DNA from: Chloroflexota bacterium
GTDB lineage: Bacteria; Chloroflexota; Dehalococcoidia; Lucifugimonadales; UBA3495
NCBI GenBank assembly: GCA_009837355.1
Contig: VXTR01000041.1
Span: 1 to 46,036, forward strand
Direction: 5' to 3'
DNA: 46,036 bases
Below are positions 1 through 46,036 of the stretch, piece after piece (position 1 is the stretch's first letter; each line of letters opens with the position of its first letter). The translations under genes were made by a program, and so were the position numbers. The notes under the pieces were generated by a model. The model did no database searches and was not told where the DNA came from. It saw nothing but the letters and a program-made list of their open reading frames with translations.

Positions 1-53
1 ACTTGTAGGAAACCCGGGGGAGGACGTGGGCGGCGGCGGGCTCGGTGTGACGG

Positions 54-1742
54 TCAGATGGGGAGCAGGCCTTGCTGGGGTTGAGTCCAGGGCGCGGCGT
101 AAAGGGGCGCAATCAGAGGAGCGCGAGGCATGGGCAGTTCGCCGAAGGGAACGTCGATGACTACGGGAGCTTGTCGTTCCAGGGCTTCCGGGAGCAGCCG
201 TTGGAGGTCCAGAGGACTGTCGGCCCGCATTCCGACGGCGCCGAAAGATTCCGCGAGGGCGACGAAATCGGGGTTGTGGAGGTCGGTCTCGTAGGTTCCG
301 CCGAAGAAATCGTCGAGGTCTCCGGCCACGTTGCCGTAGGAATCGTTCCGCCAGACGACGGTTACCACGTTGATGCCGTACTTTACGGCGGTGGAAAGTT
401 CCGAGGAGTTGAACAGGAATCCGCCGTCTCCCGCCATGCAAATCACCGGGCGTTCCGGCCGGGCCACCTTGACGCCCAGGGCGATGGGGAAAGCGGAACC
501 GAGATTGAAGGAATAGCCGGAATCGACGTAGGTTTTGGGGTGATGCACCTGGTAGTGGGTACGGGCGTAGAATCCCCACTGGGATACGTCCCAAACGACG
601 AAGGCGTCCTCCGGAATCGCGCTCTGTACGGACTCTAAGATTGGATACTGGGGTTCCTTGTCCCGGATGTCGTAGTAGGCGATGAGACGCCGGGCGGCGA
701 TTACCGCTTCGGCAGGCGAGGGTCGGTCGCCGGCGCCGGCTTCGACAAGATGGGGGAGCAGCGCTTCAATGGTGGCCCTGGCGTCGCCGTGCAAGGGGAT
801 GGTGTTGCTTTGAATCCTGGTAAGGTCGAAATCGTCGATGTTGATGTTGATGAGGGTGGACGCCTCGCCGGCCGGGTTGCCCAGCGCGAAGCGGGAGCCG
901 ATGCCAATAACGACATCGGCGGCTTGCATCACCCCGTGGAGTTGGTTCATCTCTTGTCGTTCGCCCCTGGGGCTGAGGCAGGCGCCGTAGGACATGGGAT
1001 GACGGTCGGGGATGGTTCCCTTGCCGCCGGCGGAAGTTACAACGGGAATGTTGGTAGCTTCGGCCAGTTTAACCAGGGCATCCTCGGCGTCGGAGCGAGC
1101 CACTCCGCCGCCGGCGAAGATAATGGGGAACCGGGATTGGGCGATGACGCGGGCGGCCTCTCGAAGCTGTTCCGCGCTGGGCACAATCCGGGAAATGGGA
1201 GCCGGGTTGCGCAGTTGGACTTCTTCGCGCTCTACGCCCGTTTCAGGCGGGAGTTCGATGAGTACGGGACGGGGGCGACCGGTGCGCATTTGCCGGAAGG
1301 CTTCGAACACGGCGTCGGGTACGTCCCGGGGTCGCATGGCGAGGCGCTGCCACTTGGTGACCGACTTCACAGTGCCGGCCTGGTCTGCTATTTCGTGGAC
1401 GGCTCCGATGTTTCGTCCCATGGCGCCGCGGGGGATCTGCCCCGCGACCAGGAGCACCGGGGAGGAACGGGAGTAGGCGGTGGCCAGGCCGGAGGCGGCG
1501 TTGTAGAGACCGACGCCGGGGACTACCATGGCTACGCCCGGCTTCCCCGATGCGCGAGCGTAGCCGTCGGCCATGTAGGTGGCGGCCTGCTCGTGGCGGG
1601 TGGCAATCATCCTGATGCCGGGATGGTCGCGAAGTCCGGCGACCATTCCATAAATCTGGATGCCGGGAATCCCGAACACGACCTCGACGCCTTCGGCGGA
1701 CAAGGCCGCCGCCAGAGCTTCGCCTCCGCTCATAACCGTCAT
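54..1742 (-). CDS. Thiamine pyrophosphate enzyme, acetolactate-synthase-like
   Basis: A 562-aa protein of the TPP-dependent decarboxylase/acetolactate synthase family, which cleaves or condenses 2-oxoacids in the cytosol. The three-domain layout is visible. The N-terminal Pyr domain has the catalytic Glu in TRHEQAATYMADGYAR (E51). A central Rossmann-like domain follows. The C-terminal PP domain carries the cofactor motif AGDGGFLFNSSE and then WRNDSYGN. No FAD-site assignment can be made by eye and the substrate is unknown; acetolactate synthase, oxalyl-CoA decarboxylase-like and benzoylformate-decarboxylase-like roles all remain open. No small regulatory subunit gene lies beside it. ATG at 1742 has a GGAG about 10 nt upstream; a second in-frame ATG at 1733 is possible. 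It stands alone, divergent from the tRNA and formate dehydrogenase. Confidence 0.88.
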   Translation of the reverse strand: MTVMSGGEALAAALSAEGVEVVFGIPGIQIYGMVAGLRDHPGIRMIATRHEQAATYMADGYARASGKPGVAMVVPGVGLYNAASGLATAYSRSSPVLLVAGQIPRGAMGRNIGAVHEIADQAGTVKSVTKWQRLAMRPRDVPDAVFEAFRQMRTGRPRPVLIELPPETGVEREEVQLRNPAPISRIVPSAEQLREAARVIAQSRFPIIFAGGGVARSDAEDALVKLAEATNIPVVTSAGGKGTIPDRHPMSYGACLSPRGERQEMNQLHGVMQAADVVIGIGSRFALGNPAGEASTLININIDDFDLTRIQSNTIPLHGDARATIEALLPHLVEAGAGDRPSPAEAVIAARRLIAYYDIRDKEPQYPILESVQSAIPEDAFVVWDVSQWGFYARTHYQVHHPKTYVDSGYSFNLGSAFPIALGVKVARPERPVICMAGDGGFLFNSSELSTAVKYGINVVTVVWRNDSYGNVAGDLDDFFGGTYETDLHNPDFVALAESFGAVGMRADSPLDLQRLLPEALERQAPVVIDVPFGELPMPRAPLIAPLYAAPWTQPQQGLLPI

Positions 1743-1932
1743 TGTATGATGCTCCAGATTGTCATATTCAAGCCCCGGGGTGAAAAAAGATGCAACGATG
1801 TTAAAACGATATTAAGGTGAGGGCAAGGGGAGGTCAATAGGAACAGATCGGGGGTTGCCGTAGGGGTTGGGGTGTGGCACACTGGCGTTTGGGGGTGATG
1901 GCGTGTCGTGGCTGTTTCGGTTCTGTTGTCGA

Positions 1933-2004
1933 GCGGGCGTAACTCAGTGGTAGAGTGTTTGCTTCCCAAGCAAAAAGTCGTGGGTTCGAATCCCATCGCC
2001 CGCT
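1933..2004 (+). tRNA. tRNA-Gly (anticodon CCC)
   Basis: A full cloverleaf can be drawn. The acceptor stem GCGGGCG (1933-1939) pairs perfectly with CGCCCGC (1997-2003). The D arm is ACTC-AGTGGTA-GAGT. The anticodon stem TTTGC/GCAAA encloses the loop TTCCCAA, giving anticodon CCC. The T arm is GTGGG-TTCGAAT-CCCAT with one G-T pair. The discriminator is T2004, and the CCA end is encoded in the DNA (2005-2007). The formate dehydrogenase start codon follows only 18 nt after the CCA. Confidence 0.97.
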
Positions 2005-2025
2005 CCATTGCTTTGCGAGGTTCCC

Positions 2026-3243
2026 ATGAGTTCCGGTTCCGCGTTGAAGGTTGTTTGCGTTCTCTATGACGACCCGGTGACGGGCATTCCGGCGAGTTAT
2101 GCCCGCGACGGAATACCGGCGTTGAGCAGCTATCCCGACGGGCAGACGCTGCCGTCGCCGTCGGGCATCGACTTCACGCCGGGACAGCTGCTGGGCTCGG
2201 TGTCCGGCGGCTTGGGGCTGGAGCCGTTCCTCACCGGACGGGGCCACCAGTACGTGGTTACGTCGGACAAGGACGGGCCGGACTCGGTGTTTGAACGGGA
2301 ATTGGTGGACGCCGACGTGGTCATCTCGCAGCCCTTCTGGCCGGCCTACCTGACGGCGGAGCGGATTGCCAAGGCGTCCAACCTGCGCCTCGCCATCACC
2401 GCTGGCATCGGTTCCGACCACGTTGACTTGCAGGCGGCCATCGACCGGAGCATTACGGTGGCCGAGGTTACCTGGTGCAACAGCATCAGCGTGGCTGAGC
2501 ACGCGGTGATGCAGATGCTGGCCCTGGTGCGCGACTACATACCGCAGTACGGCTGGGTGGTGCGCGGCGGCTGGAACATCGCCGACGCCGTGTCCCGCTC
2601 CTACGACATCGAGGGCATGGACGTGGGCGTAGTGGCTGCCGGACGCATCGGGCTGGCGGTGCTGAAGCGGATGAAGCCCTTTGACGTGAACCTGCACTAC
2701 ACCGACCGGCACCGGCTGCCGGCCGAGGTGGAGGCCGAGCTGGGCCTGACCTATCACGCCACGGTGGAGTCGCTGGTGAGCGTGTGCGACGTGGTGAGCA
2801 TCCACTGTCCGCTGCATCCGGAGACCGAGGATATGTTCGACGACGAGTTGATTGGCCGGATGAAGCGCGGCTCGTACCTCGTGAACACGGCGCGGGGCAA
2901 AATCTGCAACCGGGACGCCATCGTGCGGGCGCTGGAGAGCGGGCAGCTGGCCGGCTATGCCGGCGACGTGTGGTTCCCGCAGCCGGCGCCCAACGACCAT
3001 CCGTGGCGGGCGATGCCGGGCCACGCGATGACGCCGCACACGTCGGGCACGTCGCTGTCGGCACAGGCGCGCTACGCCGCCGGCGTGCGGGAGATTCTGG
3101 AGTGCTGGCTGGACGGCCGGCCCATCCGCGAGGAGTACCTCATCGTGCAGGGCGGCGCGCTGGCCGGCGCCGGGGCACACTCGTACAGCGAGGGCGATGC
3201 CACCGGCGGCTCCGAGGAAGCGGCGCGGTTCACGGCGGGGTGA
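2026..3243 (+). CDS. fdh: NAD-dependent formate dehydrogenase
   Basis: A 405-aa D-2-hydroxyacid dehydrogenase-family enzyme that oxidises formate to CO2 with NAD+. The Rossmann fingerprint is the FDH variant AxGxxG (VVAAGRIGLAVLKRM) rather than GxGxxG. It is followed by the NAD-selecting Asp-Arg in HYTDRHRLP. Catalytic signatures of true FDHs are present: NTARG (Arg), GDVWFPQPAP (Gln) and MTPHTSGTS (His). Length matches bacterial FDHs (about 390-400 aa). An upstream TTG at 2008 is in frame, but it directly abuts the tRNA CCA; ATG 2026 has GAGG about 6 nt upstream and fits the family N-terminus. The stop abuts that of the convergent amidohydrolase with no gap. In this setting it would supply NADH from C1 units. 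Confidence 0.93.
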   Translation: MSSGSALKVVCVLYDDPVTGIPASYARDGIPALSSYPDGQTLPSPSGIDFTPGQLLGSVSGGLGLEPFLTGRGHQYVVTSDKDGPDSVFERELVDADVVISQPFWPAYLTAERIAKASNLRLAITAGIGSDHVDLQAAIDRSITVAEVTWCNSISVAEHAVMQMLALVRDYIPQYGWVVRGGWNIADAVSRSYDIEGMDVGVVAAGRIGLAVLKRMKPFDVNLHYTDRHRLPAEVEAELGLTYHATVESLVSVCDVVSIHCPLHPETEDMFDDELIGRMKRGSYLVNTARGKICNRDAIVRALESGQLAGYAGDVWFPQPAPNDHPWRAMPGHAMTPHTSGTSLSAQARYAAGVREILECWLDGRPIREEYLIVQGGALAGAGAHSYSEGDATGGSEEAARFTAG

Positions 3244-4077
3244 TTACGACGGGGACCAGTTGTAGATTCTGGTGAGGGTGCCGCCCATCAGGGTGGCGCG
3301 GTCGGAGTCGGAGAGCGTGTCGGTAAGGCGGAAGGCCTCCACCCCCTGCTCGTAGGTGAGCAGCTTGACGGCGCGGGTCCAGTCGGTGCCCCACAGGCAG
3401 CGGTCGAGGCCGAAGGCGTCGAAGATGCGATGCACCGGCTCCCAGATGTCTGGATAGGGGAAGCCGGCGTGGGAGAGGGTACCGGCGCCGGAAATCTTGA
3501 TGGCCACGTTGTCCAACTCCGCGCAGGACAGCACGTTGGACAGGTCGGCGAAGGGTTCGGCCGGCGGCGGCGGGTCGAAGGGCTGGGCCAGGCCCAGGTG
3601 GTCGATGATAATCTGGGTATCGGGGTTCTGCTGGGCCAGTTGACGCAGCAGGGGGAGCTTGCCCGCGGCCATGATGTTGACCGGGACGCCGGCCCGTCCG
3701 CCGGCGACCAGGATGGCGTTCAGTCCCGGGTGGTCAGGCTCGTAGTCGTTGCCGGCCAGCATGATGCGGCAGCCCACCACGCCGGGGGTGGACGTCCATT
3801 GCTCCACGTCGGCGTCGATGGAATCTGAGTTGGGATCGAAAGGCCGCACCAGGCCGAACTTGGTGGGATGCTGCGCGTACACCTCCAGGGCGTAGCTGGC
3901 GTCGTAGCCGTAGATGGCGAAGGGCGAGATGAGTATGGCGCCGTCCACGCCGACGGCATTCATGGCGGCCACCATGTCGTCGCCGGTAACTTCGTCGGGG
4001 CCGGTGAGGAAGCCGACCCAAGGGTGTTCGGGGGTGTTGCGCCGGTAAGCGTGAACCTGGCAGTCGATGGTGGGCAT
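3244..4077 (-). CDS. Amidohydrolase-2 family TIM-barrel hydrolase
   Basis: A 277-aa member of the amidohydrolase-related family (PF04909), a TIM-barrel metal-dependent group that includes dicarboxylate lactonases and decarboxylases. Visible family features are the opening strand IDCQVHAY, where the usual DxHxH metal pair is reduced to DCQVH. Further in come the IIDHLGLAQP strand with its His, and the C-terminal CLWGTDWTR, whose Asp usually ligates metal and activates water. The reaction cannot be assigned; the closest types by motif act on lactones or aromatic carboxylates. It is convergent with formate dehydrogenase and divergent from the alpha/beta hydrolase. Its Shine-Dalgarno region is duplicated (see 4080-4109). 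Confidence 0.85.
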   Translation of the reverse strand: MPTIDCQVHAYRRNTPEHPWVGFLTGPDEVTGDDMVAAMNAVGVDGAILISPFAIYGYDASYALEVYAQHPTKFGLVRPFDPNSDSIDADVEQWTSTPGVVGCRIMLAGNDYEPDHPGLNAILVAGGRAGVPVNIMAAGKLPLLRQLAQQNPDTQIIIDHLGLAQPFDPPPPAEPFADLSNVLSCAELDNVAIKISGAGTLSHAGFPYPDIWEPVHRIFDAFGLDRCLWGTDWTRAVKLLTYEQGVEAFRLTDTLSDSDRATLMGGTLTRIYNWSPS

Positions 4078-4079
4078 GG

Positions 4080-4109
4080 CGTTGCTCCTTGGGTACGTTG
4101 CTCCTTGGG
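4080..4109 (-). repeat. Tandem 14-bp repeat carrying two Shine-Dalgarno copies
   Basis: The 14-mer CGTTGCTCCTTGGG occurs at 4080-4093 and again at 4096-4109, period 16 bp. Read on the minus strand, each copy contains AAGGAG. The proximal copy is about 7 nt from the amidohydrolase ATG and the distal copy 16 nt further up. Only the proximal one is at normal spacing. Confidence 0.85.
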
Positions 4110-4141
4110 GATGGTTAGGCTGATGATACCAGATTGGCGGG

Positions 4142-4170
4142 TTGCGTTGGGGTAGGCCGGCGGCTATGAT
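4142..4170 (+). promoter_or_regulatory. Candidate sigma70-type promoter for the 4213 hydrolase
   Basis: TTGCGT (4142-4147), a 17-nt spacer, then TATGAT (4165-4170). The start codon of the alpha/beta hydrolase follows about 36 nt downstream of the likely start site. Seen by eye only. Confidence 0.4.
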
Positions 4171-4212
4171 GATGCAGTTTTGAGTTCACCCACCAGAAGG
4201 ATTTTTGACGTT

Positions 4213-5013
4213 ATGACTACTGCGACCCAGTCCTGGACTTCCAGCATCACCGAGGTGGCCGGCTCCAACGTGGAGGTGGTTGCCGGCGGCTCCGGCCCGC
4301 CGCTGATTATCCTCCCCGACGAGCTGGGGCACCCCGGCTGGCTGCGCTATCACGATGCGCTGGCGCGGAACCACACGCTGCACATTCCGTCACTGCCGGG
4401 CATCGGCGGGTCAGACCAGCTGGACTGGTCGATGAAGATTCACGACCTGGCCATCTGGTACCTGGGCGCGCTGGACAAGCTGGGGCTGGAAGGGGCCGAC
4501 CTGATGGGGTTTTCCTTCGGCGGCTGGCTGGCGGCGGAGCTGGCGACGATGTGTCCGCAGCAGTTCCGACGGCTCATCCTGGTGGGCGCCGGCGGCATCC
4601 GACCGCCCCAGGGCGACATCTACGACATCTTCGAGGTTACGCCGCCGATGTTCATCCGCGACTCGCTGCTGGACGCCGACGGGACGCCGGAGTACCGGAC
4701 GGTTTGTCCTGCCGAGCCGGAGGAGGACATCCTGGAGCGGTGGGAGAACGCGATGGAGACGACTTGCCGGGTGTCGTGGCGTCCGTACATGCACGACCCG
4801 GGGCTGGTGAACCAGGTGTACCGGCTGGAGCGGCTGCCGACGCTGCTGGTCTGGGGCGCGCAGGACCGCATCGTGCCGGTGTCGGCCGGCGAGGAGTACC
4901 AGCGTCGCATCCCCGGCAGCCGGTTGGAGGTCATCGACCAGTGCGGCCACCACCCGGAGCTGGAAGCAACGGAGCGGTTCGTGGAGGTTGTGGAGGGGTT
5001 TTTGCGAGGGTAG
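4213..5013 (+). CDS. Alpha/beta hydrolase
   Basis: A 266-aa alpha/beta-hydrolase fold protein. The nucleophile elbow is GFSFGGW with Ser at residue 101. The acid is probably the Asp in LVWGAQDRIVP, and the His is in CGHHPELE near the C-terminus, giving a complete Ser-Asp-His triad. An oxyanion-hole HG motif is not clear. The substrate is unknown; this shape fits C-C bond (meta-cleavage product) hydrolases, esterases and haloperoxidase-like enzymes. There is no signal peptide, so it is probably cytosolic. ATG 4213 was chosen over the in-frame TTG at 4180 because AGAAGG lies about 12 nt upstream of it and the fold begins soon after. A separate, lower-GC cassette begins 47 nt downstream. Confidence 0.87.
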   Translation: MTTATQSWTSSITEVAGSNVEVVAGGSGPPLIILPDELGHPGWLRYHDALARNHTLHIPSLPGIGGSDQLDWSMKIHDLAIWYLGALDKLGLEGADLMGFSFGGWLAAELATMCPQQFRRLILVGAGGIRPPQGDIYDIFEVTPPMFIRDSLLDADGTPEYRTVCPAEPEEDILERWENAMETTCRVSWRPYMHDPGLVNQVYRLERLPTLLVWGAQDRIVPVSAGEEYQRRIPGSRLEVIDQCGHHPELEATERFVEVVEGFLRG

Positions 5014-5060
5014 GCCAACGTGGACAGGCTCACGACCTCTTGAGAGTAGGTACCCAAGCG

Positions 5061-5915
5061 ATGCCCCCCGAATCTATTAGCAATTCGTACCCGGATTCGT
5101 TAGATGCGTTGGGCGCGGATGATACGCCCATGGTGGACGATGTTGTCGGCGACGGAGAGTATCTAGATGTCTTGCCGGATTGGGAGGACGATCTAGACGA
5201 AATTGAGGCCGACGAGTTCGAGTGGGATGATCCGGAACCTCTGGCAGAGTACGATGGCGAGTTGCAACAGCCGCTTTACGTCATTGAAGACGAAGGCGAT
5301 GGGTTGGGAATTGAGCTACGGATTGATCAGTGGGTTGCTGGGATAGATTCGGCCAGCGCGGCTCAGCGACATCTCGTTGCAGAGTTGCTGAAGGATCTCG
5401 GATACAATCGCCTGCGCCATTGGTTGCCGTGGTTGGATAACCAGCAATGGACGGGCGAAAGCTTACTTCTATTCCTGCGGTTTCGGGCACACTGGGAATC
5501 TAGCCCGCACTGGTGGGAGCACTCATATTGGGACTGGCGTGCCCGCTGCTGGTATCCGGTGCGCAACCGAGACAGCCTTTCCCGGGACGACACGTATGAA
5601 CTGGTGCAGCTTAGGCTGGACCATGGCCCGCACGAAGTAATTGATGAAACTTGGCTGGCTGATTGGCTAGACTTGGGTTTATGGCAACACGGGTTCCGTT
5701 CTTTTGCATCTTTTGCGGTATTCCGTGCCAGATTCTCTCCCGGTGATAACTGGCAACGACATATCGAATGGTACGCGCCGGTCCATAGGGATGACGAAGC
5801 AGCAGAGCATCGGTGGAATGACGGTCATCATCTCTACCGCTGTGGCCCTCCACTGTGGTTCGCCGAGCAAAACTGGTACGAACCCGTCGAGTGGCATGAT
5901 AGTCTAGGTTGGTAA
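5061..5915 (+). CDS. Acidic, Trp-rich protein of unknown function, paired with helicase
   Basis: A 284-aa protein I do not recognise. Residues 1 to about 80 are strongly acidic (runs such as DWEDDLDEIEADEFEW) and probably disordered or DNA-mimic-like. The rest is exceptionally rich in Trp, with clusters such as SSPHWWEHSYWDWRARCW, and has several WL/WH-containing segments. No catalytic motif stands out. The open frame extends upstream over the neighbouring hydrolase, but base use and reading frame mark ATG 5061 as the start. It is followed after 33 nt by the SNF2-type helicase on the same strand, with similar lower GC than the surrounding genes, so the two probably form one transcript. An accessory or regulator of the helicase is an inference from this pairing. 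Confidence 0.72.
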   Translation: MPPESISNSYPDSLDALGADDTPMVDDVVGDGEYLDVLPDWEDDLDEIEADEFEWDDPEPLAEYDGELQQPLYVIEDEGDGLGIELRIDQWVAGIDSASAAQRHLVAELLKDLGYNRLRHWLPWLDNQQWTGESLLLFLRFRAHWESSPHWWEHSYWDWRARCWYPVRNRDSLSRDDTYELVQLRLDHGPHEVIDETWLADWLDLGLWQHGFRSFASFAVFRARFSPGDNWQRHIEWYAPVHRDDEAAEHRWNDGHHLYRCGPPLWFAEQNWYEPVEWHDSLGW

Positions 5916-5948
5916 AAGGTAACCGGTGGATTTCAGGAAGCTGCCGAT

Positions 5949-8807
5949 ATGAGCACCTATCAGCACGCAACAGACATCATCCCTGTCGTCGGATGCTGCG
6001 TAGCCCACACCGACCCCGAACGTTATCCGAGAGCCAGAGGGGTCGTTCTGAGTCATGGGGACGACACCAGTCGCCTTGATTCTGTACAGGTGCGATGGGG
6101 CAGTGGTGGAACATCGGAATGGCACCTAGTGTCGGAATTGCGGAGCGGTTTCCGCAAGGGTGACGAAGTCCAGGACATTCCCCGTTCTCACACACGCCGG
6201 CCGTTAGGGCGGGGCAGCGTGGCCAACGCCCGCAATATCGCGGGGCGGGAGCAAGTTCTGGTGCAACTGCACAACACCGGCGAAACGGCTTGGCTGCCGT
6301 ACCAGAACTTGCGGCTTATTCGCAGAAGCGCGCCCGATGCCGATAGTGCAGAGCGTTTTCGCTTGAAAGCATTAGCCTACGCTTTAGATTCCTGGAACCA
6401 ACTAACCGGTGCTCTTGACCGCTTTGACGTTGACCCATTACCTCATCAAATTGACTTGGTGCATCGCATAATGACGTCCGACCGCAGAGATTGGCTAATC
6501 GCCGACGATGTGGGATTGGGCAAAACCATTGAGGTCGGGTTGTTGCTGGCCGCTAAACGACGGCAAGCGCGCCGGGTGCTGGTTGTATGCCCCGCGGGAA
6601 TGGTACAGCAATGGAAAGATGAAATGCAGGACAAGTTCAACGAGGCTTTCCGCATCTACGGTCAAGATTTCAACATCGAACGACCGGGCGACTGGGCTAC
6701 GCACCGGTACGACAAAGTCATCATGTCCATTGACCGTGCCAAATCCGACAATCATTTGCCTCTGGTCGCTGACACTGATTGTGAATCTTGGGACGTAGTT
6801 GTTTTCGACGAAGCTCACCACTTGAGTAAGATTGCCGGCCAAGCCGTCACGCAGCGCTATCGTCTGGCTGAAAGGCTGCGCCGGATGGCGGACGAGTTCA
6901 TATTTCTCACCGGCACACCTCATCAGGGAGACCATGAACGGTTCGCACACCTATTGCGTTTGCTACGCCCCGATCTAACGCGTCGCCTGGCTGGTGCTTT
7001 CACGGATCCATCGGTGGTTGCTGAAATAGTGCTGCGCAATCGGAAGAGCCTAGTTACCGACGCGCAAGGTGATTTCCTGTTCCGGGGACAAGACACCCGA
7101 CGGATTGAAGTGCCTTTCTCAGAGACAGCCCGCTCTTTTGACACTCTGTTGCAGAATTACCTGCGTCATGGCTATGACGCTGCGGCCATTGGGGGCAACG
7201 CAGGCCGGGCCATCGGATTCGTGATGACTACTTACCGCAAGCTCGCCTCTTCCAGCATAGCTGCCATCGACCGCGCACTACGGCGGCGACTCGCCCGTTT
7301 GCAAGGTGGCGATAATACCCAATCACCCAATGACATACGATCTCCTTTCGGGGACAATTTGAACATAGACGCTTTTCAAGACGGTACCGACAGTCGTGAT
7401 GACTTGGACAGCTTGGCCGATATAGCCGCTGCGTCTTTCTTTGACGACGAACAGCAGCAGATAAGCGAACTGCTGGCAGCAGGGACAACAGTCAAAGCCG
7501 ATGATCGCAAGTTGGCACAGTTTTTGTCGAAAATCGTTGAACCGCTGCATCAGGCAGGCGAGCGGTTGCTGATTTTTACCGAATACCGCGCCACACAATC
7601 ATACTTGGTTAGCGCGTTGGAGGAGCTCTATCCTCAAAGCAAGGTTGCTCAAATCAACGGCGCTATGGATTTGGCAGAAAAAAGGCGAAATATTGACCAG
7701 TTCAACGAATCAGCACAATTCATGGTATCCACGGAGGCTGGTGGGGAAGGGTTCAACCTGCACGAAAATTGTCACATTCTGGTCAACTATGACCTGCCCT
7801 GGAACCCTGCACGACTGGTACAGCGGGCAGGACGTCTGTATCGTTACGGCCAGCAGGAACGGGTTTTGGTATTCAACCTGATGGCGAGTGATGGTTTCGA
7901 CAGCCAGGCGTTGGGCAAGATGCTGGACCGTGTTGACCTCATTGCGGAAGAAATGGCTTCGGTAAGTACGGAGTTTCAAGAAGGCCTCCATGACGAGATT
8001 ATCGGCGAACTGCTTGAGCGCATCGATATGGCGTCCATTCTGGCTGACAATCGGGCGATGGACATAAGCCGTACTGATGACGAAATTGAAACCGCAATTG
8101 ATCGAGCCAAAGAGGCGAGAGCACAGCAGGAGCAACTCTTTGCCCGCGTAGAAGGCTTTGACCCCCAAGCAGCAATGGCTCTTACCGGGTTTGAGCCTGA
8201 GGATGTGATGTCCTTTTTGGAAGGAGTTCTTCCATTTCGCAACATCCGTATCAGAGAGCGCCTGTATAACGGACGTGTATTGGAACTAGAGCTGCCAATG
8301 GATATGCGAGGCCAGTACTACGACGAGTTTGAAAACCGCACCATAGTACGAGTTACCGCCACGCGAGATCCGCAAATTCGCCGTGCCAACGCCCGGCCAA
8401 TGGACTTTGCCAGCGCTTTCTTCTCCAATCTAATTGATTTCGCCAAGTCGCCGGAATTCAAAGGAGAGCAAGCCAATCTAGTCGGCTACAGTTCGGGGGC
8501 CCTCGCTATCTACAAATTGCGGTGGCAGAATGATCAAGGCGTTCCCACAGAGGAACAGTTGCTACCTATCTTCCTTCCAGACGGAACTAAGCAGACCGTT
8601 GTCAACCCGGCCTTCTTTATCGACTTGCTTACAACACCGGCAGTTGGTACCACACCGTCGCATCCTGTAAACCCCGACGACAGGCGGGACATATCAAGAA
8701 TACTTGCGCAATGCGCCGATGATGAACTGGGGAGGCGTTGCACAGAGCTGCGTCATCCCAACGACGCAGTGCTGCTAGCCGAAGCTGACATCAGAGTTGA
8801 CGTCTAG
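5949..8807 (+). CDS. RapA/SNF2-type DEAH helicase
   Basis: A 952-aa SNF2-superfamily ATPase. The N-terminal 120 residues look like small beta-barrel (Tudor/SH3-like) modules, as in RapA/HepA. Helicase lobe 1 has motif I DDVGLGKTIE (about residue 190), motif Ia VVCPAGMVQQW, motif II DEAH (about residue 288) and motif III FLTGTPHQGD. Lobe 2 has LLIFTEYRATQ (about 540), the motif V segment STEAGGEGFNL, and motif VI QRAGRLYRYGQ (about 630). A 300-residue C-terminal region is unassigned. It would be a double-stranded-DNA translocase that remodels protein-DNA complexes. AGGAAG lies 8 nt before the ATG. Base composition is lower in GC than flanking metabolic genes, suggesting transfer. A DISARM DrmD-like defence role is possible, but none of the other DISARM genes is present. 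Confidence 0.9.
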   Translation: MSTYQHATDIIPVVGCCVAHTDPERYPRARGVVLSHGDDTSRLDSVQVRWGSGGTSEWHLVSELRSGFRKGDEVQDIPRSHTRRPLGRGSVANARNIAGREQVLVQLHNTGETAWLPYQNLRLIRRSAPDADSAERFRLKALAYALDSWNQLTGALDRFDVDPLPHQIDLVHRIMTSDRRDWLIADDVGLGKTIEVGLLLAAKRRQARRVLVVCPAGMVQQWKDEMQDKFNEAFRIYGQDFNIERPGDWATHRYDKVIMSIDRAKSDNHLPLVADTDCESWDVVVFDEAHHLSKIAGQAVTQRYRLAERLRRMADEFIFLTGTPHQGDHERFAHLLRLLRPDLTRRLAGAFTDPSVVAEIVLRNRKSLVTDAQGDFLFRGQDTRRIEVPFSETARSFDTLLQNYLRHGYDAAAIGGNAGRAIGFVMTTYRKLASSSIAAIDRALRRRLARLQGGDNTQSPNDIRSPFGDNLNIDAFQDGTDSRDDLDSLADIAAASFFDDEQQQISELLAAGTTVKADDRKLAQFLSKIVEPLHQAGERLLIFTEYRATQSYLVSALEELYPQSKVAQINGAMDLAEKRRNIDQFNESAQFMVSTEAGGEGFNLHENCHILVNYDLPWNPARLVQRAGRLYRYGQQERVLVFNLMASDGFDSQALGKMLDRVDLIAEEMASVSTEFQEGLHDEIIGELLERIDMASILADNRAMDISRTDDEIETAIDRAKEARAQQEQLFARVEGFDPQAAMALTGFEPEDVMSFLEGVLPFRNIRIRERLYNGRVLELELPMDMRGQYYDEFENRTIVRVTATRDPQIRRANARPMDFASAFFSNLIDFAKSPEFKGEQANLVGYSSGALAIYKLRWQNDQGVPTEEQLLPIFLPDGTKQTVVNPAFFIDLLTTPAVGTTPSHPVNPDDRRDISRILAQCADDELGRRCTELRHPNDAVLLAEADIRVDV

Positions 8808-8821
8808 CGGTTTTGCCGCTA
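8805..8821. terminator. Short hairpin between convergent genes
   Basis: TAGCGG-TTTTG-CCGCTA forms a 6-bp stem spanning the helicase stop and reaching the convergent protease stop. It lacks a clear U tract on either strand, so terminator function is only possible. Confidence 0.3.
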
Positions 8822-9175
8822 CTTCAGCGAGCCTACTACCGGGATCAGGCGCTGGTTGTAGGGGTCGACGGCAAGGAAGACACCTTCCAGGGTGTAGGCG
8901 CCGAGGAGGGGCGACGTGCCTTCCTCACCGAAGATTACCCAGGTGCCGGTTTCGCGGCCTTCAACCATCGCTCGCGCTTCGGCCATGTCCAGCTCGACGC
9001 GCTGGCCACCGGCGTACTCGAAGGTTTCCCGCTTGGTCGGGGTGATGCCCAGACCCTCCAGGATGGAGCGCGGGATTACCGTCGTGACGGCGCCGGTGTC
9101 CACCATTACATCGACATCCTCGAAGTGCTCGCCGTTGAGGTTGCCGATTTGGATGGTTACGTTGAATATGCCCAT
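8819..9175 (-). CDS. Retropepsin-like clan AA aspartic protease
   Basis: A 118-aa single-lobe aspartyl protease-like protein. The catalytic motif VDTGAVTTVIP (Asp at about residue 27) and the C-terminal hydrophobic-Gly motif LLGAYTLEG match the DTG/LLG pair of bacterial retropepsin-like families. Such proteins act as homodimers. They are often small cytosolic proteins of unknown substrate, frequently beside toxin-antitoxin-type genes. There is no signal peptide. It lies 12 nt downstream of the TPP enzyme stop on the same strand, but a good -10 box sits in the gap. A second family member lies at 35779-36165. Confidence 0.85.
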   Translation of the reverse strand: MGIFNVTIQIGNLNGEHFEDVDVMVDTGAVTTVIPRSILEGLGITPTKRETFEYAGGQRVELDMAEARAMVEGRETGTWVIFGEEGTSPLLGAYTLEGVFLAVDPYNQRLIPVVGSLK

Positions 9176-9181
9176 GACTGC

Positions 9182-9190
9182 ATTATATCA
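9182..9190 (-). promoter_or_regulatory. Extended -10 element, possibly for a leaderless mRNA
   Basis: On the minus strand TGATATAAT is an extended -10 with a perfect TATAAT (9182-9187). The A of the protease ATG (9175) lies 7 nt after it, the usual -10 to +1 distance. Transcription would therefore begin at or next to the start codon. No TTGACA-like -35 is visible and no Shine-Dalgarno can fit. Confidence 0.45.
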
Positions 9191-10855
9191 GTGGGCCACC
9201 GGGCTGGGGGACCAGCCGCCGTAGCGGGGGTATTGGGAGCAGATGAACTCCAGGTAGGAGGGCTGGCCGGTTTCGTTGGCGGCCAGGGCGCGCTGGAAGG
9301 CCGGAATGACCTCCGACGGCTCGGTTACCCGCTCGGCGTAGAGGCCCAGCTCGGCCACGGCCCGGGACATATTCACGTCCTCCGGCCCCATGACGCGATG
9401 CGTGTAGGGGTCGTGGCCGTCGCCCCAGAAGCCGGGCCCGTAGCCGGCGAACCCGCCGTTGGCGACGTGGGCGATGGTGATGCCCAGGTTCTGGCGCACG
9501 GGAACCTCAAGGTTGCCCAGCATATAGCCCACGCCGGCGTCGCCCGTTACCGCCACCGACTGCCGCTCGGGATAGGCCAGCTTGGCGGCCATGGCGCCGG
9601 CCAGTCCGAAGCCCAGGGTGGAGATGTTGCCCCAGCCCAGGAAGCCGCGGGGTATCAGCGTGTCATAGACGGTGCTGAGCTGGTCGCGGGTGTTGCCGGA
9701 GTCGTGGGTTACGAAGGAGTTGTACGGGTCCAGGACTTTCATCATGTCGCCATAGACGCGGTAGGGATTGATGGGCGCGTCGCCGGAGGCCATGGCCTCG
9801 CGATACTCCGCCAGGCCGGCGTCACGGGCGTTGCGGACTTCGGCGACGACGTTGCCGGCGGGACGGCCGGCGCCGTCGGTGCGGCGAGAGGCTTCGTCGG
9901 CCAGCGCTTGCAGGGTGAACCGAGCGTCGCCCAGCACGGCGTGATGGGTCGGATAGATGCGGTTGAGGTGGAACTCGTCCAGGTTACACTGGATGATGGT
10001 CTTGCCCGGCGCGTTGGGGATGCCGTGGGTGAAGCGGCCGGGGGAGAGGCTGCTGCCCACGGTGAGGATGACGTCGCTCTTGTTGAGGTAGGCGATGGGA
10101 TGCTCGCCGCGCACGCCAACGAACAGCGGGTGGTTTTCGGGGAAAGCGCCCTTGGCCTTGAGGGTGGTGATGACCGGCGCGTTGAGCAGCTCGGCCAGGG
10201 CGGTGAGCTCGGCGGAGGCGCCGGCGTAGATGACGCCCTCGCCGGCGTAAATCAGCGGGTTGGCGGCGTCCAGCAGCAGGTCGATGGCCCGGGCGACGTC
10301 GGACGGGTCGGGAGCGGACTTGTAGCCGCGGACCGGATGGTACGGGTCGGCGGTTTCGTCGTAGGTGGCGGCGGCGTTGGGCACGGCCAGGACGACGGGG
10401 CCGGGCCGTCCGCTGCGCAGCATGGAGAAGGCGCGGCGCAGGAACTCCGGTGTGCGTTCGGGTCGGTCGATGTAGCCGAACCACTTGGTGACGGTCTTGA
10501 GGCTGGTGGTGACGTCGAACTGGGTGTTCTCGGTGCTGCCGGCCGGCACGCCGTCGGTGATGCACAGCATCGGCGAGTTGTCCTCGAAGGCTTGCGCCAG
10601 GCCGGGGTAGGAGTACTGCAATCCGGCGCCGTTGACGCCGCCCTGGACGGTGCAGACGCCGATGCGGTCGCCGCCGGTAACGCGAGAGTAGGCGTCGGCC
10701 AGGGCGACGGCGTAGCGGTCGTCGCGCATCATAATCATGGGCACGCCCTCGCGGCCCAGGGCGTTGTTGACGCGGCAGACGGGGAAGGTGGAAACCCACT
10801 GGACGCCCTCCTGCTTGAGGATGCGGGCGATAGAAGTGGCAACGTCGATGCTCAT
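9188..10855 (-). CDS. Atypical thiamine pyrophosphate enzyme
   Basis: A 555-aa TPP-enzyme-family protein with the same three-domain order as acetolactate synthase. The region aligned with the catalytic RHEQAA motif reads RDDRYAVALADAYSR, so the universal cofactor-activating Glu is Asp (D46). The PP-domain GDG motif is GDAGVGYMLGN, followed by VANGGFAGYG. These deviations leave cofactor binding plausible but suggest an unusual reaction; glyoxylate carboligase is a known family member that also lacks the Glu. The frame is open to 10978, but ATG 10855 has GAGG upstream and matches the family start (MSIDVATSIARIL). It is divergent from a small membrane protein. The substrate is unknown. Confidence 0.85.
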   Translation of the reverse strand: MSIDVATSIARILKQEGVQWVSTFPVCRVNNALGREGVPMIMMRDDRYAVALADAYSRVTGGDRIGVCTVQGGVNGAGLQYSYPGLAQAFEDNSPMLCITDGVPAGSTENTQFDVTTSLKTVTKWFGYIDRPERTPEFLRRAFSMLRSGRPGPVVLAVPNAAATYDETADPYHPVRGYKSAPDPSDVARAIDLLLDAANPLIYAGEGVIYAGASAELTALAELLNAPVITTLKAKGAFPENHPLFVGVRGEHPIAYLNKSDVILTVGSSLSPGRFTHGIPNAPGKTIIQCNLDEFHLNRIYPTHHAVLGDARFTLQALADEASRRTDGAGRPAGNVVAEVRNARDAGLAEYREAMASGDAPINPYRVYGDMMKVLDPYNSFVTHDSGNTRDQLSTVYDTLIPRGFLGWGNISTLGFGLAGAMAAKLAYPERQSVAVTGDAGVGYMLGNLEVPVRQNLGITIAHVANGGFAGYGPGFWGDGHDPYTHRVMGPEDVNMSRAVAELGLYAERVTEPSEVIPAFQRALAANETGQPSYLEFICSQYPRYGGWSPSPVAH

Positions 10856-11008
10856 AGTTGGAAACCTCGTTTGAGTGGTTGGGTGCCGGCGATTGTACCA
10901 CTGCGGGGTTTGGTCGGTGGATTTTGGTGACACTTGGTCGTTGACGGGAGCGGGCCGGGGCTGGTTATCATCCTGCACAACGTGGCGCCAAGCGCGCCAC
11001 TCCGAATA

Positions 11009-11017
11009 TGCTAGACT
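11009..11017 (+). promoter_or_regulatory. Candidate extended -10 (TGCTAGACT)
   Basis: TGCTAGACT lies 10 nt before the ATG at 11028 and resembles the TGCTAnAnT elements at 16366, 21060 (minus strand) and 25075. It would give a nearly leaderless transcript. No -35 is evident. Confidence 0.3.
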
Positions 11018-11027
11018 GGTGAAAACG

Positions 11028-11417
11028 ATGTATGAATGGGAGGATATGCGGTGGCTGCGCCATCATGCGACGGTGGCGCCTTTCGGGATTTTCACAGCGA
11101 CGTTGCTAATGACCTTGTGGCTAGCGCACTGGCAGTGGCTGGGGCGGACCACTTGGGAATTGATGGCCGGGGAGGTAGACCTGGGAGCGGTGTTGTACAC
11201 CATGGTCGCCGTCCTGGCGGAACGCGGATTGAGGCTTATGTTTTGGGCATTGGATCAGAGACGAAAGTGGCGGGCGAAAATGCGTGCAGAAGCGCGGGCT
11301 GAAGGTTACGCGGAGGCCAAGCGCGAGTTCGACGCGCAGTTGGAACGGGTAGCACAAGAAGCCAGAGATAAAGGCATCGAACTGGAGGAAGTGTTGCCCA
11401 AGAGAGACGTATCATAA
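11028..11417 (+). CDS. Small membrane-anchored coiled-coil protein, unknown
   Basis: A 129-aa protein without a recognised family. Residues 15-40 are hydrophobic (FGIFTATLLMTLWLAHWQWL), and a second apolar stretch lies around 50-70. The last 50 residues are a charged Ala/Glu/Arg-rich helix likely to form a coiled coil in the cytosol (RAEARAEGYAEAKREFDAQL). An in-frame ATG at 11046 is an alternative start. Phage- or transposon-borne small membrane proteins of this shape are common in actinobacteria and Chloroflexota; that comparison is general and no function is implied. Confidence 0.6.
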   Translation: MYEWEDMRWLRHHATVAPFGIFTATLLMTLWLAHWQWLGRTTWELMAGEVDLGAVLYTMVAVLAERGLRLMFWALDQRRKWRAKMRAEARAEGYAEAKREFDAQLERVAQEARDKGIELEEVLPKRDVS

Positions 11418-11438
11418 CGGTATTGGCGCTTTTGGCTG

Positions 11439-11519
11439 ATGATTAGCGAGATTGGGGCGCACTCCAGCGACGGGCGGCCGATGCTGCAGGTGGAGACGCC
11501 GGAGGAGTGGCGCGGGTAA
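11439..11519 (+). CDS. 26-codon ORF abutting the DUF1538 gene (leader or remnant)
   Basis: ATG 11439 to TAA 11517-11519 encodes 26 residues (ending TPEEWRG), and the stop directly touches the DUF1538 start codon (TAAATG). The region GGAGGAG inside it could serve as a distant Shine-Dalgarno for the next gene. It may be a coupling leader peptide or the tail of a lost gene. Confidence 0.25.
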   Translation: MISEIGAHSSDGRPMLQVETPEEWRG

Positions 11520-12266
11520 ATGAGACAGTCCGCCCGGCTCCTGACACCGGCGCTGCGGCGGGCCGTCAGCACGATACGGGACCTGGCGCCCATCATCATC
11601 GTAATCGCGTTCTTCCAGCTGGTGGTGCTGCAGCAGCCCTTCCCCAACCTGGGCAACGTGCTTGTCGGGCTGCTGTGCGTGTGCGTCGGGCTGGGGCTTT
11701 TCGTACAGGGTTTGGAGAGTGGGCTGTTCCCCCTGGGCGAGGTGCTGGCGCGGGGTTTCGCCAACAAGGGCAGCCTGTGGGCGATCCTGGCCTTTGCCTT
11801 CTGCTTGGGATTCGGCGCAACGATCGCCGAGCCGGCGCTGATTGCCGTCGCCGCCGAAGCCGCCCAGGTGGCGTCGGAAACCGGAGCAATCTCGGATAGC
11901 GATGGGGCGCGCAGTTCCTACGCCCTGGAGCTGCGCCTGGTGGTGGCCACATCGGTGGGGCTGGCCATCCTGCTGGGGGTCATACGCATCCTAAAGGGCT
12001 GGCCCATCCATCACCTGATTATCGGGGGTTATGTCCTCGTTACCGTGATGACCGTCTTCGCTCCGGCGGAAATCATCGGCGTAGCCTACGATTCCGGCGG
12101 CGTAACCACCAGCACCATCACCGTTCCGCTGGTAACGGCGCTGGGTGTGGGCCTGGCCGCGTCGATCCGGGGGCGCAATCCCATGGTGGACGGTTTCGGG
12201 CTGATTGCCTTCGCCAGCCTGACGCCGATGATCTGTGTCATGGCCTACGGCATGATTGCCCGATGA
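11520..12266 (+). CDS. DUF1538 membrane protein, first paralog
   Basis: A 248-aa integral membrane protein of the DUF1538 family with about six to seven hydrophobic helices. Family signatures include [26 protein letters not shown], and the C-terminal [15 protein letters not shown] followed by [19 protein letters not shown]. The adjacent 264-aa gene encodes the same signatures, so the two probably form a heteromer. A DUF1538 pair (UmpA/UmpB) has been reported as a two-component Na+(Li+,K+)/H+ antiporter in Halomonas; I recall this and cannot verify it here. It is first in a run with a P-II-like and a CBS protein, which argues for a ligand-gated transporter. Confidence 0.85.
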
Positions 12267-12290
12267 CGGTTCCATGATGACGGTTTCCCG

Positions 12291-13085
12291 ATGATTGATT
12301 TTCTGCACACGCTGCCGCCGGCCATCCTGTCCACGGTGTTTGACGTGGCGCCCATCGTAGCCGTGTTAACGCTGTTCCAGGTCTTCGTGCTGCGTCGCCG
12401 GCTGCCCAACCTGCGGCGGACTCTGGCCGGCCTGGTCTGCGTACTGCTGGGGCTGGCGCTGTTCCTGGTCGGCCTGGAAAACGCACTCTTTCCCATAGGG
12501 GAGACCATGGCCTTCCAGCTGACCGCTCACGCGGCGGCAGGCGCGCAGAGTGCGGCGGGGGCGGTTGACTGGAGAGACTACCTGGTGGTGTACGCCTTCG
12601 GCGCGGCCATCGGTTTCGCGACTACGGTGGCCGAGCCTTCGCTGATCGCCGTGGCCATCAAGGCCGAGGAGGTGTCCGGAGGCACGGTACGCGCCTGGCC
12701 CTTGCGGATTGCCGTGGCCGTGGGCGTAGCCATCGGCGTGTCGCTGGGCTGTTTCCGCATCGTCACCGGCACGCCGCTGCCCTGGTACATCATCGCCGCC
12801 TACGCCATTGTCATCGTGCAGACCTACCGGTCCAGCCGCACCATCATCCCCCTGGCCTACGACAGCGGCGGCGTAACCACGTCAACCGTCACGGTGCCGG
12901 TGGTCGCCGCCCTGGGCCTGGGCCTGGCCGCCAGCATCCCGGGACGCAACCCGCTGATTGACGGATTCGGACTGATTGCCTTCGCCAGCGTGTTTCCCAT
13001 AATGACCGTCCTGGGTTACGCTATAGGCGCATCCTGGTGGGGTCGCAGGAGAACCGCCGGCGGTCGGGAGGAGGTAGAGTCTTGA
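12291..13085 (+). CDS. DUF1538 membrane protein, second paralog
   Basis: A 264-aa DUF1538 membrane protein, paralogous to the preceding gene. It shares [41 protein letters not shown] and [16 protein letters not shown] at matching positions. It has about seven hydrophobic helices, a central 20-residue Ala/Gly insertion (AHAAAGAQSAAGA) absent from the partner, and a short basic cytosolic tail (GRRRTAGGREE). Only 24 nt separate it from the first paralog. Its stop TGA overlaps the TTG start of the P-II-like gene, so translation is coupled. The conserved polar DSGGVTTST loop is a good candidate for the ion path; that is inference. Confidence 0.85.
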   Translation: MIDFLHTLPPAILSTVFDVAPIVAVLTLFQVFVLRRRLPNLRRTLAGLVCVLLGLALFLVGLENALFPIGETMAFQLTAHAAAGAQSAAGAVDWRDYLVVYAFGAAIGFATTVAEPSLIAVAIKAEEVSGGTVRAWPLRIAVAVGVAIGVSLGCFRIVTGTPLPWYIIAAYAIVIVQTYRSSRTIIPLAYDSGGVTTSTVTVPVVAALGLGLAASIPGRNPLIDGFGLIAFASVFPIMTVLGYAIGASWWGRRRTAGGREEVES

Positions 13086-13432
13086 GGCTGAAGCTGATTG
13101 TCGCCCTGGTCAGCGACGACAAAACCGACGTCGTGATGGACGCCGCGCGCGACGGCGGCGCCACCGGCGCTACCATCATATCCAGCGTGCGGGGCGAGGG
13201 GCTGCGGCCGGGGACAACCTTCCTCGGTCTGCGCCTGGAAAGTATGCGCGACATGCTGCTGTTCCTGGTAGTGGAAACCCGCGCCCGGGACATCCTGGAG
13301 CGCATCCGGGACGCCGCGCGGCTGGATACCGAGCCCGGCGCCGGCATCGCGTTCCAACTGGATATTGAGGACGCCGTCGGCCTGGTCACCCAATTGCCCA
13401 CCATTCAGGAAGAACTGGAGCAGGACCTATGA
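13082..13432 (+). CDS. P-II-like nitrogen-regulatory-family protein
   Basis: A 116-aa ferredoxin-fold protein of the P-II (GlnB-like) superfamily, small trimeric sensors that bind nucleotides and control partner proteins, often membrane transporters. The start region LKLIVALVSDDKTDVVMDAARDG... and TGATIISSVRGEGLRPG (the T-loop region) fit the family, but the uridylylation Tyr loop of true GlnB is not evident. TTG 13082 is chosen as the start because GGAGG lies upstream and TTGA overlaps the previous stop. Its end overlaps the CBS gene start by ATGA. Genetic coupling to the DUF1538 pair suggests it gates that transporter. Confidence 0.8.
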   Translation: MRLKLIVALVSDDKTDVVMDAARDGGATGATIISSVRGEGLRPGTTFLGLRLESMRDMLLFLVVETRARDILERIRDAARLDTEPGAGIAFQLDIEDAVGLVTQLPTIQEELEQDL

Positions 13433-13821
13433 ACGCGCAAGGCCCGGTCAGGGTCGGGGACGTAATGGCCCCACAACTCCACAGCATCGACGGGCTGGCG
13501 ACGGTGGCCGATGCCATGGCGCTGATGAAGCGGCACGGCGTCGAGGCGCTGGTGGTCAACCGGCGGGATGAAACCGACGAGGTGGGGCTGCTGCTGGTAT
13601 CCGACGTGGCCCGGGAGATAATCGCCCGCAACCGCTCGCCCGAGCGGGTCAACGTGTACGAGATAATGTCAAAGCCGGTGCTAACCCTGCCGCCAGACAT
13701 GCTGACGCGCTACGCGGTGCGATTGCTGGTACGATTCCAGGTCTCCCGCGCCATAGTAGTCGACCGCGACCGCAGCCCCATCGGGTTCGTGACGCTGCAC
13801 GACTTGGTGATTGGGGGTTAG
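13429..13821 (+). CDS. Tandem CBS-domain protein
   Basis: A 130-aa protein made of two CBS motifs. The first begins VGDVMAPQLHSIDGLATVADAMALM and runs to about residue 64. The second begins VYEIMSKPVLTLPPD and ends with GFVTLHDLVI. Together they form one Bateman module that normally binds adenine nucleotides or S-adenosyl groups and reports energy state. It starts within the stop of the P-II-like gene (ATGA), making it the last gene of the DUF1538/P-II/CBS operon. Two nucleotide-sensor types attached to one transporter pair is notable. Confidence 0.88.
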   Translation: MNAQGPVRVGDVMAPQLHSIDGLATVADAMALMKRHGVEALVVNRRDETDEVGLLLVSDVAREIIARNRSPERVNVYEIMSKPVLTLPPDMLTRYAVRLLVRFQVSRAIVVDRDRSPIGFVTLHDLVIGG

Positions 13822-13975
13822 GCGGCGGGGGGCGCTAGCGGCATCCGCTGGCTGGTTCGCGCGGATGGTGTGGGTGGTCGGGGACCGGGGCGAGGGCGTC
13901 GGGTTTACGTTGGCTACGAGCAGCAGATAAAATGCGGGGTACGAAGACGAACCAAGAGCAAAGGGGTGGAGGAAC

Positions 13976-15163
13976 ATGGGGAAGCAATCGAGACGAGCTA
14001 GCCGGCGTAATCGCCCGGGCCGGAGCAATAACGCTAACAGGAGTAGCAGGGAGGTGCTAGGCACGCTCTATACTCAAAGCAGTAACTACACGTACGCAGC
14101 CATCGTTACGGCGAAGCCCGACACGGCGCAATCAGGTGACGTGCCTACGGATAATAAGGCGGTGTACATTTCGTCGGCGCGCTTAGGGGATCGTGAAATT
14201 GTGTACGGGAGCCTTCTTCACACTATAGACGAAGCCATTAGGCCGATCTATCAGTCATCGCGCCGCCTGCGGGAAATGAGCGAGATCATCCCGGCGGATG
14301 TCTTCCCATCTGTTGAGTACACAGAATCCGGCGACGGTATTGGGCTCTACACCCTTCCGCCGGGAGATTACTCAGACGCGATAATCCATCAGCAGGAGCA
14401 AATCCTGAAAGACACCCTACTTCTTTCTGGAATACACGTGCGGACATTGTTGGAGGATTTCAGCGGTCGGGGCAATGTCCCAGTACCAATCTACGACTAC
14501 GAGAGTGAACCAGCTGGAAGCGTTTCACTAGCTGAAATATTCAACACGCTTGAGCATTATCGATATTGCGTGGTTTCCGGGGAGTTTGTTCATGACGTTT
14601 TCTCCAGTAAGGGGCAATTGGGGTCCGACCAATTGGTCGGCTCAAAAATGAAGATCCACGAACTCTTCAATGCGATCTTTGTGTTCATATCGAGGATTAG
14701 GATAAAAGACTTTGCAGGTGTCTTACGTGCAAGGCTTGAGAATCTGTCGGTTGATTCCGATAGAAGTGACGCAATATTCGCTGTGCAGAACGTGCATTCC
14801 ATCGCACAAATTATGCACGAACGCACAGTCGTTGTTGGAACTCTACCGGAATTCATAGCAGTTCTCAATCGAAAGTTAGAACTAACGACAAAGGAGAGAC
14901 GCATACTACAGGATGCCGAAGACAAAGGCGAAACGGAAGTCCATTTAGTAAGAATAGGTGGTCTACCGGTCTTCAGTATAGGACGGCTCCTTCACAACAA
15001 GATGATAGAGACGCATATTACTATCAACGGCGAAAGCGAAAAAGTCGAGATCAGTTGGGACGAGTTTTTCAGAGAGCTCGTGAAAGTCCATGGCGATGAG
15101 CCTCTCGTGCCGCGCGAAGTGCTGGAGAAGAGGTTTGAGCATTTAGACGCTGTTGGGCGATAG
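13976..15163 (+). CDS. Unknown 395-aa protein
   Basis: I do not recognise this protein. The first 30 residues are very basic and Ser/Arg/Asn-rich (RRASRRNRPGRSNNANRSS), a possible nucleic-acid-binding tail. The remainder looks globular and mostly helical, without signal peptide or membrane segments. No catalytic motif is evident; a stretch KLELTTKERRILQDAEDKGE is strongly charged. GGAGG stands about 5 nt before the ATG. Base composition is noticeably lower in GC than the operon before it, a sign of horizontal transfer. The next gene, 100 nt on, is a predicted restriction endonuclease of similar composition, so a defence or mobile-element context is plausible but not shown. Confidence 0.7.
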   Translation: MGKQSRRASRRNRPGRSNNANRSSREVLGTLYTQSSNYTYAAIVTAKPDTAQSGDVPTDNKAVYISSARLGDREIVYGSLLHTIDEAIRPIYQSSRRLREMSEIIPADVFPSVEYTESGDGIGLYTLPPGDYSDAIIHQQEQILKDTLLLSGIHVRTLLEDFSGRGNVPVPIYDYESEPAGSVSLAEIFNTLEHYRYCVVSGEFVHDVFSSKGQLGSDQLVGSKMKIHELFNAIFVFISRIRIKDFAGVLRARLENLSVDSDRSDAIFAVQNVHSIAQIMHERTVVVGTLPEFIAVLNRKLELTTKERRILQDAEDKGETEVHLVRIGGLPVFSIGRLLHNKMIETHITINGESEKVEISWDEFFRELVKVHGDEPLVPREVLEKRFEHLDAVGR

Positions 15164-15266
15164 AAAGGGGCGATACGGATGAGTTGACGCTCTGGATGGA
15201 AATTACTTTACTGTTGGCATTGATGCTTCCTTCTAGCGTTGATGCCTCTCTGTGCAGGTGATAAAA

Positions 15267-16043
15267 GTGTCTACCCACACGAACTGGACGCGCCAACAGT
15301 TGCTGGTGGCGTTTGCGCTTTATTGCCGGATGCCGTTCGGCAAGATTAGCTCGCGGCATCCTGACATTATTCGGGTTGCGGCGGCTATTGGGCGGACGCC
15401 GGCAGCGTTGTCCATGAAGATGGGCAATATCGCCAGCCTTGACCCGGCGATTACGTCAACGGGGCGCAGCGGGTTGCGGGCCGCGTCTGCCAACGACCGG
15501 GCCATGTGGGATGAAATGACCAGCGATTGGGACCGCTTTGCCTTTGAGTGCGAACAAGCGTTGATCGCTACTGAAACTACGGCAACCACGCCAGAACCTG
15601 TTGAGCGCGTCGTACCAGACTACGACGATTTGCCAGTTGGAGAAGACCGTGTCACGCTCACGACAGCGCGCATCGGGCAGAATTTCTTTAGGGCGGCGGT
15701 GTTGAGCGCATACAACGAACGGTGTTGTATCACCGGGCTTGCGGTTCCCAGGTTGCTCGTGGCGAGCCACATCGTGCCGTGGCATATCGACGGAGCCAAC
15801 AGAACCAACCCGCAGAACGGCCTCTTGCTGTCAGTCCTGCACGACAAGGCTTTTGATACGGGACTGCTAACCATCAACGATGATATGACGGTTCGCGTGT
15901 CCCGTGAGCATATCGCGTCCGCTGACGCATTTTTCGCAACCGCGGTTGGACACTATGACGGCCGTCCGATTTCTCTCCCTGAGAAATTTGCACCAGATAG
16001 GGATTTCCTCGCTTATCATCGGGAGCATGTTTTCCAAGGCTGA
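15267..16043 (+). CDS. HNH endonuclease, COG3440-type predicted restriction enzyme
   Basis: A 258-aa protein with the layout of COG3440 predicted restriction endonucleases. The N-terminal domain is typical of the family (NWTRQQLLVAFALYCRMPFG, IGRTPAALSMKMGNIASLDP). After a variable linker comes a C-terminal HNH nuclease: CCITG near residue 152, LLVASHIVPW with the catalytic His, then NPQNGLLLSVLHDKAFD with Asn and His. It would cut DNA, possibly modified DNA. GTG 15267 is preferred over GTG 15252 because AGGTGAT precedes it and the conserved region starts at once. No cognate methyltransferase is adjacent; the nearest is 28 kb away. Confidence 0.88.
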   Translation: MSTHTNWTRQQLLVAFALYCRMPFGKISSRHPDIIRVAAAIGRTPAALSMKMGNIASLDPAITSTGRSGLRAASANDRAMWDEMTSDWDRFAFECEQALIATETTATTPEPVERVVPDYDDLPVGEDRVTLTTARIGQNFFRAAVLSAYNERCCITGLAVPRLLVASHIVPWHIDGANRTNPQNGLLLSVLHDKAFDTGLLTINDDMTVRVSREHIASADAFFATAVGHYDGRPISLPEKFAPDRDFLAYHREHVFQG

Positions 16044-16425
16044 ACGACCTGCCGCAATGCTGACACTTTCCTCTTGCCCCAACGCTTCGCTCTCCCCTAC
16101 CATATAATCGTCAAATCCCACGGAGCCAACCCGTTAACAACCCCAATGCCAGCGTCCCGACACCGCCCTTTACGCCCTTCTCTCAAATCCTCTCAAACGG
16201 CTCCCAAAGCCGCCCAAATCGCCCCCAAAACTGCCCATTACACCCCCATTTACCACCAAGAACGACCACCATCCCCTACTTGAATAAGAGGAAATGAGAG
16301 GAAACGAGAGGGAAATCGAAAAATCGCCGCCATCCCGGCCCATCCTTGCCCCACTCCCCGGCCCCTGCTACACTGGCGGCATTCGTTGACTCGTTTGATT
16401 CGTTTGCGCGCAAGGAGCCGCTGTT
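16044..16425. other. 382-nt intergenic region with strong strand skew
   Basis: No gene is supported. From about 16100 to 16275 the plus strand is C-rich and G-poor, including many CCCAAA/CGCCC units. From 16285 to about 16325 it turns almost purely purine with near-repeats of GAGAGGAAA. TCGTTTG-like units recur at 16382-16408. The last 80 nt hold a candidate promoter and the Shine-Dalgarno of the LLM gene. Confidence 0.6.
16346..16374 (+). promoter_or_regulatory. Candidate promoter of the LLM oxidoreductase
   Basis: TTGCCC (16346-16351), 17-nt spacer, TACACT (16369-16374), preceded by TGC to give an extended -10. The start codon is about 45 nt further on, with AAGGAG 9 nt before it. Confidence 0.5.
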
Positions 16426-17688
16426 ATGCTGATTGGCCATTTTACCGAGCAGCCCTGGCAGGATGAAAACTCCGGCCTGATGGGCACCCAGAGCACCGAC
16501 CTGGGCATCTCCAACTCCCACTATCGGCCCGAAGTCGGCGCCCAGCTCTACAACCGCTACCTGGACGAAAAGGTCTATGCCGAGCAGATGGGCTTCGACG
16601 CCGTGATGCTCAACGAGCACCACTCCACGCCCTTCTGCATGCAGGGCGTCACCAACGTGGGCGCGTCCATCCTGGCCCGCATCACCGAAAAGGTGAAAAT
16701 CATCATCCTGGGCAACGTGCTGCCCATCTGGGACGACCCCCTGTGGCTGGCCGAACAGCTGTCGATGATCGACATGATCTCCCACGGCCGGCTGGTGTCG
16801 GGTTTCGTGCGCGGCGGCGGCCGGGAGAGCTGGTCCCATAACTCGCCGCCCAACTTCAACCGGGAGCGCTTCGAGGAGGCCCACGACCTCATCATCAAGG
16901 CGTGGACGGAGCCGGGCCCCTGGCGCTGGGAGGGCAAGCACTTCCACTACCGCTACGTCAACCCTTGGGCCAAGCCGCTGCAGGAGCCGCACCCGCAAAT
17001 CTGGATTCCGTCCACCGTGTCCGTGGAAACGGTGAAGTGGTGCGCCGAGCATCGCTATCCGCTGGTGCTGTTGGCCACCCGGCTGGAGCCCACCCGCGAG
17101 GCCTTCCAGCTGTACCACGACACCGCTGCCGAGTGCGGCTACGAGTCAGGCACGCAGAACGTGGCCTACCTGTGGAAGGTGCACGTGGACGAGACCGAGG
17201 AGCTGGCCGAGGAAGTGGGACGCAAGTACCTGTCCGGCGTCAGCAACCCGTTCCTGGCCGGCAACGAGGGCGGCATCAACCCGGCGATTATGAACCTGCC
17301 GGGACATACGTCGCGCACGTCCCGCCGCCTGTCCGCTGCTGCTTTCGGCCCCGCCGGACGCTTCGGCACCAACCGCCGGCCCTTCGAGGACCAGGTCGCC
17401 GACAGCACCATCATCACCGGCACGCCCAAGACGGTCATCCCCAAGATTCGCGAGGTGCTGGAGTACCTGCGTCCGGGTTCTGTGTTCTTCTGGGACGGCG
17501 ACGGCGCCATGACCCACGATGACCAGATGCGCAGCCTGCGCCTGATGGGCGAGGAAGTGATTCCCGCCGTGCGCGAGATGGGCAAGGAGCTGGAGCTGTA
17601 CTCGCCCTTCGAGGTGGACGCCCGCACCAACCAGCCCATCGTGGACGCTGCCGCCGCCGCGCAGACGGCGACGGGCACCGCCGACTAG
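16426..17688 (+). CDS. LLM-class flavin/F420-dependent oxidoreductase
   Basis: A 420-aa luciferase-like monooxygenase family protein, a TIM-barrel enzyme using FMN or F420. Family landmarks are the start MLIGHFTEQPWQDE, FDAVMLNEHHSTPF, the HGRLVSGFVRGGGRE segment that binds the flavin phosphate, and the IITGTPKTVIPKIREVLEYL motif near the C-terminus. AAGGAG lies 9 nt before the ATG. Such enzymes oxidise small organic substrates (alkanesulfonates, terpenoids, heterocycles); the substrate here cannot be inferred. An intrinsic terminator follows immediately, so it is probably monocistronic. CofE and a Ddn-like protein elsewhere in the window make F420 a plausible cofactor. Confidence 0.9.
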   Translation: MLIGHFTEQPWQDENSGLMGTQSTDLGISNSHYRPEVGAQLYNRYLDEKVYAEQMGFDAVMLNEHHSTPFCMQGVTNVGASILARITEKVKIIILGNVLPIWDDPLWLAEQLSMIDMISHGRLVSGFVRGGGRESWSHNSPPNFNRERFEEAHDLIIKAWTEPGPWRWEGKHFHYRYVNPWAKPLQEPHPQIWIPSTVSVETVKWCAEHRYPLVLLATRLEPTREAFQLYHDTAAECGYESGTQNVAYLWKVHVDETEELAEEVGRKYLSGVSNPFLAGNEGGINPAIMNLPGHTSRTSRRLSAAAFGPAGRFGTNRRPFEDQVADSTIITGTPKTVIPKIREVLEYLRPGSVFFWDGDGAMTHDDQMRSLRLMGEEVIPAVREMGKELELYSPFEVDARTNQPIVDAAAAAQTATGTAD

Positions 17689-17711
17689 CCCCGGCGCAAC
17701 GCTGACGCAGC

Positions 17712-17743
17712 ACCCCCGGGGCCGCCCGGCTCCGGGGGTTTTT
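17712..17743 (+). terminator. Intrinsic terminator after the LLM gene
   Basis: A 12-bp GC-rich stem (17712-17723 with 17728-17739, one G-U pair) closes a GCCC loop and runs directly into TTTTT (17739-17743). It lies 24 nt after the LLM stop codon. Confidence 0.92.
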
Positions 17744-17766
17744 GTGTCTGCACGGAATACGCAACA

Positions 17767-19059
17767 ATGCTCGACGCCAGCGCCAGGCCCAGGGTGTTCC
17801 ACGGGTGGTACATCGTCGCCTGCGGGTTCCTGAGCCAGGGGATGCGCGTCGGGTTGGGCGCCCAGACCTTCGGCTTCTTCTTCAAGCCGATGGTTGAGGA
17901 GCTGGGCTGGAACCGCACGGTGATGACGGCGGCGCTGCTGGCGCGCGACCTGGTGCGGGCCACCACGTCGCCGGCCTTCGGGTACGCCGTGGACCGCTAC
18001 GGGCCGCGGTTCCTGATGACGGGCAGCGCCGTCGTGCTGGGCATCTCGCTGATGCTGCTGTCCCAGACCCGTGAGATTTGGCACTTCGTGCTGTTCTACG
18101 GGGTCATCGGCACCTTCGGCATACCCGGGCTGAGCTACAGCGTCATCAGCCCGACCATCGCCAAGTGGTTCATCCGTCACCGGGGCAAGGCGACGGGGAT
18201 CGCCACCGCAGGGCTGAACGTGGGGGCGGTGCTGCTGACACCGCTGATACTGTTTCTCATCCAGACCCTGGGCTGGCGGACGGCGTGGTTCGTGCTGGGT
18301 TTCGTGCCCTGGATTGTCGTGGTGCCGCCGTGCCTGCTCTGGCTGCGCCGTCAGCCGGAGGACATGGGACTGCTGCCCGACGGGGATGTGCGCGCTGTTG
18401 AGTCGGAATCCAGCGAGGCAGCCGAACCCACCAACGACCGCGTCGGGCCGGTTGACGAAGTGAGCTGGACGGTGGCGCAGGCGTTGCGCGCTCCGGCCTT
18501 CTGGCTGCTGGTCGCCTTCGAAGTGCTGTCCGGCATGTCCATCGGCGCGCTGATAATCCACCGGATTCCGTACGTGACCGACCTGGGGTTTTCCGACGTG
18601 CAGGCGGGCATATCCTTCGCAATTTACGGCGTCTGCGCCTTCGCGTCCAAGATGGCCTGGGGGTTTCTGGCCGACCGCTACTCCATCTGGAAGCTGGCCA
18701 TCTTCGCCCTGGTCGGCAGCGCGGTGAGCATTTTCGCCGGCGTGGGTTCGTCGACCATCTGGCAGATGTACGCCACCTTCGGGGTGATGTACGGCCTCAC
18801 CGGTGGGTCGCTGGTGGTAATCGGGCCGCTGCTGTGGGCGGCGCACTTCGGCCGGCGGCACCAGGGAACGATCCGGGGAGTGATGAGTCCGTTCTACCTC
18901 ATCGCCAGCGTGGGCGGGCCGTTGTTCGCGGCCTTCGTGTACGACCAGGCGGGGAGCTACGACGCGGCGTGGCGGGTGTTCGCGGCCTACTTCCTGGTCA
19001 GCGCGGTACTGGTCTGGCTGGCCGGGCGCGTGCGGAATGTGGGGGCGCCGCAGGCGTGA
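17767..19059 (+). CDS. MFS transporter, monocarboxylate/oxalate-formate type
   Basis: A 430-aa major facilitator with about 12 hydrophobic helices in two six-helix halves joined by a polar loop near residues 195-235 (ESESSEAAEPTNDRVG). The start HGWYIVACGFLSQGMRVG and the LxxxxxxYGPRxL segment (AVDRYGPRFL) after helix 2 are typical of the oxalate/formate antiporter-like and monocarboxylate groups. QPEDMGLLPDG before the loop is shared with the second MFS carrier in this window (PEDMGLLPDG), so the two are paralogs. An inner membrane carrier for organic acids is likely; the exact substrate is unknown. It converges on hisA with a 7-nt gap. Confidence 0.88.
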   Translation: MLDASARPRVFHGWYIVACGFLSQGMRVGLGAQTFGFFFKPMVEELGWNRTVMTAALLARDLVRATTSPAFGYAVDRYGPRFLMTGSAVVLGISLMLLSQTREIWHFVLFYGVIGTFGIPGLSYSVISPTIAKWFIRHRGKATGIATAGLNVGAVLLTPLILFLIQTLGWRTAWFVLGFVPWIVVVPPCLLWLRRQPEDMGLLPDGDVRAVESESSEAAEPTNDRVGPVDEVSWTVAQALRAPAFWLLVAFEVLSGMSIGALIIHRIPYVTDLGFSDVQAGISFAIYGVCAFASKMAWGFLADRYSIWKLAIFALVGSAVSIFAGVGSSTIWQMYATFGVMYGLTGGSLVVIGPLLWAAHFGRRHQGTIRGVMSPFYLIASVGGPLFAAFVYDQAGSYDAAWRVFAAYFLVSAVLVWLAGRVRNVGAPQA

Positions 19060-19066
19060 GAGGCGG

Positions 19067-19789
19067 CTAGGCTTGCTGCGCCACCGCCAGCGAATCGGCT
19101 ATCGTGATATCTCCCGTGTACAGGGCGCGGCCGATGATGGCGGCTTCGGCGCCGGTGGGGACGAGGTTGGCGACGTGTTCCGCTGCGCCGACGCCGCCGG
19201 CGGACATCACCGCCAGGCCGCTGTCCTGAACCAGGGCCGCCGTCGCCGCGTAGTTGGGTTCTTCCAGGGTGCCGTCCCGGGAGATGTCGGTGTAGAGCAG
19301 GCGCACCACGCCCAGGTCGGCCATGCGGCGGGCCAGGTCGGTGGCGGTGATGGCCGAGGTTTCCGTCCAGCCGCGGATGGCCACCAGGCCGTCGCGGGCG
19401 TCCAGGGCCACTACCACCCGTTCGCTGCCGAAGCGACGACACAGCTCCTCCACCAGCTCGGGGTTGGATACGGCGGCGGTGCCCACCACCACGCGGGCCG
19501 CGCCGGCGTCGAACAGGCCGGCCGCCGTGTCCACGCTGCGGACGCCGCCGCCCACCTGCACGGGGATGGTCAGCCGTCGGGTGATGGCGGTGATGGCGGC
19601 CAGGTTGGCGGGATTGCCGGAGTGGGCGCCGTCCAGGTCAACGATGTGCAGCCGCTGGCCGCCCTCGGCCTGCCAACGCTCGGCGACGGCCAGAGGGTCG
19701 TCGGAGAAGACGGTTTCCCGGGCGTAGTCGCCCTGGTAGAGACGGACGCAGTTGCCGCCGCGCAGGTCGATGGCGGGGATGATTTCCAT
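19067..19789 (-). CDS. hisA: HisA, phosphoribosylformimino-AICAR-P isomerase
   Basis: A 240-aa (beta/alpha)8 barrel that performs the Amadori isomerisation of ProFAR to PRFAR in histidine synthesis. Key features are the first catalytic Asp in IPAIDLRGG (D8), the phosphate-binding VQVGGGVRS, and the second acid in YTDISRDGT. Length equals the family norm. The frame is open far upstream, but ATG 19789 matches the family start and lies 1 nt after the hisH stop, implying translational coupling. It is the last gene of the adenosyltransferase-hisH-hisA run. HisA rather than TrpF/PriA is supported by the overall sequence, though bifunctional PriA cannot be fully excluded by eye. Confidence 0.95.
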   Translation of the reverse strand: MEIIPAIDLRGGNCVRLYQGDYARETVFSDDPLAVAERWQAEGGQRLHIVDLDGAHSGNPANLAAITAITRRLTIPVQVGGGVRSVDTAAGLFDAGAARVVVGTAAVSNPELVEELCRRFGSERVVVALDARDGLVAIRGWTETSAITATDLARRMADLGVVRLLYTDISRDGTLEEPNYAATAALVQDSGLAVMSAGGVGAAEHVANLVPTGAEAAIIGRALYTGDITIADSLAVAQQA

Positions 19790-19790
19790 G

Positions 19791-20420
19791 CTAGCCGGCA
19801 GAGACCTGGCGGACGAAGTTGGCGTAGATGCGCAGGCCGTTGTCGCCGCTCTTCTCCGGGTGGAACTGGGTCGCCACCACGTTGTCCCGGGCGTAGATGC
19901 TGCAGAACTCCACGCCGTAGTCGGTGAGTCCGGCCACGTGGGCGCGCTCCTCAGGGTCAGCGTAGTAGCTGTGGACGAAGTAGAAATGGCTGTCCTGGGC
20001 GATGCCGTCCCACAGGGGATGCTCACGCTGGAACCGCACGGTGTTCCAGCCCATGTGGGGCACCTTGAGGCCGTCGGGCAGGCGGCGGACGCGTCCGGGG
20101 GCCAGGCCCAGGCAGTCGGCATCGCCCTCGTCGGTGGCGTCCAGCAGCAGTTGCAGGCCCAGGCAGACGCCCAGGTAGGGCCGGCCGCCAGCGATGTAGT
20201 CCAGCAGGGGCTGCACCAGCCCGCGGGCTTGCAGGGCGCGCATGGCCGAGGGGCCGGAACCCTGGCCGGGCACAATCAGGCCCGGCGCGTCGGCTACCCG
20301 GGCCGGGTCGGAGGTTACGACGGGGGTTGCGCCGGCTTTGGCGACGGCGCGAGCCACGCTGCGCAGGTTGCCCGATTCGTAGTCGATGATGACGACGTCG
20401 GGTTTAGCGGAAGCGGCCAT
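19791..20420 (-). CDS. hisH: HisH, imidazole glycerol phosphate synthase glutaminase
   Basis: A 209-aa class I glutamine amidotransferase that supplies ammonia to HisF for the synthesis of imidazole glycerol phosphate and AICAR. The triad is visible: Cys86 in GVCLGLQ, and His187 and Glu189 in QFHPEKS. The oxyanion segment is PGQGSGPSAM. The N-terminal IIDYESGNLRSV is typical of HisH. Its partner hisF is not in this window. hisA follows after 1 nt and the adenosyltransferase precedes it by 6 nt, so the three genes form one operon. Confidence 0.95.
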   Translation of the reverse strand: MAASAKPDVVIIDYESGNLRSVARAVAKAGATPVVTSDPARVADAPGLIVPGQGSGPSAMRALQARGLVQPLLDYIAGGRPYLGVCLGLQLLLDATDEGDADCLGLAPGRVRRLPDGLKVPHMGWNTVRFQREHPLWDGIAQDSHFYFVHSYYADPEERAHVAGLTDYGVEFCSIYARDNVVATQFHPEKSGDNGLRIYANFVRQVSAG

Positions 20421-20426
20421 GCGGGA

Positions 20427-21023
20427 CTAGACGCGGTCGCCGGTGGCGCGCTCAATGGGGATGTCGCGGTCGTGGTAGCGGGCCAACACGAAGAGCAGGT
20501 CGCCCAGGCGGTTGAGGTAGGCCAGGATGAGCGGGTTGGTGAGGCCGCCGGCTTCGGACAGGGCGACCACGCGGCGCTCCGCCGTGCGAATCACGGTGCG
20601 GGCGGAGTCCATGGCCGACGACGAGGGAGTACCGCCGGGCAGGATGAAGACCTGGGGCATCTGGAAGTGGGTTTCCAGCTCGTCGATGGTCTCTTCCAGG
20701 TTGTCCACCATCTCCTCGGTGACGGGCTTGAAGTGCTGGTGGAAGAGGTCGTACTTGTCGGGGTCGGTGGCCAGTTCGGCGGCGACGGTGAAGAGTTCGC
20801 GCTGGAGGTCGCGCAGGATGTTCTTCACCTTGTCGTCGTCGGTGAGGGCGCGGGCCAGGCCCATCAGGCTGACGGCCTCGTCGGTGATGCCGTAAGCCTC
20901 GGTGTGCGGGTTGGCCTTGGAGACGCGCCCGCCGTAGAGGAGGCTGGTTTCGCCCTGGTCGCCGTACTTGGTATAGACCCGCTTGCGGCGCGATGATGCT
21001 GAAGATGACGACGATGTGCTCAT
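20427..21023 (-). CDS. PduO-type corrinoid adenosyltransferase
   Basis: A 198-aa ATP:cob(I)alamin adenosyltransferase that makes adenosylcobalamin. The start KRVYTKYGDQGETSLLYGGRVSK holds the ATP-binding signature (TKxGDxGxTxLxxGxRVxK). Further in are the family motifs ILPGGT, DSARTVIRTAERR (the RxxxRxAER-type helix) and LAYLNRLGDLLFVLARY. About ten Ser residues at the N-terminus look disordered. It is the first gene of the operon with hisH and hisA, an unusual grouping. An extended -10 (TAGAAT) lies upstream. Its product would serve B12-dependent mutases or ribonucleotide reductase encoded elsewhere. Confidence 0.92.
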   Translation of the reverse strand: MSTSSSSSASSRRKRVYTKYGDQGETSLLYGGRVSKANPHTEAYGITDEAVSLMGLARALTDDDKVKNILRDLQRELFTVAAELATDPDKYDLFHQHFKPVTEEMVDNLEETIDELETHFQMPQVFILPGGTPSSSAMDSARTVIRTAERRVVALSEAGGLTNPLILAYLNRLGDLLFVLARYHDRDIPIERATGDRV

Positions 21024-21059
21024 GGCAGTTACTCCCGGCCCGGATTGCGAGGGTGTACT

Positions 21060-21068
21060 ATTCTAGCA
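21060..21068 (-). promoter_or_regulatory. Extended -10 upstream of the adenosyltransferase-his operon
   Basis: On the minus strand TGCTAGAAT contains -10 TAGAAT (21060-21065) with TGC in front. It is placed about 37 nt before the ATG at 21023; GGGAG precedes the ATG. No strong -35 is seen. Confidence 0.4.
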
Positions 21069-21122
21069 CCTGTTGACGAGGGCCGTCATAACCCCTGCGC
21101 CGTGCTACGCAGTATTGATATA

Positions 21123-21359
21123 ATGCAATTCACTCGGTACTTTGAGACGGTCCGCCATCGTCCCGACCGTTCCTTTATCGCACTGGAATGGATTCAGCGG
21201 GTGATTGATGAGCCAGTACGTGAGGTAGTACAAGCCGACGGACGCATCAGGCGTTGGGCGCCGATTGCGGAGATGGATGGCAAGTATTCGAGGGTGGTAC
21301 TGCTGCCGGATGGGGTTACCGTGCACAATGCCTTCTTTGACCGGAGGTTCAGGCTATGA
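21123..21359 (+). CDS. Small protein paired with DUF2283 (DUF4258-like)
   Basis: A 78-aa basic protein (MQFTRYFETVRHRPD...) of compact alpha/beta character. The pattern FETVRHRPDRSFIALEWI, then RIRRWAPIAEMDGKYSRVVLLPDG, resembles proteins often encoded just before DUF2283 genes, in the style of DUF4258 toxins; this is a weak resemblance. Its stop overlaps the DUF2283 start (ATGA), so the two are co-translated. The start is uncertain: ATG 21123 sits inside a perfect TATAAT, and no Shine-Dalgarno is obvious. Confidence 0.65.
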   Translation: MQFTRYFETVRHRPDRSFIALEWIQRVIDEPVREVVQADGRIRRWAPIAEMDGKYSRVVLLPDGVTVHNAFFDRRFRL

Positions 21360-21568
21360 ACGTCAAGTACTTTGCGGATACCGATACCCTGTACATCGAA
21401 CTTTATCCGGCCGAGGTTGACGAGACGCGTGACCTGGATGAGGACACCCTGTTGGAGATGGATGCTGCCGGTCGGCTGTGCGCTCTGACCATCGAACACG
21501 CCAGCGCGCGCATGGACATTCCGGCGTTTTCCTACGAGCAAATCCCGGCCGGCCCTGCCACCACATAA
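21356..21568 (+). CDS. DUF2283 family protein
   Basis: A 70-aa DUF2283 protein. The hallmark pattern is MNVKYFADTDTLYIELYP, followed by an acid patch (DEDTLLEMDAAGRLCALTIEHAS). Members are small beta-rich proteins commonly the second gene of toxin-antitoxin-like pairs, the DUF2283 protein being the presumed antitoxin. It overlaps the preceding basic 78-aa gene by 4 nt. A toxin-antitoxin function is inferred from this arrangement, not seen directly. Confidence 0.82.
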   Translation: MNVKYFADTDTLYIELYPAEVDETRDLDEDTLLEMDAAGRLCALTIEHASARMDIPAFSYEQIPAGPATT

Positions 21569-21672
21569 CAATAGCGCTGCCTCCACCGCTGGCGCAGGTG
21601 ATAAACTGGTGTCAGTCGGCTGTCGTATAGACGGCCCGAACCCTGCCGATAGCTATGCTGGAGAGGTGCGCT

Positions 21673-22431
21673 ATGCCGCCGGAGATTCGCGCCGTTGGAA
21701 TTGAGGGACTGCCCGAAGTGCGGGCCGGGGACGACCTGGCCGGCCAGATCATTGACGCCGCCGCCGCCCAGGGCACGCCCATCGAGGACGGCGACGTGGT
21801 GGTGGTTACCCAGAAAATCGTCAGCAAGGCCGAGGGTCGGGTAATGACTATTGACGAGGTGGAGGCGTCGCCACTGGCCGAGGCCATCACCGAGGGGCAT
21901 CGCCGGGACCCGCGCCATACCGAGATGATTCTGCGGGAGAGCCGCCGCGTGGTGCGGATGGACCGGGGCGTCATCATCAGCGAGACCTATCACGGCTACA
22001 TCTGCGCCAACGCCGGCATCGACGCCTCCAACATCCCCGGCGACAACGCCATCTGCCTGCTGCCCGTTGACCCGGACGCGTCGGCCCGTGGCATCCGCGA
22101 CGCCATCCGGGAGCGGCTGGGAGTGGATGCCGCCGTGCTGGTGTCGGACACCTTCGGGCGGCCCTGGCGCAACGGCGCCATCAACGTGTCCATCGGCGTG
22201 GCCGGCTTCAACCCGGTGGTAAGCTACGTGGGCGAGTTCGACCCCCACGGCAACGAGCTGCACACCACCACCATCGCGGTGGCCGACGAGCTGGCGGCAA
22301 CGGCGGAGCTGGTTACGGGAAAGCTGCTGGGCGTGCCGGTGGCGCTCATCAAGGGCTATCCCTACGAGCGGATGGAGGACGCCGACAGCCGGGCCATCGT
22401 GCGGGACCCGGACAAGGACCTGTTCCGGTAG
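21673..22431 (+). CDS. cofE: CofE, coenzyme F420:L-glutamate ligase
   Basis: A 252-aa F420-0:gamma-glutamyl ligase that adds glutamates to the F420 side chain using GTP. Signatures are VVVTQKIVSKAEGR near the start, VLVSDTFGRPWRNGAINVSIG in the middle (metal and GTP site) and the late VALIKGYPYERMEDADS. Length fits single-domain CofE; there is no fused FbiB reductase domain. ATG 21673 is preferred over ATG 21655 because GGAGAGG then lies at proper spacing. It shows the organism makes F420; other cof genes are not in the window. Confidence 0.94.
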   Translation: MPPEIRAVGIEGLPEVRAGDDLAGQIIDAAAAQGTPIEDGDVVVVTQKIVSKAEGRVMTIDEVEASPLAEAITEGHRRDPRHTEMILRESRRVVRMDRGVIISETYHGYICANAGIDASNIPGDNAICLLPVDPDASARGIRDAIRERLGVDAAVLVSDTFGRPWRNGAINVSIGVAGFNPVVSYVGEFDPHGNELHTTTIAVADELAATAELVTGKLLGVPVALIKGYPYERMEDADSRAIVRDPDKDLFR

Positions 22432-22435
22432 TCGG

Positions 22436-23533
22436 CTACAAACCCAACAGCTGGCGCTGCAGTGTTGCACCCTCAGCCACAACGTCCTCCGACTCGGGTT
22501 CCGTCGCGTCGGTAAAGCCGGAGACGCCGACACCCAGCAGGCGGAAGGCGCGGCCCGGCGTCAGTTCACGCTCCAGCAGCATCCAGGCGGTGGCCGCGAT
22601 GGTGGCTTCGTCGTTGGTGGCCCTGGGCAGCGTGGTCTGGCGGGTGAAGGTGGTGAAGTCGGAGAGGCGCATTTTCACGGTGACGGTGCGGCCCGTGAGC
22701 CCTTTGCGCGAAAGCGAGGACGCCACGCTGCCGGACTGCCGGTCCACCACCGGACGGAGCTCCTCAACCTCGCTGAGGTCTTGCGGGAAGGTGGTTTCGC
22801 TGCTGATGGACTTGGCCTCCCGGGAGGTTTGCACGGGTTCATCGTCGATGCCCCGAGCGCGGTCGCGGATGCTGGGGCCGCGCTTGCCGAACCGCCGGGT
22901 GAACCAGTCGTCGGGCATGGCCGCCAGTTGGCCGATGGTGTGGATGTCGTCGTCCCGCAGCCGCGCCGCCGACTTGGGTCCCACGCCCATCAGGGCGCCC
23001 ACCGGGAGCGGAGCCAGGAACTCGGCCTCCTGGCCGACGGGAACTACCACCAGGCCGTCGGGCTTTTGCAAGTCGGAGGCTATCTTGGCGACGCACTTGC
23101 CAGTGCCCAGGCCCACGCTGACGGTCAGGCCGACCTCGCGCCGGACCCGTTCCTTGATGTCGATAGCAATGGCGATGGGAGACTGCGTAGCGGCGGCTTC
23201 CGTGATGTCCAGGTAGGCTTCGTCCACCGATACCGGCTGGATAATAGGCGTAACGTCGCGAAATATATCCATGATTCGCCCGGACATCTCCCGGTAGCGG
23301 TCGAAGCGGGGGCGCACGATGATGCCCTCCGGACAGTGCCGCACCGCCGTGGCCATGGGCATGGCCGAGTGGACGCCGAACTTGCGGGCTTCGTAGGATG
23401 CGGTGGCGACGACGCCGCGGCCCTCGGGCCGGCCGCCGACCATCACCGCCTTGCCGCGCAGCTCAGGATTGTCCAGCTGCTCCACGGCGGCGTAGAAAGC
23501 GTCCAGGTCGGCGTGAATGATGTGGCGAACCAT
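22436..23533 (-). CDS. dinB: DNA polymerase IV (Y family)
   Basis: A 365-aa Y-family translesion polymerase. Catalytic acids are in HADLDAFYAAVEQL (D9) and SVDEAYLDIT. The fingers/thumb region includes YEARKFGVHSAMP and VGLGTGKCVAKIASDLQKPDG. A helix-hairpin-helix follows (GVGPKSAARLRDDDIHTIGQL), and then the little finger. Length matches DinB, and a strong C-terminal beta-clamp motif is not obvious. The start is ATG 23533 (MVRHIIHADLD); the 15 upstream in-frame residues do not match the family. It converges on cofE with a 4-nt gap. It would bypass DNA lesions with low fidelity. Confidence 0.94.
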   Translation of the reverse strand: MVRHIIHADLDAFYAAVEQLDNPELRGKAVMVGGRPEGRGVVATASYEARKFGVHSAMPMATAVRHCPEGIIVRPRFDRYREMSGRIMDIFRDVTPIIQPVSVDEAYLDITEAAATQSPIAIAIDIKERVRREVGLTVSVGLGTGKCVAKIASDLQKPDGLVVVPVGQEAEFLAPLPVGALMGVGPKSAARLRDDDIHTIGQLAAMPDDWFTRRFGKRGPSIRDRARGIDDEPVQTSREAKSISSETTFPQDLSEVEELRPVVDRQSGSVASSLSRKGLTGRTVTVKMRLSDFTTFTRQTTLPRATNDEATIAATAWMLLERELTPGRAFRLLGVGVSGFTDATEPESEDVVAEGATLQRQLLGL

Positions 23534-23735
23534 TTGAGTCACACAGGCGCGCCGGATACGGTTGCGTTGTTGCGCCAATTGTACCCCCGGAGAGGTCGAC
23601 GGCGCATCCGTTCTATGTCAGTGCCGATGTTTGCCCCAGCCGGCGTCTGCGGTTACACTGCCCGGCGGCGCTCGTGGCGCGCTGACCCGCCTCTGGCGGG
23701 TGAATTATTGCGCCGCGTTGAGGCAGGTTCGAGTA

Positions 23736-25055
23736 GTGGCGATATCAGACGGCACGGCTGCCGCGCCGGGGCAATCATCCCCCGGCGGGCGCATCTACTA
23801 TGGCTGGTGGATGGTAGCCATCACCTCGGCCATGTCCTTCTTCGCCAGCGGCATCTTCTTTCGCGGATTCGGCGTGCTGGTGCTGCCCATCCGCGACCAG
23901 CTGGGCATCACCCAGGCGCAGACCAACCTGGTGTTCTCCATCGCCCGCGCCGAGGGCGGCCTGGAGGGGCCGCTGGCCGGCTGGCTGATTGACAAGTACG
24001 GCAACCGCAAGGTGCTGGTGCCGTCGCTGCTGCTGGCCTTCGCCGGCTACCTGGTGATGGCTTTCTGGCTGCCGGGATTCTGGGGGTTTGCCCTGATCTA
24101 TCTGGGCATGGTGTCGCTGGGCAACAGCATGGGATTTCAGCACGCCTGCTTCGCCGGATTGAACCAGTGGTTCCAGCGCCGGCGCGCGCTGGCCATCTCC
24201 ATCCTGGCGGCGGTGGCGTCGCTGGGCGGGCTGGCGCTGATACCGACGATGAACCTGCTCATCGACCAGGCGGGATTGCAGTGGGGCCTCATCGCTTCGG
24301 GCGCGTTCTATGCCGTCATCCTGCTGCCGCTGTGCTACTGGTTCCGCAACAAGCCGGAGGACATGGGCCTGCTTCCCGACGGAGCGACGCGTCCGCCGGC
24401 GGCTCGCGGTGGCGGCAGAAGCGGCGTGGCGCGGCGGGAGGCCAGGGACTACACCGTCCGCGAGGCGCTGCGGACACAGGCCTACTGGCTGCTGCTGCTG
24501 GGCGCCGGCCTGCGTCAGACGGCCACGCTGGGCATACTAATCAGCCTGTTCCCCATCCTGGTGGAGGACAAGGGCATGAGCACGCAGATGGCGGCCAACC
24601 TGATTGGCGTGATGTCCTTCATCAACTTCGTGTCCCGCCTGGCCATGGGCTACCTGGGCGACCGCATCTCCAAGAAGGCCATCCTGGCCCTGAGCCTGAT
24701 GGTAGAAGGGTTCGGCTACCTGCTGCTGTGGCAGGGCGACTGGCAGACGGCGGTGGGCATCACGCTGGTGCTGGGGTTCGTGCTGTGCGAGGGGATGATG
24801 GACGGCGCCGGCGTCATCGTGTGGGCGGCGTTGGGCGAGTACTACGGACGGACCCGGTTCGCCACGCTGCGGGGGTACATCACCTTCGCCTACGCCTGGG
24901 CATTGGTGGCGTCGCCGGTGTACGCGGGATGGGTGGCCGACCGCTTCGGAACCTACGACTACGCCATCATACCGGGGGCAATCTGCGCCTTTGCGGCGGG
25001 AGCGTGCTTCCTGTTCATCAAGCGCCCGCCGGAGCTGACCACGGACCCGGAATAG
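23736..25055 (+). CDS. MFS transporter, second paralog
   Basis: A 439-aa major facilitator with about 12 membrane helices. It opens with RIYYGWWMVAITSAMSFFASG, the YGWW/HGWY start shared with the oxalate-formate/monocarboxylate group, and carries LIDKYGNRKVL after helix 2. The central loop is Arg/Gly-rich (PPAARGGGRSGVARREARD). PEDMGLLPDG just before that loop is also in the 17767 carrier. GTG 23736 is preferred: AGG lies 8 nt upstream and only a short polar tail precedes helix 1. Upstream in-frame sequence is Cys/Arg-rich and not carrier-like. Organic-acid transport is likely; the substrate is unknown. Confidence 0.87.
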   Translation: MAISDGTAAAPGQSSPGGRIYYGWWMVAITSAMSFFASGIFFRGFGVLVLPIRDQLGITQAQTNLVFSIARAEGGLEGPLAGWLIDKYGNRKVLVPSLLLAFAGYLVMAFWLPGFWGFALIYLGMVSLGNSMGFQHACFAGLNQWFQRRRALAISILAAVASLGGLALIPTMNLLIDQAGLQWGLIASGAFYAVILLPLCYWFRNKPEDMGLLPDGATRPPAARGGGRSGVARREARDYTVREALRTQAYWLLLLGAGLRQTATLGILISLFPILVEDKGMSTQMAANLIGVMSFINFVSRLAMGYLGDRISKKAILALSLMVEGFGYLLLWQGDWQTAVGITLVLGFVLCEGMMDGAGVIVWAALGEYYGRTRFATLRGYITFAYAWALVASPVYAGWVADRFGTYDYAIIPGAICAFAAGACFLFIKRPPELTTDPE

Positions 25056-25074
25056 GGCGTATGACCCCTCCCCG

Positions 25075-25083
25075 TGCTACAAT
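25075..25083 (+). promoter_or_regulatory. Extended -10 before the aminotransferase run
   Basis: TGCTACAAT (-10 TACAAT at 25078-25083 with TGC in front) lies 30 nt before ATG 25114 and may drive the whole 25.1-31.5 kb run. No clear -35 is seen. Confidence 0.45.
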
Positions 25084-25113
25084 GCGAAAACCCCCGAACA
25101 CCGGAGCAGGAAA

Positions 25114-26454
25114 ATGTCCACCACCACCATTCTGGAACAGTACATTGCCAATCACCCCGGCTCCGCCGAACGTTACCGGGAGGCCGTGAGCATCTTCCCC
25201 GGCGGCGTTACCCACGACAACCGCTACGCCGAGCCGTTCCCCCTGTACATCACCCACGGCCAGGGGCCGCGCAAGTGGGACGTGGACGGCCACGAGTACA
25301 TTGACTACGTTTCCGGACACGGCGCGCTGCTGCTGGGCCACTCTCACCCCGCCATCGCCGACGCCGTGGCCGAGCAGATTCGCCGAGGCACTCACCTGGG
25401 CGCGTGCACCGACGAGGAAGTGCGCTGGGCCCGGGCGATTATGAACCTGATGCCGGCCATCGAGCGGGTGCGCTTCCACAGCAGCGGCACCGAGGCCACG
25501 CTGATGGCCATGCGCCTCGCCCGCGCCTACACCGGACGCAACAAGGTCATCAAGCTGCAGGACCACTTCCACGGCTGGCACGACTACGCCATGGCCGGTT
25601 CCGACCGCCCGGCGCCGGGCATCCCCGCCGAATCATGGGGCAGCATGGTCATCCTACCGGCCGGCGACTTGGACGCAGCGCAGCAGGCGATGGAGCGCGA
25701 TTCCGACATCGCCGCCATCATCCTGGAACCCACCGGCGCCCACTACGGACAGCTGCCCTTTGACGTGCCGACCTATCTCGCCGGCCTGCGCCAGCTGTGC
25801 GACCGGCATGGCGTCGTGCTGATTTTCGACGAGGTGGTTACCGGATTCCGCGCCTCCTCCGGCGGAGCGCAGGTGCGCTACGGCGTGGCCCCCGACCTGA
25901 CCACCATGGCGAAAATCGTGGCCGGCGCGCTGCCCGGCGGCGCGGTAGGCGGCAAGGCCGACATCGTGGACATGATTGCACAGCGCGGCGATCCCCAGTG
26001 GGACAACACCGAGCGGGTCTATCATCCCGGCACCTTCAACGGCAACCCGCTGTCCGCCGTGGCCGGCGCAACCTGCCTGGAAATGATTGCCGCCGATCCC
26101 ATCAACGCCCAGGCGGACGCCATGGCTGCCCGCCTCAAGGCCGGACTGAACGAGGTTTTCACCCGCATGGAAGTCAGCGGCCACGCTTACGGCGTCGCGT
26201 CCATGATTCACTTCACCCTGGCCGAGGGCGACTTTGACCACGAGTTCGGCGCTGACGTGAACCGTCGCATCAAGGCGGCGGCCGGGTCGGCGGCGGTTAC
26301 CGGCATCAAGCGGGGCCTGCAGAACCACGGCATCGACATCATGGGCCGGGACGCCTTCCTGGTGTCGGCCACGCACGGCGAGGCGGACATCGACGCCACC
26401 CTGGCGGCCTTCGAGGCCACGCTGGCCGAAGTGCGCGCGGAGGGGCTGGTGTAA
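25114..26454 (+). CDS. Class III PLP aminotransferase, glutamate-1-semialdehyde mutase-like
   Basis: A 446-aa class III aminotransferase of the glutamate-1-semialdehyde 2,1-aminomutase branch. Seen are FPGGVTHDNRYAEPFPLY, the cofactor cradle SSGTEATLMAMRLARAYTGR, LIFDEVVTGFRAS with the PLP-ring Asp, and the Schiff-base Lys at about residue 267 in TTMAKIVAGALPGGAVGG. HemL normally has SxGTEAxMxAxRLAR and KxIGGGLP; the differences here suggest a paralog acting on another amino substrate rather than haem synthesis. It starts a co-directional run with dienelactone hydrolases and an MBL protein, so a catabolic role is possible. Confidence 0.9.
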   Translation: MSTTTILEQYIANHPGSAERYREAVSIFPGGVTHDNRYAEPFPLYITHGQGPRKWDVDGHEYIDYVSGHGALLLGHSHPAIADAVAEQIRRGTHLGACTDEEVRWARAIMNLMPAIERVRFHSSGTEATLMAMRLARAYTGRNKVIKLQDHFHGWHDYAMAGSDRPAPGIPAESWGSMVILPAGDLDAAQQAMERDSDIAAIILEPTGAHYGQLPFDVPTYLAGLRQLCDRHGVVLIFDEVVTGFRASSGGAQVRYGVAPDLTTMAKIVAGALPGGAVGGKADIVDMIAQRGDPQWDNTERVYHPGTFNGNPLSAVAGATCLEMIAADPINAQADAMAARLKAGLNEVFTRMEVSGHAYGVASMIHFTLAEGDFDHEFGADVNRRIKAAAGSAAVTGIKRGLQNHGIDIMGRDAFLVSATHGEADIDATLAAFEATLAEVRAEGLV

Positions 26455-26491
26455 CACAGCTCACCCGAACGGTACGATTGAGAGGTCAATA

Positions 26492-27232
26492 ATGGCAAAC
26501 TTCTGGGAAAAACTTAACGTCAACGGCGCCGAGATGGATATGTACGCCAGCGTGCCGTCCAGCAGCGCCGGCTTCAGCGCGCCGTTTCCCGCCGTGCTGG
26601 TGGCCCAGCACGCCACCGGCGTTGACGCCTTCATCCAGGACATCTGCGACCGGCTGGCCGCCGAGGGCTACGCCGCCGTCGCGCCCAACCTGTACCACCG
26701 GCACAGCGACGAGGCCATCGCCGCATCCGCCAACGGCGGCCCCCGTCCCAGTCCCGGCGCGCTGCTCAGCGACCCCGACATCGTTGCCGACATGAACGCC
26801 GCCATGGACTGGCTGCGCAATCACGATGCCGTGCAGAGCGACCGCATCGGCGTTACCGGCTTCTGCATGGGCGGGCGCGTGGCCTGGCTGGCCGCGGCAT
26901 CCAACCCCCACTTCAAGGCCGTGGTCCCATACTACGGCGGCAACCTGATGGCCACGTGGGGCGCCGGAGAGACGCCGCCCTTCGACCTGGCCGACAACAT
27001 CAACTGCCCGATGCTGTTCCACTTCGGGGAGATTGACGCCAACCCCTCGCAGGAAGATATGAAAAAGCTGGACGCCGAGCTGTCCCGCCTGGGCAAGGCG
27101 CATCAGTTTTACACCTATGCGGGAGCTGACCACGCCTTTATGAATCCCGCCGGCGGACGCTACAACGAAGATGCCGCCGTAACGTCCTGGCCCCGCACGC
27201 TGGAGTTCTTCGCCCAGCACCTGAAAGGCTAG
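26492..27232 (+). CDS. Dienelactone hydrolase family protein, copy 1
   Basis: A 246-aa alpha/beta hydrolase of the dienelactone hydrolase family (PF01738). The triad is complete: Cys125 in GVTGFCMGGRVAW, Asp182 in HFGEIDANPSQ and His214 in YAGADHAFMNP. There is no signal peptide, so it is cytosolic. Family members open lactones such as dienelactone in chloroaromatic breakdown, but many have other ester substrates. GAGAGG stands just before the ATG. It is about three-quarters identical by eye to the copy at 28184, with an MBL-fold gene between them, indicating tandem duplication around that gene. Confidence 0.93.
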   Translation: MANFWEKLNVNGAEMDMYASVPSSSAGFSAPFPAVLVAQHATGVDAFIQDICDRLAAEGYAAVAPNLYHRHSDEAIAASANGGPRPSPGALLSDPDIVADMNAAMDWLRNHDAVQSDRIGVTGFCMGGRVAWLAAASNPHFKAVVPYYGGNLMATWGAGETPPFDLADNINCPMLFHFGEIDANPSQEDMKKLDAELSRLGKAHQFYTYAGADHAFMNPAGGRYNEDAAVTSWPRTLEFFAQHLKG

Positions 27233-27249
27233 AGCGCGAATGGGGTTTG

Positions 27250-28164
27250 ATGATGCCGCGCATAGATCAATCTCACCCGGACAACGTTGACGGCCCGTGG
27301 TTCGTGGACACCCGTTGCATACGTTGTGACGCTGCTCGTAACTGGGCTCCCGACCTGATAGGCATGGATAACTCGGGCCGTTCTGTTGTCATCCGTCAAC
27401 CCGATGATATGGAACAGAAAGCCGCCATGTGGCGCGCTGCCTTCGCCTGCCCCACCAGGTCAATAGGCAACCGTGTAGAACCCAAAGGGCCAGCCGGCGT
27501 TTTTCCGCATCTCATCACCGAGAGGGTGTTCGCACTGGGCAATAACGCCCTCGCATCATTCGCAGCTCATTCTTTCCTGGTGTCTCGCCCCGAAGGCAAC
27601 TTGCTGATCGACTCTCCCCGGTTCACCATACGGTTAGCCGCCAGCGTTGATGACCTGGGCGGCGTCGCTCACGTCCTGCTCACCCACCGCGACGACGTTG
27701 CCGACTATGACCGTTGGGCCGAACGTTACAACGCGCGGGTCTGGATTGGCGAGTCTGACGCCGACGCCGCTCCTATGGCCACGGATTTGACCGCCGGCAA
27801 CGAGCCTACCCCTATCGCCCCCGGTGTACTGTCCATTCCGACTCCCGGACACACCAGAGGCCACGTGGCATATCACATCGACGACAGTCTGTTGTTCACC
27901 GGAGACACGTTGCACTGGAACCAGCGTCGCGCCGAGCTTGACGTTTTCCCGGATCAGACCTTTCACTCTTGGGAGGTTTTAGCAGATACCATGGATATGC
28001 TCGCTACCCTCAACGTGGAATGGGTATTCCCTGGACATGGTATGTGGCATCATACAGACACTGCGGAGTGGACTCGCCAGATGACAGCTCTCGGCCCGAC
28101 AATGAGGAGCAAGGGACAGCGTGCCTGGTCACAGAGACCCGACGCAACCTATAACTGGTATTAA
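27250..28164 (+). CDS. Metallo-beta-lactamase-fold hydrolase with Cys-bearing N-terminal domain
   Basis: A 304-aa protein. The first 85 residues hold DTRCIRCDAARNWAP and, after about 50 residues, FACPTRSIG; this resembles a reduced ferredoxin-type domain with only three or four of the cluster Cys. The MBL domain follows with LLTHRDDVADY (a variant of HxHxDH with the first His kept and the second replaced), TPGHTRGHV, LLFTGDTLHW and VFPGHGMWH. Most metal ligands remain, so a mono- or dinuclear hydrolase is plausible. It lies between two dienelactone hydrolase copies on the same strand. ATG 27250 or 27253 may be used; the Shine-Dalgarno is weak. Confidence 0.85.
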   Translation: MMPRIDQSHPDNVDGPWFVDTRCIRCDAARNWAPDLIGMDNSGRSVVIRQPDDMEQKAAMWRAAFACPTRSIGNRVEPKGPAGVFPHLITERVFALGNNALASFAAHSFLVSRPEGNLLIDSPRFTIRLAASVDDLGGVAHVLLTHRDDVADYDRWAERYNARVWIGESDADAAPMATDLTAGNEPTPIAPGVLSIPTPGHTRGHVAYHIDDSLLFTGDTLHWNQRRAELDVFPDQTFHSWEVLADTMDMLATLNVEWVFPGHGMWHHTDTAEWTRQMTALGPTMRSKGQRAWSQRPDATYNWY

Positions 28165-28183
28165 CCAATCAGGAGGCATCACC

Positions 28184-28909
28184 ATGGCCAGTTTCTGGGA
28201 AAAGCTTACCGTTGACGGCAGCGAGATGGATATGTACGCCAGCGTGCCGTCCAGTTCCGCCGGCTTCTCCGCGCCCTATCCGGCGGTGGTGGTGGCGCAG
28301 CACGGCGGCGGCGTTGACGAGTTCATTCGCACCATCTGCGACCGGCTGGCCGCCGAGGGCTATGCAGCCGTCGCGCCCAACCTGTACCACCGCAACTCCG
28401 ACGAGGTGATGAACGCCGACCCGCGCCCCCGTCCCTGGGACGTGCTCAGCGACCCGGACATCGTCGCCGACATCAACGCCACCGTGGATTGGCTGCGCAA
28501 TCACGACGCGGTGAGTGACCGCATCGGCGTAACCGGCTTCTGCATGGGCGGACGCGTGGCCTGGCTCGCGGCGGCGAGCAATCCGCACTTCAACGCCGTG
28601 GCGCCCTACTACGGCGGCAACCTGCTGGTTACCTGGGGCGCCGGCGAAACGCCGCCCTTCGAGTTGGCCGCCAAGATCGACTGCCCGATGCTGTTCCACT
28701 TCGGCGAGGTTGACGAGAATCCCTCGCAGGACGATATGCGCAAGTTCGACGAGGAGTTGAACCGGCTGGGCAAGCAGCACCAGTTCTACGTCTATCGCGA
28801 CGCCGACCACGCCTTCATGGACTTCACCGGACCCCGCTACCAGAGGGAGGCCGCCGACCGCTCCTGGCCGCGCACGCTGGAGTTCTTCGCGGAGCATTTG
28901 AAGGCGTAA
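28184..28909 (+). CDS. Dienelactone hydrolase family protein, copy 2
   Basis: A 241-aa paralog of the 26492 gene. Its triad is Cys120 in GVTGFCMGGRVAW, Asp177 in HFGEVDENPSQ and His209 in YRDADHAFMDF. It differs mainly in a shorter loop after residue 75 (HSDEAIAASANGG in copy 1 versus NSDEVMNADP here) that borders the active site, which may tune the substrate. AGGAGG lies 7 nt before ATG 28184, a stronger signal than in copy 1; upstream in-frame codons belong to the end of the MBL gene in another frame. It sits 31 nt before the jelly-roll gene. Confidence 0.93.
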   Translation: MASFWEKLTVDGSEMDMYASVPSSSAGFSAPYPAVVVAQHGGGVDEFIRTICDRLAAEGYAAVAPNLYHRNSDEVMNADPRPRPWDVLSDPDIVADINATVDWLRNHDAVSDRIGVTGFCMGGRVAWLAAASNPHFNAVAPYYGGNLLVTWGAGETPPFELAAKIDCPMLFHFGEVDENPSQDDMRKFDEELNRLGKQHQFYVYRDADHAFMDFTGPRYQREAADRSWPRTLEFFAEHLKA

Positions 28910-28940
28910 CCAGTTAAATCTCACAAAAGGAGTATCACCC

Positions 28941-29465
28941 ATGCCCCGAGTAGCCCTTGACCTGGAACAGAAGGACGATCTGGCCGTCATCAAGTCCGAC
29001 GGCTGGCGCATTGCGCAGGGTCTGGAACCCGGCGAGCCCAACCAGGGCCTGGTCGCCGAGATGCTGGGCAGCAACGCCCGCCTGCCCGACTATGACGATT
29101 CCGGCTGGGCGAGCGGCGCCGACTTTCAGCATCGCTATTCCGTCGGTTTCACCTTTGCCTGGTATCGCCTGCGGTTCACCATGCCCGAAACCGTCAAGGG
29201 GCAGGACGTGTCCCAGTGCCGCGTCTGGTTCGAGACCAACGTGGACAATTACGGCGAGGTGTACATCGACGGCAAAATCGACCGCAACATCGGCGCGGTA
29301 ACCGGCAACAACACCCCCAAGCGGGTGCTGCTGGAGGAACCGGGCCAGCCGGGCAAGGAACACGTCATCGCCGTGCTGGTAGCCAACGCGCCGCTGGGCG
29401 AGCCGGTGGGCGCTATCTTCATGCGCTACGCCACCCTGGCCTTCGAGACACAGCCCCCGCGCTAG
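28941..29465 (+). CDS. Galactose-binding-like jelly-roll protein, unknown
   Basis: A 174-aa beta-rich protein. The pattern [18 protein letters not shown], then [11 protein letters not shown], then [17 protein letters not shown] matches the jelly-roll (galactose-binding-like) fold found as the first domain of family 2 glycosidases and similar proteins. No glycosidase domain is attached and there is no signal peptide, so it is a free-standing cytosolic module. AAAGGAG stands before the ATG. It is followed after 46 nt by the thioredoxin/NHL selenoprotein candidate. The ligand is unknown; a partner or substrate-presenting role for its neighbours is a guess. Confidence 0.75.
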
Positions 29466-29511
29466 GCGACCCCATCCCGACTATCGCGCCAACCGCCTAG
29501 GAGACTCCGCT

Positions 29512-31035
29512 ATGGCCACCCAATCCTTTGCCGGCACCGTGAACGCGCCGGACTTCCCCGCCAGCGTCGAATGGCTCAACACCGACCGCCCCCTGAGCAT
29601 GGCCGACCTGCGCGGCAAGGTGGTGGTGATGGACTTCTGGACCTACTGTTGAATCAACTGCGTGCACGTCTTTCCGCAGTTGCGGAAAATGGAAGAGAAG
29701 TACGCGGACGAGCTGGTGGTCATCGGAGTGCACTCCGCCAAGTTTCCTAACGAGAAGTACGCCGACAACGTGCTGCTGGCCGCCCAGCGCTACGAGCTGA
29801 AGCATCCCATCGTCAACGACGCCGAGTTTGAGGTCTGGCGCCAGTACGCCTGCCGCGCCTGGCCCACGCTGATGTTCATCGACCCGGAGGGCAAGGTCAT
29901 CGGCAAGCACGAGGGCGAACTGCCCTACGAAGCCTTTGACGATCTGCTGGGCCGGATGATTGCCGAGTTCGACGCCCAGGGCAAGATTGACCGCCGCAGC
30001 CTGGGCATCACGCCCGACGCGGTGGAGGAGTCCGCCCTGGCCTTTCCCGGCAAGGTGCTGGCCGACGGCCCTGGCAACCGCCTGTTCATCGCCGACACCA
30101 ACCACAACCGCATCGTCTTCACCGATTTGGACGGACAGACCCAGGCCGTCATCGGCTGCGGTGCGGAGGACTTCGTGGACGGCGACTATGCCGCCGCTGC
30201 CTTCAACCACCCCCAGGGCATGGAGCTGGTGGGCGATACGCTGTACGTGGCCGACACGGAGAACCACGCCATCCGCCGGGTCAACCTGACTGCCGCCACC
30301 GTGGACACCATCGCCGGCACCGGACAGCAGGGGCACGACCGTCGCGCCAGCGGCCCCGGCCCGCAGGTCGCGCTGAGCAGCCCCTGGGACTTGGCGCATC
30401 ATGACGGCACGCTGTACATCGCCATGGCCGGCACCCACCAGCTGTGGCGGCTGTCGTTGGCCGACGGCATCGTGCAGCCCCACGCCGGCACCGGCGGGGA
30501 GAACATCGACAACGGGCCATTGGCCCAGGCGACCCTGGCCCAGCCCAGCGGTATCGTGGTGGGCAAAGACCGGGGCGACGACGCCATCCTGTACTTCGCC
30601 GACTCGGAGACCAGCAGCGTCCGCAGCGCCGGCATCGATCCGGTTACCGGGCGGGTGGCGACGCTGGTGGGCGTTGACCTGTTCGCCTTTGGCGACCGGG
30701 ACGGCGTGGAGCATCACGTGCGCTTGCAGCATCCCATCGGCATCGAGTGGCATCAAGGCGAGCTGTTCATCGCCGACACCTATAACCACAAAATCAAGAA
30801 GGTGCTGCCCCTGACCCGTTCCGTGCAGACGGTGCTGGGTTCCGGCGCCATGGGTTTGCACGACGGCGCCGGCCAGCTGGCCACGTTCAGCGAACCCAGC
30901 GGGCTGAGCTTCGCCGTGTTCGGCAATGGACGCCCGCCGCTGCTCTACGTCGCCGACACCAACAACCACGCCATCCGCGTCGCCGACTTCGAGGCCGACG
31001 CAGTGCGCACGCTGGAAATCAAGGGGCTGTCTTGA
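29512..31035 (+). CDS. Thioredoxin-like/NHL-repeat selenoprotein candidate (in-frame UGA = Sec47)
   Basis: A 507-aa protein if TGA 29650-29652 is read as selenocysteine. ATG 29512 has TAGGAGA 8 nt upstream and opens a thioredoxin fold ([32 protein letters not shown]). The active site reads C46-U47-I-N-C50 then VHVFPQL. The family (NHLRC2-type) has WTYCCINC there, so Sec replaces the first Cys of the redox CxxC pair. The frame is conserved on both sides: [17 protein letters not shown] and [21 protein letters not shown] follow in register. From about residue 150 to the end are six or so NHL beta-propeller blades ([39 protein letters not shown]). There is no signal peptide. A downstream hairpin could be the SECIS. 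Ordinary gene callers would start at GTG 29662 and lose the active site. Confidence 0.85.
29650..29688 (+). promoter_or_regulatory. UGA codon with bacterial SECIS-like hairpin
   Basis: After the UGA (29650-29652), TTTCCGC (29671-29677) and GCGGAAA (29682-29688) form a perfect 7-bp stem closing the loop AGTT. The loop begins 25 nt after the UGA and has G in its second position, within the published limits for bacterial SECIS elements (loop 16-37 nt away, G among the first two loop bases). An exclusive alternative is a 7-bp stem AACTGCG/CGCAGTT (29656-29662 with 29675-29681) with a 12-nt loop. Confidence 0.7.
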
Positions 31036-31094
31036 CGCTGGCCTTGCCATGGGGCAACATAAAACAGACCAATACCCGTTTCACAGGTGAATTA

Positions 31095-31526
31095 ATGACA
31101 GACTCTGCCAACGCCGAATACCACGTCAGCAACGACGACAGCATCACCCTCATGGCCAGCAAAATTGTTCGCGACGTGCTGGTTACCCGCAATGAACCCG
31201 TCCGCCGCGCTCAGCTCTGGCAGGCGGTGGAGTTGGCCATGGGGGACCGCAAGCCCGACGTTGACGGAGTGCTCAAACGGGATTGGTTCAACAACCAGGG
31301 CACTGGCCCGGGGCGGTGGGAGTTGACCGACGAGGCCGGCGCCGGCGAATCCCCTTTTACCGGAACCGACGGGACGGTCAACCTGGGCCGCGTGGTGGAG
31401 TATATGCGGCTCTGTCGCGGCGAGGCCCCCTACGTCGGCGACGTGAGCGAGTTCGTCAAAATCTGCGACCCCGACGCGGAACTGGACGCCGACCGGCTGC
31501 GCCAGGGCAACCGCGCCATCGGCTGA
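31095..31526 (+). CDS. Unknown 143-aa protein
   Basis: Not recognised. Residues 20-80 (SKIVRDVLVTRNEPVRRAQL, then AVELAMGDRKPDVDGVLKRDWF) are helical and could form a winged-helix-like domain. The remainder is acidic with LGRVVEYMRLCRGEAPYVGD. There are no membrane segments or catalytic motifs. The frame is open to 31032, overlapping the selenoprotein candidate, but ATG 31095 with AGGTGAAT in front is the better start. It is last in the 25.1-31.5 kb run and converges on prmC with a 9-nt gap. Confidence 0.68.
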   Translation: MTDSANAEYHVSNDDSITLMASKIVRDVLVTRNEPVRRAQLWQAVELAMGDRKPDVDGVLKRDWFNNQGTGPGRWELTDEAGAGESPFTGTDGTVNLGRVVEYMRLCRGEAPYVGDVSEFVKICDPDAELDADRLRQGNRAIG

Positions 31527-31535
31527 ACGCCGTCC

Positions 31536-32429
31536 CTAATACCCGTCGTCGCTGCCTGCCAGGCTGACTGACAGCACCCGTTCCCGGCCGGCCAGATCCG
31601 GCTCCGCGGTAATTTCGGCGTCCGGGAACTGCTCCGCGGCCAAGCCCCTGGCGTCGTCCATCTGCTCCGGGTCCATTTCCAGCAGGATGACGCCGTGGGG
31701 TTTCAGCCGGTCATCGCCGGAACCGGACGATGTGGCGGCCTGCGTAATCAGCCGGCGAATCAGGTCCAGGCCATCAACTCCGCCGTCCAGGGCGGCTGAC
31801 GGCTCCCACTGCACTTCCGGCTGCAGCGTCGGAATGCGCGCGGTGGGCAGGTAGGGCAGGTTGGCGGCGATGACGTCCACCGGCTCCGGCAGGGGTTCCA
31901 GCAGGTCGCCCTTCAGCAGGGTAACCCGGTCGGCCACGTTGTGCATCCGCACGTTGTACGCGGCCACGTCCAGCGTGGCGTCGTAAGCGTCGATGGCGTA
32001 GATGCGCGCCGCCGGCAGGTGGATGGCCAGGTTCACGGCGATGGCTCCGGTGCCGGTGCCCACGTCGGCGATGACCAGTTCCCGGCTTTCCATGCCCATC
32101 AGGGCCATGAACAAGGCGTGCTCCACCAGCGTTTCGGTTTCGGGACGGGGAATCAGCACGTCGGGGTTGACCAGCAGGTTGACGCCGTAGAACTCCCGGT
32201 AGTTGAGGATGTAGGCCAGTGGCTCGCGGGTCAGCCGGCGCTCCACGATGGCGGCCAACTGTGCCTCCTGCTGGGCGGCCACCTGGGATTCCTGCTCGGC
32301 GAAGATGGCCTGGCGGGGCATCCGCATCACGTCCATGACCATCACCTCGGCCTCCAGCCGGGCGTCGGGGATGCCGGCCGACTCCAGCGTGCGGTGGGTC
32401 GCCTGGATGACGCTGCGCAGGTTGGGCAT
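31536..32429 (-). CDS. prmC: PrmC, release factor glutamine methyltransferase
   Basis: A 297-aa SAM-dependent methyltransferase that N5-methylates the Gln of the GGQ motif in RF1/RF2. The N-terminal helical domain has ALAYILNYREFYGVNL-type residues (EPLAYILNYREFYG). The SAM site is VIADVGTGTGAIAVNLA, and the substrate motif is ANLPYLP, the NLPY variant of the usual NPPY. LIPRPETETLVEHAL is typical of the family. Its ATG overlaps the prfA stop as TAATG, so it is translationally coupled to its own substrate gene. Confidence 0.95.
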   Translation of the reverse strand: MPNLRSVIQATHRTLESAGIPDARLEAEVMVMDVMRMPRQAIFAEQESQVAAQQEAQLAAIVERRLTREPLAYILNYREFYGVNLLVNPDVLIPRPETETLVEHALFMALMGMESRELVIADVGTGTGAIAVNLAIHLPAARIYAIDAYDATLDVAAYNVRMHNVADRVTLLKGDLLEPLPEPVDVIAANLPYLPTARIPTLQPEVQWEPSAALDGGVDGLDLIRRLITQAATSSGSGDDRLKPHGVILLEMDPEQMDDARGLAAEQFPDAEITAEPDLAGRERVLSVSLAGSDDGY

Positions 32430-33508
32430 TACGCCGAGATGGCCGCCAGTTCCCGCTCCTGGTCGGCGGTGATGAGGCGGTCGATGATTTCGTTGAGGCC
32501 GCCGTCCATCAGGCGCTGGATGCCGTGGGTGGAAAGGCTGATGCGGTGGTCGGTGATGCGGTCCTGCGGGTAGTTGTAGGTGCGGATTTTCTCGCTGCGG
32601 TCGCCGCTGCCAATCTGCGCCTTGCGGTTGCTGGAAATCTCCGCCTGGTGGCGTTCCTGCTCGGCGGAGTAGAGCCGGCTGCGCAGGATGGTCATGGCCT
32701 TGGACTTGTTCTTGTACTGGGAGCGTTCGTCCTGGCACACCACCGTGATGCCAGTGGGTTCGTGGACGATGCGCACGGCGGTGGCGACCTTGTTCACGTT
32801 CTGCCCACCGTGTCCGCCGGCGTGGAAGATGTCGATGCGCAGGTCGTCTTCCTTGATGTTAACCTCAACCTCGTCGGCCTGGGGCAGCACGGCGACGGTG
32901 GCGGTGGAGGTGTGAATCCGCCCCTGGGCCTCGGTTTCGGGCACCCGCTGGACGCGATGCACGCCGGCCTCGAACTTCAGCTTGCTGAACGCGTTGCGGC
33001 CATCCACCGAGAAGGCGATGCGGCTGAACCCGCCCAGATCCGAAGCGTTGGAGTCCAGGATGTCCACGCTCCAGCCCTGTTCCTGGGCGTAGCGCTGGTA
33101 CATCCGGTACAGGTCGGAAGCGAACAGCGAGGCTTCCTGTCCGCCGGCGGCGGCGTGGATTTCGACGATGACGTCGCGCTCGTCGTTGGGGTCCTTGGGC
33201 AGCAGGGCGATGCGCAGCCGCTGGGCCAGCGCGGCCAGACGCTGTTCAACGTCCTCCAGTTCCAGCTGGGCCATCTCCACCAGTTCGGCGTCGCCGCCCT
33301 CGCCCACCAGGGCGCGCAGGTCGGCCCGCTCTTCCGACAGCTTGCGCCGCTGGACGTCGATGGCGACCAGGTCCTCCAGACCGGAGCGTTCCCGGTTCAG
33401 TTCGCCCAGCCGAGCGTAGTCGGCGGCCACTTCCGGTTGCGCCATCTCAACTTCAATGGCCCGATAGCGTTCCACGATAGGTTGCAGATTGTCGAAAATG
33501 TCAGCCAT
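32429..33508 (-). CDS. prfA: Peptide chain release factor 1
   Basis: A 359-aa class I release factor that recognises UAA and UAG. The hydrolysis motif GGQ is at residues 234-236 (HAGGHGGQNVNK). The codon-recognition tripeptide region reads RVPETEAQGRIHTST, a P-x-T form as in RF1 rather than the SPF of RF2. RF1 does not read UGA, so this gene is neutral to the proposed UGA recoding. Length is standard. Start ATG 33508 (MADIFDNLQPIVERY) fits the family; upstream in-frame codons do not. A good promoter lies 33-62 nt upstream. prmC follows with a 1-nt overlap. Confidence 0.96.
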   Translation of the reverse strand: MADIFDNLQPIVERYRAIEVEMAQPEVAADYARLGELNRERSGLEDLVAIDVQRRKLSEERADLRALVGEGGDAELVEMAQLELEDVEQRLAALAQRLRIALLPKDPNDERDVIVEIHAAAGGQEASLFASDLYRMYQRYAQEQGWSVDILDSNASDLGGFSRIAFSVDGRNAFSKLKFEAGVHRVQRVPETEAQGRIHTSTATVAVLPQADEVEVNIKEDDLRIDIFHAGGHGGQNVNKVATAVRIVHEPTGITVVCQDERSQYKNKSKAMTILRSRLYSAEQERHQAEISSNRKAQIGSGDRSEKIRTYNYPQDRITDHRISLSTHGIQRLMDGGLNEIIDRLITADQERELAAISA

Positions 33509-33540
33509 CACTGCGCTCACCGGAATAAACTTGCTCACAC

Positions 33541-33570
33541 AGTATATCGTACTGCCGGGAAAGGGGGCAA
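33541..33570 (-). promoter_or_regulatory. Sigma70-type promoter for prfA-prmC
   Basis: On the minus strand: TTGCCC (33565-33570), an 18-nt spacer, TATACT (33541-33546). Predicted transcription starts about 26 nt before the prfA ATG. This is the clearest two-box promoter I see in the window. Confidence 0.6.
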
Positions 33571-33614
33571 GCGATTGAGCATAAGAGAGGCAACAATATG
33601 TTAGATTGTTGTCT

Positions 33615-35389
33615 ATGCTTACTTCCTGCTCCAAATCGCGGGCCAAGCGGGGCGCTGTGACGGCGGCGTTGGGCGTGTTGCTGGCGCTGAGCTTGGCCGT
33701 CCTGGCCTGCACTGCTCCGGAACCTGAGACGACGGCGGTTCCCACTGCTGCGCCGGCCGGTCAGACCGTTGTGGTCGTAACGGCCACGCCGGCGCCGACA
33801 CCGGACGCTACACCCACCTTCACTCCGGCGCCCACGGTTGCCGCGAAACCGATGCCCACCGCCACGCCGGTGCCGCCAACCAACACGCCGGCGCCCACCT
33901 TCACGCCCAAGCCCAAACCGACAGCAACGGCGCGGCCCACGCCGACCCACACGCCGCGTCCCACGTTTACGCCACGCCCCACCATCACGCCAACGCCGCC
34001 CAGCCCCATCGCCGGACTGGAAAACGCCGCCTGGCTGGAACGGAACAAACGAGCCCTGGCTAATGAACTCAAAGGCCTGGCCTGGGTAGCCGATGGGGTT
34101 GACGACTCCGAACGCGAGGCCGCGGAACTGCTGATTGCGGCGGCGCGGTGGTATCCGGATACGTTCAGCGCGCTGGTGGAAAAGCCGTGGCTGCATGACA
34201 GCGTTACTCACCACGAGGCCATCGCCATTGAGTATTTGAGATGGCTGTCCTGGTGGAGTACCGACCTGGCCGGCGCAATTCTGCAAAAACCCTGGATGGC
34301 GGATGAAATCAGCAGCGACGAAGCAATGACCGTCAGGCGGTTGTACTCAGTGGTATGGACGCAAGGCAATAATGTTCGACCGGACATTATCGCAAAGGCG
34401 TCTGAGATACTGGATATGCCTTTTCTGGAAAGCCTCGAGGGCGCAGACGCGGCGGCGGTGCGCTCTTTGGCAAGACTGGAGGGCAACGACACCACCGTTT
34501 TTCTGGAGATTATGAATCACCCCAGACTCAAGGACGGCATCACCGACGATGAGGCCAAAATCGTGGCCCTGCTGGGCGGCACTTACTCGTACCGACCCGA
34601 ATCGGTGGACGTGCTGCTGCGGGGAACCGGCGTGCGCCTGGAAGAGCGCGTCATCAACCTGCCGCTGTCCGGTGAGACGCTGCTGGCCGTCATCCGCATT
34701 CGCGACCAGGTAACTCCCAACATGGACTATCTGGAGCACAGCGTCCGCACCATCGAAGAGTTTATGGGCGAGCCGTTCCCCACTAACTACGTCCCCTGTA
34801 TTTTGACGATGCCAACGTCCGCTCCGGCGGGGGCGCCGGCACCAATTTCGGCACGCACATCGCAATGTCGCTGGACTACGACGTCGAAAATGGCCGGTTG
34901 TGGGACTATGCGCCCTCTACAATCGCCCACGAGGTAGCCCACTACTACTGGCGCGGCAACAGCCGGGACTGGCTGGATGAGGGGCCGGCCGTCTTCCTCG
35001 AGTCCATCGCCGAAAACGCGCGCATCGACGAGCCGGTGCGGGTAAGGAGCAACCCCTGCGCCGCCGCCGATACCATCGCCGAGCTGGAAGGTTTGGCCGT
35101 GCACCGGGAAACCTGGCGCGAGACCGTGGCGCAAAACTGGTTCCGCTGCAACTACTCGCTGGGCGAGCGGCTGTTCGTTGACCTCTATCAAACCCTGGGC
35201 GAAGGTACTTTCCGACAGGGCTTCCGCAGCCTGTGGCTGAAGTCACAAGCGGAGGACTACAACGATGACTGCGAAGGCACTGACCTCACCATCTGCCACG
35301 TAGAGGCTGCGTTCAAGGCCGGCGCATCCGACGCCGTAGCCGTCCAGGTGGACGAGGTTCTCGACCGCTGGTACGGTCCTCGCGAATGA
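33615..35389 (+). pseudogene. Lipoprotein metallopeptidase with a single-base frameshift
   Basis: Two frames make one protein. The first (from ATG 33615) has a lipoprotein signal with lipobox LAVLAC (Cys32) and then a long Pro/Thr linker (PTPTFTPAPT-type, about residues 50-130) as in Chloroflexota surface proteins. A helical region follows, up to NYVP. At the CCCC run 34793-34796 the coding frame moves by -1, as if one C were lost. The second frame continues with LYFDDANVRSGGGAGTNFG and carries HEVAHYYWRG, a zinc HExxH motif, with DEGPAVFLES supplying a likely third ligand as in gluzincins, ending at 35389. The intact form would be an outer-surface lipid-anchored peptidase. The cause may be real decay, an assembly error, or a programmed slip. 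Confidence 0.8.
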
Positions 35390-35468
35390 CCGGCTGCCAC
35401 CGGTAGCCTGCGAACAATGGACGCTGCGGCGCCGGTTCCTGTACAATCGCGGCACAGAGGGCAAAATT

Positions 35469-35792
35469 ATGCAAGCCAAGAGCGATGAAATCGCAACTGC
35501 GGGTCGGGCGATTTACGACGAGAAAGTCCGCCACCTGGTGGAGCCGACCAAAAAGGGCGTGACGGTGTACATCGACGTCAACAGCGGCGACTTTGAGATT
35601 AGCGGCGATGACGTTAATGCCCTTGCCATGCTGCGGAAGCGGCAGCCTGACGCTCGAATCTGGGCGGAACTGGTTGGTTATCCGGAGACGCCGCCGATAG
35701 ACCTTAAGCGGCCTCGACAGGTTGACCCCGACGATCTCGCCGAGTTGGTCGATATCATCGAGCGAGAGTACCCCCAATATGATCAGGGGTAA
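35469..35792 (+). CDS. Unknown 107-aa protein coupled to an aspartic protease
   Basis: A small acidic protein (MQAKSDEIATAGRAIYDEKV..., then GVTVYIDVNSGDFEISGDD and RQPDARIWAELVGYPE). Its pattern of an N-terminal helix followed by a beta hairpin resembles the small partner proteins commonly encoded just upstream of bacterial retropepsin-like genes. Its 3' end overlaps the protease start by 14 nt, so translation is coupled. It may be the protease's substrate, inhibitor or antitoxin-like partner; this is inferred from position only. Confidence 0.72.
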   Translation: MQAKSDEIATAGRAIYDEKVRHLVEPTKKGVTVYIDVNSGDFEISGDDVNALAMLRKRQPDARIWAELVGYPETPPIDLKRPRQVDPDDLAELVDIIEREYPQYDQG

Positions 35793-36165
35793 CGTCCGGC
35801 CGCAGGGTTCAGAACCCGTCACCGGGTGGCCCGAAATCACCGTATCGGTTGCCAGCATTGTCGCGCCGAATCGCAGTCGCACCATCGAATTTCTACTGGA
35901 CACCGGGTTCACAGGCCATCTGTCTTTACCTTTATCCATCATTGAGGAGCTAGAGTTGCCTTACTTGCGCAGCCGTCCTGCGGAGTTGGCCGATGGCTCG
36001 ACCCAAGACTTCGCCGTATATGCCGCGCTGGCGGACTGGGACGGTCAAAGGCGGACGGTTCCGGTCTTTGAATCGGAGAGCCAACCGCTCCTGGGCATGG
36101 CGATGCTTTGGGGAAAACGCGTAACTATAGACGCCTGGGCCGGCGGAGCCGTTACCGTTACCTGA
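35779..36165 (+). CDS. Retropepsin-like clan AA aspartic protease, second
   Basis: A 128-aa single-lobe aspartic protease-like protein. The catalytic motif is FLLDTGFTGHLSLP, and LLGMAMLWGKRVTID is the C-terminal hydrophobic-Gly motif. No signal peptide or membrane helix is present. ATG 35779 lies inside the end of the upstream 107-aa gene; the longer open frame from 35722 has Ser-rich sequence antisense-like in style. It overlaps the 3' end of the convergent menG gene by 8 nt. Related to the protein at 8819-9175 only at motif level. Confidence 0.83.
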   Translation: MIRGNVRPQGSEPVTGWPEITVSVASIVAPNRSRTIEFLLDTGFTGHLSLPLSIIEELELPYLRSRPAELADGSTQDFAVYAALADWDGQRRTVPVFESESQPLLGMAMLWGKRVTIDAWAGGAVTVT

Positions 36166-36886
36166 TTGCCGGCTTCTCGCCGTAGTGCAGGGCCACGCCG
36201 CCCAGGCCCAGGCGACGATAGCCCACGTTGACCAATCCCGCCTGACGGTACACCTCGGCCAGGCCCTCGGCGGTGAGGAAGTAGTCCACGCTGCTGGGCA
36301 GGTAGGTGTAGGCGGTGCGGTCGCCGGCCACCAGCTGGCCCAGCAGCGGCACCACCTTGTGGAAGTACACCCGACCCAGAACGGCGCGGACGCCCGGCGG
36401 CATGGGCGTCAGTTCCAGCGTGGTTACCCGTCCGCCGGGGGACACCACCCGCGCCATCTCTGCGATGGCGGCCGGCACGTCGGCCATGTTGCGCAGGCTG
36501 AACCCGGCGGTGGCGCAGACGAAGGTATCGTTGGCGAAGGGCAGGCTCAACGCGTCGCCGATGGTGAAGCCGGCGGGCGCGTTGCGCTCATCGCCGGCCG
36601 CCGGCTTGCCCCTTGCGATGGCCAGCATTTCCGGCAGCAGGTCAACGCCGACCACCCGGTCGATGCCGGGGCAGCGGGCCAGGGCGAAGGCCAGGTCGCC
36701 GGTGCCGGTGGCCACGTCCAGCGCCGCGCCCTGCAGTCCGTGCGACGTGAACCGCGCCGTCTCGCGTTTCCAGCGGTGATGCAGCCCGCCGGTCATCAGC
36801 GAGTTCATCAGGTCGTAGCGGGGCGAGATGCGGGCGAACATCTCGGCCACGTAGCGGCGCTTGTCGTCGCCGCGCAGGTGAGCCAT
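36158..36886 (-). CDS. menG: Demethylmenaquinone methyltransferase
   Basis: A 242-aa UbiE/MenG family SAM methyltransferase that C-methylates the quinone ring in the last step of menaquinone synthesis. Signatures are the start VAEMFARISPRYDLMNSLMTGG, LDVATGTGDLAFALA (SAM site), and ATAGFSLRNMADVPAAIAEMARV and PGGRVTTLEL. Association with ubiX, ubiA and ubiD homologs upstream on the same strand supports a quinone pathway. The organism type suggests menaquinone, not ubiquinone. It lies 4 nt after the RibD-like gene stop. Confidence 0.93.
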   Translation of the reverse strand: MAHLRGDDKRRYVAEMFARISPRYDLMNSLMTGGLHHRWKRETARFTSHGLQGAALDVATGTGDLAFALARCPGIDRVVGVDLLPEMLAIARGKPAAGDERNAPAGFTIGDALSLPFANDTFVCATAGFSLRNMADVPAAIAEMARVVSPGGRVTTLELTPMPPGVRAVLGRVYFHKVVPLLGQLVAGDRTAYTYLPSSVDYFLTAEGLAEVYRQAGLVNVGYRRLGLGGVALHYGEKPAIR

Positions 36887-36890
36887 GGGG

Positions 36891-37415
36891 CTATGCTCCG
36901 GCGCGACGGTAGTGCAGCATCACCACGCCGTCGTCGAAGGCCCGCGTTGCGACGAGTTCCAGCGCGGTATGCGGGGCATCGCCACCGAACAGCGGGACGC
37001 CGCGCCCCAGGATGGTCGGCATCACGTGGAGCATATACTCGTCAATCAGGTCGTCACGGCGGAACTGCTCGGCCAGGTTCGCGCCGCCCAGCAGCCAGAC
37101 CATCCCCTCGTATTGCGACGCAACGTCCCTGACGAAATCGGCGGGGTCGCTCTGCACAAACCTAACGTCGTGAGGGTTGTCCTCCGGCGGATTGGAGGTG
37201 AAGACGTAGATGGGCTTTCCCGTGAACAGCCACTGATCGAAACTTATCGCCTGGTCGTAGGTGCGCCGCCCCATCACCAGCGCGACCACGCCGGCGTAGA
37301 ACTCCTGGTAGCCGTAGTCGTCGGCGCCGCCCTCCGGCAGCCAGTCCACGCCGCCGTCAACATCGGCGATGTAGCCGTCCAAACTCATGGCGACCTGGTA
37401 GATGATGGTGGGCAT
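36891..37415 (-). CDS. RibD C-terminal-like (dihydrofolate reductase family) reductase
   Basis: A 174-aa protein of the dihydrofolate reductase superfamily, RibD C-terminal branch, using NADPH. Seen are YQVAMSLDGYIADVDGGVDW, VALVMGRRTYDQAISFDQW, KPIYVFTSNPPEDNPHDVRF, and MVWLLGGANLAEQFRRDDLIDEYMLHVMP with the nucleotide-binding GG. It is the stand-alone YyaP/YwjB type, whose substrates are generally unknown; true riboflavin synthesis would need the fused deaminase domain. Start ATG 37415 fits the family. It sits between ubiX and menG, an unexpected member for a quinone cluster. Confidence 0.9.
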   Translation of the reverse strand: MPTIIYQVAMSLDGYIADVDGGVDWLPEGGADDYGYQEFYAGVVALVMGRRTYDQAISFDQWLFTGKPIYVFTSNPPEDNPHDVRFVQSDPADFVRDVASQYEGMVWLLGGANLAEQFRRDDLIDEYMLHVMPTILGRGVPLFGGDAPHTALELVATRAFDDGVVMLHYRRAGA

Positions 37416-37437
37416 GGCCGGCGCGGAACCCGTTCCC

Positions 37438-38040
37438 TTACCGCTCGCGGTCGTGGTACTGCACATCGTCGGGCAGGCGGTCGGCGATGCCCAGCGACAC
37501 CAGGGCGCGCTGTGCCACGAACCGCACCACGCCGCCGATGTCCAGGGGCTTCAGGTAAAAGGGCGGCTCCGGCGGCAGGATGGTGGCGCCCATGCGGGCC
37601 AGGGTCAGCATATTTTCCAGGTGGATGGCGTGCAGCGGCGTTTCCCGGGGGATGAGCGTCAGGGGCCGGCGTTCTTTCAACGTAACGTCGGCGGCCCGCA
37701 GCAGCAGGTTGGGCGTCAGCCCGTGGGCCAACGACGCCACCGAGTTCATGCTGGCCGGCGCAATCACCATCCCCGCAGTGGGAAACGTGCCGCTGGCGAT
37801 GGGCGCGAACAGGTCGCTGATGGCGTACTGCCGGAAGTGGGGCGATTCCACCCAGCGGGCCGCCGCGTCGTTGTACGGTTCGTCCAGCTCTTCCTGCCAA
37901 ACCATGCGGGCGGCGTTGGAGGCTACGGCGACGACGGGCTGCTCCAACTCCAGCAGGGCGTCAATCAGCTCCCGCGCGATGGCGGCCCCGCTGGCGCCGG
38001 TGATGCCGACGATTACGGGAGGGGCGGAGAAATTCACCAC
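37438..38040 (-). CDS. ubiX: UbiX-like flavin prenyltransferase
   Basis: A 200-aa flavoprotein of the UbiX/Pad1 family that attaches a dimethylallyl group to FMN to make prenylated FMN, the cofactor of UbiD. Family signatures are VGITGASGAAIARELIDAL, IAPASMNSVASLAHGL and ERRPLTLIPRETPLHAIHLENML, which carries the conserved phosphate-binding PRETP. It overlaps the upstream ubiA homolog by 7 nt and shares the cluster with ubiD (39369-40859), as expected for a cofactor-enzyme pair. Confidence 0.95.
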   Translation of the reverse strand: MVNFSAPPVIVGITGASGAAIARELIDALLELEQPVVAVASNAARMVWQEELDEPYNDAAARWVESPHFRQYAISDLFAPIASGTFPTAGMVIAPASMNSVASLAHGLTPNLLLRAADVTLKERRPLTLIPRETPLHAIHLENMLTLARMGATILPPEPPFYLKPLDIGGVVRFVAQRALVSLGIADRLPDDVQYHDRER

Positions 38041-38960
38041 GGCAGGAACCCCTCAAATGGCAGCGCCACCGCCAGAATCGTGAATCCCAGCAGCTGCGTT
38101 GATATGTACTTGTTGAACGCGAACGCCTTGCCCACTTTCGCCGGCTCTCCCGACTTGACCAGGTTGTTCTCATACACCAGCAGGACAACGGCGATGGCCC
38201 AGCCGATGAAGTAAAAGACGTTCAGCTGCAGCCAGAAGCCCACGACCAGCAGCGCCGCCGCCGCCAGCGTGTGCAGGACGCGGGTGGTGCGTATCGCGTT
38301 GCGGACGCCGAACCGGGACGCGACGGACTTGATGTCATTGGCCCGGTCGAAGTCGTAGTCCAGGGTGCCGTAGATGGTCTCGAAGCCGCCGGCCCACATC
38401 ATCACGGCGAAGGTAATCAGCACCGGCTGCCAGTCCCATTGTCCGGTAACGCCAATCCACGCGCCGGTGGGGGCGATGGACAGCGCGAAACCCAGCATCA
38501 AGCTGCACAGCCAGGTGTAATACTTGGCGAAGGAGTACAGCACCACGTAGGCGGCGGCCACCGGCGACAGCATCAGCGCCAGCGGGTTCAGCTGCCAGGC
38601 GGCGATGAAGAAAATCGCCGCGCCGCCCAGGGCCATGCCGCCCACTTCCAGCGGTTTCAGGATGCCGGCGGGAATGTGTCGGCCGGCCGTGCGCGGGTTG
38701 CGGGCGTCCTCACGGGCGTTGATGATGCGGTTGGCCGACATCCCCAGCGTGCGCACGCCCAGGAAGGCCAGGGTAATCCAGACGAACGTGTGCCAACCGG
38801 GCCAACCGGTGCCCAGGAGGTGATATGACGCCAACACCATCCCGATGTAGCCGAAGGGCATCGCAAACAGCGATTCGGACACGTTGATGGCGTTGAGATA
38901 GTGCGGCGTCTTGCCGACAATCGCCCGGAGCGAGCCGGGGCGCGTGCGAACGTTCTCCAT
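38034..38960 (-). CDS. ubiA: UbiA-family prenyltransferase (quinone pathway)
   Basis: A 308-aa membrane prenyltransferase with about eight to nine hydrophobic helices. The two Asp-rich Mg-diphosphate motifs are present: SANRIINAREDARNPRT (NxxxxxxD type, with the RNPRT continuation seen in MqnP/UbiA proteins) and the later GTLDYDFDRANDIKS. It would prenylate an aromatic acid; with UbiX, UbiD and MenG beside it, the futalosine-route MqnP role for menaquinone is the most likely, but not proven. Its stop overlaps the ubiX start. The ATG has no strong Shine-Dalgarno. Confidence 0.92.
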   Translation of the reverse strand: MENVRTRPGSLRAIVGKTPHYLNAINVSESLFAMPFGYIGMVLASYHLLGTGWPGWHTFVWITLAFLGVRTLGMSANRIINAREDARNPRTAGRHIPAGILKPLEVGGMALGGAAIFFIAAWQLNPLALMLSPVAAAYVVLYSFAKYYTWLCSLMLGFALSIAPTGAWIGVTGQWDWQPVLITFAVMMWAGGFETIYGTLDYDFDRANDIKSVASRFGVRNAIRTTRVLHTLAAAALLVVGFWLQLNVFYFIGWAIAVVLLVYENNLVKSGEPAKVGKAFAFNKYISTQLLGFTILAVALPFEGFLPW

Positions 38961-39003
38961 GGCGTCTATGGTAACATAGGCCCCTGATTACCAGAGATTG
39001 ACG

Positions 39004-39363
39004 ATGCCCAAAGTGATGAAACTTACCTATGCGGTCGTCTTCGAACGAACGCCCAACAATTACGCTGCCTATGCTCCTGACCTGCCCGGCTGCATCTCCA
39101 CACACAAAACCTGGGACGGTATCCAGGAGATGATCAAAGAGGCCATCGAGGGCCACATCGAAGTTACCCACGAATATGGCGAGCCGGTTCCGCCGCCTCA
39201 AATGTCCGTGGAACAGGCCCTTGAGTACCACCGTTCACAGCCCAACGACTACGGCGGATACTTTCCTGTACCCGACGACCTGGAAGACGAAGACCCGGTC
39301 GCCATCCTCGAGATCGAAGTCGAGGTCAACCTGGAAACCATGCCGGCGCCAACGGCTGGCTGA
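39004..39363 (+). CDS. HicB-like antitoxin-family protein, orphan
   Basis: A 119-aa HicB-family protein. The partial RNase-H-like fold pattern is clear: KLTYAVVFERTPNNYAAYAPDLPGC followed by TWDGIQEMIKEAIEGHIEV. HicB proteins are usually antitoxins to the HicA mRNA interferase, but no HicA gene is adjacent. The C-terminal 40 residues are acidic and lack an evident DNA-binding helix. It is inserted on the opposite strand between the ubiA and ubiD genes. ATG 39019 is an alternative start. Confidence 0.85.
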   Translation: MPKVMKLTYAVVFERTPNNYAAYAPDLPGCISTHKTWDGIQEMIKEAIEGHIEVTHEYGEPVPPPQMSVEQALEYHRSQPNDYGGYFPVPDDLEDEDPVAILEIEVEVNLETMPAPTAG

Positions 39364-39368
39364 AGCGC

Positions 39369-40859
39369 CTACCGCAGGTTGGCCGGCGGGATGATGTCGT
39401 CCAGGCCCAGCTCTTCCCACCGCTGCGTTACCCGCTGCCGAATCTCCTCGCTCATCTCGATGTCCGGCGGCCACTCGCGGTGATAGCCCTCCTGCGGCCC
39501 CTTGCGCGTCGCGTCGATGCCCACCTTGCTGCCGAACCGCGGCGTCGGCGACGCCACGTCCAGGTCGTCAATCGGGCCGTCCACGATGACCAGGTCAGTG
39601 CCGGGATTGACGTTGTTCGCCACTCGCCAGGCCACTTCCGACGGGTTCTGCACGTCCACGAAGTCGTCCACCACCACGATGACCTTGGTCAGGCTCAGCA
39701 GGCCCAGCCCCCACAGGCCGTACATCACCTTGCGCGCGTGGCCGGGATACTCCTTCTTCATCGACACCAGCACCAGGTTGTGAAAGATACCCTCGGCCGG
39801 CATATTGACGTCCACCACCTCCGGCAGGATCAGCCGTATCAGCGGCAGGAACACGCGCTCGGTTACCTTGCCCATCCAGTAGTCTTCCGTCGGCGGACGG
39901 CCCACGAAGGTCGTCGGGTAGATTGGGTTATGGCGGCGGGTGATGGTGGTTACGTGGAACACCGGATACGGCTCGGCCAGTGAGTAGTAGCCGGTGTGGT
40001 CGCCAAATGGCCCCTCGACGCGTTCCTCGCCGGGCGTAACGTAGCCCTCCAGAACGATTTCGGCGTGGGCCGGCACCATCAGGTCAACGGACACCGCCGG
40101 CGTCAGCTCCACGCCGGCGTCGCGGATGAAGCCGGCCAAGGTCATTTCGTCCACCTCGGGCGGCAGCGGCGCCGAGCCGGTCCAGATTGACGCGGGATCG
40201 CCGCCCAGGGCCACGGCGACCTCCATTGGTAAAGGGTTCGGTCGCTCGCTGCTGGCCCGGTAGTGTCGCGCGCCCACCTTGTGGGTCTGCCAGTGCATCC
40301 CGGTGGTGTTGCGGTCGAACACCTGCATCCGGTAGATGCCGTAGTTCTGCGTGCCCGTCTCCGGGTCTTTGGTGATGACCAGCGGCAGCGTGATATAAGG
40401 CCCGGCGTCCTCCGGCCAGCACTTGATGACGGGCAGGGCGTACAGGTCAACGTCCTCGCCGGTAATCACCCGCTCCTGGCAGGGAGCGTTGCGCACGGAG
40501 CGGGGCTGGTACGCGCCGACGTGGGCCAGCCGACCCAGGGCGCGCAGCTTGTTCATCATGCCCTGGGGCGGGCCGCCCAGGGCCAGGTCGATCATGGATT
40601 CCAGGCGGGCCGCCAGGTCGTCGGCATCGTCAACCTCCAGCGCCCAGTTCATCCGCCGCTCCGCGCAGAACAGGTTGACGGCTACCGGCATGTCGTGGCC
40701 GACCACGTTCTCAAAGAGCAGGGCCGGCCCGTCGGCTCGCAGCGTCCGGTAGGCAATCTCGGTCAGTTCCAGCTCCGGGTTGACCGGAGCGGAGACGCGC
40801 CGCAGGTCGCCCTTGCTTTCCAGAAAGGCGAGGAACTCCCGCAAGTCCTGATAAGGCAT
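39369..40859 (-). CDS. ubiD: UbiD-family prenyl-FMN decarboxylase
   Basis: A 496-aa UbiD-family decarboxylase, which uses prenylated FMN to remove CO2 from aromatic or unsaturated acids. Visible are the start YQDLREFLAFLESKGDLRRV, the cofactor-binding NYGIYRMQVFDRNTTGMHWQ, the catalytic Glu-Arg-Glu region around EERVEGPFGDHTGYYS, and NPIYPTTFVGRPPTEDYWMG. The nearest expected role is a menaquinone-pathway decarboxylase (MqnL-like), given menG, ubiX and ubiA in the cluster. Its Shine-Dalgarno is part of a GC-rich hairpin (40869-40891), which may hold down translation. Confidence 0.94.
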   Translation of the reverse strand: MPYQDLREFLAFLESKGDLRRVSAPVNPELELTEIAYRTLRADGPALLFENVVGHDMPVAVNLFCAERRMNWALEVDDADDLAARLESMIDLALGGPPQGMMNKLRALGRLAHVGAYQPRSVRNAPCQERVITGEDVDLYALPVIKCWPEDAGPYITLPLVITKDPETGTQNYGIYRMQVFDRNTTGMHWQTHKVGARHYRASSERPNPLPMEVAVALGGDPASIWTGSAPLPPEVDEMTLAGFIRDAGVELTPAVSVDLMVPAHAEIVLEGYVTPGEERVEGPFGDHTGYYSLAEPYPVFHVTTITRRHNPIYPTTFVGRPPTEDYWMGKVTERVFLPLIRLILPEVVDVNMPAEGIFHNLVLVSMKKEYPGHARKVMYGLWGLGLLSLTKVIVVVDDFVDVQNPSEVAWRVANNVNPGTDLVIVDGPIDDLDVASPTPRFGSKVGIDATRKGPQEGYHREWPPDIEMSEEIRQRVTQRWEELGLDDIIPPANLR

Positions 40860-40868
40860 AATTAAACT

Positions 40869-40891
40869 CCCTCCCCCCTTGCGGGAGAGGG
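40869..40891. repeat. GC-rich palindromic element overlapping the ubiD ribosome-binding site
   Basis: CCCTCCCCC (40869-40877) pairs with GGGAGAGGG (40883-40891), with one mismatch, around the loop CTTGC. On the minus strand the arm nearest the ubiD ATG holds the AGGGAG-type Shine-Dalgarno. The sequence resembles the short CCCTCTCCC...GGGAGAGGG intergenic palindromes dispersed in many bacterial genomes. Confidence 0.6.
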
Positions 40892-40911
40892 TTGAGGTAA
40901 GGGAAACGAAT

Positions 40912-40940
40912 GGGCCGGCTGAATTAAAGTCAGCCGGCCC
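40912..40940. terminator. Perfect 11-bp hairpin after the zinc-ribbon gene
   Basis: GGGCCGGCTGA (40912-40922) and TCAGCCGGCCC (40930-40940) form a perfect stem with a 7-nt A/T-rich loop, 12 nt downstream of the zinc-ribbon gene stop (minus strand). The following bases are only moderately T-rich, so it may stabilise RNA or terminate weakly. Confidence 0.65.
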
Positions 40941-40952
40941 GTTGCCGTCGGG

Positions 40953-41258
40953 TTACGAGTTGCGCATCTGCGAGAAGCAATCGCTGCAATAGACGGGCCG
41001 GTCGCCGCGGGGGCGGAAGGGCACGGTAGCATCGATGCCGCACTGGCTGCAGGTGATGGGGAAAGATTCCCGCTGTCCGCCGCCGAAGCCACCGCCGCCG
41101 CCGCCATTGGACTGTCCGCGCCGGGCGTTACGGCAGGATTGGCAACGCTTGGGGTAGTTGGTGAAGCCGCGGGAAGCATAAAACTCCTGCTCCCCCACGG
41201 TGAAAGGAAACTCGACGCCGCAATCGCTGCATACGAGCATCATGTCTGATAGTGCCAC
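40953..41258 (-). CDS. Double zinc-ribbon protein (zf_Tbcl-type)
   Basis: A 101-aa protein with two zinc ribbons. The first matches the probable zinc-ribbon domain zf_Tbcl: LVCSDCGVEFPFTVGEQEFY, then FTNYPKRCQSCR. A Gly/Asn-rich linker (SNGGGGGGFGGGQ) follows, then a second ribbon with ITCSQCG and YCSDC. All eight Cys ligands are present. GTG 41258 has GGAGGGACATT in front, giving a normal spacing; ATG at 41243 is possible. Function is unknown; small proteins of this class are widespread in Chloroflexota and often bind nucleic acid or act as small redox or metal proteins. Confidence 0.88.
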   Translation of the reverse strand: MALSDMMLVCSDCGVEFPFTVGEQEFYASRGFTNYPKRCQSCRNARRGQSNGGGGGGFGGGQRESFPITCSQCGIDATVPFRPRGDRPVYCSDCFSQMRNS

Positions 41259-41426
41259 AATGTCCCTCCGTTGGGTCGGTAATCACGATGCACTCTACTA
41301 GGGTCTGATTCGTCGGGCACAGTGATTCCAATACCCAAGGAAGGCGGACCGGCGCAACCTATGTTCCGACTACTATACTGCCTACCGCCGATTCAAGCAA
41401 CGACTTTCGCTGCGTGATACGGGCAG

Positions 41427-41861
41427 TTACGCCGGCTCGGCCACGAACACCGGAATCTTGCGCGTGGTGCGATTCTGGTATTCCTCGTAGGGCGGGAAGG
41501 CCGCCACCGCCAGGTCCCACAGCCGCGCCCGTTCCCCGTCGTCCATGACCTCCCGCACCCGCATGGCGTACACGGCGGTTTCGTCGCGGATTTCCACGCT
41601 GTTGTCGGCCCGCAGGTTGTACACCCACACCGGATTGCGCGGCGCGCCGCCCCGCGAACCCACCAGCACGTAGTTGTCGCCGTCCTTCACCCGCATCAGG
41701 GGCGTCTTGCGGATGGCGCCGGTTTGGTTCCCCTTGTTGGTGACGATGATGACGGGCAGGCCGGTGTCGCGCAGCGTGGTGCCTTCCGTGCCGCCGCTGC
41801 CCTCGTAAAGCTCCACCTGCTCCCGCACCCAGTCGCTGGTTGACGGTATGTATTCTGGCAT
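41427..41861 (-). CDS. Ddn-like F420-dependent nitroreductase-family protein
   Basis: A 144-aa protein of the deazaflavin-dependent nitroreductase (Ddn) family, a split-barrel fold that binds F420H2. Characteristic segments are VREQVELYEGSGGTEGTTL, LPVIIVTNKGNQTGAIRKTP (cofactor phosphate site) and YVLVGSRGGAPRNPVWVYNL. ATG 41861 (MPEYIPSTSDW) is the family start; 25 upstream codons do not match. It gives a second likely user of F420, together with the LLM enzyme, in a genome that encodes CofE. Natural substrates in this family include quinones. Confidence 0.92.
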   Translation of the reverse strand: MPEYIPSTSDWVREQVELYEGSGGTEGTTLRDTGLPVIIVTNKGNQTGAIRKTPLMRVKDGDNYVLVGSRGGAPRNPVWVYNLRADNSVEIRDETAVYAMRVREVMDDGERARLWDLAVAAFPPYEEYQNRTTRKIPVFVAEPA

Positions 41862-41974
41862 AGTTGATTTCTCCCAATAGCAGTTGGCCTTATGATAACC
41901 CAAAAGGCGTATAATGCCACCTGTGCAACGGTTCACGCCGCCACAGACGCAACCTCAGCAGGAGGACAATCGGT

Positions 41975-42244
41975 ATGGCAACTCAAGCCGAGGGGCCGGG
42001 CCGTGGGACGGCGCTGAATATGCCGCAGGACGTGTCCGACGTTGCCGCACGGATTCAGAACGAGGGCGAGCGGATTCCCGTGGAAAAGGACGGTCGGACC
42101 GTGGCCGTGCTGGTTCCAGTCTCCGACCTGGCCGCGCTGGAAGCCCTTGAAGAACGCCTGGATCTGCTGGACGCCCTGGACGCGCTGGCCGACTACCGGG
42201 AGCACGGCGGCGCAGAATGGCAAGACTTGAAGCCTGAAGGATAA
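41975..42244 (+). CDS. Phd/YefM-like antitoxin-type protein, orphan
   Basis: An 89-aa protein. NMPQDVSDVAARIQNEGERI, then PVEKDGRTVAVLVPVSDLAALEAL, follows the Phd/YefM antitoxin pattern (N-terminal dimer and operator-binding fold, then a helical toxin-binding tail). AGGAGG lies about 11 nt before the ATG. No toxin gene is adjacent on the same strand, so it is an orphan antitoxin or a solo regulator. Confidence 0.8.
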   Translation: MATQAEGPGRGTALNMPQDVSDVAARIQNEGERIPVEKDGRTVAVLVPVSDLAALEALEERLDLLDALDALADYREHGGAEWQDLKPEG

Positions 42245-42285
42245 GGGTAGCCTCACCCGTTACGGGAAACTGCGATAAATTTCGC

Positions 42286-42537
42286 TCAGCCCCGCAGCGT
42301 CGCCATAACCTCCGCTTCGCTAACGAAGTCGTTCGGATCGTCGATGCTGACTTCCAGCATGGCCTGCAACAGCCCCGCGTCTTCTTCCTCATCGCGACCG
42401 TCGGCCGGCGCATCCGGGTTGGAGGCATCCAGCGTCTGTATATTCAGCTCCACCAGGACTCCTTCGGGGAGGTCCAGCGGCTCCAACGGCGCGAGCACCC
42501 CGTTGGTGAATCTGGCATTTACAGTCCTGGTCGCCAT
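42286..42537 (-). CDS. DUF104 (AF2212-like) antitoxin-family protein, orphan
   Basis: An 83-aa protein. The start TRTVNARFTNGVLAPLEPLDLP is the DUF104 signature (a swapped-hairpin-like beta strand pair), with VLVELNIQTL and an acidic C-terminal half. GAGGAG lies 8 nt before the ATG. Family members are usually antitoxins for a PIN-domain toxin; no PIN gene follows here. Confidence 0.85.
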   Translation of the reverse strand: MATRTVNARFTNGVLAPLEPLDLPEGVLVELNIQTLDASNPDAPADGRDEEEDAGLLQAMLEVSIDDPNDFVSEAEVMATLRG

Positions 42538-42812
42538 CGTTGTCGCTCCTCATACCGAGCATCCCTTTCCAGCCATTCTAGCATGGGCTAACTATGATGA
42601 TACGGTAGCGTCAATCGCCATTGCTGGCGACCGTTACGGCGATGACCGTGGTCACGCATGCAACGACAACCCGTTTGGCTTTCGGGCATGGTACAGGCCG
42701 CCTGTACCGGAGTGCGCTGGAGCACTTGGACGCCGTATGAATGTGCTACGCTGTAATAAGGCGACGGCCGAGCCTACACACCAATTGAATACGAAGAGCA
42801 TCGAGGACTATC

Positions 42813-43754
42813 ATGCCCATTTATCCTACATTCAAGAAGCGCAAGCAACAGGCCGAAAACGCAGGCGAGCCTGTAATTTATAGGGACGACGTTCTGCCAG
42901 ATCCGTTCAGGATTCAAGTGGCACACATTTGGCAGGATACAATCGGAAACGATGACGGTTGGAGATCCGCCAGGGTGCTCACCGCCGACAGAATATGGGA
43001 AAATATGCACCGTACCCTTGCCAGAGAGATGGGAGAGTTCAGGCTATGGGATAGCAAAATGTCAAATCGACGAGGCTGCGAGCTTTTTTTGTTGCGTCGT
43101 GCAGACGTTGACGATGTTCTCAGTCTCATCGAATTATCCTTCCGTGAAGTGGACGGAGAAATGCGAGAAAAGCAAACCCGCGCCCAGTATTCCACGGACT
43201 GGCAATCGGCGGACGATGCCATCGCCGAACTGAACCACCGTTTTCGTGAGCATGGAATTGGCTACCAATTTCAAGGGGGACAGATAATCGCCGTAAACTC
43301 GCAGTATCTGCATTCGGAGGTTGTGGAGCCGGCTATCTCGCTTTTGCACGACGCCAATTTCGGCGGTGCCTTGGAAGAGTTCATGGCCGCCCACAAGCAC
43401 TACCGCGAAGGTAATTACAGGGACACGATCATCAACGCTGGGAACGCCTTCGAGAGCACGATGAAAATCATCTGCGATAGGCGCAATTGGGTGTATAACA
43501 CGAAACCCAGTGCCTCAAAGCTAGTACGCGTGTTGTTTGACAACGATCTCTTGCCGTCCGAACTGGAAAGTCATTTCAGCGGCTTGCGCTCTGCTCTGGA
43601 AAGCGGAGTACCTACCCTGCGAAATCAACCGGGCAGAGCACATGGGCAAGGTAGCCTCTCTGTGGAGGTTCATGATTACCTGGCTGAGTACTGCCTGCAC
43701 CTGACGGCCGCCAACATCGTTTTCCTGGTGGAGGCGCACAATGCAAAGCCGTAA
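42813..43754 (+). CDS. AbiJ-like / STM4504-CBY_0614 family protein
   Basis: A 313-aa protein resembling the STM4504/CBY_0614 family, which is related to AbiJ abortive-infection proteins. The N-terminal half opens with IYPTFKKRKQQAENAGEP and VLPDPFRIQVAHIWQDTIG, typical of the family. The C-terminal half is helical with RDTIINAGNAFESTMKIICD and LRNQPGRAHGQGS, a HEPN-like layout. GAGGACTATC precedes the ATG. Lower GC than the quinone cluster. A phage-defence role (RNA or tRNA cleavage by a HEPN domain) is an inference from family, and the catalytic RxxxxH motif is at best represented by RNQPGRAH. It sits head-to-head with none; the methyltransferase gene converges on it. Confidence 0.8.
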   Translation: MPIYPTFKKRKQQAENAGEPVIYRDDVLPDPFRIQVAHIWQDTIGNDDGWRSARVLTADRIWENMHRTLAREMGEFRLWDSKMSNRRGCELFLLRRADVDDVLSLIELSFREVDGEMREKQTRAQYSTDWQSADDAIAELNHRFREHGIGYQFQGGQIIAVNSQYLHSEVVEPAISLLHDANFGGALEEFMAAHKHYREGNYRDTIINAGNAFESTMKIICDRRNWVYNTKPSASKLVRVLFDNDLLPSELESHFSGLRSALESGVPTLRNQPGRAHGQGSLSVEVHDYLAEYCLHLTAANIVFLVEAHNAKP

Positions 43755-43809
43755 GCTTATTCCTTTCGGCGGCGCGGCCACGTCTGCAACGCCCATCGTC
43801 CCCACAGCC

Positions 43810-45672
43810 TCAAATCAGGCGCGGTGCTGATGCTTCCGGCGCATCTGACGCCAATTCCGTCAACTCTGTTTGCAACCCATACTTCGCCGTATGTATCGCA
43901 ATCTGCTCCGCCGCGAACTGCGTCGCCTCGTACAGGTCAACCAATTCGTTGATGGTGTTCACGTACAGCAGGGAGTTCATCGCGTTGTGTTCTCGTAACT
44001 GTTCCAGCGTCATCTGGTTGCGCTTGATGCCGTTGCAGGTGCGATGCAGCAGCGCCAGGTTGTAGAGTTCATCATTGCCTTGCGCGCCCTGCGTCGCCTT
44101 CCGCGCCCGGATGTGGTCCACTTCCAGCAGCGTTTCGTCCAGGCTGCCGTTGGGCCGGCGTGGCTCGTAGCCGCAACCCCAGCACACCGGGCCGAACCGC
44201 CTAATCAACAACTGCTTGGCATCATCTTTGGAGATACGCCCCGACCAGCTCGACGACTGCGTACTCTGCCTTGCTCCGCGGCGCGCCTGCCGCAAGTAAT
44301 GATGCGGATCGGGGTCAACATCATCTCGTTCCGGGAGTTCGTTGGGGCCGATGGTATAGGTTTGGATAGTCTTGGCCTTCGTATCAGGTAGTGCGGCCCT
44401 GACTTTCGCCATCGCATCATAGCTGGCGTTGGTTGTGTCGGACATTTTCCAACCGTTTTGCAGGAACCGCCGCTTGAGCATCGTCCAAGCCCGATACGCC
44501 ATGTCGCAGGCAACCCACTGCCGCCCCAACCGCTCTGCGGCAACTGCTGTCGTCGCACAGCCTGCGAATATGTCCAGCACTACGTCCCCCTCATCGCTGC
44601 TGGCCTTGATAATGCGTTCGTAGAGTTCCAACGGCTTTTGCGTCGCGTAGCCGGTGCGCTCAGCAGACTGACCCGACAAGTTACGAATGTCGGTCCACAT
44701 ATCCGATGGCACTTGACCAAGGTTGCTGTCCAGATAGCGCTTGATGCTCGGCATACCCCCACTGGCGGGATGAAAAACGAATCCCGCTTCATCCAAGGCA
44801 TCCAATCGTGCCAAAGGGCTGGTAATGTCTCGGTATCCCGGAATGGCGTTGCTTTCAATCCAAGCCGCGTAATTACCAGTCATAGGAACTGCCCAGTGCC
44901 TACCGATCCGATTTGGGTCGTATTCTCGCCAGGGTTGCCCCGTTTCTCCGTATCTCAATTCTGCCGCTGTGAGGTCGCCAACTCTAAATTTCCCGCGTTC
45001 GTCCTCGTGACGATAGAAGCGTTCTACATATTCGGAATCAAGCGGCACTCTCACATCGTTGACGTTTATGCGATTTTGGCGGCTGTAAAAGAGAATCGTG
45101 TCCGACACGTTGCCGAACGTCCTGGAATCATTATGCGCGGACGTTCGCTGCCAGGTGATTTGTGCCCGGTAACTGTCCGACCCGAACACAGCGTCCATCA
45201 GCGTCCGCAGGTAGCTGTTGGCATGGCCGTCACAATGAACGTAGATGCTGCCCGTCGGTTTCAATACCCGGCGACATTCCAGCAGCCTTGCCGCCATGAA
45301 GGCGATGTAGGCCGCCTCGTTTTCAGAGGCGCACGCCTCCACGGCCTGGATCACCGCGTGCACCGACGGGTAATCATCCTCAATCCGCATCTTCCACGCC
45401 GGATGCACGTCCTCGTCCCAACTCCAGATGTCGTGAACCCGCGTCTCCCCTTGACCCTCGTTGTGCTCCACGCCGTGCGCTTGGGCCAGGGCCACTTCCT
45501 CGGCAAACTCCGCGTCGCTGATGGGAGGGCGCGGGTTGCCCGTAAAGGTTTCGTTGGCGGCAAAGGGCGGGTCAATGGCAATCAGGTCGATGCACTCGTT
45601 GTTCAGCCGGCGCAGAAACGCCAGGTTGTCCATCACCGCCAGCGTCCGGTTCGCCACGTTCAGATTGCCCAT
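43810..45672 (-). CDS. DNA methyltransferase fused to an HNH nuclease domain
   Basis: A 620-aa fusion. Residues 1-400 are an N4/N6-type DNA amino-methyltransferase of the beta arrangement: the catalytic motif DPPF comes first (D34PPF, in ECIDLIAIDPPF), and the SAM-binding FAGCATT comes at about residue 368, preceded by GYATQKPLELYERIIKAS. After a linker, residues 490-550 are an HNH nuclease: CWGCGYEP, LEVDHIRARKATQG and LALLHRTCNGIKRNQ. The methylase and nuclease in one chain suggest a self-contained restriction-modification enzyme or modification-dependent activity. ATG 45672 is chosen for its GAGGGCG Shine-Dalgarno; the frame is open to 45831. No specificity subunit is adjacent. Confidence 0.88.
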   Translation of the reverse strand: MGNLNVANRTLAVMDNLAFLRRLNNECIDLIAIDPPFAANETFTGNPRPPISDAEFAEEVALAQAHGVEHNEGQGETRVHDIWSWDEDVHPAWKMRIEDDYPSVHAVIQAVEACASENEAAYIAFMAARLLECRRVLKPTGSIYVHCDGHANSYLRTLMDAVFGSDSYRAQITWQRTSAHNDSRTFGNVSDTILFYSRQNRINVNDVRVPLDSEYVERFYRHEDERGKFRVGDLTAAELRYGETGQPWREYDPNRIGRHWAVPMTGNYAAWIESNAIPGYRDITSPLARLDALDEAGFVFHPASGGMPSIKRYLDSNLGQVPSDMWTDIRNLSGQSAERTGYATQKPLELYERIIKASSDEGDVVLDIFAGCATTAVAAERLGRQWVACDMAYRAWTMLKRRFLQNGWKMSDTTNASYDAMAKVRAALPDTKAKTIQTYTIGPNELPERDDVDPDPHHYLRQARRGARQSTQSSSWSGRISKDDAKQLLIRRFGPVCWGCGYEPRRPNGSLDETLLEVDHIRARKATQGAQGNDELYNLALLHRTCNGIKRNQMTLEQLREHNAMNSLLYVNTINELVDLYEATQFAAEQIAIHTAKYGLQTELTELASDAPEASAPRLI

Positions 45673-45909
45673 GATTTCGCCCTCGGATTCCATCCGGTTC
45701 GCAGATAAAGCCATCTTATCACGCTGGCACCGAGTTCCCCGAATAGGAGCTGTCACTAAAAATCCGACAATCCCGCTGACATCCACCGCTTGACATCTAG
45801 GCAAACATTTGTTCATAATGGCCCTGTGCACATCAAATCAACCAACCCAGCCTGCCAACGAGGTCAACATCACTGCGGTCGTCAACGGCCACCAAACAGT
45901 CAGCTAATC

Positions 45910-46036
45910 CTAAAATCGCACGACGGAGCGGTCACTGCTGCCATCCCGGCTAATTGCGCAAGCTACCTGCCCGGGAGAAACACCAGACGTGACACCGGAG
46001 CGGCCACTGCTGCCATCCCGGCTAATTGCAGCCCGG
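45910..46036 (-). repeat. 72-bp-period direct repeat at the window edge, possibly a coding tail
   Basis: A 34-bp unit at 45924-45957 recurs at 45996-46029 with one difference (T/C), separated by 38 bp. In one minus-strand frame, both units read AISRDGSS(G/D)RS and the frame stays open to the right edge, ending at TAG 45910-45912. It could be the C-terminus of a repeat protein entering from outside the window, or noncoding repeats; one plus-strand frame is also open. Confidence 0.5.

Follow-up and report, generated by a model that had tools for sequence, protein, structure and literature searches.

A tryptophan-rich protein and an SNF2-family helicase, encoded side by side in a Chloroflexota bacterium, form a gene pair that moves as a unit between very different bacteria. 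We lean toward reading this pair as a mobile two-component module, most likely antiphage or antiplasmid, whose SNF2 motor would be the effector and whose partner protein would serve as sensor or adaptor. Because the two genes move jointly between distant bacteria and adjoin antivirus genes in several of them, the pair is probably a defense module not described before; searches of the literature open in PMC listed no paper on it. The window, i.e., the whole 46,036-nt stretch that was analyzed, contains the following features around the pair:

4213..5013, + strand: abhydrolase gene, left border of a cargo hotspot (present in 14/14 genus genomes)
5061..5915, + strand: partner protein, 284 aa, ATG start (ORF call, profile searches, structure model)
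5916..5948, + strand: spacer of 33 nt between partner and helicase (ORF coordinates)
5949..8807, + strand: SNF2-family helicase/translocase, 952 aa, ATG start (RapA/BrxHII-like full-length architecture)
8819..9175, − strand: aspartyl-protease-like gene, bordering the hotspot on its right side
9188..10855, − strand: TPP-enzyme gene, past the right hotspot border

The initial annotation had described two ORFs 33 nt apart, a complete helicase, metabolic neighbors, and a GC content below that of the flanks, all of which are borne out. The coordinates are exact, the helicase has both its SNF2-rel_dom and Helicase_C domains, and the direct neighbors are metabolic, with 47 nt between the abhydrolase stop and the partner start and 11 nt between the helicase end and the next, convergent gene. 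GC is 0.550 in the partner and 0.542 in the helicase, and GC3 is 0.582 and 0.575, versus 0.757 to 0.908 across the six directly flanking genes. The gene at positions 13976 to 15163 is also low in GC (GC3 0.553), such that the pair is not unique in the window in this respect. Some other copies (e.g., L053, L045, and L097) have no spacer but an overlap between partner stop and helicase start.

Linkage and spread of the pair

Searches with the partner and with the helicase as query return identical genomes (9/60 relatives and 4/393 in the class), and a partner ORF lies directly upstream of the helicase in all 27 copies seen, as anticipated if the two form the proposed cassette. A housekeeping RapA, occurring without the partner at the same place in all relatives, was the opposing expectation; instead, the helicase ortholog is present in 5 of the 14 genus genomes, at two sites, and always with the partner. 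Two distant plasmid SNF2 matches (H8 and H20) were left out of the family because of what lies upstream of them: a methyltransferase gene in one case and a gene for a very large protein in the other.

Copies span the Chloroflexota, Alpha- and Gammaproteobacteria, and Deinococcus and Nitrosococcus plasmids (three plasmids carry the pair), and their distribution is patchy: two alphaproteobacterial families have the pair in 4/296 and 1/298 genomes. In the phylogenetic tree, the Gammaproteobacteria group in one clade with the Chloroflexota copies. The partner evolves faster than the helicase, its dN being 4 to 6 times the helicase value in two close pairs (dN<dS), and the divergences of the two proteins are correlated (r 0.94; 0/1000 permutations as high), which is no proof of interaction because shared descent predicts the same. 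A first contig scan with the partner alone as query gave no match. We rejected a phage origin of the pair: viral contigs yielded no relative, and phages yielded no match covering 80%.

Insertion sites and genomic neighbors

Mobility is apparent in Rhodopseudomonas: of 15 genomes, two have the pair directly after nrtR; the site is empty in 11 and could not be called in the other two. The pair is bracketed by direct repeats that copy the end of nrtR (184 nt at 99% in one case, 33 nt at 97% in the other), and only the two genes lie between them, with no recombinase or replication gene. Occupied site, empty site, and bracketing repeats together identify a mobile two-gene cassette here, a mobile unit carrying nothing beyond the pair itself. 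At other places, flanking matches were of chance length only in 24 of 26 cases, and insertion is thus demonstrated for Rhodopseudomonas only. In the window, too, the pair occupies a cargo hotspot, which contains other genes in five congeners: three carry C5-methylase/Vsr/HNH_2, NucS_C/PIN, or PIN cargo, and two carry unrecognized cargo.

Several copies adjoin defense genes. In Bradyrhizobium (L151), the neighbors are DrmA- and DrmB-like genes, a NERD/helicase gene, a serine recombinase, and DUF2924; in G500, type I restriction-modification and PDC-S18; on the Nitrosococcus plasmid, Dsr1, AbiU2, and an Mrr-like gene; and in G007 (L034), an MmeI-like enzyme. Methylases occur near single copies only, the MmeI-like one and an N6_N4_Mtase near L052, and none lies directly beside the pair in the window. 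No recognized defense gene adjoins most Chloroflexota copies (G040, G041, G032, and L045/L048) or either Rhodopseudomonas nrtR copy. A defense-gene setting is seen in several genomes but not in most of the Chloroflexota or at nrtR, and these neighbors represent a raw per-site tally. The broader claim of a two-gene cassette stands, given its strict co-occurrence, its mobility, and its position among defense genes in several genomes.

The same settings could also indicate cargo that serves mobile DNA and not the host (through plasmid or island maintenance, antidefense, or antirestriction), as three plasmids, a hotspot, and the Bradyrhizobium copy beside a serine recombinase and DUF2924 would suggest. 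We consider this improbable: most copies are chromosomal and outside evident elements, the Rhodopseudomonas unit lacks any recombinase or replication gene, and neither viral contigs nor, at 80% coverage, phages yielded a copy.

Features of the two proteins

Profile searches of Pfam, PADLOC, and NCBIfam give no match to the partner at E≤1, in agreement with the initial view that it has no known family, and a single one of nine family members has a weak match in PHROGs (E 0.049). The partner represents a protein family missed by current annotation libraries. Its structure model predicts a disordered acidic front (residues ~1 to 78), a confidently predicted tryptophan-rich helical core with a beta hairpin (~79 to 238), and a flexible Trp/acidic C-terminal tail. 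The core is the conserved part; it matches no PDB fold at E≤0.001 (best VIA-align Z 4.7), which is no demonstration of a new fold.

The extreme tryptophan content noted at the outset applies to the window copy (22/284 residues, or 7.7%, versus a mean of 1.8% in 128 called proteins of at least 150 aa, a set that includes partner relatives) but is mainly a Chloroflexota trait: content is 5.6 to 8.6% in Chloroflexota copies versus 2.3 to 3.7% in alphaproteobacterial and plasmid copies. Similarly, the acidic front is present in the window copy (net charge −32 over the first 100 residues) but is not conserved, ranging from absent to about 200 aa across copies. G007 encodes a natural 220-aa form without it, and the Deinococcus partners, 1300-aa forms of near-neutral charge, have a coiled-coil/Pro-rich stretch in its place. 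Because of this variation, the idea of DNA mimicry is weak, and we rejected it as a defining feature.

When 14 partner sequences are aligned, the residues identical in all of them are W, F, L, R, P, G, and I; D, E, H, and K, which could form an active site, are absent from this set. This observation bears on whether the genes constitute a toxin-antitoxin-like or abortive-infection pair, with the partner a toxin or nuclease restrained by the helicase, on the pattern of HamA and HamB in Hachiman. The gene order (uncharacterized protein first, frames overlapping or close) fits such an arrangement, and in Hachiman an uncharacterized protein reportedly turned out to be the nuclease. The lack of invariant catalytic-type residues and, as weaker evidence, of a significant nuclease fold match makes this reading decidedly improbable.

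The helicase is an SNF2 protein by Pfam, and its motifs are intact: Walker A (GLGKT), DEAHH, and QRAGRLYR. DrmD and BrxH are its top PADLOC matches (among the best 25 of 47 families). In NCBIfam, DrmD is the best match to the helicase core (310.9 bits; NF038317 cut-off 610), and DpdE (187 bits) also scores above RapA (NF003426; 140.9 bits, equivalog cut-off 576). Judged by these profiles, the helicase is nearest to DISARM DrmD and the BREX helicases, yet it is under every family cut-off. An AF2 model of moderate quality (pLDDT 71) aligns over residues 130 to 952 with Escherichia coli RapA (8spg 119-967; Z 21.8, rmsd 8.0, 619 residues, 22% identity); the N-terminal module (1 to 129) is outside this alignment, and N-terminal beta modules are visible in the model. 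The original label "RapA" is therefore apt for the architecture but not for family membership.

This structural likeness, combined with a pair that often stands alone behind metabolic genes and an acidic, tryptophan-containing partner that could bind polymerase, would also suit an accessory transcription- or repair-linked SNF2 factor: a RapA-like recycler of RNA polymerase with a dedicated regulatory subunit, horizontally spread because it helps under stress rather than in defense. We regard such a role as unlikely, since the RapA score falls below those of DrmD and DpdE as well as its own cut-off, few members of even a single genus have the pair, in a scattered pattern, and it occurs in hotspot and defense-gene settings.

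Proposed mode of action and relation to known systems

Under the preferred antiphage or antiplasmid reading, the SNF2 motor would act as the effector by translocating on double-stranded DNA and, with no recognizable nuclease, would probably strip off or stall the polymerase and replication complexes bound to invading DNA. The partner would be a fast-evolving, nonenzymatic sensor or adaptor. Its Trp-rich core and linear acidic/Trp motifs would contact the motor, which it would license on a foreign target. Several observations count against this reading: neither protein has a recognizable nuclease or toxin domain, most Chloroflexota copies and both nrtR copies adjoin no recognized defense gene, and viral contigs (and, at 80% coverage, phages) yielded no copy. 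More tentatively, and with chances that we put somewhat below even, the pair may constitute a new two-component antiviral class: a RapA-type SNF2 motor without methyltransferase or nuclease, which a fast-evolving Trp-rich adaptor would aim at invading DNA (or at polymerase bound there), the bare two-gene unit moving by recombining into host genes at their 3′ ends. RapA-like SNF2 helicases recur in BREX, DISARM, and ARMADA, where other subunits mask the motor's own role; a minimal pair with one new partner would allow that role to be tested directly, and the pair occurs, with natural empty sites, in cultured Rhodopseudomonas, Bradyrhizobium, and Sphingomonas, among them R. pseudopalustris DSM 123, Bradyrhizobium sp. 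AUGA SZCCT0283, and S. panni DSM 15761.

Among two-component systems, Druantia type III (DruH-DruE) likewise combines a helicase with a partner protein, and its two components must interact, according to PMC13316683. DruE is a YprA-like helicase (PMC12458937), whereas the pair's helicase is SNF2 by Pfam; the partner has no PADLOC match at E≤1. Hachiman (HamAB) is also a two-gene system of a once-uncharacterized protein and a helicase. The Hachiman helicase is reported to be a sensor and HamA a nuclease, whereas the partner has no conserved catalytic-type residue; PADLOC and Pfam profiles gave the partner no match at E≤1.

RapA itself shares the modeled full-length architecture, but the pair's helicase is far under the RapA cut-off in sequence, and, where RapA would be a conserved chromosomal gene without a partner, the pair is patchy (5/14 in the genus, 4/393 in the class), mobile, and tied to its partner. 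DISARM (class 1) supplies the best-matching helicase, DrmD, although DrmA and DrmB were recognized beside the Bradyrhizobium copy only. Finally, BREX type 3 BrxHII, the BREX-related helicases, and ARMADA ArmA are described in PMC12839542 and PMC12458937 as having a TUDOR domain, an SNF2 core, an inactive REase, and a C-terminal alpha+beta domain; the pair's helicase has a RapA-like layout over residues 130 to 952, and its N-terminal part is modeled as beta modules. Those systems add a DNA methyltransferase and further genes, none of which is constant beside the pair, whose only constant neighbor to the helicase is the new partner.

Composition, linkage, and spread of the gene pair

The helicase and its partner form a real, mobile, and obligate two-gene module, and the partner family is unannotated. 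In the window, the module consists of two open reading frames (ORFs):

5061–5915: partner ORF, complete, 284 aa
5949–8807: helicase ORF, complete, 952 aa, with Pfam SNF2-rel_dom and Helicase_C

The ORFs lie 33 nt apart and have a GC3 of 0.58, versus 0.76 to 0.91 in the six directly flanking genes, and the partner contains 22 tryptophans among its 284 residues and has a front with a net charge of −32. These values agree with the initial annotation, which described a low-GC cassette of two genes, one encoding a complete helicase and the other an acidic-fronted protein of extreme Trp content and no known family; searches of Pfam, PADLOC, and NCBIfam likewise returned no match to the partner at E ≤ 1.

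The two genes also co-occur across genomes: 9 of 60 relatives encode the partner, the identical nine encode a helicase ortholog (>1,000 bits), and the genes adjoin in all nine. Class-wide, 4 of 393 genomes matched, with the partner profile and a separate helicase search agreeing on the same four. A genome-contig scan yielded 53 relatives, 20 of them full-length (loci L039 to L058; 39 to 75% identity) and all 20 with a partner ORF directly upstream of the helicase. An upstream partner ORF is present in 27 of 27 distinct copies (these 20, the window, three plasmids, and genomes G041, G500, and G579), one of which (L052) has a broken helicase frame. Homology among distant partners is based on comparisons of partner profiles (A3 versus A4: probability 97.6, E = 4e-12, 161 columns; A4 versus A7: probability 94.7, E = 6e-8, 90 columns), and, for L050 and L055, solely on their place in A4 and their position.

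Hosts among MAGs include Dehalococcoidia, other Chloroflexota, and Gammaproteobacteria; further hosts are Rhodopseudomonas, Bradyrhizobium, Hoeflea, and Sphingomonas, whereas Nitrosococcus halophilus, Deinococcus actinosclerus, and D. aquaticus carry the family on plasmids. Few genomes have it: 4 of 296 in the bacterial family of Bradyrhizobium and 1 of 298 in that of Sphingomonas. Long, supported branches set the helicase family apart from three other SNF2 rows in the tree, where a 13-row clade (100/100) unites three gammaproteobacterial and ten Chloroflexota rows, with seven forks open and long branches flagged.

Insertion sites and divergence

Mobility, as raised in the initial annotation, is seen in Rhodopseudomonas, in which a gene that we take to be nrtR was found in 15 of 16 genomes. 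Among the 13 genomes whose next gene was found in the locus, 11 have an empty site (53 to 69 nt from nrtR to the next gene), versus two (G443 and G579) in which the pair occupies this gap. G579 has a second copy (99%) of the terminal 184 nt of nrtR past the helicase (L149 8572–8755 and 12805–12988; spacing 4,233), and G443 has a 33-nt repeat of the nrtR end in the same position (97%; spacing 4,200). A comparison of 26 places detected no such bracketing repeats at 24 of them. The insert between the nrtR repeats is recombinase-free, holding only the partner and helicase genes.

The site occupied in the window is a hotspot within the genus. All 14 genomes carry the abhydrolase that borders it on the left, and the pair follows this gene in three (G000, G003, and G006). 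The larger stretches compared at this site cover every genus genome except G004. Five of them (G002, G005, G007, G008, and G010) show, between the abhydrolase and the protease-like/TPP-enzyme genes, 2.2 to 4.5 kb of lower-GC DNA with different cargo, whereas the right border falls outside the stretch in G001, G009, G011, G012, and G013. The cargo of G007 comprises a C5 methylase, a GmrSD_N-like protein (below cut-off), Vsr, and HNH_2; G005 has NucS_C (just above cut-off) and PIN, and G010 has PIN. The proteins at the site in G008 (471 aa) and G002 (897 aa) lack a Pfam match. A second site, behind a presumed tyrS-like gene, holds the pair in 2 of 14 genomes (G004 and G007), followed in G007 by an MmeI-like enzyme.

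Many Chloroflexota copies have genes for TPP-dependent enzymes no more than a few kb away (window 54–1742 and 9188–10855; L035, L037, and L038), possibly reflecting just the abundance of such genes in these genomes. The window contains a second low-GC stretch (13976–16043; GC ~0.50) with a 395-aa ORF lacking a family match above cut-off and, after it, a 209-aa ORF (15414–16043) that is 71% like the HNH_2 protein adjoining the pair in G003 (L033 7754–8296). The right end of the window (42813–45831) is also of lower GC, with a 313-aa ORF and a minus-strand 673-aa ORF that, by eye, resembles a DNA methylase with an HNH-like C-terminus.

At the same site, G000 and G006 share 72% identity in the helicase and 57% in the partner, versus 93% in the amidohydrolase-like, 87% in the abhydrolase, 93% in the TPP-enzyme, and 75% in the protease-like flanking proteins. 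The partner has dN values of 0.33 and 0.28 in two close pairs, and the helicase has values of 0.08 and 0.045 (NG86; partner alignments take in disordered parts); all four lie below the corresponding dS.

Defense genes near other copies

A defense function for the pair is likely. Some copies stand among defense genes: DrmA, DrmB, NERD/helicase, and UvrD-like genes adjoin the Bradyrhizobium copy (with a serine recombinase on the opposite side); type I R, M, and S subunits, PDC-S18, UvrD-like, and PD-(D/E)XK genes neighbor the G500 copy; and Dsr1 (as annotated), AbiU2, Cap4-like (below cut-off), and Mrr_cat (just below cut-off) genes neighbor the Nitrosococcus plasmid copy. Weaker neighbors are PIN_3 (L058), N6_N4_Mtase (L052), PLD-like (L056), and UvrD-like (G022) genes, whereas no defense gene was recognized among the neighbors searched at the Rhodopseudomonas copies, L057, L049, G032, G040, G041, or L045/L048. 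We claim this neighborhood as a pattern and not a statistic. The Deinococcus copies are set among transposases; near the D. actinosclerus pair, one protein (L096 11751–15440) combines eCIS_core with an Ntox15-like C-terminus (Pfam).

Protein features and comparison with known systems

The partner's AF2 model is confident over residues ~79 to 238, with disorder ahead of these and in 241 to 271; a PDB fold search with it gave no significant match. At the start of many partners, a W..EDF-like motif precedes an acidic-P-W motif (regular expression, partial). Across 14 partners, the invariant positions hold aromatic and hydrophobic residues, Arg, Pro, and Gly, a pattern more consistent with a binding protein than with an enzyme. 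The Deinococcus partners (L096 3973–7872; L097 3967–7911) are ~1,300 aa long, with long coiled-coil-like and Pro-rich stretches, and resemble other partners only in the C-terminal domain.

Among the best 25 of 47 PADLOC families, the top defense matches of the helicase are BrxHI/HII (312 bits), DrmD (289), and HmaA (243); in NCBIfam, DrmD leads (310.9 bits, below the cut-off of 610), ahead of DpdE (187), a second DrmD model (150), and RapA (140.9; cut-off 576). The helicase model (pLDDT 71, pTM 0.48) aligns with Escherichia coli RapA over residues 130 to 952, an arrangement that would match BrxHII, for which TUDOR, SNF2 core, inactive REase, and C-terminal alpha+beta domains are listed (PMC12839542). 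Pfam detects no nuclease domain in either protein, so the helicase may act on its target without nucleolysis.

In organization, the closest analogue is Druantia III, likewise a helicase with a partner protein. Two studies indicate that the helicase-partner interaction is required there (PMC13316683) and that the partner is a likely sensor (PMC13192584). From this division of labor, we infer that the partner could serve as sensor and the helicase as effector; a constant effector with a variable sensor would fit the mean column identities of 60% (20 helicases) versus 23% (21 partners).
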